This document shows, in pieces, positions 1-64,000 of a stretch of 64,000 nucleotides of DNA. The notes beneath the pieces are model-generated. The model saw only the letters and a list, made by a program, of their open reading frames with translations, had not been told where the DNA came from and searched no databases. The translations under genes were made by a program, and so were the position numbers. Origin of the DNA: Aptenodytes patagonicus (lineage: Eukaryota > Chordata > Aves > Sphenisciformes > Spheniscidae); contig NC_134970.1 of the NCBI RefSeq assembly GCF_965638725.1, positions 3,911,001 through 3,975,000 on the forward strand, written 5' to 3'. Numbering within the stretch: the first letter of the stretch is position 1; every line of letters starts with the position of its first letter.

Positions 1-445
1 TCTAAGAGAGAATCATTAAATAGTAGAATTGTATTAACCGAGAGAAGCCAGAGAGACTCTGCGGGGATGGGAGGCAGACTGTTGCTGCTTGGTGACCTCT
101 GGACGTGTGGATCTGTGGCTGTTGTCCTCCCGTGGGGGACGTGGAAAAGGAGGTAGAAGTCTTCCTTTTTGGATGCCACTAGAAACAAAAGTCTTATCAG
201 GTGGAAAAAGATGGGGCTGCTGTTCGTCCACTAGCCTGATTTGTCAAGAAGAGCCGTCTGCCGCTGCCTCCTGCTAGCAGGAGGGCTGGGGGGCACACAG
301 AGCTTGTCCGTACAAAATTTTTTTATATATATAAATGAGTTTTAATTTAAGAGTAAACTGGTTTGGTTTTCACACCGAAGAGTCCCGCTGCTGGGAGAAT
401 CAGAAGACCGTATGACGTTGCAATAAAGTATTTTAAACAAGTATG
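1..445 (+). other. CCND3: Probable end of CCND3 3' UTR
   Basis: No coding exon is visible here. A canonical AATAAA lies at 422-427 and is preceded by AT-rich sequence (318-355), as expected for the end of a 3' UTR on the + strand. The assignment rests on synteny: in human 6p21 the gene tail-to-tail with BYSL is CCND3 (cyclin D3, the CDK4/6 partner in G1), and BYSL is on the minus strand just to the right. No cyclin sequence is present to confirm it. Confidence 0.5.
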
Positions 446-2079
446 AACGCCTCGAGAGTTTCCCTTTGCGCTCCGTGCTGTGCCTTGGGCCGCCCAGGGA
501 AGACCTCGGCCTCTTCTTCCCTCACAGGGCTCCTGCCTCTGCCCCAAATCGCTCTGGGGTGGGACCCCCGTCAGCTGGAGGATCCCCTCGGGCAGCTCCC
601 GGAGGCTCCAGCCCTGCGTTTCCCCGGGGCCGCAAGAGCAGGATGAAATGGGGAGCGGGCAGGCAGGACGCCCCCCAGCCAGCTCCAACCCCGCGGAGAG
701 GTGGAGGGGAGATGCTGCAGCGGCCGAGGGACGCGTTGCACCCGCCGAGGCCCCGGGGCGGCTCGCGGATGGCGGTGGACGAACGTGGAACCGAACGCCT
801 TCCTGCAGGCAAGGTGCCTGCCCGCAGAGCAGGCAGCGACTTCACGCCCCCGGCAGCTTTGAAGCCTCCCTCTCGCCGATGGGCGCTGCAGCAGCTCGGG
901 CGGTGCTGCAGGGTGGCGAGAGCGTGCTGGAAGCCCGGGCTCGCACGGCGCAATCTCTCGCGTTCATCAGCTTCTGGCTTCTTTAAAGAAAGGAGATAAA
1001 AATCAGGAAGCCAAGGAAAAGGCGCTGCGGCGCGCAACCAGCCCGGGCGGCCGGGCTTCGCGTGCTGCTCTGCTTCACGTGGCTTCTGCTCCCGCTGCCG
1101 TCACGGGAAAAGGTGCCAACCCTCCAGGGAAGCAAAGGCGGGAGGCAGCCGTCCTCAGCGCAACCTGCTGCCGTGGGAAGCTGCAGCGGCTTTTCTCCAC
1201 GGGCTGCACCAGCAGGACTTTGCGCTGGTTTCGGGGGCCAGGCCAGGTACTTGCACGCGCAAACCTTGCGGCAGCGCAGCGTCACCGTCAGCAATTTCCC
1301 CCGGGTAAGCGCGGCGCCTCGTGGGACACGGGAGGAAAAGCCCCCACTGGGTTTTCCAGCGGAGGTGCCACGTGTGCGTGGGCGGGTTGCCGCGAGCAGG
1401 CCAGGCACGTGGCCTCGATGGCCCAGCGAGGACAGCGGTGCCGGGGCTTCACCAGCCTTGCTGAGTAGAGGTACACCCCGAGGGGCAGCTGGGGAAGGGA
1501 ACGTTTCGGGAAAATCCCTGGGGAAGGGGGATGGCAGGCATTTTGGAGGCAGGGGGGTGGCGGGGAAGGCTTCCAGCACTGCCGGGCTGCTCTTGCCCTC
1601 GCCTCCGCCCACGCACACGCTCCCCGTGGTGTCCCGGCTCAGGCCCTGCTGCCGGCCAGCGACAGCTCCGCAGCCCGCTCCTGCCTGGTGACAACCAAGC
1701 CCTCGGGAAACCCTCAAGGACCTACAGGAGTGTTTCCCCCGCCCTGCCCCGAGAGCAGTTTTTTGGCTCTGGGAACAGCCTGGGGGGCCCAGCCCTGTCC
1801 CCCCGCCCGCCCCCCCTTTGCCCCACCGCACAGGGGCTGCTCAGGGCAGAGCGCAGGGAGGGACGAGGGGTTGCACAGGGGTCCCTCCTCCCTTTGCGGT
1901 CGGGGGGGGGGACCAGCACCGGCAGCACAGACTCTGCAGCTCTGCGAGAACCCCGGGGCCGGTGGCTTTGCTCTGCCACCTGCTGGGGACAGGACAAGGT
2001 GGGGCGGGGACAAGAGTAGGACGGCGCAGGGATGCGACCCCAGAGAGGTGCAGCGGTGGGGCAGAACTGCCCCTGACTG
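446..2079. other. CCND3-BYSL intergenic spacer, no gene seen
   Basis: GC-rich stretch between the two converging 3' ends. Several long open frames exist on both strands (for example about 983-1831 on the minus strand), but they are low-complexity Pro/Gly/Arg/Ala frames produced by GC-rich sequence and match no family I recognise. I see no RNA gene or mobile element. Confidence 0.6.
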
Positions 2080-2096
2080 ACAGACACGCCTTGGGT

Positions 2097-2102
2097 TTTA
2101 TT
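2097..2102 (-). promoter_or_regulatory. BYSL: BYSL polyadenylation signal
   Basis: TTTATT on the + strand reads AATAAA on the minus strand, about 270 nt past the BYSL stop codon. No better signal lies between it and the stop, so the BYSL mRNA should end near 2080. Confidence 0.75.
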
Positions 2103-2368
2103 TTCCAACACAGGAACAGGCCAAACCCTCCCGGGTGCTGGTGGCACCGGGTTCCCCGGTGGGACAGGGGCTGCCCTGCCCCGTGACGAGCAGCGCAGGG
2201 AGCACGGTCCAGCTCTACGGACACAGCCTGCCCCCGGCGCCCGCTCGGAGCAGCAGGATCCCAGGACGGATGCTCCCACACGGCTCCGCTCACGCACCGG
2301 GCTCCCAACTGCATCCAGCAGCGTCCCAGGAGCAGGGCGGGCTGCTGCTCTTCCCTGCCTCTCCCTGC

Positions 2369-5178
2369 TCACTCCATGGCCACAGGCTGCTGCCCCTCCA
2401 CATCCCGCGTCTTGGAGTTCGCCAGCTCCCTCCGGATCTCCGGTGAGATCTGCGGATGGCTGTGGAACTTGAGCAGCTCGAGCAAAGCCTCCTTCTGCTC
2501 CGAGGAGAGGTCCTCCTTGTAGCGCTGGGCGAAGGCCAGGAAACTCTGGTGCCACAGCACGGGCAGGACCCGCTGGTCCGTGCGGAAGGCCAGGAAGTGG
2601 AAGACGAGGGCATCCACCACGCGGAAGGGCAGGGCGTACTTCTTGTCGATGAGCAGCCGGAGGAAGATGCTGTTGGCGCCGCTGTACTGCATCTCGGCGA
2701 TCTTCAGCATGGCCGCGCTGCGGGGAGGGAGGGAGCAGCGAGGTGAGGGCAGGGCAGGCGGGAGCCACGGGGCGGCAGGCACCCAGACAGAAAGATGACA
2801 AACCCAGTGCTGAGCCCTGAATCTCAACCCCGGAGGGAGCTGAGCGAACCCCCCCACCTCGGAGGTGCCGGAGAGGCTGAGGGACAGATCCGAGGCGTTG
2901 CACCGGTGTCCCTAAAGGAGAACCTCTCCCCGCCACAGCTTCCCAGCACGTTACCTGGAGTGGAGGACGGGGATGGAGCACTTGGTGAGGATGCTGCCAA
3001 TGATGATGGCCTCCCGCAGCGTGCAGGTCCCCGACTCGCACAGGGGGATGAGGATCCCTGCGGAGGGGGAAGAGTCAGGCACCGCCTGTCTTAAATCGCA
3101 GCAGGCAGAGCCGCGGGACACGGGGCTCAGCCCCTTCTATCCCAGGACACATCTGACCCCAGGAAATAACAGCTCCTCCACCAGCTGCCGTTACAGGGGT
3201 CGCAGCATCTCCCTGCCACGCAACGAGCCCCAAACACCCTCAGGTTGCCAGACGAGAACGAGATCGGACCCGAGACAGTTCGTAACCTGCCATCAACCTC
3301 CAAAAGAACCCAAATACCTGCCAGCACTCGCTGGCAGCACCTGCGTAAGCCTACGGCACGCATCACCCTTCCACCCCAAATGCCGCAAATGGGCCCCTGG
3401 GGCTTTGGAAGCTGCCTCGTCCACCGAGGCGGAGTCCCTGCATCTCTTTCACGTCTCCTCCTCCCCACTGAGCCCCCAGGGCCACACCACGCAGGGCACA
3501 GTGTGCCGTCACGCTGGGCAGTGGTGGGCAACACGTGCCCCTGCTGAGCCCCCCAGATGGCGAGAGGCTCCCAGGGACGAACGGCAGCCCTGCAGGGAGC
3601 CCCTACCTTTGAACCAGGCTGCCGGCTTGAACAGAGCCTTCTTCAAAGCCATGTAGAGGTGAAAATTGAGGCGCTTGTACTCAGCGATGTCATCCCTGAC
3701 CCGCGGCAGCAGCACCAGGTTGTAGAACCGCTGGGCCATCCTCTCTTTCAGGTTGGATGAAAATATCCTGGGAAAAGCAAAGCACAAAGCGAGGTGTGGA
3801 GAAGGGAGCAGGACACAGGTTGGTATTTTGTAAATCTGGTTCCAGTTATGGAAGGAAAAAGCTAAAAAACCCTACATCAGCATCTCCCAGAGATGATCTT
3901 ACCTGGTGGCTTGGTACATGGCAGCTGCTGTCCACGTCTCCGGCTCTGTGATGTAGAGGATCTGCTCCCAGTTGGACAAGGCAGGAATGATTTTAAATGC
4001 CTTGGGGAGTTTCCCGCTCCTGTATTTGGAGAGCACCTTAAAAGACATGGATACAGGCCGGGCCGTGACATATGGGCGCTGACAGCAGGGCTGCGGGACT
4101 CGTCTCATGACCGTGAGAACGTTTTCCCCTCCCTTAGCACCTCTGGTAAGAAAGGACCATCCCAGGTCCTAAGAAAGGACCATCCCAGGTCCTAAGAAAG
4201 GACCGTCCCAGGACCACCCTGAGCACGGTGCTCAGGAGATTGCCACTCAGAAACTCTCTGGGCCCTTCAGGGGCCGATACTACGCAAACTGCAGTTAATA
4301 CACAGAACCGCCTGCACAGGGCAAGGAGGGAGAGCGGGCACAGAGGCTGCGGGGCTCAGCGTGGCTTTCGCCGAGCCCCGGGGCAGAGCTGCTTTGGCCT
4401 TACCTCTCTGACGCCCCTGTAGACCTCCAGGACGCGGGGATCGAGCTGGGGCATGGGGCAGCCCGATACCTCTGACAGCGCCGTCTCCACCTCCGTCTGC
4501 TTCTCCGTGATCTTCTCCATGATGATGTCCGCCAGCGTGCGCCTGGGGCCAGCGCAGGAGGGACGTGAGTCCGGGGCCGCGCTGGGGGGAAGCATCGCCC
4601 GCCGCCCTTGGCCCAGCCCCTTCTCCTGCCGCCTCCTCACCTCAGCGGCGGGTTCTTGTTCATGAACATCTCGATGGCCTTCTCGTCCTCGGGGTCCACC
4701 GCCACCTCCCCGCAGTACTCCCCGCTCCGTCCCGCCGCCGCCGCCGCCTTCTCCAGCGAGGGCCACTCCTCATCGTCCTCCGAGTCCGAGCCGGGGCCGC
4801 GCACCGCCGGGCCTGCGGGGGAACGGCGCCGGCTGAACCCAGGGCCTCGCACCCTCCAGGCCCCGGGGCGGGCTGGGGGCGAACCGGGGGCTCACCCAGC
4901 GCCGTGCTGCGCTGCCTGGGGGCGGCGGGCGCGCCGGGGCCGTGCTCGGCCTCCAGCTCCTCCTGCTGCCGCCGCGCCTGCTCCAGGATGCGCCGGGACA
5001 GCCGCGCGTCCACATAGCCCTCCCCGCCGCCGCCCTCCGCCTCCTCCTCGGCCCGGCCGCCGCGCCGCTTCCCCCGCGCCGTGGGCCGCGGGGCCGCCTC
5101 CTGCAGGATCTGCTCGGCCAGCGGCAACGCGGGGCCAGGGCCGGGGCCGGAGCCCCGCGCCCGCCGGGCCTTGGGCAT
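2369..5178 (-). CDS. BYSL: Bystin, 40S ribosome biogenesis factor
   Basis: Bystin (yeast Enp1) binds pre-40S particles in the nucleolus and cytoplasm and is needed for 18S rRNA processing and small-subunit export. Seven coding exons: 5178-4896, 4812-4641, 4542-4404, 4036-3903, 3767-3607, 3057-2955 and 2717-2369. They total 1341 nt, in frame, for 446 aa (human 437), each with GT/AG borders. The start MPKARRARG matches the human MPKFKAARG. The N-terminal 130 residues are charged and variable; the bystin domain follows ([67 protein letters not shown]). The acidic stretch [15 protein letters not shown] is conserved. The protein ends EGQQPVAME. The start codon faces MED20 across 155 bp, the same head-to-head order as in human. 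Nothing looks broken. Confidence 0.97.
4147..4215. repeat. 23-bp tandem repeat, three copies, BYSL intron 3
   Basis: A 23-bp unit starting TAAGAAAGGACC repeats at 4147, 4170 and 4193. The first two copies are identical and the third differs at two positions. It lies inside the intron between BYSL coding exons 3 and 4, away from splice sites. Confidence 0.9.
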
Positions 5179-5333
5179 GGCGGCGGGGCCTGAGGAGAGC
5201 TGCTACCGCCGCCGCCCGCTCCGCCACCGGCCGCGCGTGCGCCTCGACTCCGCCCCTTCCGGCGGCGCGTCGGCCCCGCCCTTTCCGGCGGCGCTTCCGT
5301 CCCGGCGGGGCGGCGGCGGCGGGCGGGCGCAGC
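5179..5333. promoter_or_regulatory. BYSL-MED20 bidirectional promoter
   Basis: 155 bp separate the two start codons, so both 5' UTRs and the shared core promoter fit here. The stretch is very CpG-rich and has no TATA box. It holds a GCGCGTGCGC word near 5233-5242, resembling an NRF1 site, and ETS/GABP-type CTTCCGG or TTTCCGG words at about 5256-5262 and 5281-5287, with a third TTCCG near 5295. This mix is typical of housekeeping bidirectional promoters. Factor binding is inferred from motifs only. Confidence 0.8.
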
Positions 5334-8300
5334 ATGGGGGTCACCTGGTGAGGGCGGGGGGGCTCCCCGCCGGTGGGAGCCGTCCCGGGGGTGCCGTCGT
5401 GGCGGGGAGGGAGCCGGGAGTAAGCGGCCGGTCGGGCCCGGTGCGCCGCCGGCGGGTCTCTGACTCTTCCCCCCCCCCCGCCCCGGTTGCAGCGTGGCGC
5501 AGGTGCCCGTGGCGGAGGGGAAGAGCGTGCAGCAGACGGTGGAGATCCTGACGCGGAAGCTGGAGCTGCTGGGGGCCGAGAAGCAGGGGACCTTCTGCGT
5601 GGACTGCGAGACCTACCACACCGCCGCCTCCACCATCAGCAGCCAAGGTCAGCGCCGGGAGAGCCCCGGGCCGCGCCGCGCCGGGCCGCGCCGGGGGGGT
5701 CGGTGCTCTCAGCCGGCCCGGAGCCGCCTCTTCTCTCCCCAGCGCCGTTTGCCAGCTCCTTAACCTGGCGCCCGGGGGGAGGCTGCTGGTGAAACCGGGC
5801 TGCGGTGACAGCCCGGCCTCCCGCGGGACGAGCGTCTGCTGCGGGTGAGGCCGCGGCTCCGTCCGGTCCCGGGAGGGCCGAGGCTTTTCCTGCAGGTCAT
5901 CGCCGTTTTATTTACCGCCGTTCTTTTTGTTGATGTGGGGAACGGGCGGCCGTCTCGCTGCCTGCAGAACGCCTTCGCCGCCGTGGAAGGGGCGTGTGCC
6001 CCGGTTCCCGGTGGCCCCTTCTCTCCTCCGGGAGAAGCAGCGTCCCTGTACGCGGTCCTGGGGGAGCCGGGCAAGGTCGGCCTGAGGCACGGACGGGTCA
6101 GCCTGCCGTGGCCGATGCCGTGTGCCGGGGCTGCCCCGCAGCAAACGCCTGGCCGTGCTGGTCTGCCCGCTGGCAGCCGCTGTTCTCCCCGTTCCCTGCG
6201 TGCCCTGGGGACGGCCGCGTCGCGGGGGGGGGAGAGCCCTGCCTCGAGGATTCCCGCTCCAGCCTTAGCAGCCGCGTCGGGTACCTTTGCTGTCGGCGTA
6301 TTTTTCCCTGAAGCTTCTTAAAATGTTGCTTCTGTCCCAGTCGCTTCGGGGGCTGCGTTTCGCTCTGGAGAGGACGGGCGCAAGTCTCCGGGCAGCGTCT
6401 GCCTGCCCTCGCCTCCAGGAGGGCCGTCGCTCGAGGGCAGGCGATGGCAGCCGACCTACAAGCTGGAGGCGGTAGCGGGGAGCAGTGCCGGCTGCCAGGG
6501 CGGTGGGGAGCAGCTCGGGGGGGGGGGTTTGAGGCGTGAGATGACCCAGCTGTTTCCAGGGGGTGTGCTCGGAGGACCCCGAATCCCCTCTTGAGGTAGC
6601 ACGGCCTAAAACGGTAGCTCAAAGGTACGGCGTGGCCTGCTCGCCTCAAGGGGCTGTTCCGGCCTCCTCCTTTCTCCTAACCGCCTGGATTTTCACGTCA
6701 CCTAAAAACGCCAATGTCAACATCACCGTGGTGGCTCTGTGGCTGCAGAGGTCAGCACGGAGCCCGCGCAGCCTCAGGGCTCTGCTCAGCCAGTTCATCC
6801 GGACAGATCCATCTGAAGCTACTAGAGCAGCTCTTTGCTGCTTTTTCTGCAGCTGGAACTTGCACGGCCGCGTGCGTGGAAAGGCTTTTTTGACCTGTGC
6901 GGATAAATGAGAATTGTTTCCAGTTTTTAAGGCGTGGTAGAAGCCAGGCGCGTCCCCTCTGGGCACCCTGTTTTCCAGAGCGTGTCCCAGCACATCCTCC
7001 CCAGGCAGGACTGGTGGGTGAGTGGGAGGAGAGGCAAAGCCCAGCCTTGTGACCCTTCCTCCGGTGACCGTGGGCAGGAGGACAGTCAGCGGATGCCCAG
7101 CCCCATGTTTGGGGATGGGAGGTGGGTGCTCTTTGCTGACCGCCCCCCCACCAGTCTGCTGGGGATCCCACGTCCAGCTCACCCTCTGGTCTCTGAGTCG
7201 TGCTGGCGCGTTATCCCCGGGCTGCAGAAGATTTCTTTTTTTCTTCCCCTTTTACTTTAAATCTTAAGAAGGAAATACAAACTGTTCACTGAACGGCCGG
7301 ATAACGTAAAGCACGTATGAGCAGTACAAGGACCCTGGAATTAAAGCAACGAGGAGGACAAGGGAAAAACCAGATGCTTCTTTAACGCACATACAAGTGC
7401 AGGACTGTTGGTTTTACAGCCCAAATACCATTGCTCTTATTCCAGGGCAGACAGGCAAGCTGATGTACGTGATGCACAACTCGGAATATCCCCTCAGCTG
7501 CTTCGCTCTCTTTGAAAACGGTCCCTGCCTCATAGCAGACGCCAACTTTGATACCCTTATGGTGAAGTTGAAAGGCTTCTTCCAAAACGCCAAGGCGAAC
7601 AAGATAGAGAGCCGGGGCACCCGCTACCAGTACTGTGACTTCTTGGTGAAGGTGGGCACGGTCACAATGGGGCCCAGTGCCCGTGGGATATCTGTGGAGG
7701 TAAGAATCGCCTTTGAAGGGTATGAGATACAACTACAGACAGGGAAATCCCATGTTGGAGGCTAGACGAGAAATCCCCCGTCCCTTCTGTGTCTCGATTG
7801 TGTTGCTCGTTGCTGGTAGTTTGTACTAGGTGCATTCATGTATGCAGCAGGCAGGGTATTTATCTCCTTTTCACAACAAGGTTTAATTCAGGCAGGTACT
7901 TTGGGGCTCAGCTGCAGCTACAGAAAAGCCTGTCATTGAAGTGTCAATAAACAAAACCCTGAAGGGATGCCATCAAACTGAAAAGCTGCTTAAAGTCCTG
8001 ATGGACAACACTAGTAGCGTACTTCAGGTTAATAAGCATACCAAGGGGGGCAAAACAACCTCTTCAGCTGCTAATTGGATGCTGATTTGGGTTTTGCTTT
8101 CTTTCCGCATCTCCAGCAGACAATGGCGGGGCTGAGAGCCCGGCCCTCCTGCCCCAGGTTCTGCTCGCGCGGTGTAGAGATGGTCTTCTCCTCACCAGAG
8201 AGCTTTTGGCAGGCGCCAGTCCTACCCCATGGCGTGCCGACCTGGATTGTTGCACCGTGGGGTGCACCGCGGGCTCGAAGCCTGCCATCAAAGCGCTTCC

Positions 8301-9649
8301 GCGCTCTCCGCTCAGTGCCGTGACTGCTGATGAGGCTCGAGAGCTTCGGCTGCCAGCTGCCGACGGGCATTTCACAGGGTGGAGGCTGGGCTGAAGCAAA
8401 CTCTAAAGGGAGATCCTTCGGCGTACACGAAGGGGCATGGGAGGGTCTAGGAAGGCGTTTGGGGAGATGGTTGGCTGAGTGCAAGCTCAGCAAGCTTGCT
8501 GAGTGCAAGCTTGTGAGTCGAAGGCTCACAAGCCATGGACAAGCCTCAGCTGGGCTGAAAAACATCTCGGAAAAAGACAGGGGGCTGGGCTGCGCTGGTA
8601 CGGGAAGGGCAAAGCAGAGTAGGTCAGATTCCAGACATCTAGACATATTGGTGCCTAACAGTCTTCAAGATAGCTGAGAATTAGATGCTTAAAAGTTCTT
8701 CAAAATCAGAGCATGCGCTTTTCTAAACACACAAATCCTATTATCTGATATACAATTAATAATCACGCTGCGTCTACTCAGGCAGGTGTTCCTAGCCAGC
8801 AGGGACGAGGGTTGAGAAATGGCTTATTTCTTCACTGCAATAAACACAGATGTTGTAGCGTCAGCGTTGCTATTGACCTGGGGTTAAACTTGTTTTACCC
8901 TAAACTCGAGTTCAGGACCAGATTTGCCAGGCGGTCTGGCTGCTTCTGTTTTAGTTTAGTAGTTTTTTCGGGGTTTGCATTAGGACCTACTCCTGATTTA
9001 AGATCAGGCTCATGTTTAGTAAAACGCTTCCAAGTCCTTAAGTCCCAAGGCTTTTCCCAGTACATTCCTGAAAGACGTCACAGCCACACGAGTCACCGAC
9101 CTACCAGCATGTGGGAATGAAGTTTGGGTTTGGACGGGGTAAAGTTAATGTGGCGTTTGAACCAATGTCCCAAGACCTCCATTGTTGGGGATTTAATAAA
9201 AGCAGTGCCCTTACAGGGTACGTTTTACCTCCCCTTCCCTTTTGAAGGGATTGCTTGCATGTTCCCAGCATGTCCTGTTCATTTGTATTTGTCCATCCTC
9301 GTTATATGCTAAATATTCTCAGATGTTTTTACAAAAAGCTCGCTCTGTCTGGTGAGGAGAGAGGAAAGCGCGTTGCCTCCTGTGTGGTTATTGCCCCTGC
9401 CATGAGCTTCAGGGCTGTGGTTTCTGTTGCCAGGTGGAGTACTGCCCCTGCGTGATAGCCAACGACTGCTGGAACCTGCTCATGGAGTTCATGCAGAGCT
9501 TCATGGGGAACCACACTCCCGGAATCCCGTCCGTGTTTGGCACCAAGCACGACAGCATCTACAGCCCAGCGGACACGATGGTTCAGTACATGGAGCTGTT
9601 CAACAAGATCCGCAAGCAGCAGCAGGTGCCTGTAGCGGGGATCAGATGA
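5334..9649 (+). CDS. MED20: Mediator complex subunit 20 (TRFP)
   Basis: Subunit of the Mediator head module, paired with MED18, which links activators to RNA polymerase II in the nucleus. Four coding exons: 5334-5347 (only 14 nt, MGVT plus two bases of Cys5), 5493-5647, 7446-7699 and 9434-9649. They total 639 nt for 212 aa, exactly the human length. Recognisable stretches are [74 protein letters not shown] and the end [20 protein letters not shown]. All junctions have GT/AG borders. The start is fixed by the tiny first exon, which alone supplies MGVTC in frame. The gene shares its promoter with BYSL. Confidence 0.97.
5648..7445 (+). other. MED20 intron 2, no gene seen
   Basis: GC-rich on the left and more balanced towards exon 3. 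I find no second gene, RNA gene or mobile element. Confidence 0.6.
8474..8532. repeat. Nested direct and inverted repeats in MED20 intron 3
   Basis: GCTGAGTGCAAGCT occurs twice (8474-8487 and 8498-8511). Between and overlapping the copies is the perfect 12-bp palindrome AGCAAGCTTGCT (8489-8500). It is followed directly by an 8-bp inverted repeat, CTTGTGAG at 8510-8517 and CTCACAAG at 8525-8532, with a 7-nt loop. The rest of intron 3 (7700-9433) shows nothing gene-like. Confidence 0.85.
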
Positions 9650-10059
9650 AGGGACTCCCTGGAGCCCGGGTTAGAGCGACTGCATCCTCTTTTTCTGCCT
9701 GCCCGCGTGGATCAGGAGTCCCTCCAAAAAGCGGCACTGGAGGCAGCCCAAGGTTTTTTTTTCTTCTCAATCTCTTTCCCCCGTTTCAAAGCAAAGGTCT
9801 TGAATGCTGTGCGTATTTCTTGTTGTCCTCCTTCGTGTTTTTGAGCGTGTCTGGGATCGGGCCCGTGGTTCCGATGGTTCTTAGTACAGTGCTTCATGCA
9901 GGGGATTACTGTTCGTCGGCGGAAGGAGGGAAAAGGAGAAATTCCAGCCAAATGCATGCAAGGGCAGAGTTTTCTTGTCTGCAAACAGCTACACGAGAGA
10001 TTTTTTTAAAAAATTTGTTTTAGATATCCACGTGAAAGTGTCATCTTGTTTTTCATCAA

Positions 10060-10065
10060 AATAAA
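10060..10065 (+). promoter_or_regulatory. MED20: MED20 polyadenylation signal
   Basis: AATAAA about 410 nt after the MED20 stop, followed by a GT-rich stretch (CTGTATTTTGTG). This is the first canonical signal downstream of the stop. Confidence 0.8.
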
Positions 10066-10089
10066 AAGCTGTATTTTGTGAGGAGATGG

Positions 10090-13000
10090 AGTCTTTCTGC
10101 ACAGCAAGTGTTGTGCTGTTTTGTATTGCTTATTTACAGCTTTTGAATTTTTCTGTTGCATGGAGACAATTCTTCAGCAGAGTTTTATCTCTGATTTGGT
10201 TCAAGAGCTTTATACCCCTGAAGCAAACTAATTTCCCTGTGGCAAAATCTGCAGGAATTTTTGCATTCCTATTATGGGTATGTTCTTAGCTTGCCTTCAT
10301 CTTTTATATCTGATGGGAGTATTAAAATCTCCTACCTCTCAGATGATACCGATGAAGCCTCGGTAGGAGCCCTCTCATGCATTGAAAGAGAATACCAACT
10401 GCTTTATCTCATTGTTTGAAAGGTAGGTAATAAATGTCCTATCCCTGCACGCCGTTTCTCATTTGAGAAATCCTGGTGACTTCAGCAGATTTAGCGAACT
10501 AAGGAAGGATTTGGGGAATAAGAGCCAAAAATTTATTACAAGACTTAACTATATGATATCACTTGAATATTTTTTTTTTTTTTAGTGGTGATTTATTTTT
10601 ACAGCAGGAAAACCAGGGAAATTAGATCCCTTTTGAGCCATCTGTCCCCTTGGTTTTACATGTTCAGTATCTGTCTGGCTTGTAGCTGTCATTTTTTCTT
10701 CTCCTCCCTGCTCCACCCCCTGCTCCGTCTTAGAATAAGCAGAAACATGCTCATTCAGCCACCAACCTTTGCGCTGAGCCTCCTTCGTGGTTGCTGGGAA
10801 GGCTGTGTGTAGCAGGGTTCCAGCTCTGCGGCCCGTGTCCTGGACGTGAAGGGCAGGTGTAGAGAAGGTCTAAGGATGGCTTTAGGAAGGGAGATTTGCA
10901 AGAAGGACAGCGGGTTCCTCGTGAAGATGCAGTGTGCATCTTGCTCTCGGGAAGTATTGTTGGTTCCTTGCCAATACATGGGTCTTGAAGAGTCTGAAGA
11001 GCAAGTAAAACAGAAATAGATTTCTCCTAAATAGATTTTTCCTTCTGAAGCAGTGGGGGGGGGGGGGGGGGGAAGAAGCTGTTTTGTTACTTGATTTGCT
11101 GCCTGGTGGAGAACTAGCTATTTAGATATGACTTTGTGATTATCATTTCTACCTGTAAGCCTAATTAACTGTTAGAGCGCCTAGAGCTTTTAGTGTGGGC
11201 ATTTAATAAATTTAATCAGCGCTGGGTCCAGAAAGACCTGGTTAATGAGCATAAATGGCATAAGGTACCCTAAGTGTGTTAGAAATTCCAACACGCTGAA
11301 TATACTGAATTTTTGCAACTCTTAGCTCAAGTTCATGACATGTGCACTGACTTCAGTGGGACTATTAATTTTCAGTGATGAAAATCTGACCTGCTGTCAT
11401 TCCATGTAATTAAGTGTGGCTGGGAAAACTTAGGAAAACAAACTGTAGTCTTTGTGGGGATAGTTATTTCTGTCCTGTTTTCCATTTTAAGACTTAAGGT
11501 TAAAAAAAACACCTTTTAATGGTCAGATTAGTTATGCTGAATGTTGCTAATGCTTTATTAATTCCCAAAAGATGCGTTCTGTAACCAGAGATGTCAAAAC
11601 TCAGGTCACATGTCTTAAAAGCATAAAATGTGTGCTGGAATCTCTGGGGACTTCTGTGCTCTTATTAATACATTGTACTGTTCCTAGAGTAATAAAATGG
11701 GACCCCTTGAGCTACATTCTGCCTTCAATTACACCATTACAGCCATTGACGTCAGTAGGTTTCCGCGCATGTAAGGTTGGGTAGGATTTAGCCCTTTATG
11801 TCTTAGCAAAAACGTCTGTTGCTGTAACTGCATTCTGTGAACGAGGGGATCAGCTGCCCCACATGAGGGGCTGCTTTTACTCTGAGGCGTTTTACTTTCT
11901 GGATGGACAAAATGACTGTTTTTCAGTCTTACTAGCTGCAGTAATCCTCCTCGTTCTGCTCGCTCCAGCATCAATGTGGCAGGTTAACGTGGCTTCGAAC
12001 ATGCTAGTCTGCATCTTAACAAGGCTTCAGGGGGCTTTCAGTTGTATTACATTAACAGATTGAGCCAGTGTAATTGAAACCCCCCTAATTTTGCCTGCCA
12101 AGGCATGGTCTGGAAGGTTGTTTGCCTGTTGCTCCCCGGTGTTTTCTCAGAGAATGCAAGATCTAGAGGGAGAGGCTGCCAAGCTGTAGTCCTGTACCAC
12201 TGTGGATCCTTTTTTCTGCTTCTGCACCTCAAAAATCACTGGCAATGTTGTTTTCTGTGAGTTGAAGCCTGACCTAGAGGGGACTGGGGATCTTGGGGAC
12301 GTGGGTCTCACCCTTGCATTGTTATAGCTTTCCCCCTCCTAGCTCTAAGTAGAGGCTGGGTGATGTTGCCAGGGTCACCAACACTTTAGTGGCAGAGAGA
12401 GAGAGTCCAAGTCCCACTGCCACCCTGGGGATACTTTGGGCTTTTGTTCTGTTTTGTGCTGTGGCATTTTTTATGAGGAAGTACTTACATAGCAGCTGCA
12501 CCCTGCTAAGCTTTACAAAGAGAGTGAGGACATAAGGGCCTCGTTAATCTTCAGTTTTAATTCTTAGCAGACATTACAGACTGAGAGCTCATTCCAGTGG
12601 GGAGCTGTTGAAGAGTTGAGAGGTGTGTGACTGTGGATTTCTGTGCAGGTATGGGTTCAAAACAGACCAGGCACTGGTCAGAAAGGGAAGGTGTAGGGAA
12701 AAGACAACAAAGCTCAGGAAGTGGAATTTGTGGGAAGGCTGGCTGGTGAAGGAGCTCACAAGGAGACCACGAGGTTGTGGAGTGTCCTTGTGCTGGGGCA
12801 GAAGAAAGCAGGCTCCCACCTGTCGCAGTAAATTACAGCGCGTTGCCTCAAAACGTACTGGGACAAGATGGGGGGGGGGGGGGGGGAACACTTTGTCCCT
12901 GTGCAAAGGAATTGTGTCTGTGACACCACTGACCTGTGCTACGTGCCATCAGTGCTGCACGGTCCATGACCACTTGCTTGCAGCTTTGCCCCGGCTCAGT

Positions 13001-13300
13001 GCTGCCTAGAGAGCAGGACTCGCCGCTCCCTGGCAGGTCCCCGACGGTACCTCCTGCAGGATGCAAAAAAGTGTTGTCCCAGCGGTTGCGGGTGACTCCC
13101 GAGTGTGGCTGTCCCTTGCTGTGGACAGGCTTCTCCCCCGGCCTCAGTGCCGATGTCCCTTTGTGTCTGACAAAACACGTTTCCATCCCCTCATGGCTCC
13201 TGCACTGTGGCGATGAGCGTGTGACCTAGGGGCCTTCGAGTGACCTCTGGCAAAGGCCAGTATGGCTCGTGGGACTTTGTGTGCCATCAGCGCTGCCTGG
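10090..13300. other. MED20-USP49 intergenic region, no gene seen
   Basis: AT-richer spacer between the MED20 3' end and the USP49 CpG island. It contains G runs of 18 nt (11055-11072) and 17 nt (12870-12886). I recognise no coding exon, RNA gene or transposon protein here. CR1 LINE fragments would be expected in a bird but I could not identify one by eye. Confidence 0.55.
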
Positions 13301-13310
13301 CCCCACGGGG

Positions 13311-13500
13311 TGCCCACCTCCGTCACCTCAGAGGCCCTGTGGGATGCCCCCCATCACTTCAGGGGCCCTGTGGGGGTGCCCCCTCCCGTCACCCCAGGGG
13401 CCCTGTCACCTCAGGGGCTCTGTGGGGTGCCCCCCCCCCCGTCACCTCAGGGGCCCTGTGGGGTATCTCCCGCCCCACGCAGCCACCTCAGGGGCCCCGC
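13311..13500. repeat. GC-rich minisatellite upstream of USP49
   Basis: About five or six imperfect copies of a roughly 30-40 bp unit built around CACCTCAGGGGCCCTGTGGG plus a run of C. Copies begin near 13324, 13352, 13392, 13409, 13444 and 13480. Unit length varies through the C run. It ends about 400 bp before the USP49 promoter motifs. Confidence 0.8.
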
Positions 13501-13599
13501 GGGAACGCGCCACCTCCCGCGCTGCCCCTTTAAGAGTCTCTTTGTCTCCGAAACATCCTTATTTACCCTCCCGTGACTCAACCAAACTTCAGTCTGGGA

Positions 13600-15100
13600 T
13601 TCACAAAGCCCGGTACGTCACCGTCCGGGGCCGGGCCCGGGCAGTCCCCGCCCCTCGGCGCTGCCCTCCTGCTACTCGACCGTAAGCCATTGAAGAGCTC
13701 TCCCTAGCGGCTACGCAGAGCTCGTAAGCTCCGCCAGAACTCGCTGTGCCGCGGCGTAGACTGCGCAAACGACGTCCGTCCGTGCGCCAGTCGCGCCGTT
13801 AGCGCCAGGCTCCGCTCTACGGAATTGGCGTAAGCAGCGGCGCTGAATGGGGAGCGGGACGAGGGGGAAGGCGAGAGCGCTGTGTGGCGTGCTCTCCAGC
13901 CAACGGCGGGGCGGGGCGGGGCGCGGCGGGCGGCCAATGGGCGGGGAGAGGGCGTGGCCGGTGGCGGTTGGGGTGTCTCGCGCTGGGTGACAGCTCGCGC
14001 GTGCTGATGATGGCGGTAAATAAAGGGGCTGGGGGGGGGGGGGGGAGGCCGCGACCCCCCCTTGAGGGCGGGGGGGGGAGAGGGGCGGGGGACCGAGGGG
14101 GGGACACCCCGCTGTGAGGAGGGTGCTGAGGGGTCCTCTGATGCCCCTCCGCCCCCCTCCCCCCGAAAGGCGCACCCCCCACCCCCCACCCCCCGGTGCG
14201 GTTGGGGGGCGCGGGGAGGGGGGGGCGCTGAGGCGGACCCCGACACCCTCCCCCCCCCCCCCCCCCCCCCCGGCCACGGCGGCCGCCGTCTTTGTTTGCG
14301 GGCGGGATCCCCGCGCCGGCCTCGGCGGCTCCGCAACTTTCCCTTTGTTGAGGCGCGGGGGCCGCGGGAGCGCCCCCCCCACACCCCCCCCCCACCTACA
14401 CCCCCCCCCCCCGGGACCGGCCCTTCCCGGCGGGGCCCTCACGGGGGGCTCTACCGCCCCCCGCCGGCCGGGGGGGGGAACAGCGCCGGGGGCCGCGTCC
14501 CGCCGCGGGTGGGTGGGGGAGTGAGTGGGTGCCGCGGGTCGTGGCCTTGCTGCCGGCCGGGGGGGTGTGGGGGGGGAGCACGCCTTGAAAAACTCCCCCG
14601 TAAACCCCCATGCTGTGCTTGGACGGGGGGAGAGGGCACAGAAATGGGGGAAATCGGTGCCGCTTCATATTTTTGGGGGGGGGGGGGGGGGGGGCGCTGT
14701 GGGTTTCGCGCGTTCCCCGCCCGCCGCGAAGGTAAACGGTAGAAGTTAATAACGGGGGGGGGGGGGGGGGGGCATCTTGGGTTTAGGTCTCTCGATGGCG
14801 AGCGCCCGCCCGAGGGAGCAAAGCATGCTTTAAAATCACGTTTTAAACATCATTCGAAGCAGAGGGGGGGTCGCAGCGATTTATATCCCCTCCTGCGAAC
14901 GCTCGGATAACCGAAGAAAATAACTGCTTACGCGCGCGAGCCCCCACAAACAGGAGTCGGTTTTAGAAAAGCTGCTAATTTTAGGAAACGCGCCTGCTAA
15001 TCGTGTTACGTGCAATTGTACGTGGGAAAAAGAGGTATGATCAGTGTGTCAGAACGGCTCCTGATCTCCAGGTACAGTCAGCGGGGGAATATCGACGGGC
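13600..15100 (+). promoter_or_regulatory. USP49: USP49 CpG-island promoter and probable first exon
   Basis: The sequence becomes very CpG-rich from about 13600. Tandem GC boxes (GGGGCGGGGCGGGG) lie near 13910 and a CCAAT box (GGCCAATGGG) near 13932. A plausible non-coding first exon would end at the donor-like GCG/GTAAAT near 14016, but this is not proven. The next + strand gene downstream is USP49, whose coding begins at 32961 behind a splice acceptor, so an upstream 5' UTR exon is required. This is the only CpG island between MED20 and that exon. The long open frames here on both strands are GC-driven and were rejected. Confidence 0.65.
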
Positions 15101-15162
15101 GTGATGGAAGCGCCCAGTTATTTTGAAATATATACCGGGGCTGGGGGGGGGGGGGGGGGGGG
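14031..15162. repeat. Cluster of very long G and C runs
   Basis: Pure runs: G at 14031-14045 (15), C at 14250-14271 (22), G at 14675-14694 (20), G at 14754-14772 (19) and G at 15143-15162 (20). All sit at or just downstream of the likely USP49 start. Exact lengths may be affected by sequencing error. Confidence 0.85.
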
Positions 15163-15169
15163 TAGCGCC

Positions 15170-18100
15170 TTTACTTTTCAGAGCTATGCTTGTACTTTTA
15201 ATCGGGGCAAGATGCTGCGAGCTCTTGAAGTCGCTGAGCTCGTCTCGTGCGAAACGTTGCGACGTTTGGTCCTTTCATACGCTGCATCTTCAGAGAAGAT
15301 GCTCGCTGGAACCTGAGGAGCGTGCGGTGAAAGATGTGATAGGCGCTACCGATTCCTCAGCCCAGGCAAAACTCTAATTGACTTCGGCGGGAGCTTCTGA
15401 AGGGGTATCAATCGTTCCCACGCAAAGGCAAGGCAAAAAATAGGGACCGGGTTAAAAGGGATGACGGGGAGGTGGGACTGGGAGCAAAAATAAGGTGTCG
15501 GGGAGGGGGAGGAGGGGGGGGGCTGGTGGTGGTGGTGGGGAAGAGATCTGAGCTGTTGCTCGAGAAAAGGAAACGCACGGCTGGGACGTGAGAATGAGGG
15601 CAGGAGAAGGAGCCGCAGGAGCGGGGAGGGCGGGAGCGGGTAAATCGGCAGAATGGCGAACGTTAAAAACTCTCTGCGTGTGAACGCTGTGGATTAAACT
15701 TGCCCTGGGATTAAACGAGAGTCAGTGTAAGAGAAGTGTCTGGAGTGGCGCCCTGTCTACAGCCGGCAGTAAGCGTGGTGCTGGGGTTTGCGCTGAATTT
15801 CTGCTTCTCTGCCTTTGGCAGCTACGCTTGGGGGTTGCTGCTGTTTAATAATTGTCAGATATGTTGGTATGATGTTAAAAAAAAAAAAAAAAAAGAGGGC
15901 AGCGAAAGCATTTGGTGTTGTTTTTCATTGCTTTGCAAATATTCTAGGTGCAAATATTTGAAAATTACGTGCCAAACATGAGCAGCATTTGATGTTTCTC
16001 AGCTAGGCGTGCTTTCAAACGCGAGGCTGCAAACGGTAAACGCTTGTTTACTTTTCCCCTAATCATTCTTCCTATTAATGTGAGCTGACTTCAAGTGAAA
16101 AGGGCGTTTTGAAGTTGGCAGCTTTTCAGGTCTGGAATAGTTCTTGGTCTTGTGCAAGTTCTGTTTGTTACAAAGAATTTTGCTTATTCAGGAGCAGGGC
16201 TTAACAATAGTCACGTATGCAACGGTTTATAGAGTGTTACAGCCAGTAAGTCAAAATTGGGGATTTATTTAGCCGTTGTGTGTCCAAAGATCGTTAGTAA
16301 AGAATCTGTCGCCGCAGTTCCTGCGGAGATTCAGATTGCATGTGGTATAAAGCCCTGTGGTTGACAAGACACTCTGGAGGCCTGTGAGAATGGAGAAATT
16401 GTGAATAAGCCTCATGTGCTGCGGCTTGCAAAATGAAACAGCGCTTGGTCTGATTAGTATTTGGATTGGTAAACTCGAAGGGAACAGCAAAGGATCCATC
16501 TTTCACGTGCTGTACCGTTAATCATGGGAATACTGCTGACGGGAAAAAAAAAAGGGCACGTTTAGCTGGGTGTATCGCCTCTCTGCTGCTGGGTGTGAAA
16601 GCCTTGAGTGCGGTTTCTTGCTGCAGTGGATTTCTTGCGACTAATCGTAATCCTTCGCTTGGTGTTCGCTTGTTTGCAGCTCTCTGTCCACATCAGACGT
16701 TGCAGGTTGTTTTCGTCAGTGCTGAACGCGCTTACTTGTTAATTGGGGTTTTTTTAAAGTAGCTACTGTTTTGTCTCAGCACCTAAGAACGAGTGACAAG
16801 AAGCACTTTCTCTAGCGGCAGAGGTGGTATAAATTACTGAATACGTCTCTTAAGATCCTGTTTTTATTGGCCTTTTTTTTTTTTCTTTCGTTAGCTATTT
16901 TTATACTGAAATTTCTTAGGACTTCTGCTGGGACTCATAAAGTGCAGTTTAGTGTTTTCTCAGCCCTTAGAAGATGTTAGTGGATAGATTTAGAATAGCT
17001 AACAAATGGAAATGCTACGAAATTCAGCTTCTGTCTTACAAGGTACGTATGAATTCTTTCACGTGCGTTTTTGGTTCAGGGAAGTGTGAAAGGGTTTCTG
17101 AAGTTGACCTCAGCTCTGAGTCAAACCAAAACTAAGGTTTTTGTTTTAAGGTCGTTCGTTAGAAATTAATAGAGAGATGCTAAGATAAGTTGTTTGAAAA
17201 CTTTGCCTGTAACTGGGTGCAGCAATTCAGATCGAATGGGGGAAAAGGAAGATGGGGTAGCTCTAGCGAGCGAGCTCTGAGCTGCGTGGTGGGACGTGCT
17301 CCGAAAGATCCCCCCGATCCTTTATTTTGTGCGCAGGAATCCTCTCCAGCGGATGAGAGACACTGGAAGTTTCTCACTTTGTTTAACAACCTTTGCAGTT
17401 TTCATCTTGAATATTTCATCAAGGGTTGGTTTTGTTATTTTGGGTTTTTTTTTTTCTCCTTTGGGGAATGAAACCCTGGGAGATGTTCTTGTCTCAGCAG
17501 CCTATTGTTAATTGCTCAGTGTATAAACACTTCACCTTTCCTAAACACTTAACCACAATGAACAGGCTGTTGAGTTGATGCGGGTAGGTTGTATAGAAAA
17601 AAGCCCCCCCCTTCCTTCAACGTCAGTGAATGGAAGACCATCCTCGTTAGCGTGAAACCCTTAACGAGTCATTGCTTTGGAGGGTACTAAGCAAATTCAA
17701 CAAATTGTTTAACAGAAACCACTACCGTTTTAAAATCCGATTTATAGATCAGAATGTCTCGGTTGTTTGTTCATATCTCCGTGTATACCGACGCTAACGC
17801 TCTTCACTTTTGTTTTTATTAGACTTTAGATCAAAGATGGCTCATGCGAGGCTGTTAAGTCGTATGTGGCTTGCGAGCCACTGAATTACAGCCCCAGCAT
17901 GCAGGCTTCATCACGTAACTGGCAGCAGAGCTACGGAGCAGCTATAACACGCCACTGAAACAAAAAAGATTAAAGTGGGAGTGAGGGGAGAGAAGGTAAA
18001 AATGGAGGTGGAGATTCTGTCCTTTGCCAGTGTCGTAGGGAAATAATTTCTAGGTGGTCTAAAGCCGGTTATTTGTATATTTGCAGCAATTCATATCATA

Positions 18101-21100
18101 GCATATTGAGGAAAACGCAAATTGAAATGCACGCTCTATTACACTGTATTCTGCTGGTTTCGATGGGAAAAAAGACCCTTTACTTTTTGCTACAGTGTTA
18201 GGAAGTGAGTTAGTATCTTTAGTGGGCATAAGATAGGTAGAAAAAAATAAACTTGTCTGCTTTGGGCTAAGTGTTGTTAATTAGCTTCTTGCTTATAAGA
18301 TGGTAACGAGTGCACATTAACTATTACACCTCCAATACGTTACAAAGATCAGTATGAAATCTCTCAGAAAATGGCAAACTTGTTGGGGCATACCTTGAGT
18401 TTTTTTAAGGAAGGCTCACTAGAGAAGTTCCTTTAATTAGGTGATTTTAATGTCATTCACTGGGAAGTCTGTCCTCTTAAGAACTTTACCGAGAAAGTAG
18501 AAGAAAAATCCGGGCAGCTATCTGAAAAACAGAAGCTTTTTCCCTTGTTCCTCCCCACGCTGCGCACGCTTGCTTTCTCGTCTCGCTGCCTTGGCTGTGT
18601 AATTCAGCCGCATTTTCAAATGAAGACAGAAAACTGGAACATGCGGATCTGACAGCTCAAAGTTAGTGTGAGTGCATTTGAAATGTATCTTGTGTAACAT
18701 GTCAGTCGTGACGAATGTACTCTTTAAAAAAAAAAAAAAAATCCTGGCCAAGGAGATGCTTTTTCAATGTTTTGTAACTTTGCTAACTGAAATGCAGAAG
18801 GGTGCTTTAGCCAAAGCGAAAACCGCGTACTCAGACACAGGAATCCCTACGGAAGGTTGGAATTGCTAATAACGTGGTCCATCTTGGTCTTTAAAAGAAA
18901 ATAATAGTTTGGTCTATTATAGTATACCTCAGTGTGTAGTGTATATCACAAAAACTTTTACACTCGACCTTTAACCAAGCATACTGAAAAAGAAACTTTT
19001 TTTTCTCCCCCCTCCGGGTGAAGCCAGTGGCGGTTTTGAAAGAACCAATTTAATGGAGAAAAGCTTTAGTGCATTTATGTTCTTTTCAGGCTTTTCAGTC
19101 AAACCATGGAAGATCAAGTCAAGAGTTATGGGCCACAGCTGTGTTCCTCCATTGAGATCTTCTATAGGACATCAGCTGAGCTGATTAAGAAATGGTGACC
19201 ACAGTTCCATTCCCTTATTCACTCTGAAAGGCAAATCCGTCCACTTGATTGAGAAGTATTGCCTTGCAACCATATTTTCCCATTCACTTTCAGTGGGCGG
19301 CTTAGATTTGATTAAGAAATACTGTCCTATAATTACATTCTGTTCCTCTCTCTCATGCTATGAAAAGCCTCTGAAGACAATTCAAGGTTTTGAACTTTAA
19401 ATAAAAACGGTATGGAAGGAGGGTCTTTGCAGCCCGGCTAGGTGGGTATGCAGATGAAGTGATAAATAGCTTTTAGCTAGAAATGCTAAGAGAGTATCCT
19501 AAGAAGGGCGGTCAGCGCTGGCTTGTGTTTCTGTACTGCTACGGCTTTGTTCCCCACTTTCCTGGAAGGGATCGGTGTCTCTAAGCCTGACTCCGTTCCA
19601 ATAAGTTTGTGACAAATGTGCTTTCCTTTTATTCAAACAGCAGAGCTGTATTTTATATTAAATCCTTCCTTTCTTTCGGTGTGAGGGGACCCGGTTCGTC
19701 TCTTGCCTGGTGCCGAAGCTAACTTTACCCACTAATTTTAGACAGTTTAGAATTTCACATTATGTTGTATATTAAATGCGTTCCAGCTGAATAACAAGTG
19801 CCTTGTGTGTTAAGAAAATGATAGAGATTTGTGGCTGACTTCTGGCTTGAACATTGTCTGCATAAATATTGAACTGTGGACTATCAGAACAAATAATTTT
19901 TTCATACACTAAACTTCAGCAGATGAATGCCTCCCCTCCCGCCCCTGCAGATTTGTGTAACTCAGTCAGATGAGGAGCTAATGTCTTTTTTGACTAATTG
20001 GGGTTTGCATTTGTGTTCACTGGGGGGGGGTTTATACTTGACAACAGTTGGTGGGTTTTCGGGGGGGGGGGGGGGGAGAGATTTAAGGATCAGTTTAAAC
20101 AGACTATACGTCTATATATTCATGTGTGTGCATGTATCTGTAGATGTATTGCTAGAACTGGACAACACGATCTGCTTTTGGATGCTTTTGGATGCTTAGG
20201 GGTTTTCCAGTCATTAACAAACAGTGAAAAGTGATATGTTCTAATTCGGAGATTGCGGCTGGCTTAGTATGAGTCAGAGGGATACTTAATGATGAATTAA
20301 CCGAAACTTGGATTGTGTGTAACTTAAAAAGCAAACCTTATCGTCTGATGGGGATGTGGATCAGCGGCTGGCTGCTTGGGCTGGGAGCCCAAGGAGATCT
20401 GCTGCCTGTAGCTGTCAGGGTGCGACTAAACCATGTAATTTCGGCATCGCGCTCTCGGAGGAGTGATGCCTCCAGCTCTTCCATCCAGTGATCTTCGTTA
20501 GTAGTTACCGGCTGGTTTTATTTTTGCTTCTTCGGGGAAACAACTTCTCTTCTCACTGCCCCATCCATGCCTCCTCTCACGGAAACGTAGAAGGCAAAAG
20601 CAAAGAATTAAGGCAGCTCGTTGGACCACGCCGGCTGACTTCTAATTAAATGGAGAGAGTGATGGCTAAATATCTCCATCCTCTGCCAAGATGCAAAAGT
20701 ATGGGGAAAGACTGCTCCTCGCTTTCCTTCCTAATGCTGCCGAAGGGAATGTCAGGAGGAGGAGGACGTTGAAAGGCTGACTCTTTAGGTCCCTGCTTAG
20801 TGGCTTCTTCCACGTTACTTTGTTGGCATGTAGTGAAACCGTTTGCTGACGGCATGGAAATTTTTGGTGTCATATTTTGGAGTATTTCGTGTAAAAACAA
20901 ACCACGCGTAAATGTATGCTTGATGTCCTCGGCAGAGAGGAGCCATTAGCTGGTTGCTGGACGGGAGAGCTTCACTGCCCGTCTCCGTAGAATTGGTCGT
21001 GTCTTCTGCAGCTGGAGAAATGTAACAGCAACAGAAGCGCCGCGCTGGGTACAAAGGAGCAGGTTGATCTGGATAGCTGTTTCTCTCCAAAGAAGAGAAC

Positions 21101-24100
21101 AAAGGGGGTTTTATGTGCTTAAAAACCACACAAACATGAAAAACATGTTTTAATTTTAAGGACAAGTATTCTAGACTTAGAGTAGTATTAATTATTCTGA
21201 AAAAATCCATGTAAAACTCTGCTGTTTTTTTTTTTTTTTTTTTAAAGTTAAATCAGCTAACTGTTTATTCACTGGAGTTGTGAGAAAGAGCCCTTAGCTT
21301 GGATTTAATGATGTTTAATCATTCTTTCAAAAATACAAAGGAGGTACTAAAAGCTGTTCAGCTAAGCTTTAAAGAACTAATAGCTATAACTCAGATTCAA
21401 AAGTGATTTAGTTCCAGAGGTAAGTCTATAATCCTACCAGTCATGAGTTAATCTGTCATCAGACTAAGACTAGAAGCAAATCTATTTAACTAAGAATAGT
21501 TAATTCACCCGAATGAGAGCAAGGATGAAGATCCTTCTCACAAGAGTTAGTTTATTTTGAGAAAATGTAATCTTCATGATAGAGAGTGAAAATAGCAACT
21601 GTTGTTCAAAGGTAGACTGAAAAATTCTGCTTTGAAATTTGCACTGCTCTTTTCCTGAACTTTTCAGGATGGTTCGGCAGCGTGGCTGCCCGACCTGCTG
21701 TTTTGGACACTGTGGAAATGAGTGAGTCGGTGAATAAGGAAGATAATACTCTATTTATTACAAAACTGGAAGGTTTTAGGAACAGCTTTTTGAGGCACAG
21801 GATCGTGACATCAAAACCAAATTCTCCTCTCCCTCTTTCCTTTCCTTGCCCTGTTGTCGTTTCATCTCAAGACAAATCGATGGGATGAACTCTAACCTCG
21901 TAGTAGGATAATTTGTTAAAATAACAGATGCTGTAGAATCGGGCCTCAGTTGATCTTCAATTCTTAAAGAAGATTAACCACCTGATATTTTGCAAATCGG
22001 GTTCCTGTTTCCTACCTCGTTCTGTTACGTTGTCGTGTTGTGGTGAGGACAAAGGCACTACTCCTCAGATAACGCCTGTAATTTATAGAAAAGGATTTCA
22101 GCCAGAACAGGATTCATAATATGCAAATCAGGAGTAATTCTGTCAGGAAGGGGGGAGGGAAAAAAGGTGCATTTGAGCAAGTGGAATTGTTCCTTATCTA
22201 CCAGAAAATAGAGGCTCAAACCTTGTGTGTCAGCTGGCAGGCTGGACGTAGGGGAGGTTGAGGCTGAAAATACACTTCTTAGTTTTATTAATGCCACTTT
22301 AGGTCTCCTTTTGCACACCTAGGAAGAGGAGGGTTTGCTGTATAGATTTTTTTTCCCAAGCGCAAATCGGGCACATCAGTTGAGCAGAGCAAGAGGACGT
22401 GTAAATCTCTCTGTCTAATTCTTTGTTGACAAGAAAACGGAGAAGACCTTGGTCGAGCCCAGCGGTCCAAGTGAAGGCTGGGTCAGATCATGGGCTGCTT
22501 CTAGAGCTGAGGACGCGGCAGCACCCTCCCATGCAGGGATGCGGGCATGCTTACGGATGCTATACGAATAAACACTGTTCAGCATCTTGGGCTGTTGTCT
22601 GGTTTTTGTCGGTTAGACAAATAAAAAATCAGAAGGCCTTGCTGCCTTTGGATGAATTGGTCACTATGATCTACTCCATTTACCAGCATTTATTAAAGCC
22701 CATGGAAAATTTTCTGTGCTGTTCTGTTTCACTCGCTTGGGGTTTTAAAAGACATAACAGTAGTTGATTGGCAAGTGAAGGAAAAGAAAATGATGGAGAG
22801 GTGTGTCGAAACCCTTCGTCATTTTCATCTTGTTGTAATCTCTGCTCCTCAAACATGTCGAAGGCACCTTTCCTGCTTAAAGCATAGCAAAATGTGACTG
22901 TGGAATGCTGTACTTATATTTAATACTATTTGCCTATTCATTATGGCTGTGAAGATAATAAGCCACAGCCTGCTGGGGTTGTCTTGTTCTTTATTGCTTC
23001 AGTAGATGGCACTGACATGTTCATTTGATTGCTTTATGTGTTGTATCAGCTGTGATGTTGTTTTAGATTAGTTAATAGTCTGTCTAAGATTTTGCCAAGA
23101 TGAATATGAATTAAAATGGGGGAGGAAGAACAGCAGAGGACTACCCATAACTTACCAAGTGTTCACTCTCTGGTATAATCCGTCTTTGTGTCTATCACAA
23201 AGAGATTCTCGAAGAGGCTGTTAGTCTGCTGCTGAATACCAGGGCTGTTAAATTGATCTCTGCTGCAGCCGTCAGTTTTGTGTGCGTGAGCAGCACCGAG
23301 AGGGTTCTCTGATGTGCTGGAGCTAGAAAACTTCACCTCGTACCTGTGCGATGGAGGGCTTTGGGTTTGGTTTGTTTTATCAAAATTGCGTGTCTTTTGA
23401 TGCAAAAGTTATCAGTTTTTGCAAATGATGGGGGAACGGAGCAAGGTACTGTAGGTCAAAACGTAACCGGTTCTGACCTTGCTAATGAAGCTCTTTGCCA
23501 GCAGTGGGAAGTTACGTTTAATTTGGTCGATGTTATTCTGAAGGCGGGTGGAAATTGAGTAGAATTTTCCCTATCACAGGTTGAGCGTGTGTTTTTTAAT
23601 ATCTTTAATATATGATGTCTGAACTATTGCTGCGAACCTCAACTCTGAATGTATTGTTTACGTGACAATTGGTGATAAATGTGATGTACACTGAATGCGA
23701 AAAATAATGTTTAAAGAGCGTGGTCAAAAGAAATAATGCTTTCTGCATTCTGAAAAATGTAGCTTTTTGGCTGCATTGTAGTAGGCCGTGATGAAAAAGG
23801 AATAATAAGGTAGGGAAAGGGGGGACGTAAGAGAATGGCTGTTTATCTCCTCTATTCCTGCTTTGTTAGGCCACGTTGAAATATAACATGGCTTGTTTTG
23901 TTTGACTTGTACCTTGTTAATTATTCTCAAACTGCCTTGTTCACTTGTGCACAGGTCCTGACCCGTGAATACGTAAGCACGTACTCTATCCATTTGAGCA
24001 GTCTCACTAAACTTGAATACTTGCTGAATTGGGCAGTGGTAAGTGTGAAAGGAAGCAAAAATACATCAGTTTTGGTATGAATCCTGACAGTTTGGGGGTG

Positions 24101-27100
24101 GTGGGGCGTAAAAAACTGAATTTTCAAATAGCGAAAATTGATGTAGCTCTCTTGACTTGGAGTCAGTGCCACTAATTTCGCATCCGTTAAAGCTCCGTTA
24201 CTGTCTGCTCTGGCAGAGAGGTTTTTCAGGAGCGATGTTTGGGGGCAAACATGTAGAAAACTTTAAAATGCTATGGCACGTCACTCTGATGTTGCCGCAA
24301 TTATGGAATAGAATTTGTCGGGAATTCATGGATTCTATAAAGCTGGTTGCTTGACTCATAAAGTGAAATTATTACTTTATATTGGGCAGTTAGCGTCTAC
24401 TTTCAGACTGTTCTAATGCAAAACATTTTTTCATGTTTGATTCTGATAATTCAGATTGTATGTATTTGCTGTAATTGCTTCAGGCTTCTACAGATGTAAG
24501 TACCAGCGGAATTACTGCATTGAATCTTTCCCTTTTGGCCTGGTTCGCCAGGACTAGAGGAAATGCTGTGATTTGTTTTAATGTAAAGTGAGTGCCTCTT
24601 TTATACAGTGTAGCCGTATCGTGTTTCCCAGCTTATTAACACTTCAAAAAGCCAAACGAAAAATAAAACCTCAGAAGCCTATGAAAAGAAAGGGGAGGGG
24701 GGGATTTTATGTGTTGCAATAAATGAAGAAACATTAACTTCCAGAAAGCCATGAGCTAAGAAGTATATAGCATTTTAATACTGCTTTTTAACATCCAGGG
24801 CCATTATATAGTAACTTCCCACATTTTCAGGGAACTGTAGGACACGTATCTTGTTTGTTTGTTTGTGTTACGGCGACACTGAAGAATAAATAGTATTGGT
24901 TGTATTACACATTGAAAAGCTATTCTTAAAGCTGAGTTCAAAAGGTGAGAATTGAAAATACAGGTAGCTGGGGGCATTACCTGAGGTTTTAGTCACTTGT
25001 TTTTATTCATCTCTTGCCCTACACAAGAAACAGCGTGAGTTTGGTTCAATAAGAATATTCATATTTCATCTTTAAAATAGTTTAAATTTTAAAAACTTTC
25101 AAGCTTAAACTTGTACGGCTGGGGAATTTGAATGGCAGTGTAAATAACAGAATAGCTAGTTTCTAAGGATGGTTGTATTAAAATGCTTTGTGAACTGAAG
25201 AAATTCACCTTCTCTTTGCCTTTCCGTGACTATTTTCAAACCATAAACTGCCGGATCCGTTCCTAGTGAATGCTGAACTGTCTCTAGTTTTAAGAGGATC
25301 TTCATCGGGATGGAATGTGCATAGAAGACACATAACACATTTGCAACTATTTGTTGGCCTGTATGAAGTATGAACTACTGCTCTTTGAGGACGCAGGCAG
25401 TGTGAAGTCTTTTGGTTTAGTCGTAAATTTATTCTAACCAAACAAAAGGATTTTGGTGTTTTTTCTAACTTAGATTTCTTAGAGTTGGCCAGCAATCCTC
25501 TCTGGTAAAGAGAGTGTATATCTGCAGAAAGGTTGTTTTGGGTAGTACAGCTAAACAAGTTCACCAAGCGCAATAAGCGTAACAGCAAAAAAGGCAGGAT
25601 AAGTTATTTTATCTGTTCCAGGCGTTGCCTAGCCTGCAGTGGGGACTGGGGAACACTTTACTTCCTTTTCAGTCTTGATCAGTATAGACGGGTTAACAGC
25701 ACATTGCAGTTTACATCAGGCCTTAGATTTAAGTACACCGGTCATATTTAAAACAGTCTCGGAGACATTAAAACTTTTTTCTAAAGTACTCAAAATTCCA
25801 GAGTTTTGGGAACAAGAGAAGTTTTTTCATCCTTGCTTCTTCCCTGGGGCTCCATTCCCTGAGCGCTGAACTCAGCTTTAGCAATTTCTCTGATCGACTT
25901 GGTGGTTGGATTGTTAACAAATAGTGCCTGTAAATGTTTTTTTAATCTCTCTCTCTCTCTGCTACTGGTAGCTGCCTGGTGTTTGGCAGGTTTTATGTCC
26001 GGTGCATTGTGGTAGTGGGACCTTAACGTCTCTGATTTGGAAAGTTTGGGACATTTACATCTGTCAACTGATGCAAAACGTGAAGCAAATGCTTATCTTC
26101 TCTCAGTTATCCCCCTAAATCTATGTGAACTTCATAGGGAGGATGCCCAATTTTTGCAGGTGGGTTGGTGCTAGGGACAAATTGGAGCCCCCCGAAGCTT
26201 TGTTCTTTTCGCTGTGGAGTATGAAATGTTTGAAGCTAATTGTACTCAGTACATCGTAGTGTCTGTGCTCTTCCTTGTACTCTAAAATCAGATATGGACC
26301 AATATCTGCCAACTTTAGCTTCCCAAGACGATTCAGAGAACGAAGTCCTGCAGAAGTCGTGTTTACTCCCACTGAGGATGCCAGTGCAGGAAATAGAATT
26401 TTCTCAATCCTCGTGCTTTTGAGTGCTTTGGGGTTTTGGGGTTTTTTGGGTTGAGTTTGGTTTGGGTTTTTTTTTGCAGTGACTGAATATTTCTTTGAAA
26501 ACTGATTCCCGAGATTCCGGGTTTGAGCCTAGAGCAAATTTTTACGGCACAGTGTGGGCTCCTAGAAACAGTTTAACATTGACATAGTTATAATTAACTT
26601 AAAGGAGTTAATAAAACAGAACTCGCTGTGGAAGTTGGCAGGAGAGTCGCATTTTCGTCAGGCTCCCTTGTGATTATAGCTTCAGAGTTGAACAGCGTGG
26701 TGGGGTGTGTGGGGTCCTCCAGCGCCTGCACGACTGAAACCAGCTGAAGTCCTTTGAGCTTGTCATGACTCCTGTAGGACACCGACCACCTTCCAGGCAC
26801 AGACGGGTGGGACGTTTCAGAATTTGGTAAGCTTCAGGTTCAGGTGGAGGATTTCTGTGTTTCAGGGCTGCGGCTGGGTGAGGAGGGTGGTGCTCGAGGA
26901 GTGGGCTGGCCAGGAGGGAGGTGGGATCAGTGACCGCTTTTGCTGTCACGGCTCAAGTCTCCTGTCTATTTGTCTGTCTGTCTTTTAAATTGTGGTTTAT
27001 TCATGTATTCACAGTAGCTATTTAATTCATTGCTTTGCTTGTCTTTTCAAAGAAACGCTGAGTCCCGAATCATCTGTAACTCTTCCTTGTGTGTTTTCCT

Positions 27101-30100
27101 TTTTTTTTTTTCCCCTTCCTTTGTCAGCTGTGTTAATTTGCCTGTAACTAACTTGATAGTATGTCATCCTGGATAGAGAGAATCCAGCAATTGTAGGATA
27201 TAAAGCTGACAGTTTTCAAGAAAATATGCTTTCAGAATAATTGAAAAAATCTCTAGGGCTATTGTTACTCTTTGGAGATGCAATTTGAAAGTCTAAAACC
27301 AGCAGGGTTCGAACTAGAGGAGTAAAGGGAGAAACCCATTCCTGCCCGGGCAAGCCCATGGCTCCTTGGAGAAAGAGAATCAAAAAGAGCTTCTTGCACG
27401 TTTTCCTGGGTGTTTTCCTTGCTCTGGTTACTGAGTGAGTAGTTCTGGACCGTGCAGTGACTTTGTAAGGACAGAGGAAACCCGCTCAGGTGATGCGGTG
27501 GTGACATTCGTTCATTCGTGCAGCAATTCCTTTTCTCTAACGGAATATCGATTACACGAGTTTTTCTGTTTGAAAAAGTGTCGTTGCTAGTGGCTTTGAG
27601 AAGCAAATACAGGATTTTGCTGTGAGTACGTACACGGACAGCTCTTGCTAGCAGAGGAACATGAATGTCTTGAGCAGGAAATTTTTTTCACTGTCTTCCA
27701 TGCAGTTCAGATTACATGTTTTCATTAGACATCTGGTTGAATAATTGGTTCCTCACAAATGGGTAGGTTAAAATAATCGGAGGAATAAAGTTTTTGAGTA
27801 GCTGTATGCAATTTTTAGATATATATTCTCTCTGATATCTCCTTATATGCGTTTTTGAGTATTTGCAGCAGGCTAGAAATTCTACTCTAGAGACGCACGT
27901 GAAAAATTGCTTATTGGGGGGGAGAGTGGAAGGTGCTTGTTTCTTTGCATTCAAGATTTTGAAACCTGTTTGATCAAATGCAGTATGTTGGTGTAGGAGA
28001 TGTAGTTTTGGTGGAAACCAAGAATATCTAAGGATATTTTTTTTTCCTATAGCATTTTAAACCAAAATGAGAAGGAAAAGAAAAAAAGGGCAAACGTGCT
28101 TTATTTAATGCGGTACCAATTCCCGACAGACTGGTGAAACGCTGCTGTGTTTCACTTTTGCCACTCCCAGGAGAGGGACGAATGAATGAAAGAATCATTC
28201 CGTCTGAGCTTCCCACCTAGCCTTAAAGATTATTTCCAGACTGCAGCTAAAGGAGTTTGTATCAGTACTGAAGACTCTTATTTGTTCTGGAATCAACTCT
28301 TGGACAAATGAAAGATGCATCTAGTTTCCAAGGCTAAACATCTAGCACCTTTCTGATCCCTAAACTTTTCTTTTTGCTTCATGCACATTTATTTAGAAAA
28401 AGAAAGTAGCTGGTGTCAACAGATCTGTACAGATGTCTTTAATCAGTTTCCAAATGTGTAACAATGGTACAAAGAAACATAATAAAGTCATGTGTTTTAT
28501 TTTAACACTCTTTCGGGGTCAAGAGCCAAATTGTTTCTGCTGCGTTTGGTTCTTGAAGCTGTTACAGGATCTTGCCATAAGTTTTGCCAGGATTATGAGC
28601 CATGCAAGAAACGAAAGTAGGGTTTGACCCAGTGTTTAAATACTGTAAGTGATTTGCAAGGTGAGAATTTTTCAAAGTGTCTCTAAAACATTAGTGGCTA
28701 AACGAGTGTCCTTATTTTCCTTTTATTTCCTGTTATTTTATTTCAGTTTTAACTCATCTTCAGTTGTATTGCAATGCAGCTCCACGCTGCTTCTGGTACC
28801 TCTTCTCCATGCAGAGCAATTAAGTTGTTCCTCCTCCCCGCTTTTCCTTCCCCCATCCCTTACCTGGAAAAGAAAAGATCTAGGTAGGTAAGAAAGGACG
28901 AGTTTGTAGGTATTTCTTAAAATGAGATCTACCTCGATGGAAAAAAAAATTGTAAAACCAAGAAATAAACCTGATATGCTGTAATTGCAGAGAGGAGAGT
29001 TCTGTTTGTTTGTTTCCAAGACCTTAGAATGTAAGGTGTTAATTCTCCATCACTAAACTCTCTTGTTGCTCATGGCTTGTCCTAGGCTGTCTCATCAACC
29101 ACATAAATTTGTATTCAGCTGTTGCGATATCTTAAATAGCTCCAGCTCTGTAATCTTTGCACGGTTTGTTTTTCCCCTTGTGCAACTTTTTACAAGTTCT
29201 GACTCATTTTTGTGTTTTCCTTTAATCACAGCTTTGTAATTTCTCCTGTTAGTGTGTTCTTTTTGTTCTTGCTAGTAGGTTGTGGCAAGCTATTTGTTTA
29301 CCTATGCAAAAGAGAGGAACAAATTTTGTTCTTAGTCGTGGGCATGTCTTCCAGTGGCTTACTTAGTCTGTCTGTGTGTGGGATGGCGGGGCTGAGCCTG
29401 CAGACGCTCCAGCTGCCTTTAGTACACGTGTTGCGCGATGCGAGAGCGCCAATTTTAATTTTAATTTTAATTTCCCCCACCACCACCACGGAAGGGGTCA
29501 AAAATGAGAGTCAGTAACAGGCGTCTTTACTGTGAAAGAGAAATCCTGAAGTGTGGTGCCTGGCAGAAGCTCCGCTGGCGCAGCAGCCAGGTGCGTGGAA
29601 AAGCGAGCCCGCTGCGCGCCGTCGTGAGCAATGCAGATGCTCCGGCAGGCTGGCTCTGCGGGCAGCCTGCTCTGCCTTCTCAGCTCCGAGATGAAAACCA
29701 CACCGATGAAAAGCAGGTCTCATTTGAGGAAGCTGAAAAGACGTATCGTTTAAGTGGTTTGGGTTAAATAAACACCGTTCATTTCTAACTTGCGGAGCAG
29801 CCAAATGTAAATGGTATTAGGGATTAGATTTGCAAGGGAAGTATCCACAGATACCTGAAGAGAAACAGGTGGGGAATATCACATGCAGCATCAAAGATGC
29901 TTTTGTGCTGAGAATTACTGAATTAAGGTGAAACAAAGCTGCTTTGTTAACTGCCCAACGTTGTTAAAATCTCTTTCCTTTTTTCAAACAGGAAATCTTG
30001 CTGGCCCACACAGGAAAAGCAAAAGCAGTTGACAAAAGGCTTGTAATTTATATACCGACAGCCTACTTCATTGTTAAACATGATTCTTTAATGCACTGTA

Positions 30101-32932
30101 TCTGGTGTGTGATTGATTTCCTTGTAGCCTGTTACCCAGCTGAAACTAGCAACGCATCAGCATTGTTTCTTTTTCCTTGGAAATTGAGGCTAAATTCAGC
30201 GTTCTTTGAAAATATTGTGTCCTGAGACCTTGCAGAGGTGGTGAGCGACCGCACTTGGCGGCTGTTTAATCGGTCTCTAGAAAATTGTATTTATAAGGCC
30301 CGTTTTTTGTTACACGGTACAAATCTCGGATGCGCTGGTGAGACTCAAGGGTTAAATTCCCAACACTGTCGCATATGGCAGTGAGCAGAATCACAGATGT
30401 TGATGGTACAACATAATTAGTATTCTTTTATGTAAATGAAGGCTGTCAATGTTACCATAGTGTCTATACTCTTTCAAGCTGGAATCTATGCCACTTGGTC
30501 TCACCAAGGCTAGACGGGATTATTCCACAATTTTCTATCAAGACCTGAGCAGAAAAATAAAGAAGAAAGAGGCGGGGAAAAGGGTCAGGGAGGAAGGTGG
30601 GAAGGGATGCTTCCAACTTGGAAAGAGGAGACCAAATCAGTCCTTTGTTTAGGTAGGATTTCCAAAAGTGTCTTTCCAGGTCCTAGGATTTGTGAGTGAA
30701 TGAACACAGCCCAAAGGAGAGGCGTAGCAGATTTCTGAACTGTTTTAAATAAACAACTAAAATGGTTATTTAGACACTGCAGAATCACTCTGTGGAGATG
30801 AATTCTGAAGTGGCCACTTGTGCTTTAATCTAAAGTTGAGAAGAGTTAAAGAATAGAAAAGCTTTGGTTTTTCTTTAACAGATTCCATCTTTAGCAGCAG
30901 TGTCACTGGAAAAAGATAGCAATTAAAGTAAATTTGCGTAATTTGGGGACCACTAAAAATATGTTTTCTCAGCCTGGTCAGATAGGTTTTCTGCATGCCA
31001 ATCAAGGCAACTGTTCAATACCTATCTTAGAGCTTTGGGAAAGCATGCCATGGCCTTCGTTACGTTCGACTTTGCCCCTCGTAAAATGATTTTTTTAACT
31101 AAATATTCTCCGTGCCAGACCTGACACTCTCTGTGACATCTGTAACCACTTTGTGCGTATTATTGCTGTCCCTCCTGTCACTACTTTGTATTGTATTGAA
31201 GTGCTGTAGTCGTAGATGCATAAGCAAGTTCATTTAGTCTTTCTTGGATTATTACAACAGATACGTTTTTACAGTCTTTTCTGCCTTTGGCAAAATGCAG
31301 GTTTTCCCTATTTTTCTTTCCTCTGTAGTTCTTGTTTTGGTGCCGTTCACACTTGACAACTATTCATTACATCGGTTTTATTGTTTGAAAAATCATCTAG
31401 AAATGAAATTTAATTCAGGACAGATTTTTTTTTTTTTCTCTGTTTTTCCCCATCTCCTCCCCCCTTCTTTCACCAAGTTATCGAAGCGGCCAAAATTGAA
31501 GTGATCACAGGAGGTGCACGTTTTTGCTCAGGTTTTTTTTGCTCAGATTTTTTCTCTGCCATATGTTGGGTCATCCACTACAAAAGACTTATGATGAAGA
31601 GGCTACATGTGATCAGCAGATTTATAGATTATCAGAAAATGAAAGCAGAAAAATGAAATTCCAGAGCGCCTCTTCCATGTGACGTTTCTTAACATCTGAG
31701 TATTTGGGTTCCTAGGTGCGTTCATGCTTTGACTTCCAGATCATTCAGTTCTCTGTAATAAATGTGTTCTCCGCAGTAGCTCTTGCACTGGGGGGATTAA
31801 TCGTGTTCAAAAGCAACCCTGCCAGCGTTCTTAGTTTGTTTATGTGCATCACAAGAATATTCTCTCTCTAGGGCTTTGAAGCTGTGCTGCCTTACAATGA
31901 AGACTTAAGTAGTAATTAAATTCTCGAAGAACCGCCAAGACTCCTTTGGCTGAAATGGGCATGTTCCGCGCCCTGGATGCTGCGTCGCGGAGGAAAGGAT
32001 GTTTAAACATGACTCCGTGAGTAGGGCGTGCGAGCGGGTCTGGGCGCTGTTTCTGCACCCTGATCTCTTTCCGCTGGATCGGAGCGTTGGAGGGACTGTA
32101 CAAAAGAAACCACAGCGCTGGCACGCGGTGTTTTAGCTGTGCTCTTTGTACGGCTGGGTATCTTTTGTAAAACATATGGGCGCAGGACGCGGAGTGAAAG
32201 CTTTTTGCGCCTTCTAGTATCCCTGCTTTGATTTCTCTTCAGTTACAATATAGTAATTTAGTAAATCACTTGCTTTTTCTGTTTATGTGTGCTCATACGA
32301 ACGGGTACACGTGCAGATGTTCCTTTAGGTTTACTATAACATGGTGTTACACGTTTCTTTTTTTTTTCCCCTGCTGATTTTTTTTAAACATTAAAAATGT
32401 GCTGTGGGAAATCAGAGAATTCGAGGGTAGAATGTAAAGCCTGCGGACTTGCAAATGCTCTGGTTATGACAATTATGTGATATTTTTGTGGCTTCTGCGA
32501 GAAGTTGGTAACCTCAGTCTAGTTCCCGATGACATGCATTCCAATTCCAAATTCATTTTGTATGTATCAATTTCAAGAGGGCAGCTAAAGATCAAACGTG
32601 TGTGTGGACAGAATTAATCTTTTTCTCCTTGGAAGCGAGCCATTCAGGTTGGGTAAGGCGTGCTGGCAGCTGTCTGGGCTGTCCTTAGCAGGCAGATAGA
32701 CAGCTTTATGCTGTAGACCTTGTCAATCCAATATCTTTTGCTAGTACTAAAAACTGCTTTTAAAAAAACTGCACGCAGAAGTAATGTAGTCGGTTGAGGG
32801 AAGACTGTGGTTGGGATTGACAAGACACGACATCTGTATTTTTATAGGTCTTTACAGCTGGTACAAAAGAGATCATTTTAAATATGTATAGTGGCCCTAA
32901 GATCCTTTTCTTTCTGTTTTTCGCCTTCCAAG
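15170..32932 (+). other. USP49 intron 1, no gene seen
   Basis: About 18 kb of AT-rich, unique-looking DNA between the CpG island and the first coding exon. Open frames are short and unconvincing on both strands. Visible simple features are poly(A) at about 15879-15894, a 16-nt G run at 20061-20076, poly(T) at about 21224-21243, a G/T-rich tract at about 26430-26477 and an AATTTT repeat at 29451-29473. I see no tRNA, snoRNA box pair or transposon coding sequence, although short non-coding RNAs cannot be excluded by eye. Confidence 0.55.
19112..19370. repeat. Degenerate ~65-bp tandem repeat in USP49 intron 1
   Basis: Three clear copies of a unit beginning TTGATTAAGAAATACTG and running to a CATTCCC/TTCACT-type end start at about 19183, 19247 and 19310. 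A weaker fourth begins at about 19112 (GATCAAGTCAAGAGTTATGG). Copies differ at many positions, so the array is old. Confidence 0.6.
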
Positions 32933-32960
32933 GTCAAAGCAGCGAAGACTTCTGTAAGAC

Positions 32961-35900
32961 ATGGATAGATGCAAACATGTTGGGCGGCTACGACTCGCCC
33001 AGGACCACTCTATCCTGAACCCCCAGAAGTGGCACTGCGTGGACTGCCAGACAACGGAATCTATCTGGGCTTGTCTGAAGTGCTCCCACGTAGCCTGTGG
33101 GAGGTACATCGAGGAGCATGCACTTAAACACTTTGAAGAAACCAGGCATCCATTGGCAATGGAAGTTAATGATCTGTATGTCTTTTGTTACCTTTGTGAA
33201 GATTATGTCTTGAATGATAACCCGGAGGGTGATTTGAAATTGCTGAGAAGTTCTCTGTCAGCAATTAAAAGTCAAAAACATGATCCGTCAACGAGAAGCG
33301 GCAGGACGTTGCGATCAATGGCTTTGGGAGAGGACATGTGCAGCCATCAAAGGAGCCCTCAGGGACAATCTCAGATGCTTACAGCTCTCTGGCACAGGCG
33401 CCAGTCCTTGCTTGCGAAGGCGCTGCGGACCTGGTTTGATAAGAGCTCTAGAGGCCAGCTAAAATTAAAACAAAAGAAACAAATGGAGGAGTTGGAGAAA
33501 AAGAAGGAGGCAGCTAGGCAGCGGCGGCAGGAGGTGAAGAGACAACTCCTGGAGGAGCTGGCAAACACTCCTCCGAGGAAGAGTGCAAGGCTGTTGTCTC
33601 ACGTGCACAGAGAGAACTTGATTCCAAGGAAATTCAGGGAGGTGGCGACCGCTTCCCCTACCTCAAGGCAGATGCAGAGCAGCAGATTCAAACAGTTTTA
33701 TTCCATCCGGCGTAAGCCTCTGATGACTCCCGGGGTAACGGGTCTAAGGAACCTGGGAAACACATGTTATATGAATTCTATTCTGCAAGTGCTAAGTCAC
33801 CTCCAGAAATTTAGAGAATGTTTTTTGACACTTGATCTCTGTGAAACAGAAGAACTCTTAGCTAAAACTGTGAATGGGAAGTCTAGGATGCCTGGCAAAT
33901 TGGCAAATGGGCCTGCTGCTAATGAGTCGGGGAGGACTGACAAAGTGGGATCATATGGCACGCAGAGCTTGCCAGCTGGCTTAAATGGTAGCTCCTCAAT
34001 AAGCAGGAGTTTAGAACTAATACAACCCAAGGAACCAAGTTCAAAGCACATCTCCCTCTGTCACGAATTGCACACCCTCTTCAGAGTGATGTGGTCTGGC
34101 AAGTGGGCGCTCGTGTCGCCCTTTGCCATGCTGCACTCTGTGTGGAGTCTGATCCCGGCGTTTCGAGGTTACGATCAGCAGGACGCTCAGGAATTTCTCT
34201 GCGAGTTGCTGGACAAAGTACAGCAGGAGCTGGAGTCGGAAGGAACGAAGCGCAGGATCCTTATCCCTTTCTCACAGAGGAAGCTCACCAAGCAGGTCCT
34301 GAAGGTGGTGAACACCATTTTTCATGGGCAGTTGCTTAGTCAGGTATGCACCTACAATGCATATGCATATGCTATGCACCTATGCACAGAAATCAATTGG
34401 AGCCATTCGCACCAAGGAGCAAAAGCTGTGTTTCTTGAGGAACCACCGGATAAGTAAGAGGAATTGGTTAGGAGTGCCTCCTGAGAAAGAAATCTCTTGG
34501 GTTGCTGTGCAGGTTGTCAGCATTTTCGATACTTGTCACGTGTATTGTAAATTCAGTTGATTTTTGCCACTTCAGAATGAAACCTGCACAAGTACAGAAG
34601 TTCTGAGCCCTTAGTTTTAAGTTTTTACCGTGTTTTTAAAGTGTCTTTGTAATTTGTTTTGTCCCTTCCTGGTTTTGTTTCCGCGGCTAGAAAGAATATG
34701 ATGAAGGACAGAGAGGGCAGTCATCTTGTGCTATAAAGAATAAGCTCTCCGTGACAATTTTTTTTTTTGCAGGCATCTGAAAGTCATCTTGAGATGCTGA
34801 GCGTGCTTAACACACGTTTCTGTAGGAGCTGAAAGTGCCTGTCATGGTGCTCGATCTCTTATTCCTGTGCCGTTCCCTTGTCTGAAGCATATTATTCCCG
34901 CAAGGCAGACCCTGAGAGCCCAGTGCATTTTGAAAGTCCTCAGCTACCTTTGCTTTCCATGAGAAATGAAACGTGTGCATAACTTGAAACTCAAGGGTTT
35001 GCAAGATCAGACCACGAAGCGTATCTCATGTGCGCGTTCTCATTACTATTTATATCGTCCTTCTCAGTGCCAGTCTTACTAAGCTTACCACTCATAAGAA
35101 CTTAGGTGCACGTTAAAGATTAAAAGGCGTATTTTTCAAATGAAAGCTTTTGGCTTTTCAGGGAAAGGATGCTTGAAGTCCTGGTTCATTTGAATCATCT
35201 CTGCAGTGCATGAACTTCTTGTGGACTTCTTAACTAAAAGCTCTTTGTTCAGTTGTCTCTTGACTCTGGAAGATGGTGCATGTTCTAGATTCAGTGGTAG
35301 GTCTCCGTTAACAGCGTGAAGAGTTTCACAGATCGGTGTCATTTATCTACTACTATGATACACTATGAATAACTTGCCAAGCTATTTATTCTACTTATGT
35401 AACTCTGGTGTACATGTACTGTATTTAATTTCAAACCCCTCTACGCGCAGAAGACTTCCTTCCCTATCTGCTAGCTACAAATCCATCTTGAAGTTACTGG
35501 TGCCTTCAGCGCGTGAAGCTGCAAGGTTGGAAGTCGGTTTCGGGTGGATGGTTCTCGCAGGAATGCACAGTCTGACCAGATCTGCTTCCTGGTTTTGTTA
35601 CCTCCTCGTGTTCTCACTTGCTGCCTCTGAGTTGAATTGAAAACTTTTCTGCTGTTCTTATTTATGATACCCTGGGATGACATAAGAAAACAAGTGCATC
35701 TGAAATTTGTCCTTTCATGCTCCATTCATGAATAATTTTTATTTAGTTAGCAGATGAAACATTAAAGGAATTATACACTTTGAAATATGCAAGGGAAGTA
35801 GAGAAAATATGGAAGGAAGACTGCATGATAAATGCTAACATGTACTTTTTGTAGTAGAAGACAGATCCAAGGTGCTTGTTACCCAACTGTGAATTGGTAT

Positions 35901-38900
35901 TATACCTGTAATGGTGTTTATCTGAGGAAGTGAATCCCACAAAGGTGAATATTGTCTCAATTTTTTTGAGAATTGAGAAAGTATTTTAAATTTTCTGGTC
36001 AAGATAGACAGCTTTCAGACTGGAAGTAAGTAGTGTTTCTCTTGACTCACAGATCATCTCTATGTCTGTGAAACTGCACTGCCTTTTGGGCATAAACTTG
36101 CTCTTTAGATGTGAATGTAAATGCCAGTCTGCAGGTGTGCACGTACATAACTTTGTTTGTGTATACACATTTCATTCCCAGGTCACCTGCATAACATGCA
36201 ACTACAAATCCAACACCGTTGAGCCCTTTTGGGATCTTTCCCTGGAATTCCCCGAGCGCTATCACTCTATCGAGAAAGGGATCGTCCCTGTTAATCAGAC
36301 AGAGTGCATGCTGACAGAAATGTTGGCCAAGTTCACCGAGACCGAAGCTCTGGAAGGGAGGATATACGCGTGCGACCAATGCAACAGTAAGTCGGATCCT
36401 GCTGATGTCTTTGCCATTAGAAGCTCCGTCTGTTTTCCAAGTGTTAGGTTTCTGATGTGTGTTTTGTGTGTCGGAAAACACGTATTGTGGCCTATATGTA
36501 TGTGAAAACTGTGTTCTTCCTCGCTGGTCATGCTGTTTTGTTTCCTCCTGTTGATAGCTTCTGCTCCTTTGGGCACCACTTCGGAACCCGTATGTCATTC
36601 TTCTCTCATCTCTGCCATTCAGCAGCACAATTTACTGAGGGTTTAATACGACCCTGTTCAGAACTGCTCTTGCTGCTCGTGTTGGAGGGGAAGGGGAAGG
36701 CAACTTCAAGAATTTTTTTTTTTGGAGGGGGAAGAGGGTTGGATTGACAAAAAAAGGAACCTTATCCCCTGTGGTTTGCTCATCTCTGCACGGCAGGAAA
36801 GCTTTTATAACAAGTCATCTATATGCTGCTTGTTCTTGATTGAATCCTTTAACCAGAAATCACAAATGCAGAGTTCTCAAGGTCTGCTGCCAGGTTAGAG
36901 TTTCCATCTCTCTGTAGGCATTTTGTCAAGAAGCAATGAACTGCCATTATTCTGGGAGTCTCAGGTTAATGTATTACCTGTTATATGAGTGCACGTGTTT
37001 TGCTGTGCTCAGCTAGAAACTGACTTCTGCTTTCCTGTAGTAGGTCTGAGCGTAAGGTCATTATATTCCTGAAAATAATTTTAGCCTTGTGTAAATATAT
37101 ATCATGCAGCTCAGCTACTCTGATAAGCTGGATTTGAAATTTTTTTCATGCAGGTATTTATGGCAAATGTTCATCCCCTTGGGAGGAAAATACCAATAAT
37201 TTGACTTACATTGCAACTAAGCAGCTGAAGTAGCAGATATTTGTAGAGATCTGTTCTCTATCAACTTGCAAATCTGTTACCAAAACCTTCACAAAGCATT
37301 AGGAAATAATCATTGATTAGATGTTCTTGAAACAAAGCCAAATATAATTTGAACAGATTCTGATTCACAAATAACGTTCACAAAGTGTCGATACGGATGA
37401 GTACAGCTTCATCTTAACTCTGTTTTCTTTGATTCTTTGGGAAAGCCCGAATTTTAACAGTTACTTCAGAGTTAAATGGCTAAGGAAACATTAACCAGCT
37501 GAAAAAAGTCAGGGAAAGGCAACCAGCCTGCGTCTAGGTGCCAAAAACTATTGGGGGCACTGCTTGTCAGACGTGATGGAGGAGGAGCAACCCATCTGTT
37601 CTGAACTGGTGCAGTGAGGTGCAGAAATCTAATTAACAGGTACATTCCTTATTGGAAGCTCTGAAAGCCACCTGTCTTCCTCCTGGTGTAGTCGTATGTT
37701 CAGTGTCCTGGAAGAGTAATCACTGGGAAGAGGAACCTTTTTCCCTCTTCTCCATTTTCGGTTCAGAGGTTGTTTTCCGTTCTTGGGCAGGCAGAAACCC
37801 TGCGAGAGGTGGAACCTTGCTGGAAGCATTTTCCTCTGGCTTGTATTAATATTCTCGAGCTAGTCAAGCGTGCTACTACAAGCCTTATTCTAGTGGTATA
37901 GGAGGATCAAAGTAGTAGACAGAATGCAATGTCAAACAGTATTATTTGTATGCTGGTAGTTCACCTGTTGAAACTGCGACCGCCCTGGATGTCTTAGCTC
38001 TGTCTTAATATTTCTGGTGTATTTCCCAGAGCAAAATGTCAGCATGAGCAGCTTGAAGGTGATAACTGATGGTGTGGTTATGAATGCATCACAAAAGTGG
38101 AAAAGTTTAAGTATTTTTCAATGTGTGAGTTTTGGTCCTAGAGAAGTTTCTGCTCTGTGAGGGAATTCATACGAAATGTTTACTTGCGTGCCCATCCTAT
38201 GAGTGCATGTGAGCTGGCTACTGCTACTGGAAGAAAAAGAGTTCATGGTGTGCTCTTTTCCCCTTCTGAAAATTAATTGCACCCTAACAGTCTTTGCCTT
38301 GGTTTTCTTTGTTGTTCGTTTGGTTTTTTTGATAGGCAAACGGCGAAAGTCTTCTCCTAAACCTCTAGTTCTGAGTGAAGCTAAAAAGCAGTTAATGATC
38401 TACAGACTACCTCAGGTCCTCCGACTGCACCTTAAACGATTCAGGTGAGTGGGCACACTACGTGGTGTCAAGCAAGCGACCTGCCTCTGTCTTTTTGGAA
38501 AGAAGTGATTAGCGTGGGCCCGTAACTTCTCTCGCTGTCTGGGAAATGCATGTGTATAAACATTTCACCCAAACCAGATGTGTGATACCCTCTCAGAGTA
38601 CTACTTACGTTACAATCAGTAGCCTGTTTGTAGCATGTTTTCTGCTATACACAAATGTAACGTTTTATAAATATTAATACTGCTTTTTATATTAAATATT
38701 AATACTATTTATATTAAATATTAACACTACTTAATTACTACTACCTTGAATTGTACTCAACGGTGTTTGTCTGAGTTTGCAGACAACTTGAAACAGTGGC
38801 TGAGAGATGGATGAACCGATTGATTGAGTGAAAGATTTGTTGAAGCTGGAAGCCCGTGGTAGTTAAATGCCAATATTATGTATTTACCTGTTGAACAAAA

Positions 38901-40462
38901 CCTAGCAGACAAAGTTCCAAAAGTTATGAAAAATTTCTAAAATGGTTAGCACAGGCAATTGAGGTGTGTGGGTTTTATATTTATATAAGTATTTTAAATG
39001 CAGTTTGACTGCCACAGTAGATGTTTGGCTTGCTTTGTGTTAGGCCGTTGTAAATCTCAACGATATCCTAACAAATAACAAATGGGCATCAATGACAGAA
39101 TCAGCTGTGTGCAAAAGATGACTGTAGTAGATGTCAGAGTGAAAACAGAAGGAAAAAAATTATATGACGCCTACTTGACCCTAGCACAGAAAGCTTTTCC
39201 GAGTTGTTCAGCGGCGGCTGCTTTTGTGTGCATCTTCCCTCAGCCCTGTACCACCGCCGAGAAGCAGGACCCCGAGTCTTTGATTCGTGCCCTTGTGTTT
39301 GCAGGTGGTCTGAACGTAATCACCGTGAGAAGATTGGGGTCCATGTCCTCTTTGACCAGGTATTAAACATGGAACCTTACTGCTGCAGGGACTCTCTCTC
39401 CTCTCTTGACAAAGAGACCTTTGTCTATGACCTCTCCGCTGTGGTGATGCATCACGGGAAAGGGTTTGGCTCAGGACACTACACAGCATATTGCTACAAC
39501 ACAGAGGGAGGTGCGTGTGCCTTATTACGGGGGAAACAAATTCAAGAACTCGTGTTTTATTCCTTAGACGTAGTGCGTTGTAAAGCTTTATGATCAAAGT
39601 TGTTTGGAATCAAGTTTCCTGACATTCGGTAGTTTGTTCCCCAGAATGTATTGCTAGTAGCATGTTTCCTTTTTTTTTTTTTTTTGCATAAAGCCACAGA
39701 TTGCTGCTCTTTGCTTTGCGGCCCTTGGGGATGCCTTTTATTGCTTGCTGTTAACAGCATGAATGCTTCATTTTCTCATGCGATGTAACTCCGTGGAGCT
39801 GCTCCAGCTGGGTGTCTTTTTCTCAGTATCCTTGGGATGATGAGATAAACAGAAAGTGTTTTGAAACTGGACAGGAACCATTCATGAATAACATCCGCAG
39901 GGTTTTTGTGAATTTCCAGCAGGCTCTTTCTGCAGCTGAACTAGTACTGACTCTGCCTTCTGACTTGTGGAGAAAGAGGTACAAATTGGTATCTCCAGGG
40001 AATTTTTATTTTCCTAATTGAGTTTTTGGGCTGTAATATACAATTGGTTAAATTTGGTATTTCTAAACTCTGTTAACAGCACAGAAACGATCAAAATGTT
40101 TTCCAGATTAGAAACTCCTTTCCAAAGCATCTGTAGAGGAAAACATAGAGATGCCTTTTCTCCTACATTGCCCTTTTTCTCTGTGGATGTTTCCTATGAA
40201 CAGTTCCAAAATGCATTCAGAAGGAATTATGCCTCCCTTACTAATGTCCTCTTTCTCACTTCAATTCCTAGGTTTTTGGGTCCACTGCAATGACTCCAAA
40301 CTGAATGTATGTAGCGTGGAGGAGGTGTGCAAAACCCAGGCCTACATTCTTTTTTACACTCAAAGAACAGTGCAGGACAAAGCAAGAATCTCAGAAAAAC
40401 AACTCCAAGCTCAGGTGCCGTCCAAAAATAGTGATAAGGACAGAAGACTGACATTCCCATGA
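32961..40462 (+). CDS. USP49: Ubiquitin carboxyl-terminal hydrolase 49
   Basis: Nuclear cysteine protease that removes ubiquitin from histone H2B and affects co-transcriptional splicing. Coding exons: 32961-34343 (acceptor at 32931-32932, 28 nt of 5' UTR before ATG), 36182-36386, 38336-38444, 39305-39510 and 40272-40462. They total 2094 nt for 697 aa (human 688). The N-terminus is a ZnF-UBP domain (residues about 1-100; [41 protein letters not shown]). A basic coiled-coil linker follows (about 150-210, [20 protein letters not shown]). The USP domain begins at [16 protein letters not shown] with catalytic Cys269. The zinc-ribbon cysteines CITCNYK and CDQCNSK are present, and the histidine box is [19 protein letters not shown]. 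All catalytic elements look intact. Its 12q paralogue is USP44. Confidence 0.97.
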
Positions 40463-43400
40463 TGGGGAGCTCTGTAACTCAATCAACAGTCTCAGTTTTT
40501 TTTAAAACCATTGGAGTTCACATCTTTCCTCTTTGTAGGAAAAAAGGCTCGCTGCAGGAAGGGGATCAGATCATGATGTTTGCCGCCCAGGGTCTGGAAA
40601 AGCATATCGAGCTGTGCAATTCTGACACGTAAGATTGTAGTCAGAATCTTGTTTTCAAAGCATCTTGTTGTTAAATTATGCTCACAAAATGCAATGAGAA
40701 AGTTTGATGCTGTATATCATTCATCTCATATCAAAAAGGAATTGCGTAAGGCGTGTAACAAATGAGCACAACCAGGAAATAGAAGCATTCAACTGGCTTC
40801 AAAAACCGTCAGTACCTAGTAATGCTGATAAAACTCCAGAAGGAACAGGTATAGTACCCTCCCCTTTAATTGCCATTCAGATTTCCAGGGTTTGAATCAC
40901 ACAGTCACCCAGGCATTTATTTGAACGGTTGTTGGGTAGATGGAGTTGACTGCCCTGAGAGCCATTCTTGCTGGAGAAACGTTTAACGTTCTTCTACCAG
41001 AGAAAATATTCCCCCAGGCCTCAGCTATCTCTGTGACATCAATTGCTTTGCCATCAGTTGAGGGCAAACCTGTGGCTGGCAAGCTTTGTCAACAGCTCTC
41101 TTTCTCAGTGTTACTGGGGCTGTGCGCACACTTGATGGTTTATTCTCTGGGCTGAACTGAATTGGCAGCTAAATTCACCAGGAATGTGATTTTAAAACAG
41201 TTCTGCTCTGGAGAAAGTGCATTTAAAAACAAAAACAAACCCCTGTAATAAAACAGGAATGTACCTGTTTGTCATATCTGTTTACAGTGGCAGCGAAAAC
41301 AAAGCCTGCGCTACAGGCTTCTGCTGGCATAACTTTGCTGACCGGGTTTATAAAGAAGTCTGAGCCCTGGCTTGCACAGCTGTGACAGCAGAAGCGTGGA
41401 GCACGGAGGCATCTTACACTGGCAAACTAGCACTTTTTTACAAGTGTGGCTTGTTTTCCTCAGGGGAACGGGGTGGTGGTAATACCACAACGGTGGGAGA
41501 CAGAGCTAGCTTCCATTACTGCTTCTGTGATGGAGATACTCATTAATTGCGGTTGTCACACGAGGCCCGGACTAAGCGAAGGCAGTGAGGTTGCACAGGT
41601 GCAGCGCGCAGAATTCAGCCTGTGAAGCCTTTATTTCTGCTGGGACATGAAGGGAAGGAATGTAGTTAAATCTCAAATGCCATGTTGAGTTTGAAAGGCT
41701 ATAAAAATGTCTGTATCTGTAATCCTCTTGATTTTAGAATTCTATGAGAAACACAGGGCCTTAGTTGACTGTTTATAGTCACTTCTCAGCCTACAGTTGC
41801 ACCTCAGGTGTTTTTATAATTTGGGGTTTGGCTGTTCACATTTCATGTTTTAATCAAATCTGAATATGTAACTGCAAAGAGACGTGACGTCTTTCAATCT
41901 TGATCCTTTGGGGGTTTTTTTAAAGTGGTTAAAGGTGAAGTAATCTAAAATATGAGGTTCTTCAAAAAAATTGGTTCCGTTTTCAGGCAGAGAAGTTCTG
42001 AAAGTGTGTTTCTCTTCCTCCCTCTTCTCCTTTTATTCTTGTCAGCATTTGCCCATCAGACACACACTGACAACCCTACGTTGTTGTTGGAGGGGGTGAA
42101 GAGGTAAGTTTCCCAAATACCATTCCTCTCTTTCCACTGCCGCTACTGTGACTTTTAATCTCCTGTCCTGTGGGCAAATTGGTCTCTCTTACTTTGGCTG
42201 CTGTTAAATCCCTTCAGCCACGCAGAGATGAGCACAGCAAACAAGAAACTTTTATTTTGTCAGAGCACAGTGTCGCGTTAGGTCCCCTCTGTCTTTAAAG
42301 TTTCCCATTTCTTGTATGTCTGAGCAACATGCTGCTTTTTGAGCCTACAAAAACTGTCTTTTTGACAATTAAGTATAATTTTGAGATCATATGCTCTTAT
42401 TTTTTTGGAGACAAGACAGTTTGAAACAGTCCTATGGGAACTGATTAAAAAGTTTTAGTTTTGGTTCTCTAAATGCAGCAGGGTCTGGAAGGATTTCTTA
42501 CGAATGTCTGTATATCTTTGTGTTTCCCAGGTAGGGGATTTTTTGTGCTACCAGTAAATAAAATTAATAAAAATGCAATAGGCCAAACTGAGATCCAATA
42601 AAAGTAAATGTGCCTCTGCTGATTGCAGGGGAGGCTGAGTTGGGTTCAGCACAGGTAGAAGTTGACATTCCTGAAGGAATCAAAATCGAGTGCTTGTGAT
42701 TATAAGATACACGATGGATTCTTTTCTAGGGCAAAACTTACGCTCTGGGAAGACTCTGTGTCTCCAAAAGGAAAATTAAAGGAAAAATAGTGCTTAACAT
42801 TGCCTTTTTAATCTAAGAGGTGGAAGGGAAAAGTGGTATTTTTCCCACGCACCTGGCCTTCCAGGCCTGTCCACCCTTTAAGAGGATTATATTCTTCGAA
42901 GTGACAGTCATGGTTTACGATGGTGCGTTCACTTTCTGAATCCTTAGCCGTGCTGGCCCTGTTTATATAAAAATTCGATAGAAAGGCAAACTGTAATGCA
43001 GCATTTGTTGGTACTGCAGCGAGCCGAGACTCTTCGCTATGAATGCTCATCTTTTGACTGAGTGTTTTGCATTAATATTTGAATTCAGGTAGTAATACAG
43101 TTGTCACGTGAATCGAGTAGGTTGCAGAGGGGAGTGGGGAGCTGGGAGCTTACCTGTAGCCATTGCTGCATCTGATTGCCCAAGCAGATTTTGTAGCATT
43201 TGCTGGTGACATCTTTTGACATCAGTGGCCTCTCCATGTGACGTTAGCCTAGTTGTGCTGAGATGTGGAGATACTGCAGTCAGAAAAATGATTGCCCTGA
43301 TAGGGAAGGAATGAATTATACTTCAAAGTAAATGAACTTGCTTTTTCCAACACTGTGAGGTTTCTGTAATATTTAGCTTTTATTTGGAAGCGATAGCGTA

Positions 43401-46400
43401 TAGCATTTTTTATGCTGTTTGGTTTATATTTGTCTACTGCAGGCTTCTTTATATAAGCATAGCCCAAGGCTCCCTCCATGGTGGACACTGTTTTATAGTG
43501 TCCTGTTTGCCAGAAACTCTGACTGGAAGTTACCTCTCTACATCAGTAAGATGAAAATACTACTTGCCATTACAGTGAAGCCCACTTAAGTGAATGCCTG
43601 ACAAAGGGTAGCCTGTAAAGCAAACTTTGTCCCTCCTTTAATGGTGTGGCTTCAGATCCTGCTAATACACTGATGCGTATTTAGAATAATTCCAGGTTTA
43701 AGGCTCTGCTTCTGCAAACATATAGGCAGATGATGTAACTTAACTTATGCGTGAAGTTCACTGGCCACAGCTGCGAGTTGCAAGCTAAGCGTCTGCAACG
43801 TAAACACCTTTATTTTGGCACAACTGGGAGCAGAACTGGTTTCTCTCTGTGCTGGGATTCCTGTACTGGGGTTCTCCGTCTTGTAGCAAGGAGTCAGTTG
43901 CCTCGAGAGATGCTCGGAGCAAGTGTGAGGCTCTCGGCACCTTGCAGGTTATTGTCTGAAGGTGTAGGAAGCCACTGTACGCTGGCAGACTGTCAGCCTC
44001 GTGAGTATGCAGCCTTTGGGACAGAACTGTTCCCAGCATATCCTTATTCCATTCAACTTGTAAGTAAATTGGCATTCCGTAATTTTATGTTTTTAAGAAT
44101 GAAGGATCTTAATGTATTCATGGCCAGGTATGATACAGCATCTGCTGCAGTTGTGGGAAAACACCTTATTTTAGCTAACTTTATTCCACTAGCAAGTTAG
44201 TTACATAAATTTGCCTCTATGTTATCCCTTTACTGTGTTCCCAAGTTAAACTATGCATACTGCAAAAACAGTTTCTCTGCAAAGCACTGAAAAAAACGAC
44301 TTTTTTCCCCATTAGTTCTGACCAGAACAATTCTCTGGTCTGGCTTTGAAGTTGTTAATGTGAGGCAGCAAATGGAATATTAAATGCCTGACGTCAAACT
44401 TTTCTGGGTGGCAGTACCACCCCCACTTACTTAGGGACTTCCAGATGTTTTTTTGAGTGTAAAAATAAAATTGGAAATGGTAAAAGCATTAAGTGTGTCC
44501 TATGGACTCGCCATCAGGAGGGTTTTTTTGCTTTTAGAAGGCAAGGCTTCTAGCATAAATACTGTCTTGGTGGTAATTTAGAAACTCTTTTATTGATTGT
44601 AACGTCCCCAAGCCTGAATATGCTTAATTGCATCCCAATGAGAGACTAATGAAACTTCTAGCTGTTGCCAGATTACCCCGGGATGAGCTCCGCTGGAAGT
44701 CAATGGTGGTGCAGAATGAGAACTACGTAAGCAAGAGACAGGGAGATTAGTTTTACCTGCCAATACAGTTTTGTGAACTAATTTTGTACGATTCCTTAGA
44801 TCTGGTGCCTTGTATCCAATAATACTTTGCATGGGACCGAAATGTTGGGAAATAAGTCGTGAATTCCCCCCTCCTGACTGAAGCAGCAGACAGATTTGTG
44901 TGTTTTCACAAGTACTCAGTGTCACTGACATTTTTACATTTCCTATCTGTATGTGAATGAAGTTTACCAGCAAGCTAAGCTAGTATTTTCGTGTTACATG
45001 TTTGAAATCTCTGTGTTTGTAATAATTCAAACAACAGCTTGTTCAAAGGCGGATTAGATTTGACTTCTTAGATTTTCTTATGTCATCCGGGCCCCTCCAG
45101 CCAGGTCAGTAAGTTGACGTCTGTCAGAGCATGTAGCGTAGAGCAAGGATTAAAAACTCCGGTGGGGTTTTGGTCGAGTAGCCGTAGCTTTGGGAAGCAC
45201 CTTCTGTTACAAACCTAATGATAACTGCTGGTTTAGAAAAGAAAAAAATCCAGTTCCCATTGTCATGGCAGCGTTTGCACAGGTTTCCTCTTAGCAGCCT
45301 AGCAAATACTTCCACACGTGAGCAAAAGCATGCCGTGGTAATGCCCGCGTGAATTTAATATGCAATAGATGCAGTTGTGTAAGGTGGCCAAGTGTCCCTT
45401 CTTCAAAGCAAATAGTAAAATCCAAGCACCAGCTCTGAACACTGCCTGTACCAACGAGTGATTACTTGTCTTTGTTGATTTTAGGGGCATGCCTTTAGGC
45501 CGCTCCTTCTGTTGTACTGATTTTTATTTTGTGTGTGTGCGGGTTCCACTTGTTTAAAGGATGGTGGGCCAAAATACTTTCAAAAGAGTTCTTAAGTCTT
45601 AAAAATGAGCTTTGCAATGTACATTTCCAAAGGGGGGGGGGGGGAGGGGGGGAAGACCAGCCCAATGGGCCCAAGACTGACTTTAACCACTGTTAACTAT
45701 TTATTGTTCTGAAGCTTGTGCACGATACAGAATGCATCGCAGTTACAGCAAAGCGCCGTACCCTTAGGGTTCTTCTTGAACTGCCGTACTACTGATTTTG
45801 TGCAGGCTGGGGGTAGGGAAGGAGTTGGGATGAATGAAAACGACCAGTAAAAAGAAAGCCAAGCCGACCACAGCAATAAGCTGTGATCTAAGTTTAGAAG
45901 AGGCAGGAAGCGTCCGATAAGGGGACCTTGTGTGTTAGAGGATTGCGTGTTTTGCAGGCAGAGACATTAAGAAAATCCACACACAGTCTCGTCAGCAGCA
46001 AGCGCCTGCTGTTTTTGCGGCAAAAACTTCCTCTGGTCAGTAGCCTCATACTGGCAAAACGAATGGTGCTTTTCCATTAGATATTACAGTTCCTAAGGAA
46101 CAGTACCCTAAATTCTCAAGTTTTACAAAGGAGCTACCTACTTAAAGCCCACGACGTCACTGTAAATGCTTTGCATAACCGGAAGCGAGAAAGGAGATGA
46201 CAGTTGATGACTTTACCTCATTTGATTTGTAATTTTTAGTCTTGATAACATACTTCCAATAGAGGTGGCAGGTGGTGAATTTGATTTTTTTCCAGGCTGA
46301 AGTGCTGCGCCCCGACTTGTCAAACTAGGACTTGGTGGAATCTGGAGTAAAGGCCTCCTCTTGTTTCTGTTCCTGCTTTACAGCCGCTTTCTGTGTGAGC

Positions 46401-48790
46401 ACGTCTTTATGGGAGCGTGGGGCTTCTGAACGTTGCTCCTGCTGAAGAGGAACAACCACATCCCTTCAGCGTGGGCAGGGTTAAGTGTAAAGTACTTAGG
46501 CTAGCCTTATTTCCTTAGATAACCATATCCGTACCATGGGGCAATTTGTACTGCTACAGCTGCGTTAGTACGAATCCGTGCCGGGTTTGTGGCTAGACGA
46601 GGTTAAAGAATGTATGATAGCACGGGCAGGCTGGAGCTGTGCACGTGAGTAACGTCACCACAGGCTCGTGGTGCACCGCTGAACGGAATTGGCAGCTGAT
46701 AAATTAGGATAACGACCTGCGAGGCTCCTTCTCTTTTGCACAGTTAGCGTAGTGTTTGGGCTGCGTAACTCCACACCTCTGATTTAGGAATGGCATTTTC
46801 ATAGCAAGTGTCATCTTCACTCTCCTTACGTTTATTAAATGACGTTACTAGGCCTGGCCCTTCAGGCTATTTCCTACTGCTACAAGATGAACCACGTATT
46901 TCCATGTGAAAACCAAGTCTTCGCCTAGTTTATCATATGTGTAAACTACAGTAACTTAACCACTGGCAACCTAGAGCCCATGTAAAAGAGAATTAGGTCC
47001 TATTTTTTCCCTGCTTAACTTCAGCTTTGGTTAAGCAGTCACAAACTCTTTAAGCCACAGCCTTCTATACATCTAATGAGCAGTTTACAGGAGGGGAACA
47101 AGTGGGTAAGTTTGTTTCCAGTAAAGCTTTTTTTTACAGGACTGCCTTTCCATAAAAGAGACTTAAACACAGCTTAGGAACTTCAACCAGCTTCTCCAAG
47201 AGGAGTGCTGCCCGGGCGAGCTCCCTTAAGGTGTGATGGGCTTGGGCAGGATGCTGCCAGGGAGACCCCGCTTCTGCTAACGCCCTGGAAGCTTCACTGT
47301 TGACTTGAGTAAGGGCAGAATTAAAGCTAATCTTCAGCACTTTAAAAAAGTTAATCCCGCTCTAAGTTAAGGTTGCTGGAAGGGTGCTGTTGGCAGAGGC
47401 TGGATAGAAGACGAGCAGTTTTCCCTCCGTATGAAATCCCCTGGCAGCCCTTGTGAAAACAGGAGTGAAATGCTGCGCCGCTTGCTTGGGTGAGGAGCCA
47501 GGCTGGAGCTTGGGTGGGTTTCCTGATTTTTCAGTGATTTCTGGGGGGGGGGGGGGGCTTTAAGTCAGAACAGTCTCTAGTTTCTGCTTCAAGTTTCTGG
47601 TACTTAACGTCACTAATGACTTAAGCTGATGTACGCCATGCTGTGCTCATGAATGAGGCTGCCTTTGCTTCAAGGACACTCCCAGGCAGCAGCAAGTGAC
47701 AAGAGAATCCAATTAATTACCGAACGTTTCTGGCAATCTGTCCAGCTGTCTCGCAGCTCGGTGCAAGCGCACTAGAAGCACCGCTCCTAATCGCGGGCTC
47801 AGCAGCTTTTATTTTAGTCAAGGTTTGTTAAGACGCCATCCAGTAAGTCACCTACGGCAGCCTTATGTACTTAACTGCATGAACTGCCCCTTGCCTGAAC
47901 CCAGGCCTCGGGAGGGGATTAGTGTGTTCTAAATCAAAACCAAGATTAACTATAAAATGACTTAAATGTTCTAATTAATCCCCTTTTCCTGCAGAAACTG
48001 CTTCTGCATAACTTGGATTATCCATACTTCTAAAGACCTTCATTTCTTTACAGGACGTTAAAATACCCGCTTTGAACACAGCATTTTTAAGAATCTGTAT
48101 CGGTAGCGGAATGAGTTTCTCTCTGGGGCAGGTAAGGGGGCAGTTCTCGGTCACAAAACGTGGAGGCAGCGCTACTTCAGAAGAATGTCTTAAACCTAAA
48201 AACCCGCGCGTAACCGTCCAAAGAATCTGAAGCCATGTTGCAGTCCTGCTCCCGTAACGCTCAGGGCTGGGAAGTTATTCTGCTCCACAAACAGCATCTT
48301 GGGAGGAGCTGTCGCGTAACGTATCACGAGTAAATCCCAGCCGCAGCTCCCACGTCAGCCTCACGTGGCGCTTCCACCGTCCCCCGAACAGCTTCACCAC
48401 CCACAGCTGGACTTTTAAAGTTGGGAACGGCAAGCTGTGGTCTCAGTCCAGGGCACTAAAATGCTATGCAACACCAAATGGCTTCTTCTCCCCACACACA
48501 GAGTCATCGTTCCTTTACAGTCCGTGTCCCAGCTTTCTCTCGTCCGGACGTTACCCAGGAAACCTTCTGGTGGTTAGAGTTTACCTAGGGCTTGTCGCAG
48601 TTTTGGTTTTCCTTTGAATAAGTAGCTGATGGGTCCTGCTTACAACCCAGGACTGGACTCGTTCCTTTGTCTTTCGGGTGTGAAATATAAATCATGTTTT
48701 TATGATTTTTTTGTAAATCTTTACTCTTTTTACACCTTGTTTTTGTAAGCTGAAGTTTCTTATTAAAAAAAATGAAATTCCAGCGGGTTG
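40463..48790 (+). other. USP49: USP49 3' UTR and downstream region
   Basis: No coding exon is convincing. A first AATAAA lies at 41247-41252, and further ones cluster near 42558-42602. A last + strand candidate is ATTAAA at 48762-48767, followed by a GT-rich GGGTTGTGTC element. This is a good poly(A) site and suggests an optional 3' UTR of about 8 kb. A 90-nt exon-like segment at 40539-40628 is described separately. G runs lie at 45632-45644 and 47543-47557. Confidence 0.5.
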
Positions 48791-48808
48791 TGTCATTATT
48801 CTACACAC

Positions 48809-48814
48809 TTTAAT
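48809..48814 (-). promoter_or_regulatory. TOMM6: Candidate TOMM6 polyadenylation signal
   Basis: TTTAAT on the + strand reads ATTAAA on the minus strand, followed on that strand by a GTGTGTAG element. It faces the last + strand signal of USP49 (48762-48767). Another AATAAA on the + strand (48812-48817) overlaps it. Confidence 0.5.
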
Positions 48815-49280
48815 AAACATCTAGATGGGGGTACAGGAGACAATTCCACGCACAATGGCTTCACATCCTTGAGAAAACTATTCTCATTGTGCCTTGCAGA
48901 ATGAATCGAAAAGAACTTCTCCCTCTCGCACCTAAAAGCTTTTCCCGCCCTGTCACTGCTTCGAGCGTGACCGCTTTCAGGTGCGAGTAGCAGCTCCGCA
49001 GAGAAGAGCAGAACGTACTCCCGTGAGCGTATCGGAACTTGTAACGGCTAAACACGTCTCTTCTGGTCCCTGTGTGCAGGAGGGGCGAGCTCTTCTCCCT
49101 TGCAGCTCTGTTTCTTTCCTAGGTCAGCAATTAAGCGGAGTCAGACAAGGTTGTTTCTAGTCCGGTCTACCGGCACACGGCAATTTAACACAGCTTTGCA
49201 ACTCCGTGTACAAATTGGACTGCTTTAGGCTTTAGCCTTCCTGGTGCCAGGGTGCGCTCAGGGTTTAGTTCCCTCTTCTA

Positions 49281-49349
49281 CCTCGTTATCTTTTACGTGA
49301 TCACCTCGTTATCTTTTACGTGATCACCTCGTTATCTTTTACGTGATCA
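49281..49349. repeat. Perfect 23-bp tandem repeat, three copies
   Basis: The unit CCTCGTTATCTTTTACGTGA plus TCA repeats exactly at 49281, 49304 and 49327. It lies 3' of the TOMM6 coding exons. Each unit contains the 8-bp palindrome GTGATCAC when joined to the next. Confidence 0.95.
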
Positions 49350-49582
49350 CCTCGCACGGTGACATCCCCTTCCCGGGGCGGGGGACCTGACAGGCTTTGG
49401 GGGGGGTGGGTCCTGCCAGCAAGGAGGACACACGCTCCCGTGGTCACCCCGCTTGGCTCACCGGTATCTGGGGACAAGTTTTACGGACGAGCGCAGCAGC
49501 TGCCGGTCGGCCGGAGGCCCCCTCGTCCCCTGCGGCCTCCCGGGCCGCCCAGCCCCGCGCCTGCCGCCGGGACTCACCGCCG

Positions 49583-49864
49583 TTACGGGACGGGCTGCGG
49601 CGCCATCAGGTCGATGTCCGTCAGGTTCCGGGCGACCCAGACTCCGGCGGCGAAGAGCCCCAGGTTCACCAACAGGTTCCTGAAAGAGAAACCGGCAGCG
49701 CTGGCTCCCGCTCACCGCCCGCGGCCCGGTTCCCGTCGTCCCCCGTCCCCCGCCACCGACCTGCGGAAGTCGTTCCGGTCGGTGGCGAAGCGGTAGGCGC
49801 TCCGCAGCCACCCCCGCAGCCCCTGCGGCGCGGCCGCCGGCCCGCCCGCCGCCGCCGCCGCCAT
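49583..49864 (-). CDS. TOMM6: Mitochondrial import receptor subunit TOM6 homologue
   Basis: Small tail-anchored subunit of the TOM complex in the outer mitochondrial membrane; it stabilises TOM40-TOM22 assembly. Two coding exons, 49864-49761 and 49679-49583, give 201 nt for 66 aa (human 74). The N-terminus is alanine/glycine-rich and shorter than in human. The conserved core YRFATDRNDFRRNL leads into the membrane segment LVNLGLFAAGVWVARNL, and the end is TDIDLMAPQPVP. A donor-like GCG/GTGAGT lies 5 nt after the stop (49574-49579), so the 3' UTR is probably in a further exon, as the distant poly(A) signal also suggests. It converges on USP49. Confidence 0.95.
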
Positions 49865-49960
49865 GCCGCCGCCTCGCCTCACCCTGCTCCGCCGCCGCGC
49901 CGCGCCGTCACTTCCGGCGCGCGGCAGGGAGGGAGGGCGGGCGGGGGGCGCGCGCAGCGC
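49865..49960 (-). promoter_or_regulatory. TOMM6: TOMM6 promoter with ETS-type site
   Basis: CpG-island sequence directly upstream of the TOMM6 start. CACTTCCGGCGC at about 49909-49920 is a strong ETS/GABP-type word about 50 bp from the ATG, common in nuclear genes for mitochondrial proteins. The island continues past 51 kb and could also serve the + strand gene. Confidence 0.65.
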
Positions 49961-50026
49961 CCTCGTGCAGCGGCCCCGCGTGCAAGCGGCGTGGCCCGGT
50001 GCGCGGCACCACCACCCCCCCCCCCC

Positions 50027-50061
50027 CGTGCAACGTGCAACGTGCAACGTGCAACGTGCGA
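50027..50061. repeat. CGTGCAA heptamer tandem repeat
   Basis: Four perfect copies of CGTGCAA run head to tail at 50027-50054, followed by one variant (CGTGCGA). Single copies on either strand recur nearby (see findings). Confidence 0.95.
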
Positions 50062-50478
50062 CCCGGCCGGGCGGGCGGCCTTGCACGAAGCGCGTGGCTT
50101 CCCGCCGCTGCCCGTGCAAGGGGGGGGGGGGGGGGGGGTGCGTGTGCGCCTGCGGGGTGGCACCGGCAGGCGCAGCCCCCTGCCCGCACCGAGCCTTTGC
50201 ACGCTGGCAGGGGTGTCCCGTGTCCCCCCGTCCCCGTCGTGTCCCCCCCCGCACACCTCGGCTCTGCGCAGGTTGTTTCCAGAGGGCGCTGCCTGCTCCG
50301 AATTAGCCGAGGCGGCGCCGGCCCCCTGCATCCCCCGCCACGCAGCCAGGTGAACCCCCGCTGCTCCCCCACCCCCACCCCCCCCACCCCCCCCCCGGGG
50401 CTGAGCCCCGCGCGGTGGGATCGGGGGTCCTGCCAGCCGGGTTTGCACGGCGGCGATAAGGGCAGCCGCTGTCGGGGA

Positions 50479-50480
<2 letters not shown>

Positions 50481-50516
<36 letters not shown>
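50481..50516. repeat. (GCT)12 trinucleotide repeat
   Basis: Twelve uninterrupted GCT units in the CpG island between TOMM6 and the periphilin-like gene. It is CTG/CAG type. Nothing shows that it is translated. Confidence 0.97.
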
Positions 50517-51199
50517 AAAGGGGGGAGATAAGATGAGGGGAAAAAATGTGTGGAAAGCGAGGGAATGCCTGAAGCGCTGCGTGGGCCGTGACCCTGGCCG
50601 GCCCGCGGGAAGGTACCCCTCCTCCCGTCTTGACTGTGAATTTTCCGGGTGCAGGTGCTGGATCCCGGAGCCGGGACGGTTGTAACCCGCGCCGTTGCAC
50701 CCCAAAGGACAGCGCTCAGCAGTAAGCACCGGCGGTACCTGCGGGTAGGACGGTGTTGCAGCGGTGGCGTTTGGAAAATGTCTCTCCCGTTTCCTCTGTC
50801 CCCTCCCTGCCTGTGCCTCAACCTTCGCTCTGTTCCTTGTTCCCAAATCCTCCCTTTCCCTTCGACTCCTTCCTGCTCTTTCGCTCCGGTTTGCGGATCT
50901 CGAACCGCTCTCCTCCCCCGTGAGCCCGCTGCCCTCAGCCCCCGGCGGGGCCTGGCCTTTCCCTAGCCCGTTCCCAGCAACCCCCCTCTCAGCCTTTGTG
51001 GCTTTTGGGGGGAAAAAAAAATCTCTCTGCCACCCCAGGCATCGCCGCCTTCCCCGGGAGGTGCCTGTTCCCATCAGGAGGGGGCTTCCCGGCAGCAAAA
51101 CTCGCTTCGTTCGTGCCGTTAAGCCTTGCACGCGTACCTGCTGCCGGGGCACCCTGCGCTGGCGCTTACCTGAGCATCCATCACCTTTTCTCGGTGCCC

Positions 51200-52980
51200 T
51201 GGTGCTAATCTCACCGTAATTGCCGCCGTCCCTGCCTCGATTTCCACGCTCTTGGACGGCAGAATATATATTACCGTGCCCACGTGGTTCCACATCAAAC
51301 AATCCAGGACGGAGCAGCCGGGGTCACCGTGCCACCCGGTTACCGGCAGGACAGGGTGTTTGCTGGGCGAGCTGGGACCAGATGGGTGCACCGAGATGGG
51401 GCCTTGACCCTGCACCAGCTCTTGTGTTCTCCTGCGCCCGAGCCCTTGTGCCTGGAAAAAGCAGCTTGTGGGACTGAGACCTGCTAAAGTAACCTGGCCC
51501 GAGCAGAGGCGTTCACTGCGGAGCCCCAAACCCGACGCGGTTTGCACCTTTTAGGGTGCGCTGTGTGTCACCCCATGCTACGGGGACAGGCAGGTTCTTT
51601 TAAGGATCCTTTGTGGAACGAGAACTGGCCGCAGGGTTGTAGTTACAATGAGAGCTTTATTATTGTATAAAGCTTTTAGCAATCAGAGTAGGTTATCCTT
51701 ACACAGAATTTCTAGGAATTAGCATAGCTTTCCTATTACTCCTATGTCCCTGCTCCCTGAGAGCTAGTTGTCCTCCTCTTTGGGGACACCCAGGTCACCA
51801 AGCCAGGCTCTGGTAAGAAGACGTGCACCAGCCGAGGGGCCGTGGGGTTACGGAGCCACTCGGCTCTCGAGGGGGACGTACTGCCACACTGGCCGTCCAG
51901 GCTGCGGCCACGTTTGTCCCTGCTGCTGTATTCCTTTCCCAAATCCCAAAGAGCTAATTGATCCACCCAGTTAGTTAATTGATTTATAGCTATTAGGGAC
52001 TATAATTAACCGACCAGCTGGAAAGCTGTGTGTTATCTGCCCGGTGGGAGCAGCGTTGAGAAGCAGCCAGCTCCGATGGGCCACGGGCTGCCCTGTCCCC
52101 GCGAACAGCACCGCTCGTTTGCCGTCTTTGAAGGATTTTACTCCACCTCAGACTTCGGGCTTTCCCTTTTATCTCCTCCTTTGCTAACATTTGGCATCAG
52201 CGAGCTCACCCCGAGCCTCCCTGTTCTCCCTTATCTCCTCCCGCGTTCCTGCAAGGTCGCAAACGCGTCTCCACGCTCCGTGTTGATGCAGGAGTTTGCA
52301 TTGCTGGGCAGACCAGTTCGGACCAGCTTGTTATCAAAGCGTTCCCAGCCCCCAGCAAAACCTCCCGCCTGCTGTCAGACCCTGACACGATGCAGATGTT
52401 CATTAAGCATCGGGAAGGTGATGCGTCTCATCGCGGGGCCGGGCGAGATGTCGGTACCTTGTACTAACACATCTGGCCGGTGCTAACGAACTCCTGGGAG
52501 CGCCATTCCCCGTGGGAATGCAGGGAAATAGGGAGGAGGAGACGCTGTAGGTGCCCGGCAGAGGTGCCCAGTGCCTGGCTGCCCCAGGAGGCGATGTGTT
52601 GGACCGGCAGCAGGCTTGGGAAACCCTCTGAGCCGCAGCGGGCTCTGTCCCCGGGGCTGCTGGGGGGCGGCGATGCTGCGAGCAGGGCTCAAACCTGGCT
52701 GTGGTGCTAGAAGGTGAATGGACACAGGCAGCTTCAGCGGCACATCGGCCCCGAGCAGCTCTCGGCGAACCCGGCGGCACTGAGCCTCAGCCTCCCGGCC
52801 GCCCCGGCGTCGGAGCCAGCCGTGCCTGGGGAGCGGGGCGCTGGGCACGCCGCTCCTCGGCCTCCCGGCGTCGGCAAAGGTGGGTGTGATGGCAGCGTCC
52901 CTTCCTGCTGGGCCCTGTCCTGCCAGGGCCACCGCATTCTCTGGATCCTCGTCTCCCCCTTCCTCTTTCCCTTCCCCTCC
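51200..52980. other. TOMM6 to periphilin-like spacer, no gene assigned
   Basis: Past the CpG island the sequence alternates between GC-rich and a short AT-richer patch (about 51640-52010). Donor-like sites occur at about 52712 (GAAG/GTGAAT) and 52879 (AAAG/GTGGGT), but no matching coding frame with an ATG could be built. The 5' exons of the periphilin-like gene should lie in or near this stretch. Confidence 0.4.
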
Positions 52981-52992
52981 TCGTCCCTGCAG

Positions 52993-53079
52993 GCTGTGCC
53001 GCGGCCCCGGGGGTCCCTGCTCCCCCAAATCCCCCGGCACAACGCTGGGAGCATCCTGGGGACCGTGTGGCTAATCCAG
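52993..53079 (+). CDS. Candidate upstream exon of the periphilin-like gene
   Basis: An 87-nt segment is bounded by a strong acceptor (CTCCTCGTCCCTGCAG) and a donor (CCAG/GTGATG). It is open for 29 codons (AVPRPRGSLLPQIPRHNAGS and on) and has phase 0 at both ends, so it could join the phase-0 exon at 54677 without a frame change. No homology to PPHLN1 is evident. It may be a real exon or chance. Confidence 0.35.
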
Positions 53080-54676
53080 GTGATGCTGGAGCTGGATGGA
53101 GGCAGGCGCTGGGGGTGTGGGCTTGCAGGGTGGCTCTGTGCCCTGGGGGTGCAGGGTCCCCCCTTGCACGGTGGAGCGGCAGAGGTGGGACGGAGCAGGA
53201 ACGGGGGCTGCAGCCAGAGGCTGATGCGGTGCAGAGTTTGCAGGTCTTGCATCGAACTTTTAAACCAGGTTTGCTGAGAGATCTTAGATAACCGGAGGAA
53301 TTTGGCTGTCCCTGGTTATCAGAGGCCGGTTTGAGAAGAGGTGCTGCCTGGGGTCTGTGCACCCCTCGGGAAATGAGGGGGGGGGTGGTGGGTGTCTGTC
53401 GGCCCGTCTGTGCTTCCCCTGTTAGCGAGTGTTTATTTTCAGCAGCTGAACTCAGTGCAAGGAGACGCTCTGCAAACAGGAGTAAAAGCTCCTGGAGGGT
53501 GTTGCAGCTTGGCTTTCAAGGAAGGGAAATCAAGTGCTCAGGAGGGCTCCAGGGGAGCTCCCTGGGGGGGAATTAGCACCTGGCTGCCGCCAGCAATCGC
53601 TTGCTATTGGTTTGCGTTCAGCAAATGCGGGGGGTGGGGGAGATCCGCCAGCCCCAGGGGCTGCGGGGAGCTGGCCAGGGGTGCGGGGGTCTCTCTCCGA
53701 CATTCCTCGGTGCTTCATCTCTCTGGGCGGGCGAGCTGCTTTCCAGGGCCACCTGGGACCCGATCGGCCAGGTAAAACCTCAATTTGGGGACAAAAGTGT
53801 TATTTCCTTTCTTTTACTCTCCCGGCTGCCCTAGCGTGGTCCCTGCTGACCTGTGAGACAAAGAGTGGTGCCTTGTGCTGTCATTAACTCCTGCCAGCCT
53901 GGGTCCGGGCTGCGAGTGTTAACTGATGGCTCTGGGAGCCCAGTTTCGGGTCAGAGCACGCCCTGCTCGCTGGGACTGCACCCCTTGCGATAAGCCCTGA
54001 TCTCTGTCTGACCCACGCAGCCGCTGCGGCCCGGCGGTGGGGAAGCCACAAAGGTTGTCCCCCAGGGAGCCTGGGAAATGCCCCTTTGCATCTGCAGGGT
54101 TTGAGCCCCCTCGCCCCTACAGAGAGCCCAACCCGTGCCCGTGTCAGGCTGCCCGTGGGAGCAGCAAGGGGCCGGGACGCAGCCTGGAGTGGGGCTTGCA
54201 CCCCGCTGCAGTGCCCGGCTGGCCGGGGGCACCCGGCGGGCGGCTTGTCCCTGCTCCGGCGCCAGGGAGGGAGAGCGGCTCGGCTGGGATCCCGTGGGAC
54301 AATAGCAGGGTGGTGCCGCTGGGTGCTGTGACCTGTGCGGTTTGCACAGGGAGATTGAAACGTGGCTGCGAGCAAGCGGAGGCTCGGGTAGGCAAGGGGA
54401 GCTGCTTCGGGCAGGGTGTGGGGGTACCTGGTGCCGAGGGAGCAGCCCCGGCACTGCCAGCACCCATGTCCCCTCCTGGGACGGGGAGTGGGTCCGTGTG
54501 GCCCCCAGCTCACCCCATCTCCTGCGGGTCCTCGCTGGCAGTGATGCCATGTGGCTCTGGAGGTGACCCAACTCAGCGGAGCCGGGAGCGCTGCAGGTGG
54601 CACCTGGCCGGCAGCCGTCCCCGAGCCGGCAGTGACGTCCTGTGGGACGTGCTCACCCTCGCCTCTCCCTTTGCAG

Positions 54677-57600
54677 CTGGGTGCTGACCTCCCGGGGGCC
54701 TTCTCCTCACTGGGACCGGGGCCAGGACAAGCTTTTGGCGAGATGTTCTCACCGCTGGGCTGCAGGAGGAGCTTCCCCAGGGAGGTAAGTGGTTTTGCGA
54801 CCCTCGTGCTGCCACGCAGCTGGAGCTGCCAGTGTGGTTGGGAGTGGAGGAGCTTTGCGGGGCAAGGATGGGTGCCCGCTGCTCCATCGCTCGGGATGCC
54901 AAGGAGCCAGGAGAGCATCTCCGCAGTATGGGGAGGAATTGGGAATCGTCTGGGACCTTGGCCGGGAGAGGAGGGCGGACGGGCTCCTGGCTCCCTGTGC
55001 TGGCTCAGCATCCAGCCGGTGCAAGGGCGAAGGTGAGGGTCTCATCCTGCTTTCATCTCCCTGTGCCCTCTCTGCAGCCCAGTCCGTGGCAGGCTGGACC
55101 ACCGCCGCCCTGCGCTCACGGCCCCCAGGACGTCTGGGATGAGCCGCCCTGGGAGCACCAGCACGGGAGAGGCAGGAGCGGATGGCGCCCGGTAAGGGGG
55201 CAGGGGCTGGGGCGAGCAGCCGTGCAGCGAGGGGAGGCGGCGCTCTCAGGGTTCACTTACAAATCCAGGGTGGCCAAAACTGGGGGCTCCCCTAGGAGCA
55301 GGAGGAGCAGAAAGAGCTGAGGGCTGTGGCAGGGAGGGGGAAACGCAGCAAAACCAAAACACCCCAGCGAGCTGCCATCCTCACCGGTGGTGATTTGCTA
55401 TTGCAGCCCAGTCCCTGGGACCCCAGACCCTTCCCTGGCCCTGCCAACTTCCATGGGAATGAGGAGGACAGGAGATGGGCACCCCACGACTGTCCCCCGC
55501 TGCCCCCCTGGGACAATGGAGGAGATGACCGAGGACCTGAGGACTGCTTCAGAGAGGGCTGGCACTCGGTGAGGGGAGGGTGGGCTGGGGGGGTGGCAGC
55601 TGTGTGGCTATCCCCAGCGTGCCACCATCCTCACCGGCAGTGATTTGCTGTTGTAGCCCTGTCCCTGGGACTCCAGACCCTTCCCTGGCCCTGCCGACTT
55701 CCGTGGGAATGAGAAGGACAGGAGATGGGCACCCCGCGACTGTCCCCCGCTGCCCCCCTGGGATGACAGAGAAGACAACCGAGGACCTGAGGACTGCTTC
55801 AGAGAGGGCTGGCACTCGGTGAGGGGAGGGTGGGCTGGGGGGGTGGCAGCTGTGTGGCTATCCCCAGCGTGCCACCATCCTCACCAGTGGCGATTTGCCG
55901 TTGCAGCCTGGTCTCTGGGACCCCAGACCCTTCCCTGGCCCTGCTGACTTCCGTGGGAATGAGAAGGACAGGAGATGGGCACCCCACGACTGTCCCCCGC
56001 TGCCCCCTTGGGATGACAGAGAAGACAACCGAGGACCTGAGGACTGCTTCAGAGAGGGCTGGCACCCGGTGAGGGGAGGGTGGGCTGGGGGGGTGGCAGC
56101 GGCCGCAGGACTGAGGGCAGGGTGCAGGTGAAATGGGGCAGGGGCCATTCACTGCCCTGGTGACAAGGACAGCGCACGGGACAGGTTTCCCTGCACGGCG
56201 CTGGGAGCAGCAGCAGCCCAGCTTCTCCGCTCTGCAGTCACAGCATCCCCTGTCCTGCTCCGTGTCTAAACCCACCCCCTTCCCCGCAGGAGCTGCCGCC
56301 GTCCGGCCCCGGCTGCTTTGCCTGGCCTGAATTCCCCGGTGAGGAGCAGCACCCACCCTGGCCCCCCGCCAGCCTGCCAGGGTGGGTGCCTGTGCCGAGG
56401 GTGAGGGGCGTGGGGGGACCGCGCAGCTATGGGGTGGCGAGCAGGGGCGCGGGGGCCAGGCTCTGCTCCAGTGCACAGCCAAGGGGTGATGCAGCGTTGA
56501 AGCTGGCCCTACTCAGGGTCGGGGGGGGGGGGGGGGTTGCACCGGAGACCCCTTCCAGCCTAAATCCCCCTCCCTGGGGCTGCCTTTGCTCCTGCAGGGA
56601 GCGAGGCCGCTTCCAGGATGGCTGCCCGTCCTGGGGCTACCGTGGCCTGGGTGGGAAACACTGCCGACGCCTTCACCGTGGCCACCGAGAGTTAACCTTG
56701 GTCAAGCGCCTCCCGTGTCCCTGGCCCTCCAGAGGTTTGTGCCGACCCTGTATCGGCTGCGAGGGGCCCCACGCTGTGCTCGCCAGCATCACCTTGGGCA
56801 GAGCGAGCAGATTGCTCCCATTGTGTTTCTCGCTCCGCAGGGAATCAGCCATCCTCCAGGTCCTCTCCTTCCCACTCTGGGATGAGCCATCGGGGGGTCA
56901 AAGAAGAGCCGCAGCACCCTGATCCTCCCCAGCCACCTAGTTCCTTCAAAGGTGGTGCACAGAGCAGGGAGCGGATGGCTCAGGTTGTGGGTTTTTACCC
57001 CCCCCCTCCATCCCAGCACCCAGCAGTGACACGAGTTTGCACGGTCTGAGCCCCACGTGGTGCCGCCGTGCCCCTAACCAGCGTGGTTTCCCCCAGGGTC
57101 CGCCGGCGGTGAGCGGGAAGGTCCCAGAGTCCCCCAGACGGGCTGGCGCCCCTCAGAAGAGCCCAGCCGCTGATCCCCAGGCCCCAACAGAGGCTGCGGA
57201 GCCGGAGCAGGCAGCAGGAGCGACACCGGTAGGAGAGCACCCCTGTCCTGGGGGCAGGCAGGGATGCTCGCACCCCTGGAGGTGCCCGGCTCGGGGGTCT
57301 CTTCGGCTGGTGTAACGTCTTCCTTCTCTCTCTCATCCAGCCCTTTCGCTCTTCGCCTCGCTGTCTCTTTGCCAGGCACGGACATTTTCCTGACTATTCT
57401 CTGGGGCTGCAAAGCCCCGTGGTTTCCTTTGGGTTTTAGCACCCCGTCCGTCCCGTCCCCCAGCTCTTCTCACCAGGCCAGATGTGTCCCGGCCTCATGC
57501 CATTGCATGTCCCCAGGTCGAGCCGGGAGCCAGGCAGGAACCTGCGGGCAGCCACGGCCAGGGCCCCTCTGCTTCGGAAACGGAGCCAGCGCCGCCGGAG

Positions 57601-59789
57601 GAGAGCTCTGCCGAGACAGGGGAGCACCTTGAGGTATGAGCTAATGCGTGTCCTCTTCCCACCTAAAAGCAGCGCCCACGGGGAGGTGGGAGTTTGCAGT
57701 CCCCTTTGCAAACCTCTTTTTTCCCCTTGCCTGGGCGGCGTTGCCAGCCCTCGCCGTGGGCTCTGCAGTGCATCTGTAATGCTTTGCACAGGTAGAGCCG
57801 TGCAGCCAAAGTGTCCCTAAGGCTGGTGCAGGTGGCGGGTCGCATCCCCATAGTCCGACAGCCCCTCCGGAGCCTGCCGAGAGGGTCCACGCGGCGGCCG
57901 GCTCCGCTGGAGAGGTGGGTGCTGAGCTCTGCCCGCGTTCCCGGGGACGGCAGCGTCTGCCGAGCGGAGCTGGAGAAGCCGAGCCAGTGGCCCCCAGCCG
58001 AGGCGCGCAGGGGTCTGGGACCGGCCATGGGGTGGGGGGGCTCGCCCAAGGACCCTTTGAACCATGGGGCGGGAGCGATGCCAGGTGATGGGGGACGTGA
58101 ATTTGGCATTTCTGGGGACACTGGGGAGAAACCCCTCCTGGTGCTGGTGGCTGCAGGGCGAGAAGGGCTCTGCAGGGGCACATACGCTGTTGGGGGGTTT
58201 GTAGACCAGCTGCCCATGATGGGGCGGGTGTCGGCACGTGGTGGGCAGCTCCATGGCGTGTCCACCCCCCAGGGGAGAGCCCACCAAGGCCGCTGCTGCG
58301 GGCAGGGGTGTGCTAGCAGTGCTGGCTCCTGTGCGGCTGCTGCCTTCCTTCCCCAGCCACTTTCTCTCTCACAGCTTCTCGGTGGCCTTCAGCCATCCGA
58401 AAACTCGCAGGTCCTGCCAGGAGCTACCACGAAGCCCGACGCACAGCCCAGCCAGGCCGGCTCCGACGTCTGCGCAGCACCAGCGATCTCACCGGGGACC
58501 CGGCATCCTCCTGGGTCTGGTGAGACGGAGCCGGTACGGCGTTGGGGTGCCTCCACTCCCCCACACTCACCCCGAGGCGTCCCCGGGTCCCCATGGGGGG
58601 CAGGTGCCCTGGGCTCGGGGATACTGCCATAGCCCAGGAGCAGCGGAGTGGGATCCCTCTGGCTTCCCCGTTTGCAGGATTACTGGCTGGGGTTAAAGCG
58701 CTGCTTTGTCTGGAGGCAGAGCCCGTGTCAGCCCCGGTGCCGGCTGCGCCAGAGATGCTGATAAACGTGAGACAGCTGGGAGAAAGGCCAAAAAAATAAC
58801 TAGAGGCTTGAGAGCGTGCTGGAGCGTGAACAACCTTGGGACTCGAGCTTTAACGAAGCAAACGAGAGCATTGCAGAGTGGCTTAATTACTGCCTAATGG
58901 GAAGAGAAATCTGCTAGCGGGGCTCTCGGCGGTGATGCTGCCAGGGCTGGGGGCAGGGGGGGCAAGGGGCAGCTCCCGCACCCGACGGAAGGGTGGCAAA
59001 CAAGCACCCTGGGGAGCCAAGGTCCCAGCAGGTCCTCCCCGCAGGGTGACCAGTTCCTGGCTGGCAGTTGGTGCCAGCAGCCCCAGTTTGGCCCCAGCCT
59101 TGCCCGGTCTCTCTCCCGTTCGAAGCATCTGACCCTTCCTCACCTTTTCCACCGCCCAGGCTGCGGGCGGCCGGTGCCAGCTCTGCACCGCGCTCCCGGC
59201 ATCCTCCCCGGCCGGCGTGGACCTCCGCTCCGCCACCGTCCTCGCCAGGAAGGAGGAGATCGAGTTGGTGAGTCCCAGTGGCCCCCAGCTGAGGCGCGCA
59301 GGGGTCTGGGACCGGCCGGGGGGGGGGGGGCTTGCCTAAGGACCCTTTGAACCATGGGGCGGGAGCGATGCCAGGTGATGTGGGACGTGAATTTGGCATT
59401 TCTGGGGACACTGGGGAGAAACCCCCTCCTGGTGCTGGTGGTTGCAGGGGAAGGTGCTTGTGGGCGAGAAGGGCTCTGCAGGGGCACATACGCTGTTGGG
59501 GGGTTTGTGGACCAGCCCTGGGGGAAAAAATATTCCTGGAGGGCTGCACACTGCTGGTGGGGAGGTTTTGGGGTGCCGCATGCTGACCCGTGCCGCTCCC
59601 CTGCAGTCATACCAGCAGTTCAGCCTGACCATCGCGGTGGTGGCCACGATGCTGCTGCAGAAGGAGCCCTCCATGGAGGCGGCGCTGGGGCTGGCGCTGA
59701 GGGCCAACCTCCGCCAGGGCCGGATCCATCACCTCCAGGAGCTGGAGGACTTCATCAACAGCTACGACTCGGCCACCCTCAGCCGCTGA
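54677..59789 (+). CDS. Periphilin-1-like protein, 5' end unresolved
   Basis: Periphilin is the RNA-binding subunit of the HUSH silencing complex; its C-terminal helices bind TASOR. Exons: 54677-54784, 55078-55191, 55407-55568, 55657-55818, 55907-56068, 56290-56381, 56598-56734, 56841-56983, 57097-57228, 57517-57633, 57792-57914, 58375-58519, 58678-58766, 59160-59267 and 59607-59789. They total 1977 nt for 658 aa plus stop, with no internal stop. The last two exons (RSATVLARKEEIELSYQQFS, LLQKEPSMEAALGLALRANL, LEDFINSYDSATLSR) match the PPHLN1 end (SKTKEIEQVYRQ, IEKDPSLEKSIQFALRQNL, LKHFIAEYDTST). The three 162-nt exons share RGNEKDRRWAPHD with PPHLN1 RGDESGYRWTRDD. The middle is Pro/Glu/Ser-rich and disordered (SSRSSPSHSGMSHRG). 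The first in-frame ATG is 54743, but earlier exons are likely. The donors at 56381, 56734 and 56983 are less certain; 56951 is an alternative for the last. Confidence 0.8.
55362..56099 (+). repeat. 250-bp tandem array carrying a triplicated exon
   Basis: Three tandem copies of a 250-bp unit, each holding intron, acceptor, a 162-nt phase 0-0 exon, donor and intron. Exons start at 55407, 55657 and 55907. The second and third exons differ at only a handful of positions and the first is more diverged (NGGDDRGPEDC versus DREDNRGPEDC). All three stay open and keep their splice sites, so each adds 54 residues. The acceptor is TTGCAG in copies 1 and 3 and TTGTAG in copy 2. Confidence 0.93.
57985..58210 (+). 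repeat. Intronic duplicate, copy 1
   Basis: About 226 bp starting CAGTGGCCCCCAGC, in the intron after exon 57792-57914. It is nearly identical to 59276-59516, apart from a G run and a roughly 16-nt insertion in the second copy. Confidence 0.93.
59276..59516 (+). repeat. Intronic duplicate, copy 2
   Basis: Second copy of the segment at 57985-58210, same orientation, about 1.29 kb downstream. It starts 9 nt after the end of exon 59160-59267. It includes a 13-nt G run at 59318-59330 and an extra GAAGGTGCTTGTGG block. Confidence 0.93.
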
Positions 59790-60144
59790 GGGGGGGCCAG
59801 GGTGAGCAGCCGGACACCCCCCCTTGCCAACCCGGGTTGGGGGGGATGATGGGGGACCGTGTCGGTGCATCAGGGTGCTGGTGCTGAGCCCTCAGGTCAA
59901 GGTGGTACGGACGTGTTGGCGCGGTCCCACCCTCCCTTGGAGATGGAGGGAGGGGGTGTGTGCTTAGTTTTATCCCTGCCCAGACCTGTATGTGCAGCAA
60001 AAGGGGGAGCTGGTTTTACTGGAGGGTGGTGGGAGGGATGAGCGGCTGCGGGGAACTCCCCTCCGCCCCGGCTCCTCGTTCCGTTCCTGGTTCACGGGGA
60101 TGTGCCCCGAAACCCCGGGGATTGTTCTTGGTTTTAAATCTAAA

Positions 60145-60150
60145 AATAAA
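60145..60150 (+). promoter_or_regulatory. Periphilin-like polyadenylation signal
   Basis: AATAAA about 355 nt past the stop at 59787-59789. It faces the PRICKLE4 signal at 60407-60412, so the two genes are tail to tail about 250 bp apart. Confidence 0.8.
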
Positions 60151-60406
60151 CGAGCCGCGATCTTTGCAGCCCCTGCTCTGCCATCGCTCTGGTCTCACTC
60201 TCCTGGGGCCGGCATGCACAGGGAGGGGTCCCACTGTGGACCCTCATCCTGGACCCACTACGGGGGACCCCCAGCTACAGCGGAGGGCAGCGGCTGTCCC
60301 CTGGGATCACACCCCTCCGGTGGCATGGTCAACACCGCAGTGACCCTGGGGTGGGGAGGAACAGGGCAGATGTGTTGGCTCTCCTGCGTTCAGGTCTCAG
60401 CTGAGC

Positions 60407-60412
60407 TTTATT
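60407..60412 (-). promoter_or_regulatory. PRICKLE4: PRICKLE4 polyadenylation signal
   Basis: TTTATT on the + strand reads AATAAA on the minus strand, about 540 nt past the PRICKLE4 stop. Confidence 0.75.
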
Positions 60413-60949
60413 GGAGCATCGTCTGCGGCAGCAGCAGAGCTGCCCCCCGGTCCCCTCCCATCCCCTCCCCGTGGCGGCAGGAGACAGAGTGCCACCAGGG
60501 ATGGAGAGCAGCTGGCAGTGGTGCTCATCCTTCGAAGAGGTGTCCAAGGGAAGGATCCGACCCTGGCGGCCAGCACCCCTCCTGTCCCCATCGGTCCCCA
60601 GCAGCAGCCCCACAGCGGGGCGATGCAGGCAGCTGCCCTTGTCTTAAGCACCCGGCCGCCCTCCCCTGTGCGCGGCTGCTCTCCGGGGCTGCCGCCTTGT
60701 CGGAGATGGGAGCCCTGGTGCGGGCTGCCGGCTCTCTGCTCCCTACCTGCTTTACCTGTTCCTAATTGCGGGAGAGGCCGGCAGGAATTGCAGGCTGTGC
60801 TTTGCCAGCAGCTGCCGGGGGGAAGGATCCCAGCAGCTTCTCCCCACCAGCCTTGGGCTGCGTCCAAAACGCACTTGGAACGCGTTGAGACTGTGGCAGG
60901 GGCTGGCAGGACAGCAGTGCCGGTCGAGGTCCCCCCCCTGTCCCCGCTG

Positions 60950-63662
60950 CTAGGACACGCTGCAGTGCTTGCTGCTGCCCCGTGGCTTCGCCGTCCTGCT
61001 CCCAGCCCTCCCCAGGGGCTCCCTGCCCAGGGAGCTCATCCCAGGCTTGGGGATGGGCTTCCCGAAGAAGAAACCCTCTTCCTCCGAGTCCGAGTCCGAA
61101 GATGAAGAGCAGGTGGGACACCAGGAGTCATCCTCCTCCGTGATGTCCTGTAGGTCGATGTCCTCCGGCCGTGGGCTGTATCGGGCAGGGGACATGCCCG
61201 CTTGGAAATGTGGGTTTCCATGGCCTGTGGGTGTTCGTGGGTCAGGGCCCCCCAGAACTGGATGGTTGGGGGCTCCAGGCCCATTTGGACCCTCTGTGCT
61301 GGGCTGGGGGCCGGAGGGGTGTCCGGCCGGTGGTCCCAGCATCCCTGCGTTCCCAGCATCCCTACGCCACTCCTTAGCGGCTGCTCCGTGGTCCTCCAGG
61401 CTCCTGAACGCTGGATGCATGGAGGCCTGATCCAGAAACGCCTCTGGAAGAAGGAAAGCAAGGATGGGTGAGGAAGGGGAAGGCCGAGCCTGCCCTGCTA
61501 CAGCCCCTCGTGCAGGGGAGGCTGCCCCGGGATGCAACGCAGGGTTGTACCAACCAAACCCCAGCTGCCAGCGCTCACCCTCCTGTGGGAGCTGGGCTGG
61601 GGGCTCGTCGCTGCTGCTCCAGCCCTGGGCTGTACCCATGCAATGTACCCCATAAAGTACCCAGGGGCTGAGCAGAGCCTGGTTTTACTCCCACTCCCCT
61701 CCCGCCATGTAGCAAGCGGAGCAGTAGGATCCCTACCAGCCCCTTCCACCCGCTGCCTGCAGCCCCCGGCCGCCGAGGTGCTGCCTGTCCCCGGCACGGT
61801 CCTGCTGGCGGGGCCGGCTCGGGAGAGGGGCGTCGAGTCGGGGGACGGGGCTGAGGCGATAGCTGAGTCGGAGGAGTCGGAGGCGGTGGAGGATGCATCC
61901 TGTCCCAGGCTACAGGTCTCGGAGCAGAAGAGCCGGCCGCGGCGGGAGGTGAGGGGCTGCCCGTGCAGCGGCTTTCGGCAGAGGCTGCAGCAGAAGCAGG
62001 CGGCTCGGGCATGCCAGTGCAGCCCTTGGTGGGTGGCCTCCTCGCTGTCGACACCTGAGGGGCAACCGCGGGTGAGGGGGAGGCTCTTCCCATCGCCGTG
62101 TGCCAAAACCCATCCTCCGCACCGAGCCACGGGGCTCTGGCTCAGCAGCCCTTCCAGCCCACATCCCGCCTGCCCGGGCAGGGAAGCCCCGCTGCACCCT
62201 GCCCCGGAGAGGGGGGGACAGGGGCCGTACCGATGGGGTCCCCGCAGGCCTGGCACAGCTCGGCGAAGAGGCTCTCGAAGCAGCCGCGGCAGCAGGGCCG
62301 GCCGCTCTTCATCACGTAGCGCTGCCCGCGCAGGGGCACGTCGCACTCCAGGCAGCAGAAGTGCTCCAGGTGCCAGCGCCGGCCCTCCGCTTCGATGCAC
62401 TCCTCCATGAAGATCAGCTGGAGGGGGGGAAACAACCCATCCTCTAAGCACCCAGCTAGAAAACCCGTAGCCCGGAGGATGCTTTGCTGTGCCGAGGAGA
62501 GAGGAGAAGCCCCCGTGCCTTGGCACGGGCATGGGGCTCTCTGTAAGGCTCAGGAAGGAACCTTTCCTCCTGCCCATCAGCGGCTCTTGCTGCATTTGCA
62601 GCCCCCAGCCAAGCACAGGAGCTTTTAACAACAGCAAAAGGGAGGTAAAAGCCTCTCCCCTGCCCGGCACCCACCTGGTCGCAGGAGGCACAGCGGGGTC
62701 GGAAGAGCTCGGCGTGGTGCCGGCCGCAGTAGATCCTCCCATCCTGCTGGAAGTAGATGAGGTCCACCAGGGGCTGGTGGCAGAAGTGGCAGGAGAAGCA
62801 GGATGGGTGCCAGAACTGGTCCCCCAGCCGGGATGCCGAAATCCCCGGGTCCCCTTTGTTCAGCTTCCTGCCGCACTGCAAGGCAGAGGGACGCGGGGTT
62901 TGGGATCAGGCTGGCTTTTGGGGACAGGTTCCCACTGGGGAATGGGTGCTGCCCGGTTCTGGGCGGGGGATGCCTCACCTTCTTGCAGGGACAGCCATGG
63001 CAGGGACCCGGCACGGGACATGCCAGCCCCTGCCCCAGGGCCTCCCGTCTCCGTCGGGCGCTGAACGCCCGTAGCTGCCTCCTCTCCTCCTCTGCGAGGT
63101 CGGGGCAGTACCGCTCCTGCATGGGGAGGCGGAGGTGAGAGGATGCACGGTGGGTGAAGCCCAGGGTGGGCAGCACCCAGCAAATACATGTCTTACATCG
63201 CAGTCCTGAGGAGGCAGCTGCTGCAGGAGGGCTCTGGCGCGGAGCCGGATCCTGTCGGCGGGAGAAGCAGGCTGCGGCGAGCGGGTGCCGAAGCACACCG
63301 GGACCTTGGGATGTCGCATGGGAGAGAGAAACACAAGCAGATTTTAAAATCTGCTTGGGGAATTAAGCTGCCTTGCTTCAGGTTGCTAAAATGCGTGTTT
63401 CATCTCGGGGCTGGGGGTGCTGGGCTGCGGGTACCACCCGTGGATGGCACCTGCAGGGCTGAGGGAGAGCGGGGAGCAGAGGGAGCCCCGCCAGACCCGG
63501 GGTGCTGCCCACCTCAGAGGGAGCGGGGTCCACAGGGGGCTCCAGGTACTCTTCCAGGGCACAGCCGGAGTCACTGTCGGATGAGGCCGGCGGGAGGCCG
63601 GTGGCAGTGCTGCAGGGGGGAGGCTCGTCTCGCTGGGGCCATGCGGGGCTCGGCAGGGACAT
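60950..63662 (-). CDS. PRICKLE4: Prickle-like protein 4 (PET and three LIM domains)
   Basis: Prickle proteins act in planar cell polarity at the membrane. Coding exons: 63662-63513, 63304-63197, 63116-62979, 62875-62675, 62417-62231, 62054-61737 and 61443-60950. They total 1596 nt for 531 aa; the human form is much shorter (about 344). Residues about 51-130 form the PET domain ([37 protein letters not shown]). LIM1 runs from CKKCGRKL to RPRCASCDQ and LIM2 from [16 protein letters not shown] to [13 protein letters not shown]3 is in the sixth exon ([25 protein letters not shown]). The tail has [19 protein letters not shown], close to human [17 protein letters not shown], and ends KHCSVS, a CaaX farnesylation box like CIIS of PRICKLE1/2. 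The start at 63662 lies 4 nt inside a clear acceptor (CTCTCCCCAG), so a non-coding 5' exon lies further right. The last donor (61737) was chosen because it alone keeps the frame. Confidence 0.95.
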
Positions 63663-63665
63663 GAG

Positions 63666-64000
63666 CTGGGGAGAGAGCATCAGAGCTGGTGAGACTCTCG
63701 GCGAGGCGGGGAGCAGGGGTCCATCCCCAGGACACGTATCATCCCACCTGCCTAGCGCCGACCTGTCTCCACGTGGCGGCAGGACGAGCAGCCCGTTGTC
63801 CCGGGGAGGGACCTCGGGGCAGGTCCAGCCGGGATGATGCTCAACGCCACCACGACCTTGAGATCCTCGGCTGAACGCCTGTAGAAGTCCAAGGGCTTTT
63901 AGAGGCTGCTCCTTTCTCTGCAGGGGTTATAAGCAAACCCACACCGAGGACATGGGTGCTCGGCAGGGCAGGGGCTTCGTCTGCCAAGCAGGAGGAGCTG
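63666..64000. other. PRICKLE4 upstream intron, no exon seen
   Basis: Sequence to the right of the first PRICKLE4 coding exon. No coding exon is visible on either strand. By synteny FRS3 should follow outside the window. Confidence 0.5.

Follow-up and report, generated by a model that had tools for sequence, protein, structure and literature searches.

A second periphilin gene in sauropsids, located between TOMM6 and PRICKLE4 in the king penguin

The HUSH complex, of which periphilin is a component, silences newly integrated, transcribed retroelements and has been studied mostly in human cells. Human is known to have a single periphilin, and no human gene is known between TOMM6 and PRICKLE4. 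In the king penguin, Aptenodytes patagonicus (assembly of 1.35 Gb in 618 contigs), a periphilin paralogue had been predicted in this very interval, within a stretch of 64,000 nucleotides hereafter called the window (G000:C22:3911001-3975000). Is there such a gene, where does it come from, and could its product take part in HUSH? The neighbourhood supports the predicted location, with TOMM6 recognized by eye upstream on the minus strand (49572-49866; the tested frame hits no Pfam family) and PRICKLE4 by LIM domains encoded in two overlapping minus-strand frames (62145-62905). Neighbouring genes were named from domains and gene order, and it is on these grounds that we take the LIM gene convergent with the second periphilin to be PRICKLE4. 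FRS3, carrying an IRS-type PTB domain, lies about 12 kb past PRICKLE4, so that the flanking domains on this contig (C22) comprise zf-UBP/UCH, LIM, IRS-PTB and aspartyl protease, in addition to TOMM6 read by eye.

The gene is genuine. On the plus strand, an open frame of 633 codons runs from 54677 through 14 exons to a TGA stop at 59787-59789, and all 13 introns are of the GT-AG type. The original prediction of plus-strand exons joining in frame without a stop holds, but its counts of 15 exons and 658 codons do not. Exon 11 (57792-57914) is extended in the database models of the emperor penguin (P0093) and of a pelican (P0005), which is possibly one source of the surplus codons. Exon 1 (54677-54784), whose portion upstream of the probable start ATG is probably 5' UTR, is followed by the Pro/Trp-rich exon 2 (55078-55191; phase 0-0) and by three tandem copies of one exon, namely exons 3 (55407-55568), 4 (55657-55818) and 5 (55907-56068). 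Exon 6 (56290-56381) ends in phase 2; its donor was set at 56381 because exons 7 and 8 are open only with that donor. The arginine-rich exon 7 (56598-56734) is entered in phase 2 and left in phase 1, as is exon 4 of PPHLN1, and exon 8 (56841-56983), which has a weak donor (GTTGTG), is entered in phase 1 and left in phase 0, as is exon 5 of PPHLN1. The Spheniscus humboldti model P0001 uses the same frames. Exons 9 (57097-57228), 10 (57517-57633), 11 and 12 (58375-58533) then lead to exon 13 (59160-59267), whose final codons (RSATVLARKEEIEL) open the periphilin hairpin. The remainder of the hairpin and the stop are found in exon 14 (59607-59789), whose first codon and entry phase coincide with those of the final PPHLN1 exon, and an AATAAA read directly on the plus strand at 60145-60150 is a possible poly(A) signal. 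These GC-rich exons can be read through in several frames, and the openness of a single frame thus proves little alone.

Translation most likely starts at 54743, inside exon 1, yielding a protein of 611 amino acids, since P0001 (the nearest relative of the window's protein is from S. humboldti) begins at the equivalent position and aligns over 611 columns with 93.3% identity. Related starts (MFPGRG or MFPRRG) open five of the six turtle models among those listed. Several bird database models extend upstream of 54743, and seven N-terminal extensions from database models were used as tblastn queries to probe for upstream coding sequence. Among the matches listed, the extension of P0043 matches 54418-54528 (E 5e-12) without any stop and that of P0005 matches 54549-54599 with an internal stop; a start upstream of 54677 is possible.

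The C-terminus identifies the family. Its last 66 residues match Pfam Periphilin_C (PF25234) with an E-value of 5.8e-12 (46.2 bits for a cut-off of 27), the cut-off being also exceeded by the three orthologues tested (P0001, P0107 and P0118), and the human Periphilin-1 chain 6swg_A matches the king penguin C-terminus with an E-value of 5.4e-8. These matches bear out the three C-terminal motifs that had been predicted to follow PPHLN1. The hairpin is about 40% identical to PPHLN1, and a profile of 11 turtle and crocodilian members aligned to a profile of 10 PPHLN1 sequences gives 44% identity over 71 columns (E 2e-13). The AlphaFold model of the Humboldt penguin protein P0001, computed with 31 aligned relatives (32 of the 116 C-terminal search matches described below), ends in two long helices with pLDDT predominantly over 90, whereas 431 of its 610 residues fall below 50, pointing to a disordered front part. 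When this model was submitted to Foldseek, both periphilin chains of 6SWG came first among 187 matches, with a TM by target of 0.87 and an rmsd of 1.2; the modest best E-value (2.1e-3) is explained by the mostly disordered model. The top matches in Pfam, to 6swg_A and in Foldseek are thus all periphilin, and a best match in another family, named beforehand as what would speak against the prediction, did not occur. In the 6swg_A alignment, human Leu326 and Leu356 are identical in the king penguin, while Leu333 is replaced by Met and Ile337 by Leu. According to a study of human periphilin in which these four residues were mutated, they have roles in the TASOR and dimer interfaces (PMC7544229). 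Judged from the alignment, the hairpin retains its TASOR and dimer contact residues, two being identical and two conservatively replaced. For the bird sequences in the 32-row alignment (20 rows), mean pairwise identity is 84.5% in the hairpin and 52.1% in the remainder.

The N-terminal part is of another kind. Its composition was measured before the last 80 residues, on rows among which isoforms of one species may recur. Tyrosine has a median of 0.42% (maximum 2.1%) in 99 bird rows and of 2.3% in 19 non-bird rows, vs a median of 5.96% (minimum 3.0%) in the 120 PPHLN1 rows listed out of 980 matches; median arginine is 7.59% in the same bird rows and 12.42% in the same PPHLN1 rows. The N-terminal part of the second periphilin is predicted to be disordered, as in PPHLN1, but in birds it has less tyrosine and less arginine than that of PPHLN1. 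Sequence homology of the front part with exon 4 of PPHLN1 was unsupported in five of five proteins (1000 shuffles each), and the front exons therefore correspond to those of PPHLN1 by phase only. It looks as if birds had largely rewritten this part of the protein. In the king penguin, exons 3, 4 and 5 represent three copies of a 250-nt unit of exon plus intron (window 55362-56111); the exon copies are 90-95% identical among themselves, and 25 of the 35 differing codons, over all three pairings, are non-synonymous. A motif-based count of these copies in orthologues was dropped as too motif-dependent, with zero in 55 of 118. A distinct 107-nt repeat with 96% identity is found in two introns of the gene (58029-58135 and 59319-59425).

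How widespread is this gene? A search with the C-terminus, whose candidates need shared exact words, returned 626 candidates, of which 116 share the C-terminus at an E-value of 0.01 or better; the names shown, one per row, belong to birds, crocodilians, turtles and one lizard. A search from the protein of that lizard retained 9 of 144 candidates and added two further squamates, for a total of three; in squamates the hairpin has changed fast. Neither these two word-dependent searches nor the 120 PPHLN1 matches listed of 980 showed a member from mammals, amphibians or fish. The bird orthologues carry automatic record names such as "basic salivary proline-rich protein", "collagen alpha-1" or "uncharacterized", three turtle rows read "periphilin-1-like", and "Periphilin-1 C-terminal domain-containing" is also encountered among sauropsids. 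These entries are orthologues whose origin, linkage and function are, as far as seen, unstated in the entries themselves, and through the second periphilin many of the proline-rich, collagen-like or uncharacterized bird records receive a name. The duck orthologue is named microtubule-associated protein tau and that of the goose AlgP-like. No galliform (chicken order) name appears in the 116 rows, each showing one name, though duck and goose are present, which may reflect loss, missing annotation or chance. Full-text literature searches found no paper on a periphilin paralogue, and the second periphilin of birds, crocodilians, turtles and some lizards is hardly studied so far.

As an overall explanation, we consider it likely that the gene is a PRICKLE4-linked ohnologue of PPHLN1 whose hairpin joins HUSH and whose N-terminal part has been altered. 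An ancestral tail-to-tail pair of PPHLN and PRICKLE would have been duplicated along with its chromosome block in early vertebrates; sauropsids would have retained both periphilins, and mammals would have retained PRICKLE4 and lost its periphilin partner. The C-terminal hairpin would dimerise with itself or with PPHLN1, and its binding to TASOR would bring the second periphilin into HUSH or HUSH2. In birds, a disordered, Pro/Trp-rich and nearly tyrosine-free N-terminal part would replace the Arg/Tyr-rich, self-associating and RNA-linked domain of PPHLN1, and the resulting complex may capture transcripts differently or less.

Binding to TASOR appears reasonably probable for the second periphilin, and the protein probably enters HUSH because its hairpin keeps the TASOR and dimer contacts. 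It is likely that the product still assembles with TASOR and differs in RNA handling or self-association. In human cells, silencing requires the hairpin that binds TASOR as well as the N-terminal domain rich in Arg and Tyr; exchanging Tyr for Ser leaves an activity of 20% on day 7 and of 50% on day 21, and exchanging Arg for Lys leaves less than 10% at day 7 and about a quarter at day 21, the latter variant being also less expressed (PMC7544229). A modulatory subunit rather than an equivalent silencer can be envisaged, because the bird N-terminal part is nearly tyrosine-free, unlike the domain needed for human silencing, yet we would hold this role to be plausible and somewhat short of an even chance. 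Still more tentatively, sauropsids might run HUSH in two forms, containing either PPHLN1 or the second periphilin (the latter as homodimer or as mixed dimer with PPHLN1); the rapidly changing N-terminal part of the second periphilin, in which an exon is duplicated in tandem, would select the silenced transcripts or brake PPHLN1-HUSH, a layer that mammals would have lost. A precedent for a paralogous subunit forming a second HUSH complex is TASOR2 in HUSH2 (PMC11754731), although TASOR2 is paralogous to TASOR, whereas the gene of the window is paralogous to periphilin.

The alternative that survives best is a genuine ohnologue of periphilin that has left HUSH, its hairpin pairing either with itself or with some other coiled-coil protein, and its disordered part serving another role. 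The tyrosine medians given above, which show that the Arg/Tyr-rich domain is not kept, speak for it, as do the roughly 40% identity of the hairpin to PPHLN1 and its fast change in squamates; since the residues contacting TASOR and the dimer partner are nonetheless identical or conservatively replaced, and the predicted fold matches the TASOR-bound form, we regard it as unlikely. A second periphilin combining a TASOR-binding fold with a different disordered part would be a natural experiment on the role of that part and would make the human HUSH parts list incomplete for sauropsids, and it may be relevant to transposon control in birds.

The origin of the gene can be read from its linkage, introns and phylogeny. 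A whole-genome Pfam search gave two matches over the cut-off, the second periphilin (C22) and PPHLN1 (C1), and one below; the latter, on C6, was rejected as a chance match (21.8 bits, one internal stop, reading as non-coding). PPHLN1 maps to C1:33182218-33252572 with eight exons, counted from the earliest that the probe detected, which need not be the first of the gene. Its intron phases are 0,0,2,1,0,0,0, and those of the second periphilin 0,0,0,0,0,2,1,0,0,0,0,0,0; the last intron lies at the same codon in both genes, and the order of phase 2 then phase 1 is common to them. About 11 kb past PPHLN1, on the opposite strand, PRICKLE-type LIM exons (C1:33263674-33265293) presumably belong to PRICKLE1. 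Each periphilin is thus arranged tail-to-tail with a PRICKLE gene, PPHLN1 on C1 and the second periphilin, with PRICKLE4, on C22. FRS3 has a single further match in the genome, which lies at 40.02 Mb of C1 and reaches 85% over 66 residues. Three families are consequently shared by the same two contigs, as expected after duplication of a block or of the whole genome. A tree (62 columns, midpoint root, unsettled bootstrap) was built from 29 family members out of 118, 15 PPHLN1 rows out of the 120 listed, and the human stretch; in it, a branch with a support of 100/100 separates the second-periphilin family from PPHLN1, human included.

That the second periphilin is a paralogue of PPHLN1 is practically certain, and the duplication very probably predates amniotes, as part of a block. 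The gene resembles Periphilin-1 (PPHLN1; PF25234; 6SWG) by its hairpin with TASOR and dimer contacts, its long disordered front, its last intron, the succession of phases 2 and 1 and a convergent PRICKLE, whereas it differs by a hairpin of about 40% identity, a front without demonstrable similarity and with little tyrosine, 14 exons including a tandem exon, and its location on another chromosome. Linkage, last intron and phase order are observed, and from them we infer a 2R date, which would make the gene a 2R ohnologue of PPHLN1. It would have been lost in mammals, as suggested by the human locus, where no such gene is known, and by one marsupial study. The listing of the locus in that study places USP49, TOMM6, PRICKLE4, FRS3 and PGC together, without mention of any further gene (PMC3414760).

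A later duplicate of the sauropsid line, landed beside PRICKLE4 by chance, would fit the searches above, in which no mammal, amphibian or fish member was seen (word-dependent searches and the 120 matches listed of 980), but the convergent PPHLN-PRICKLE arrangement at both loci, the FRS2/FRS3 connection of the same two contigs and the grouping of human with sauropsid PPHLN1 in the tree make it highly improbable. A pseudogene, a retrocopy or an accidental open frame in GC-rich DNA is hardly credible, for although several exon frames are open by chance, the spliced frame is intact, orthologues have a conserved C-terminus and an intron is common with PPHLN1. In particular, a recent retrocopy, already judged improbable in the original prediction, is ruled out by the 13 introns and by the last intron position and 2-then-1 phase order common with PPHLN1, next to a hairpin identity of about 40%.

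Other PRICKLE-type sequences were also detected. The LIM query from PRICKLE4 gave 10 matches in the genome, among them C8 (58%, 98.1 bits) and C1 (59%, 93.1 bits). The former is a PRICKLE-type LIM exon at G000:C8:17061177-17061410, and its score slightly exceeds that of the match on C1, which counts against the favoured origin. The whole-genome Pfam search found no periphilin exon on C8, where a periphilin copy formerly next to this LIM exon may have disappeared. At the other end of the window (1-9000), MED20 is found at 7310-7762 (Pfam Med20), together with a bystin-like minus-strand reading made by eye, for which two minus-strand frames tested gave no Pfam family.
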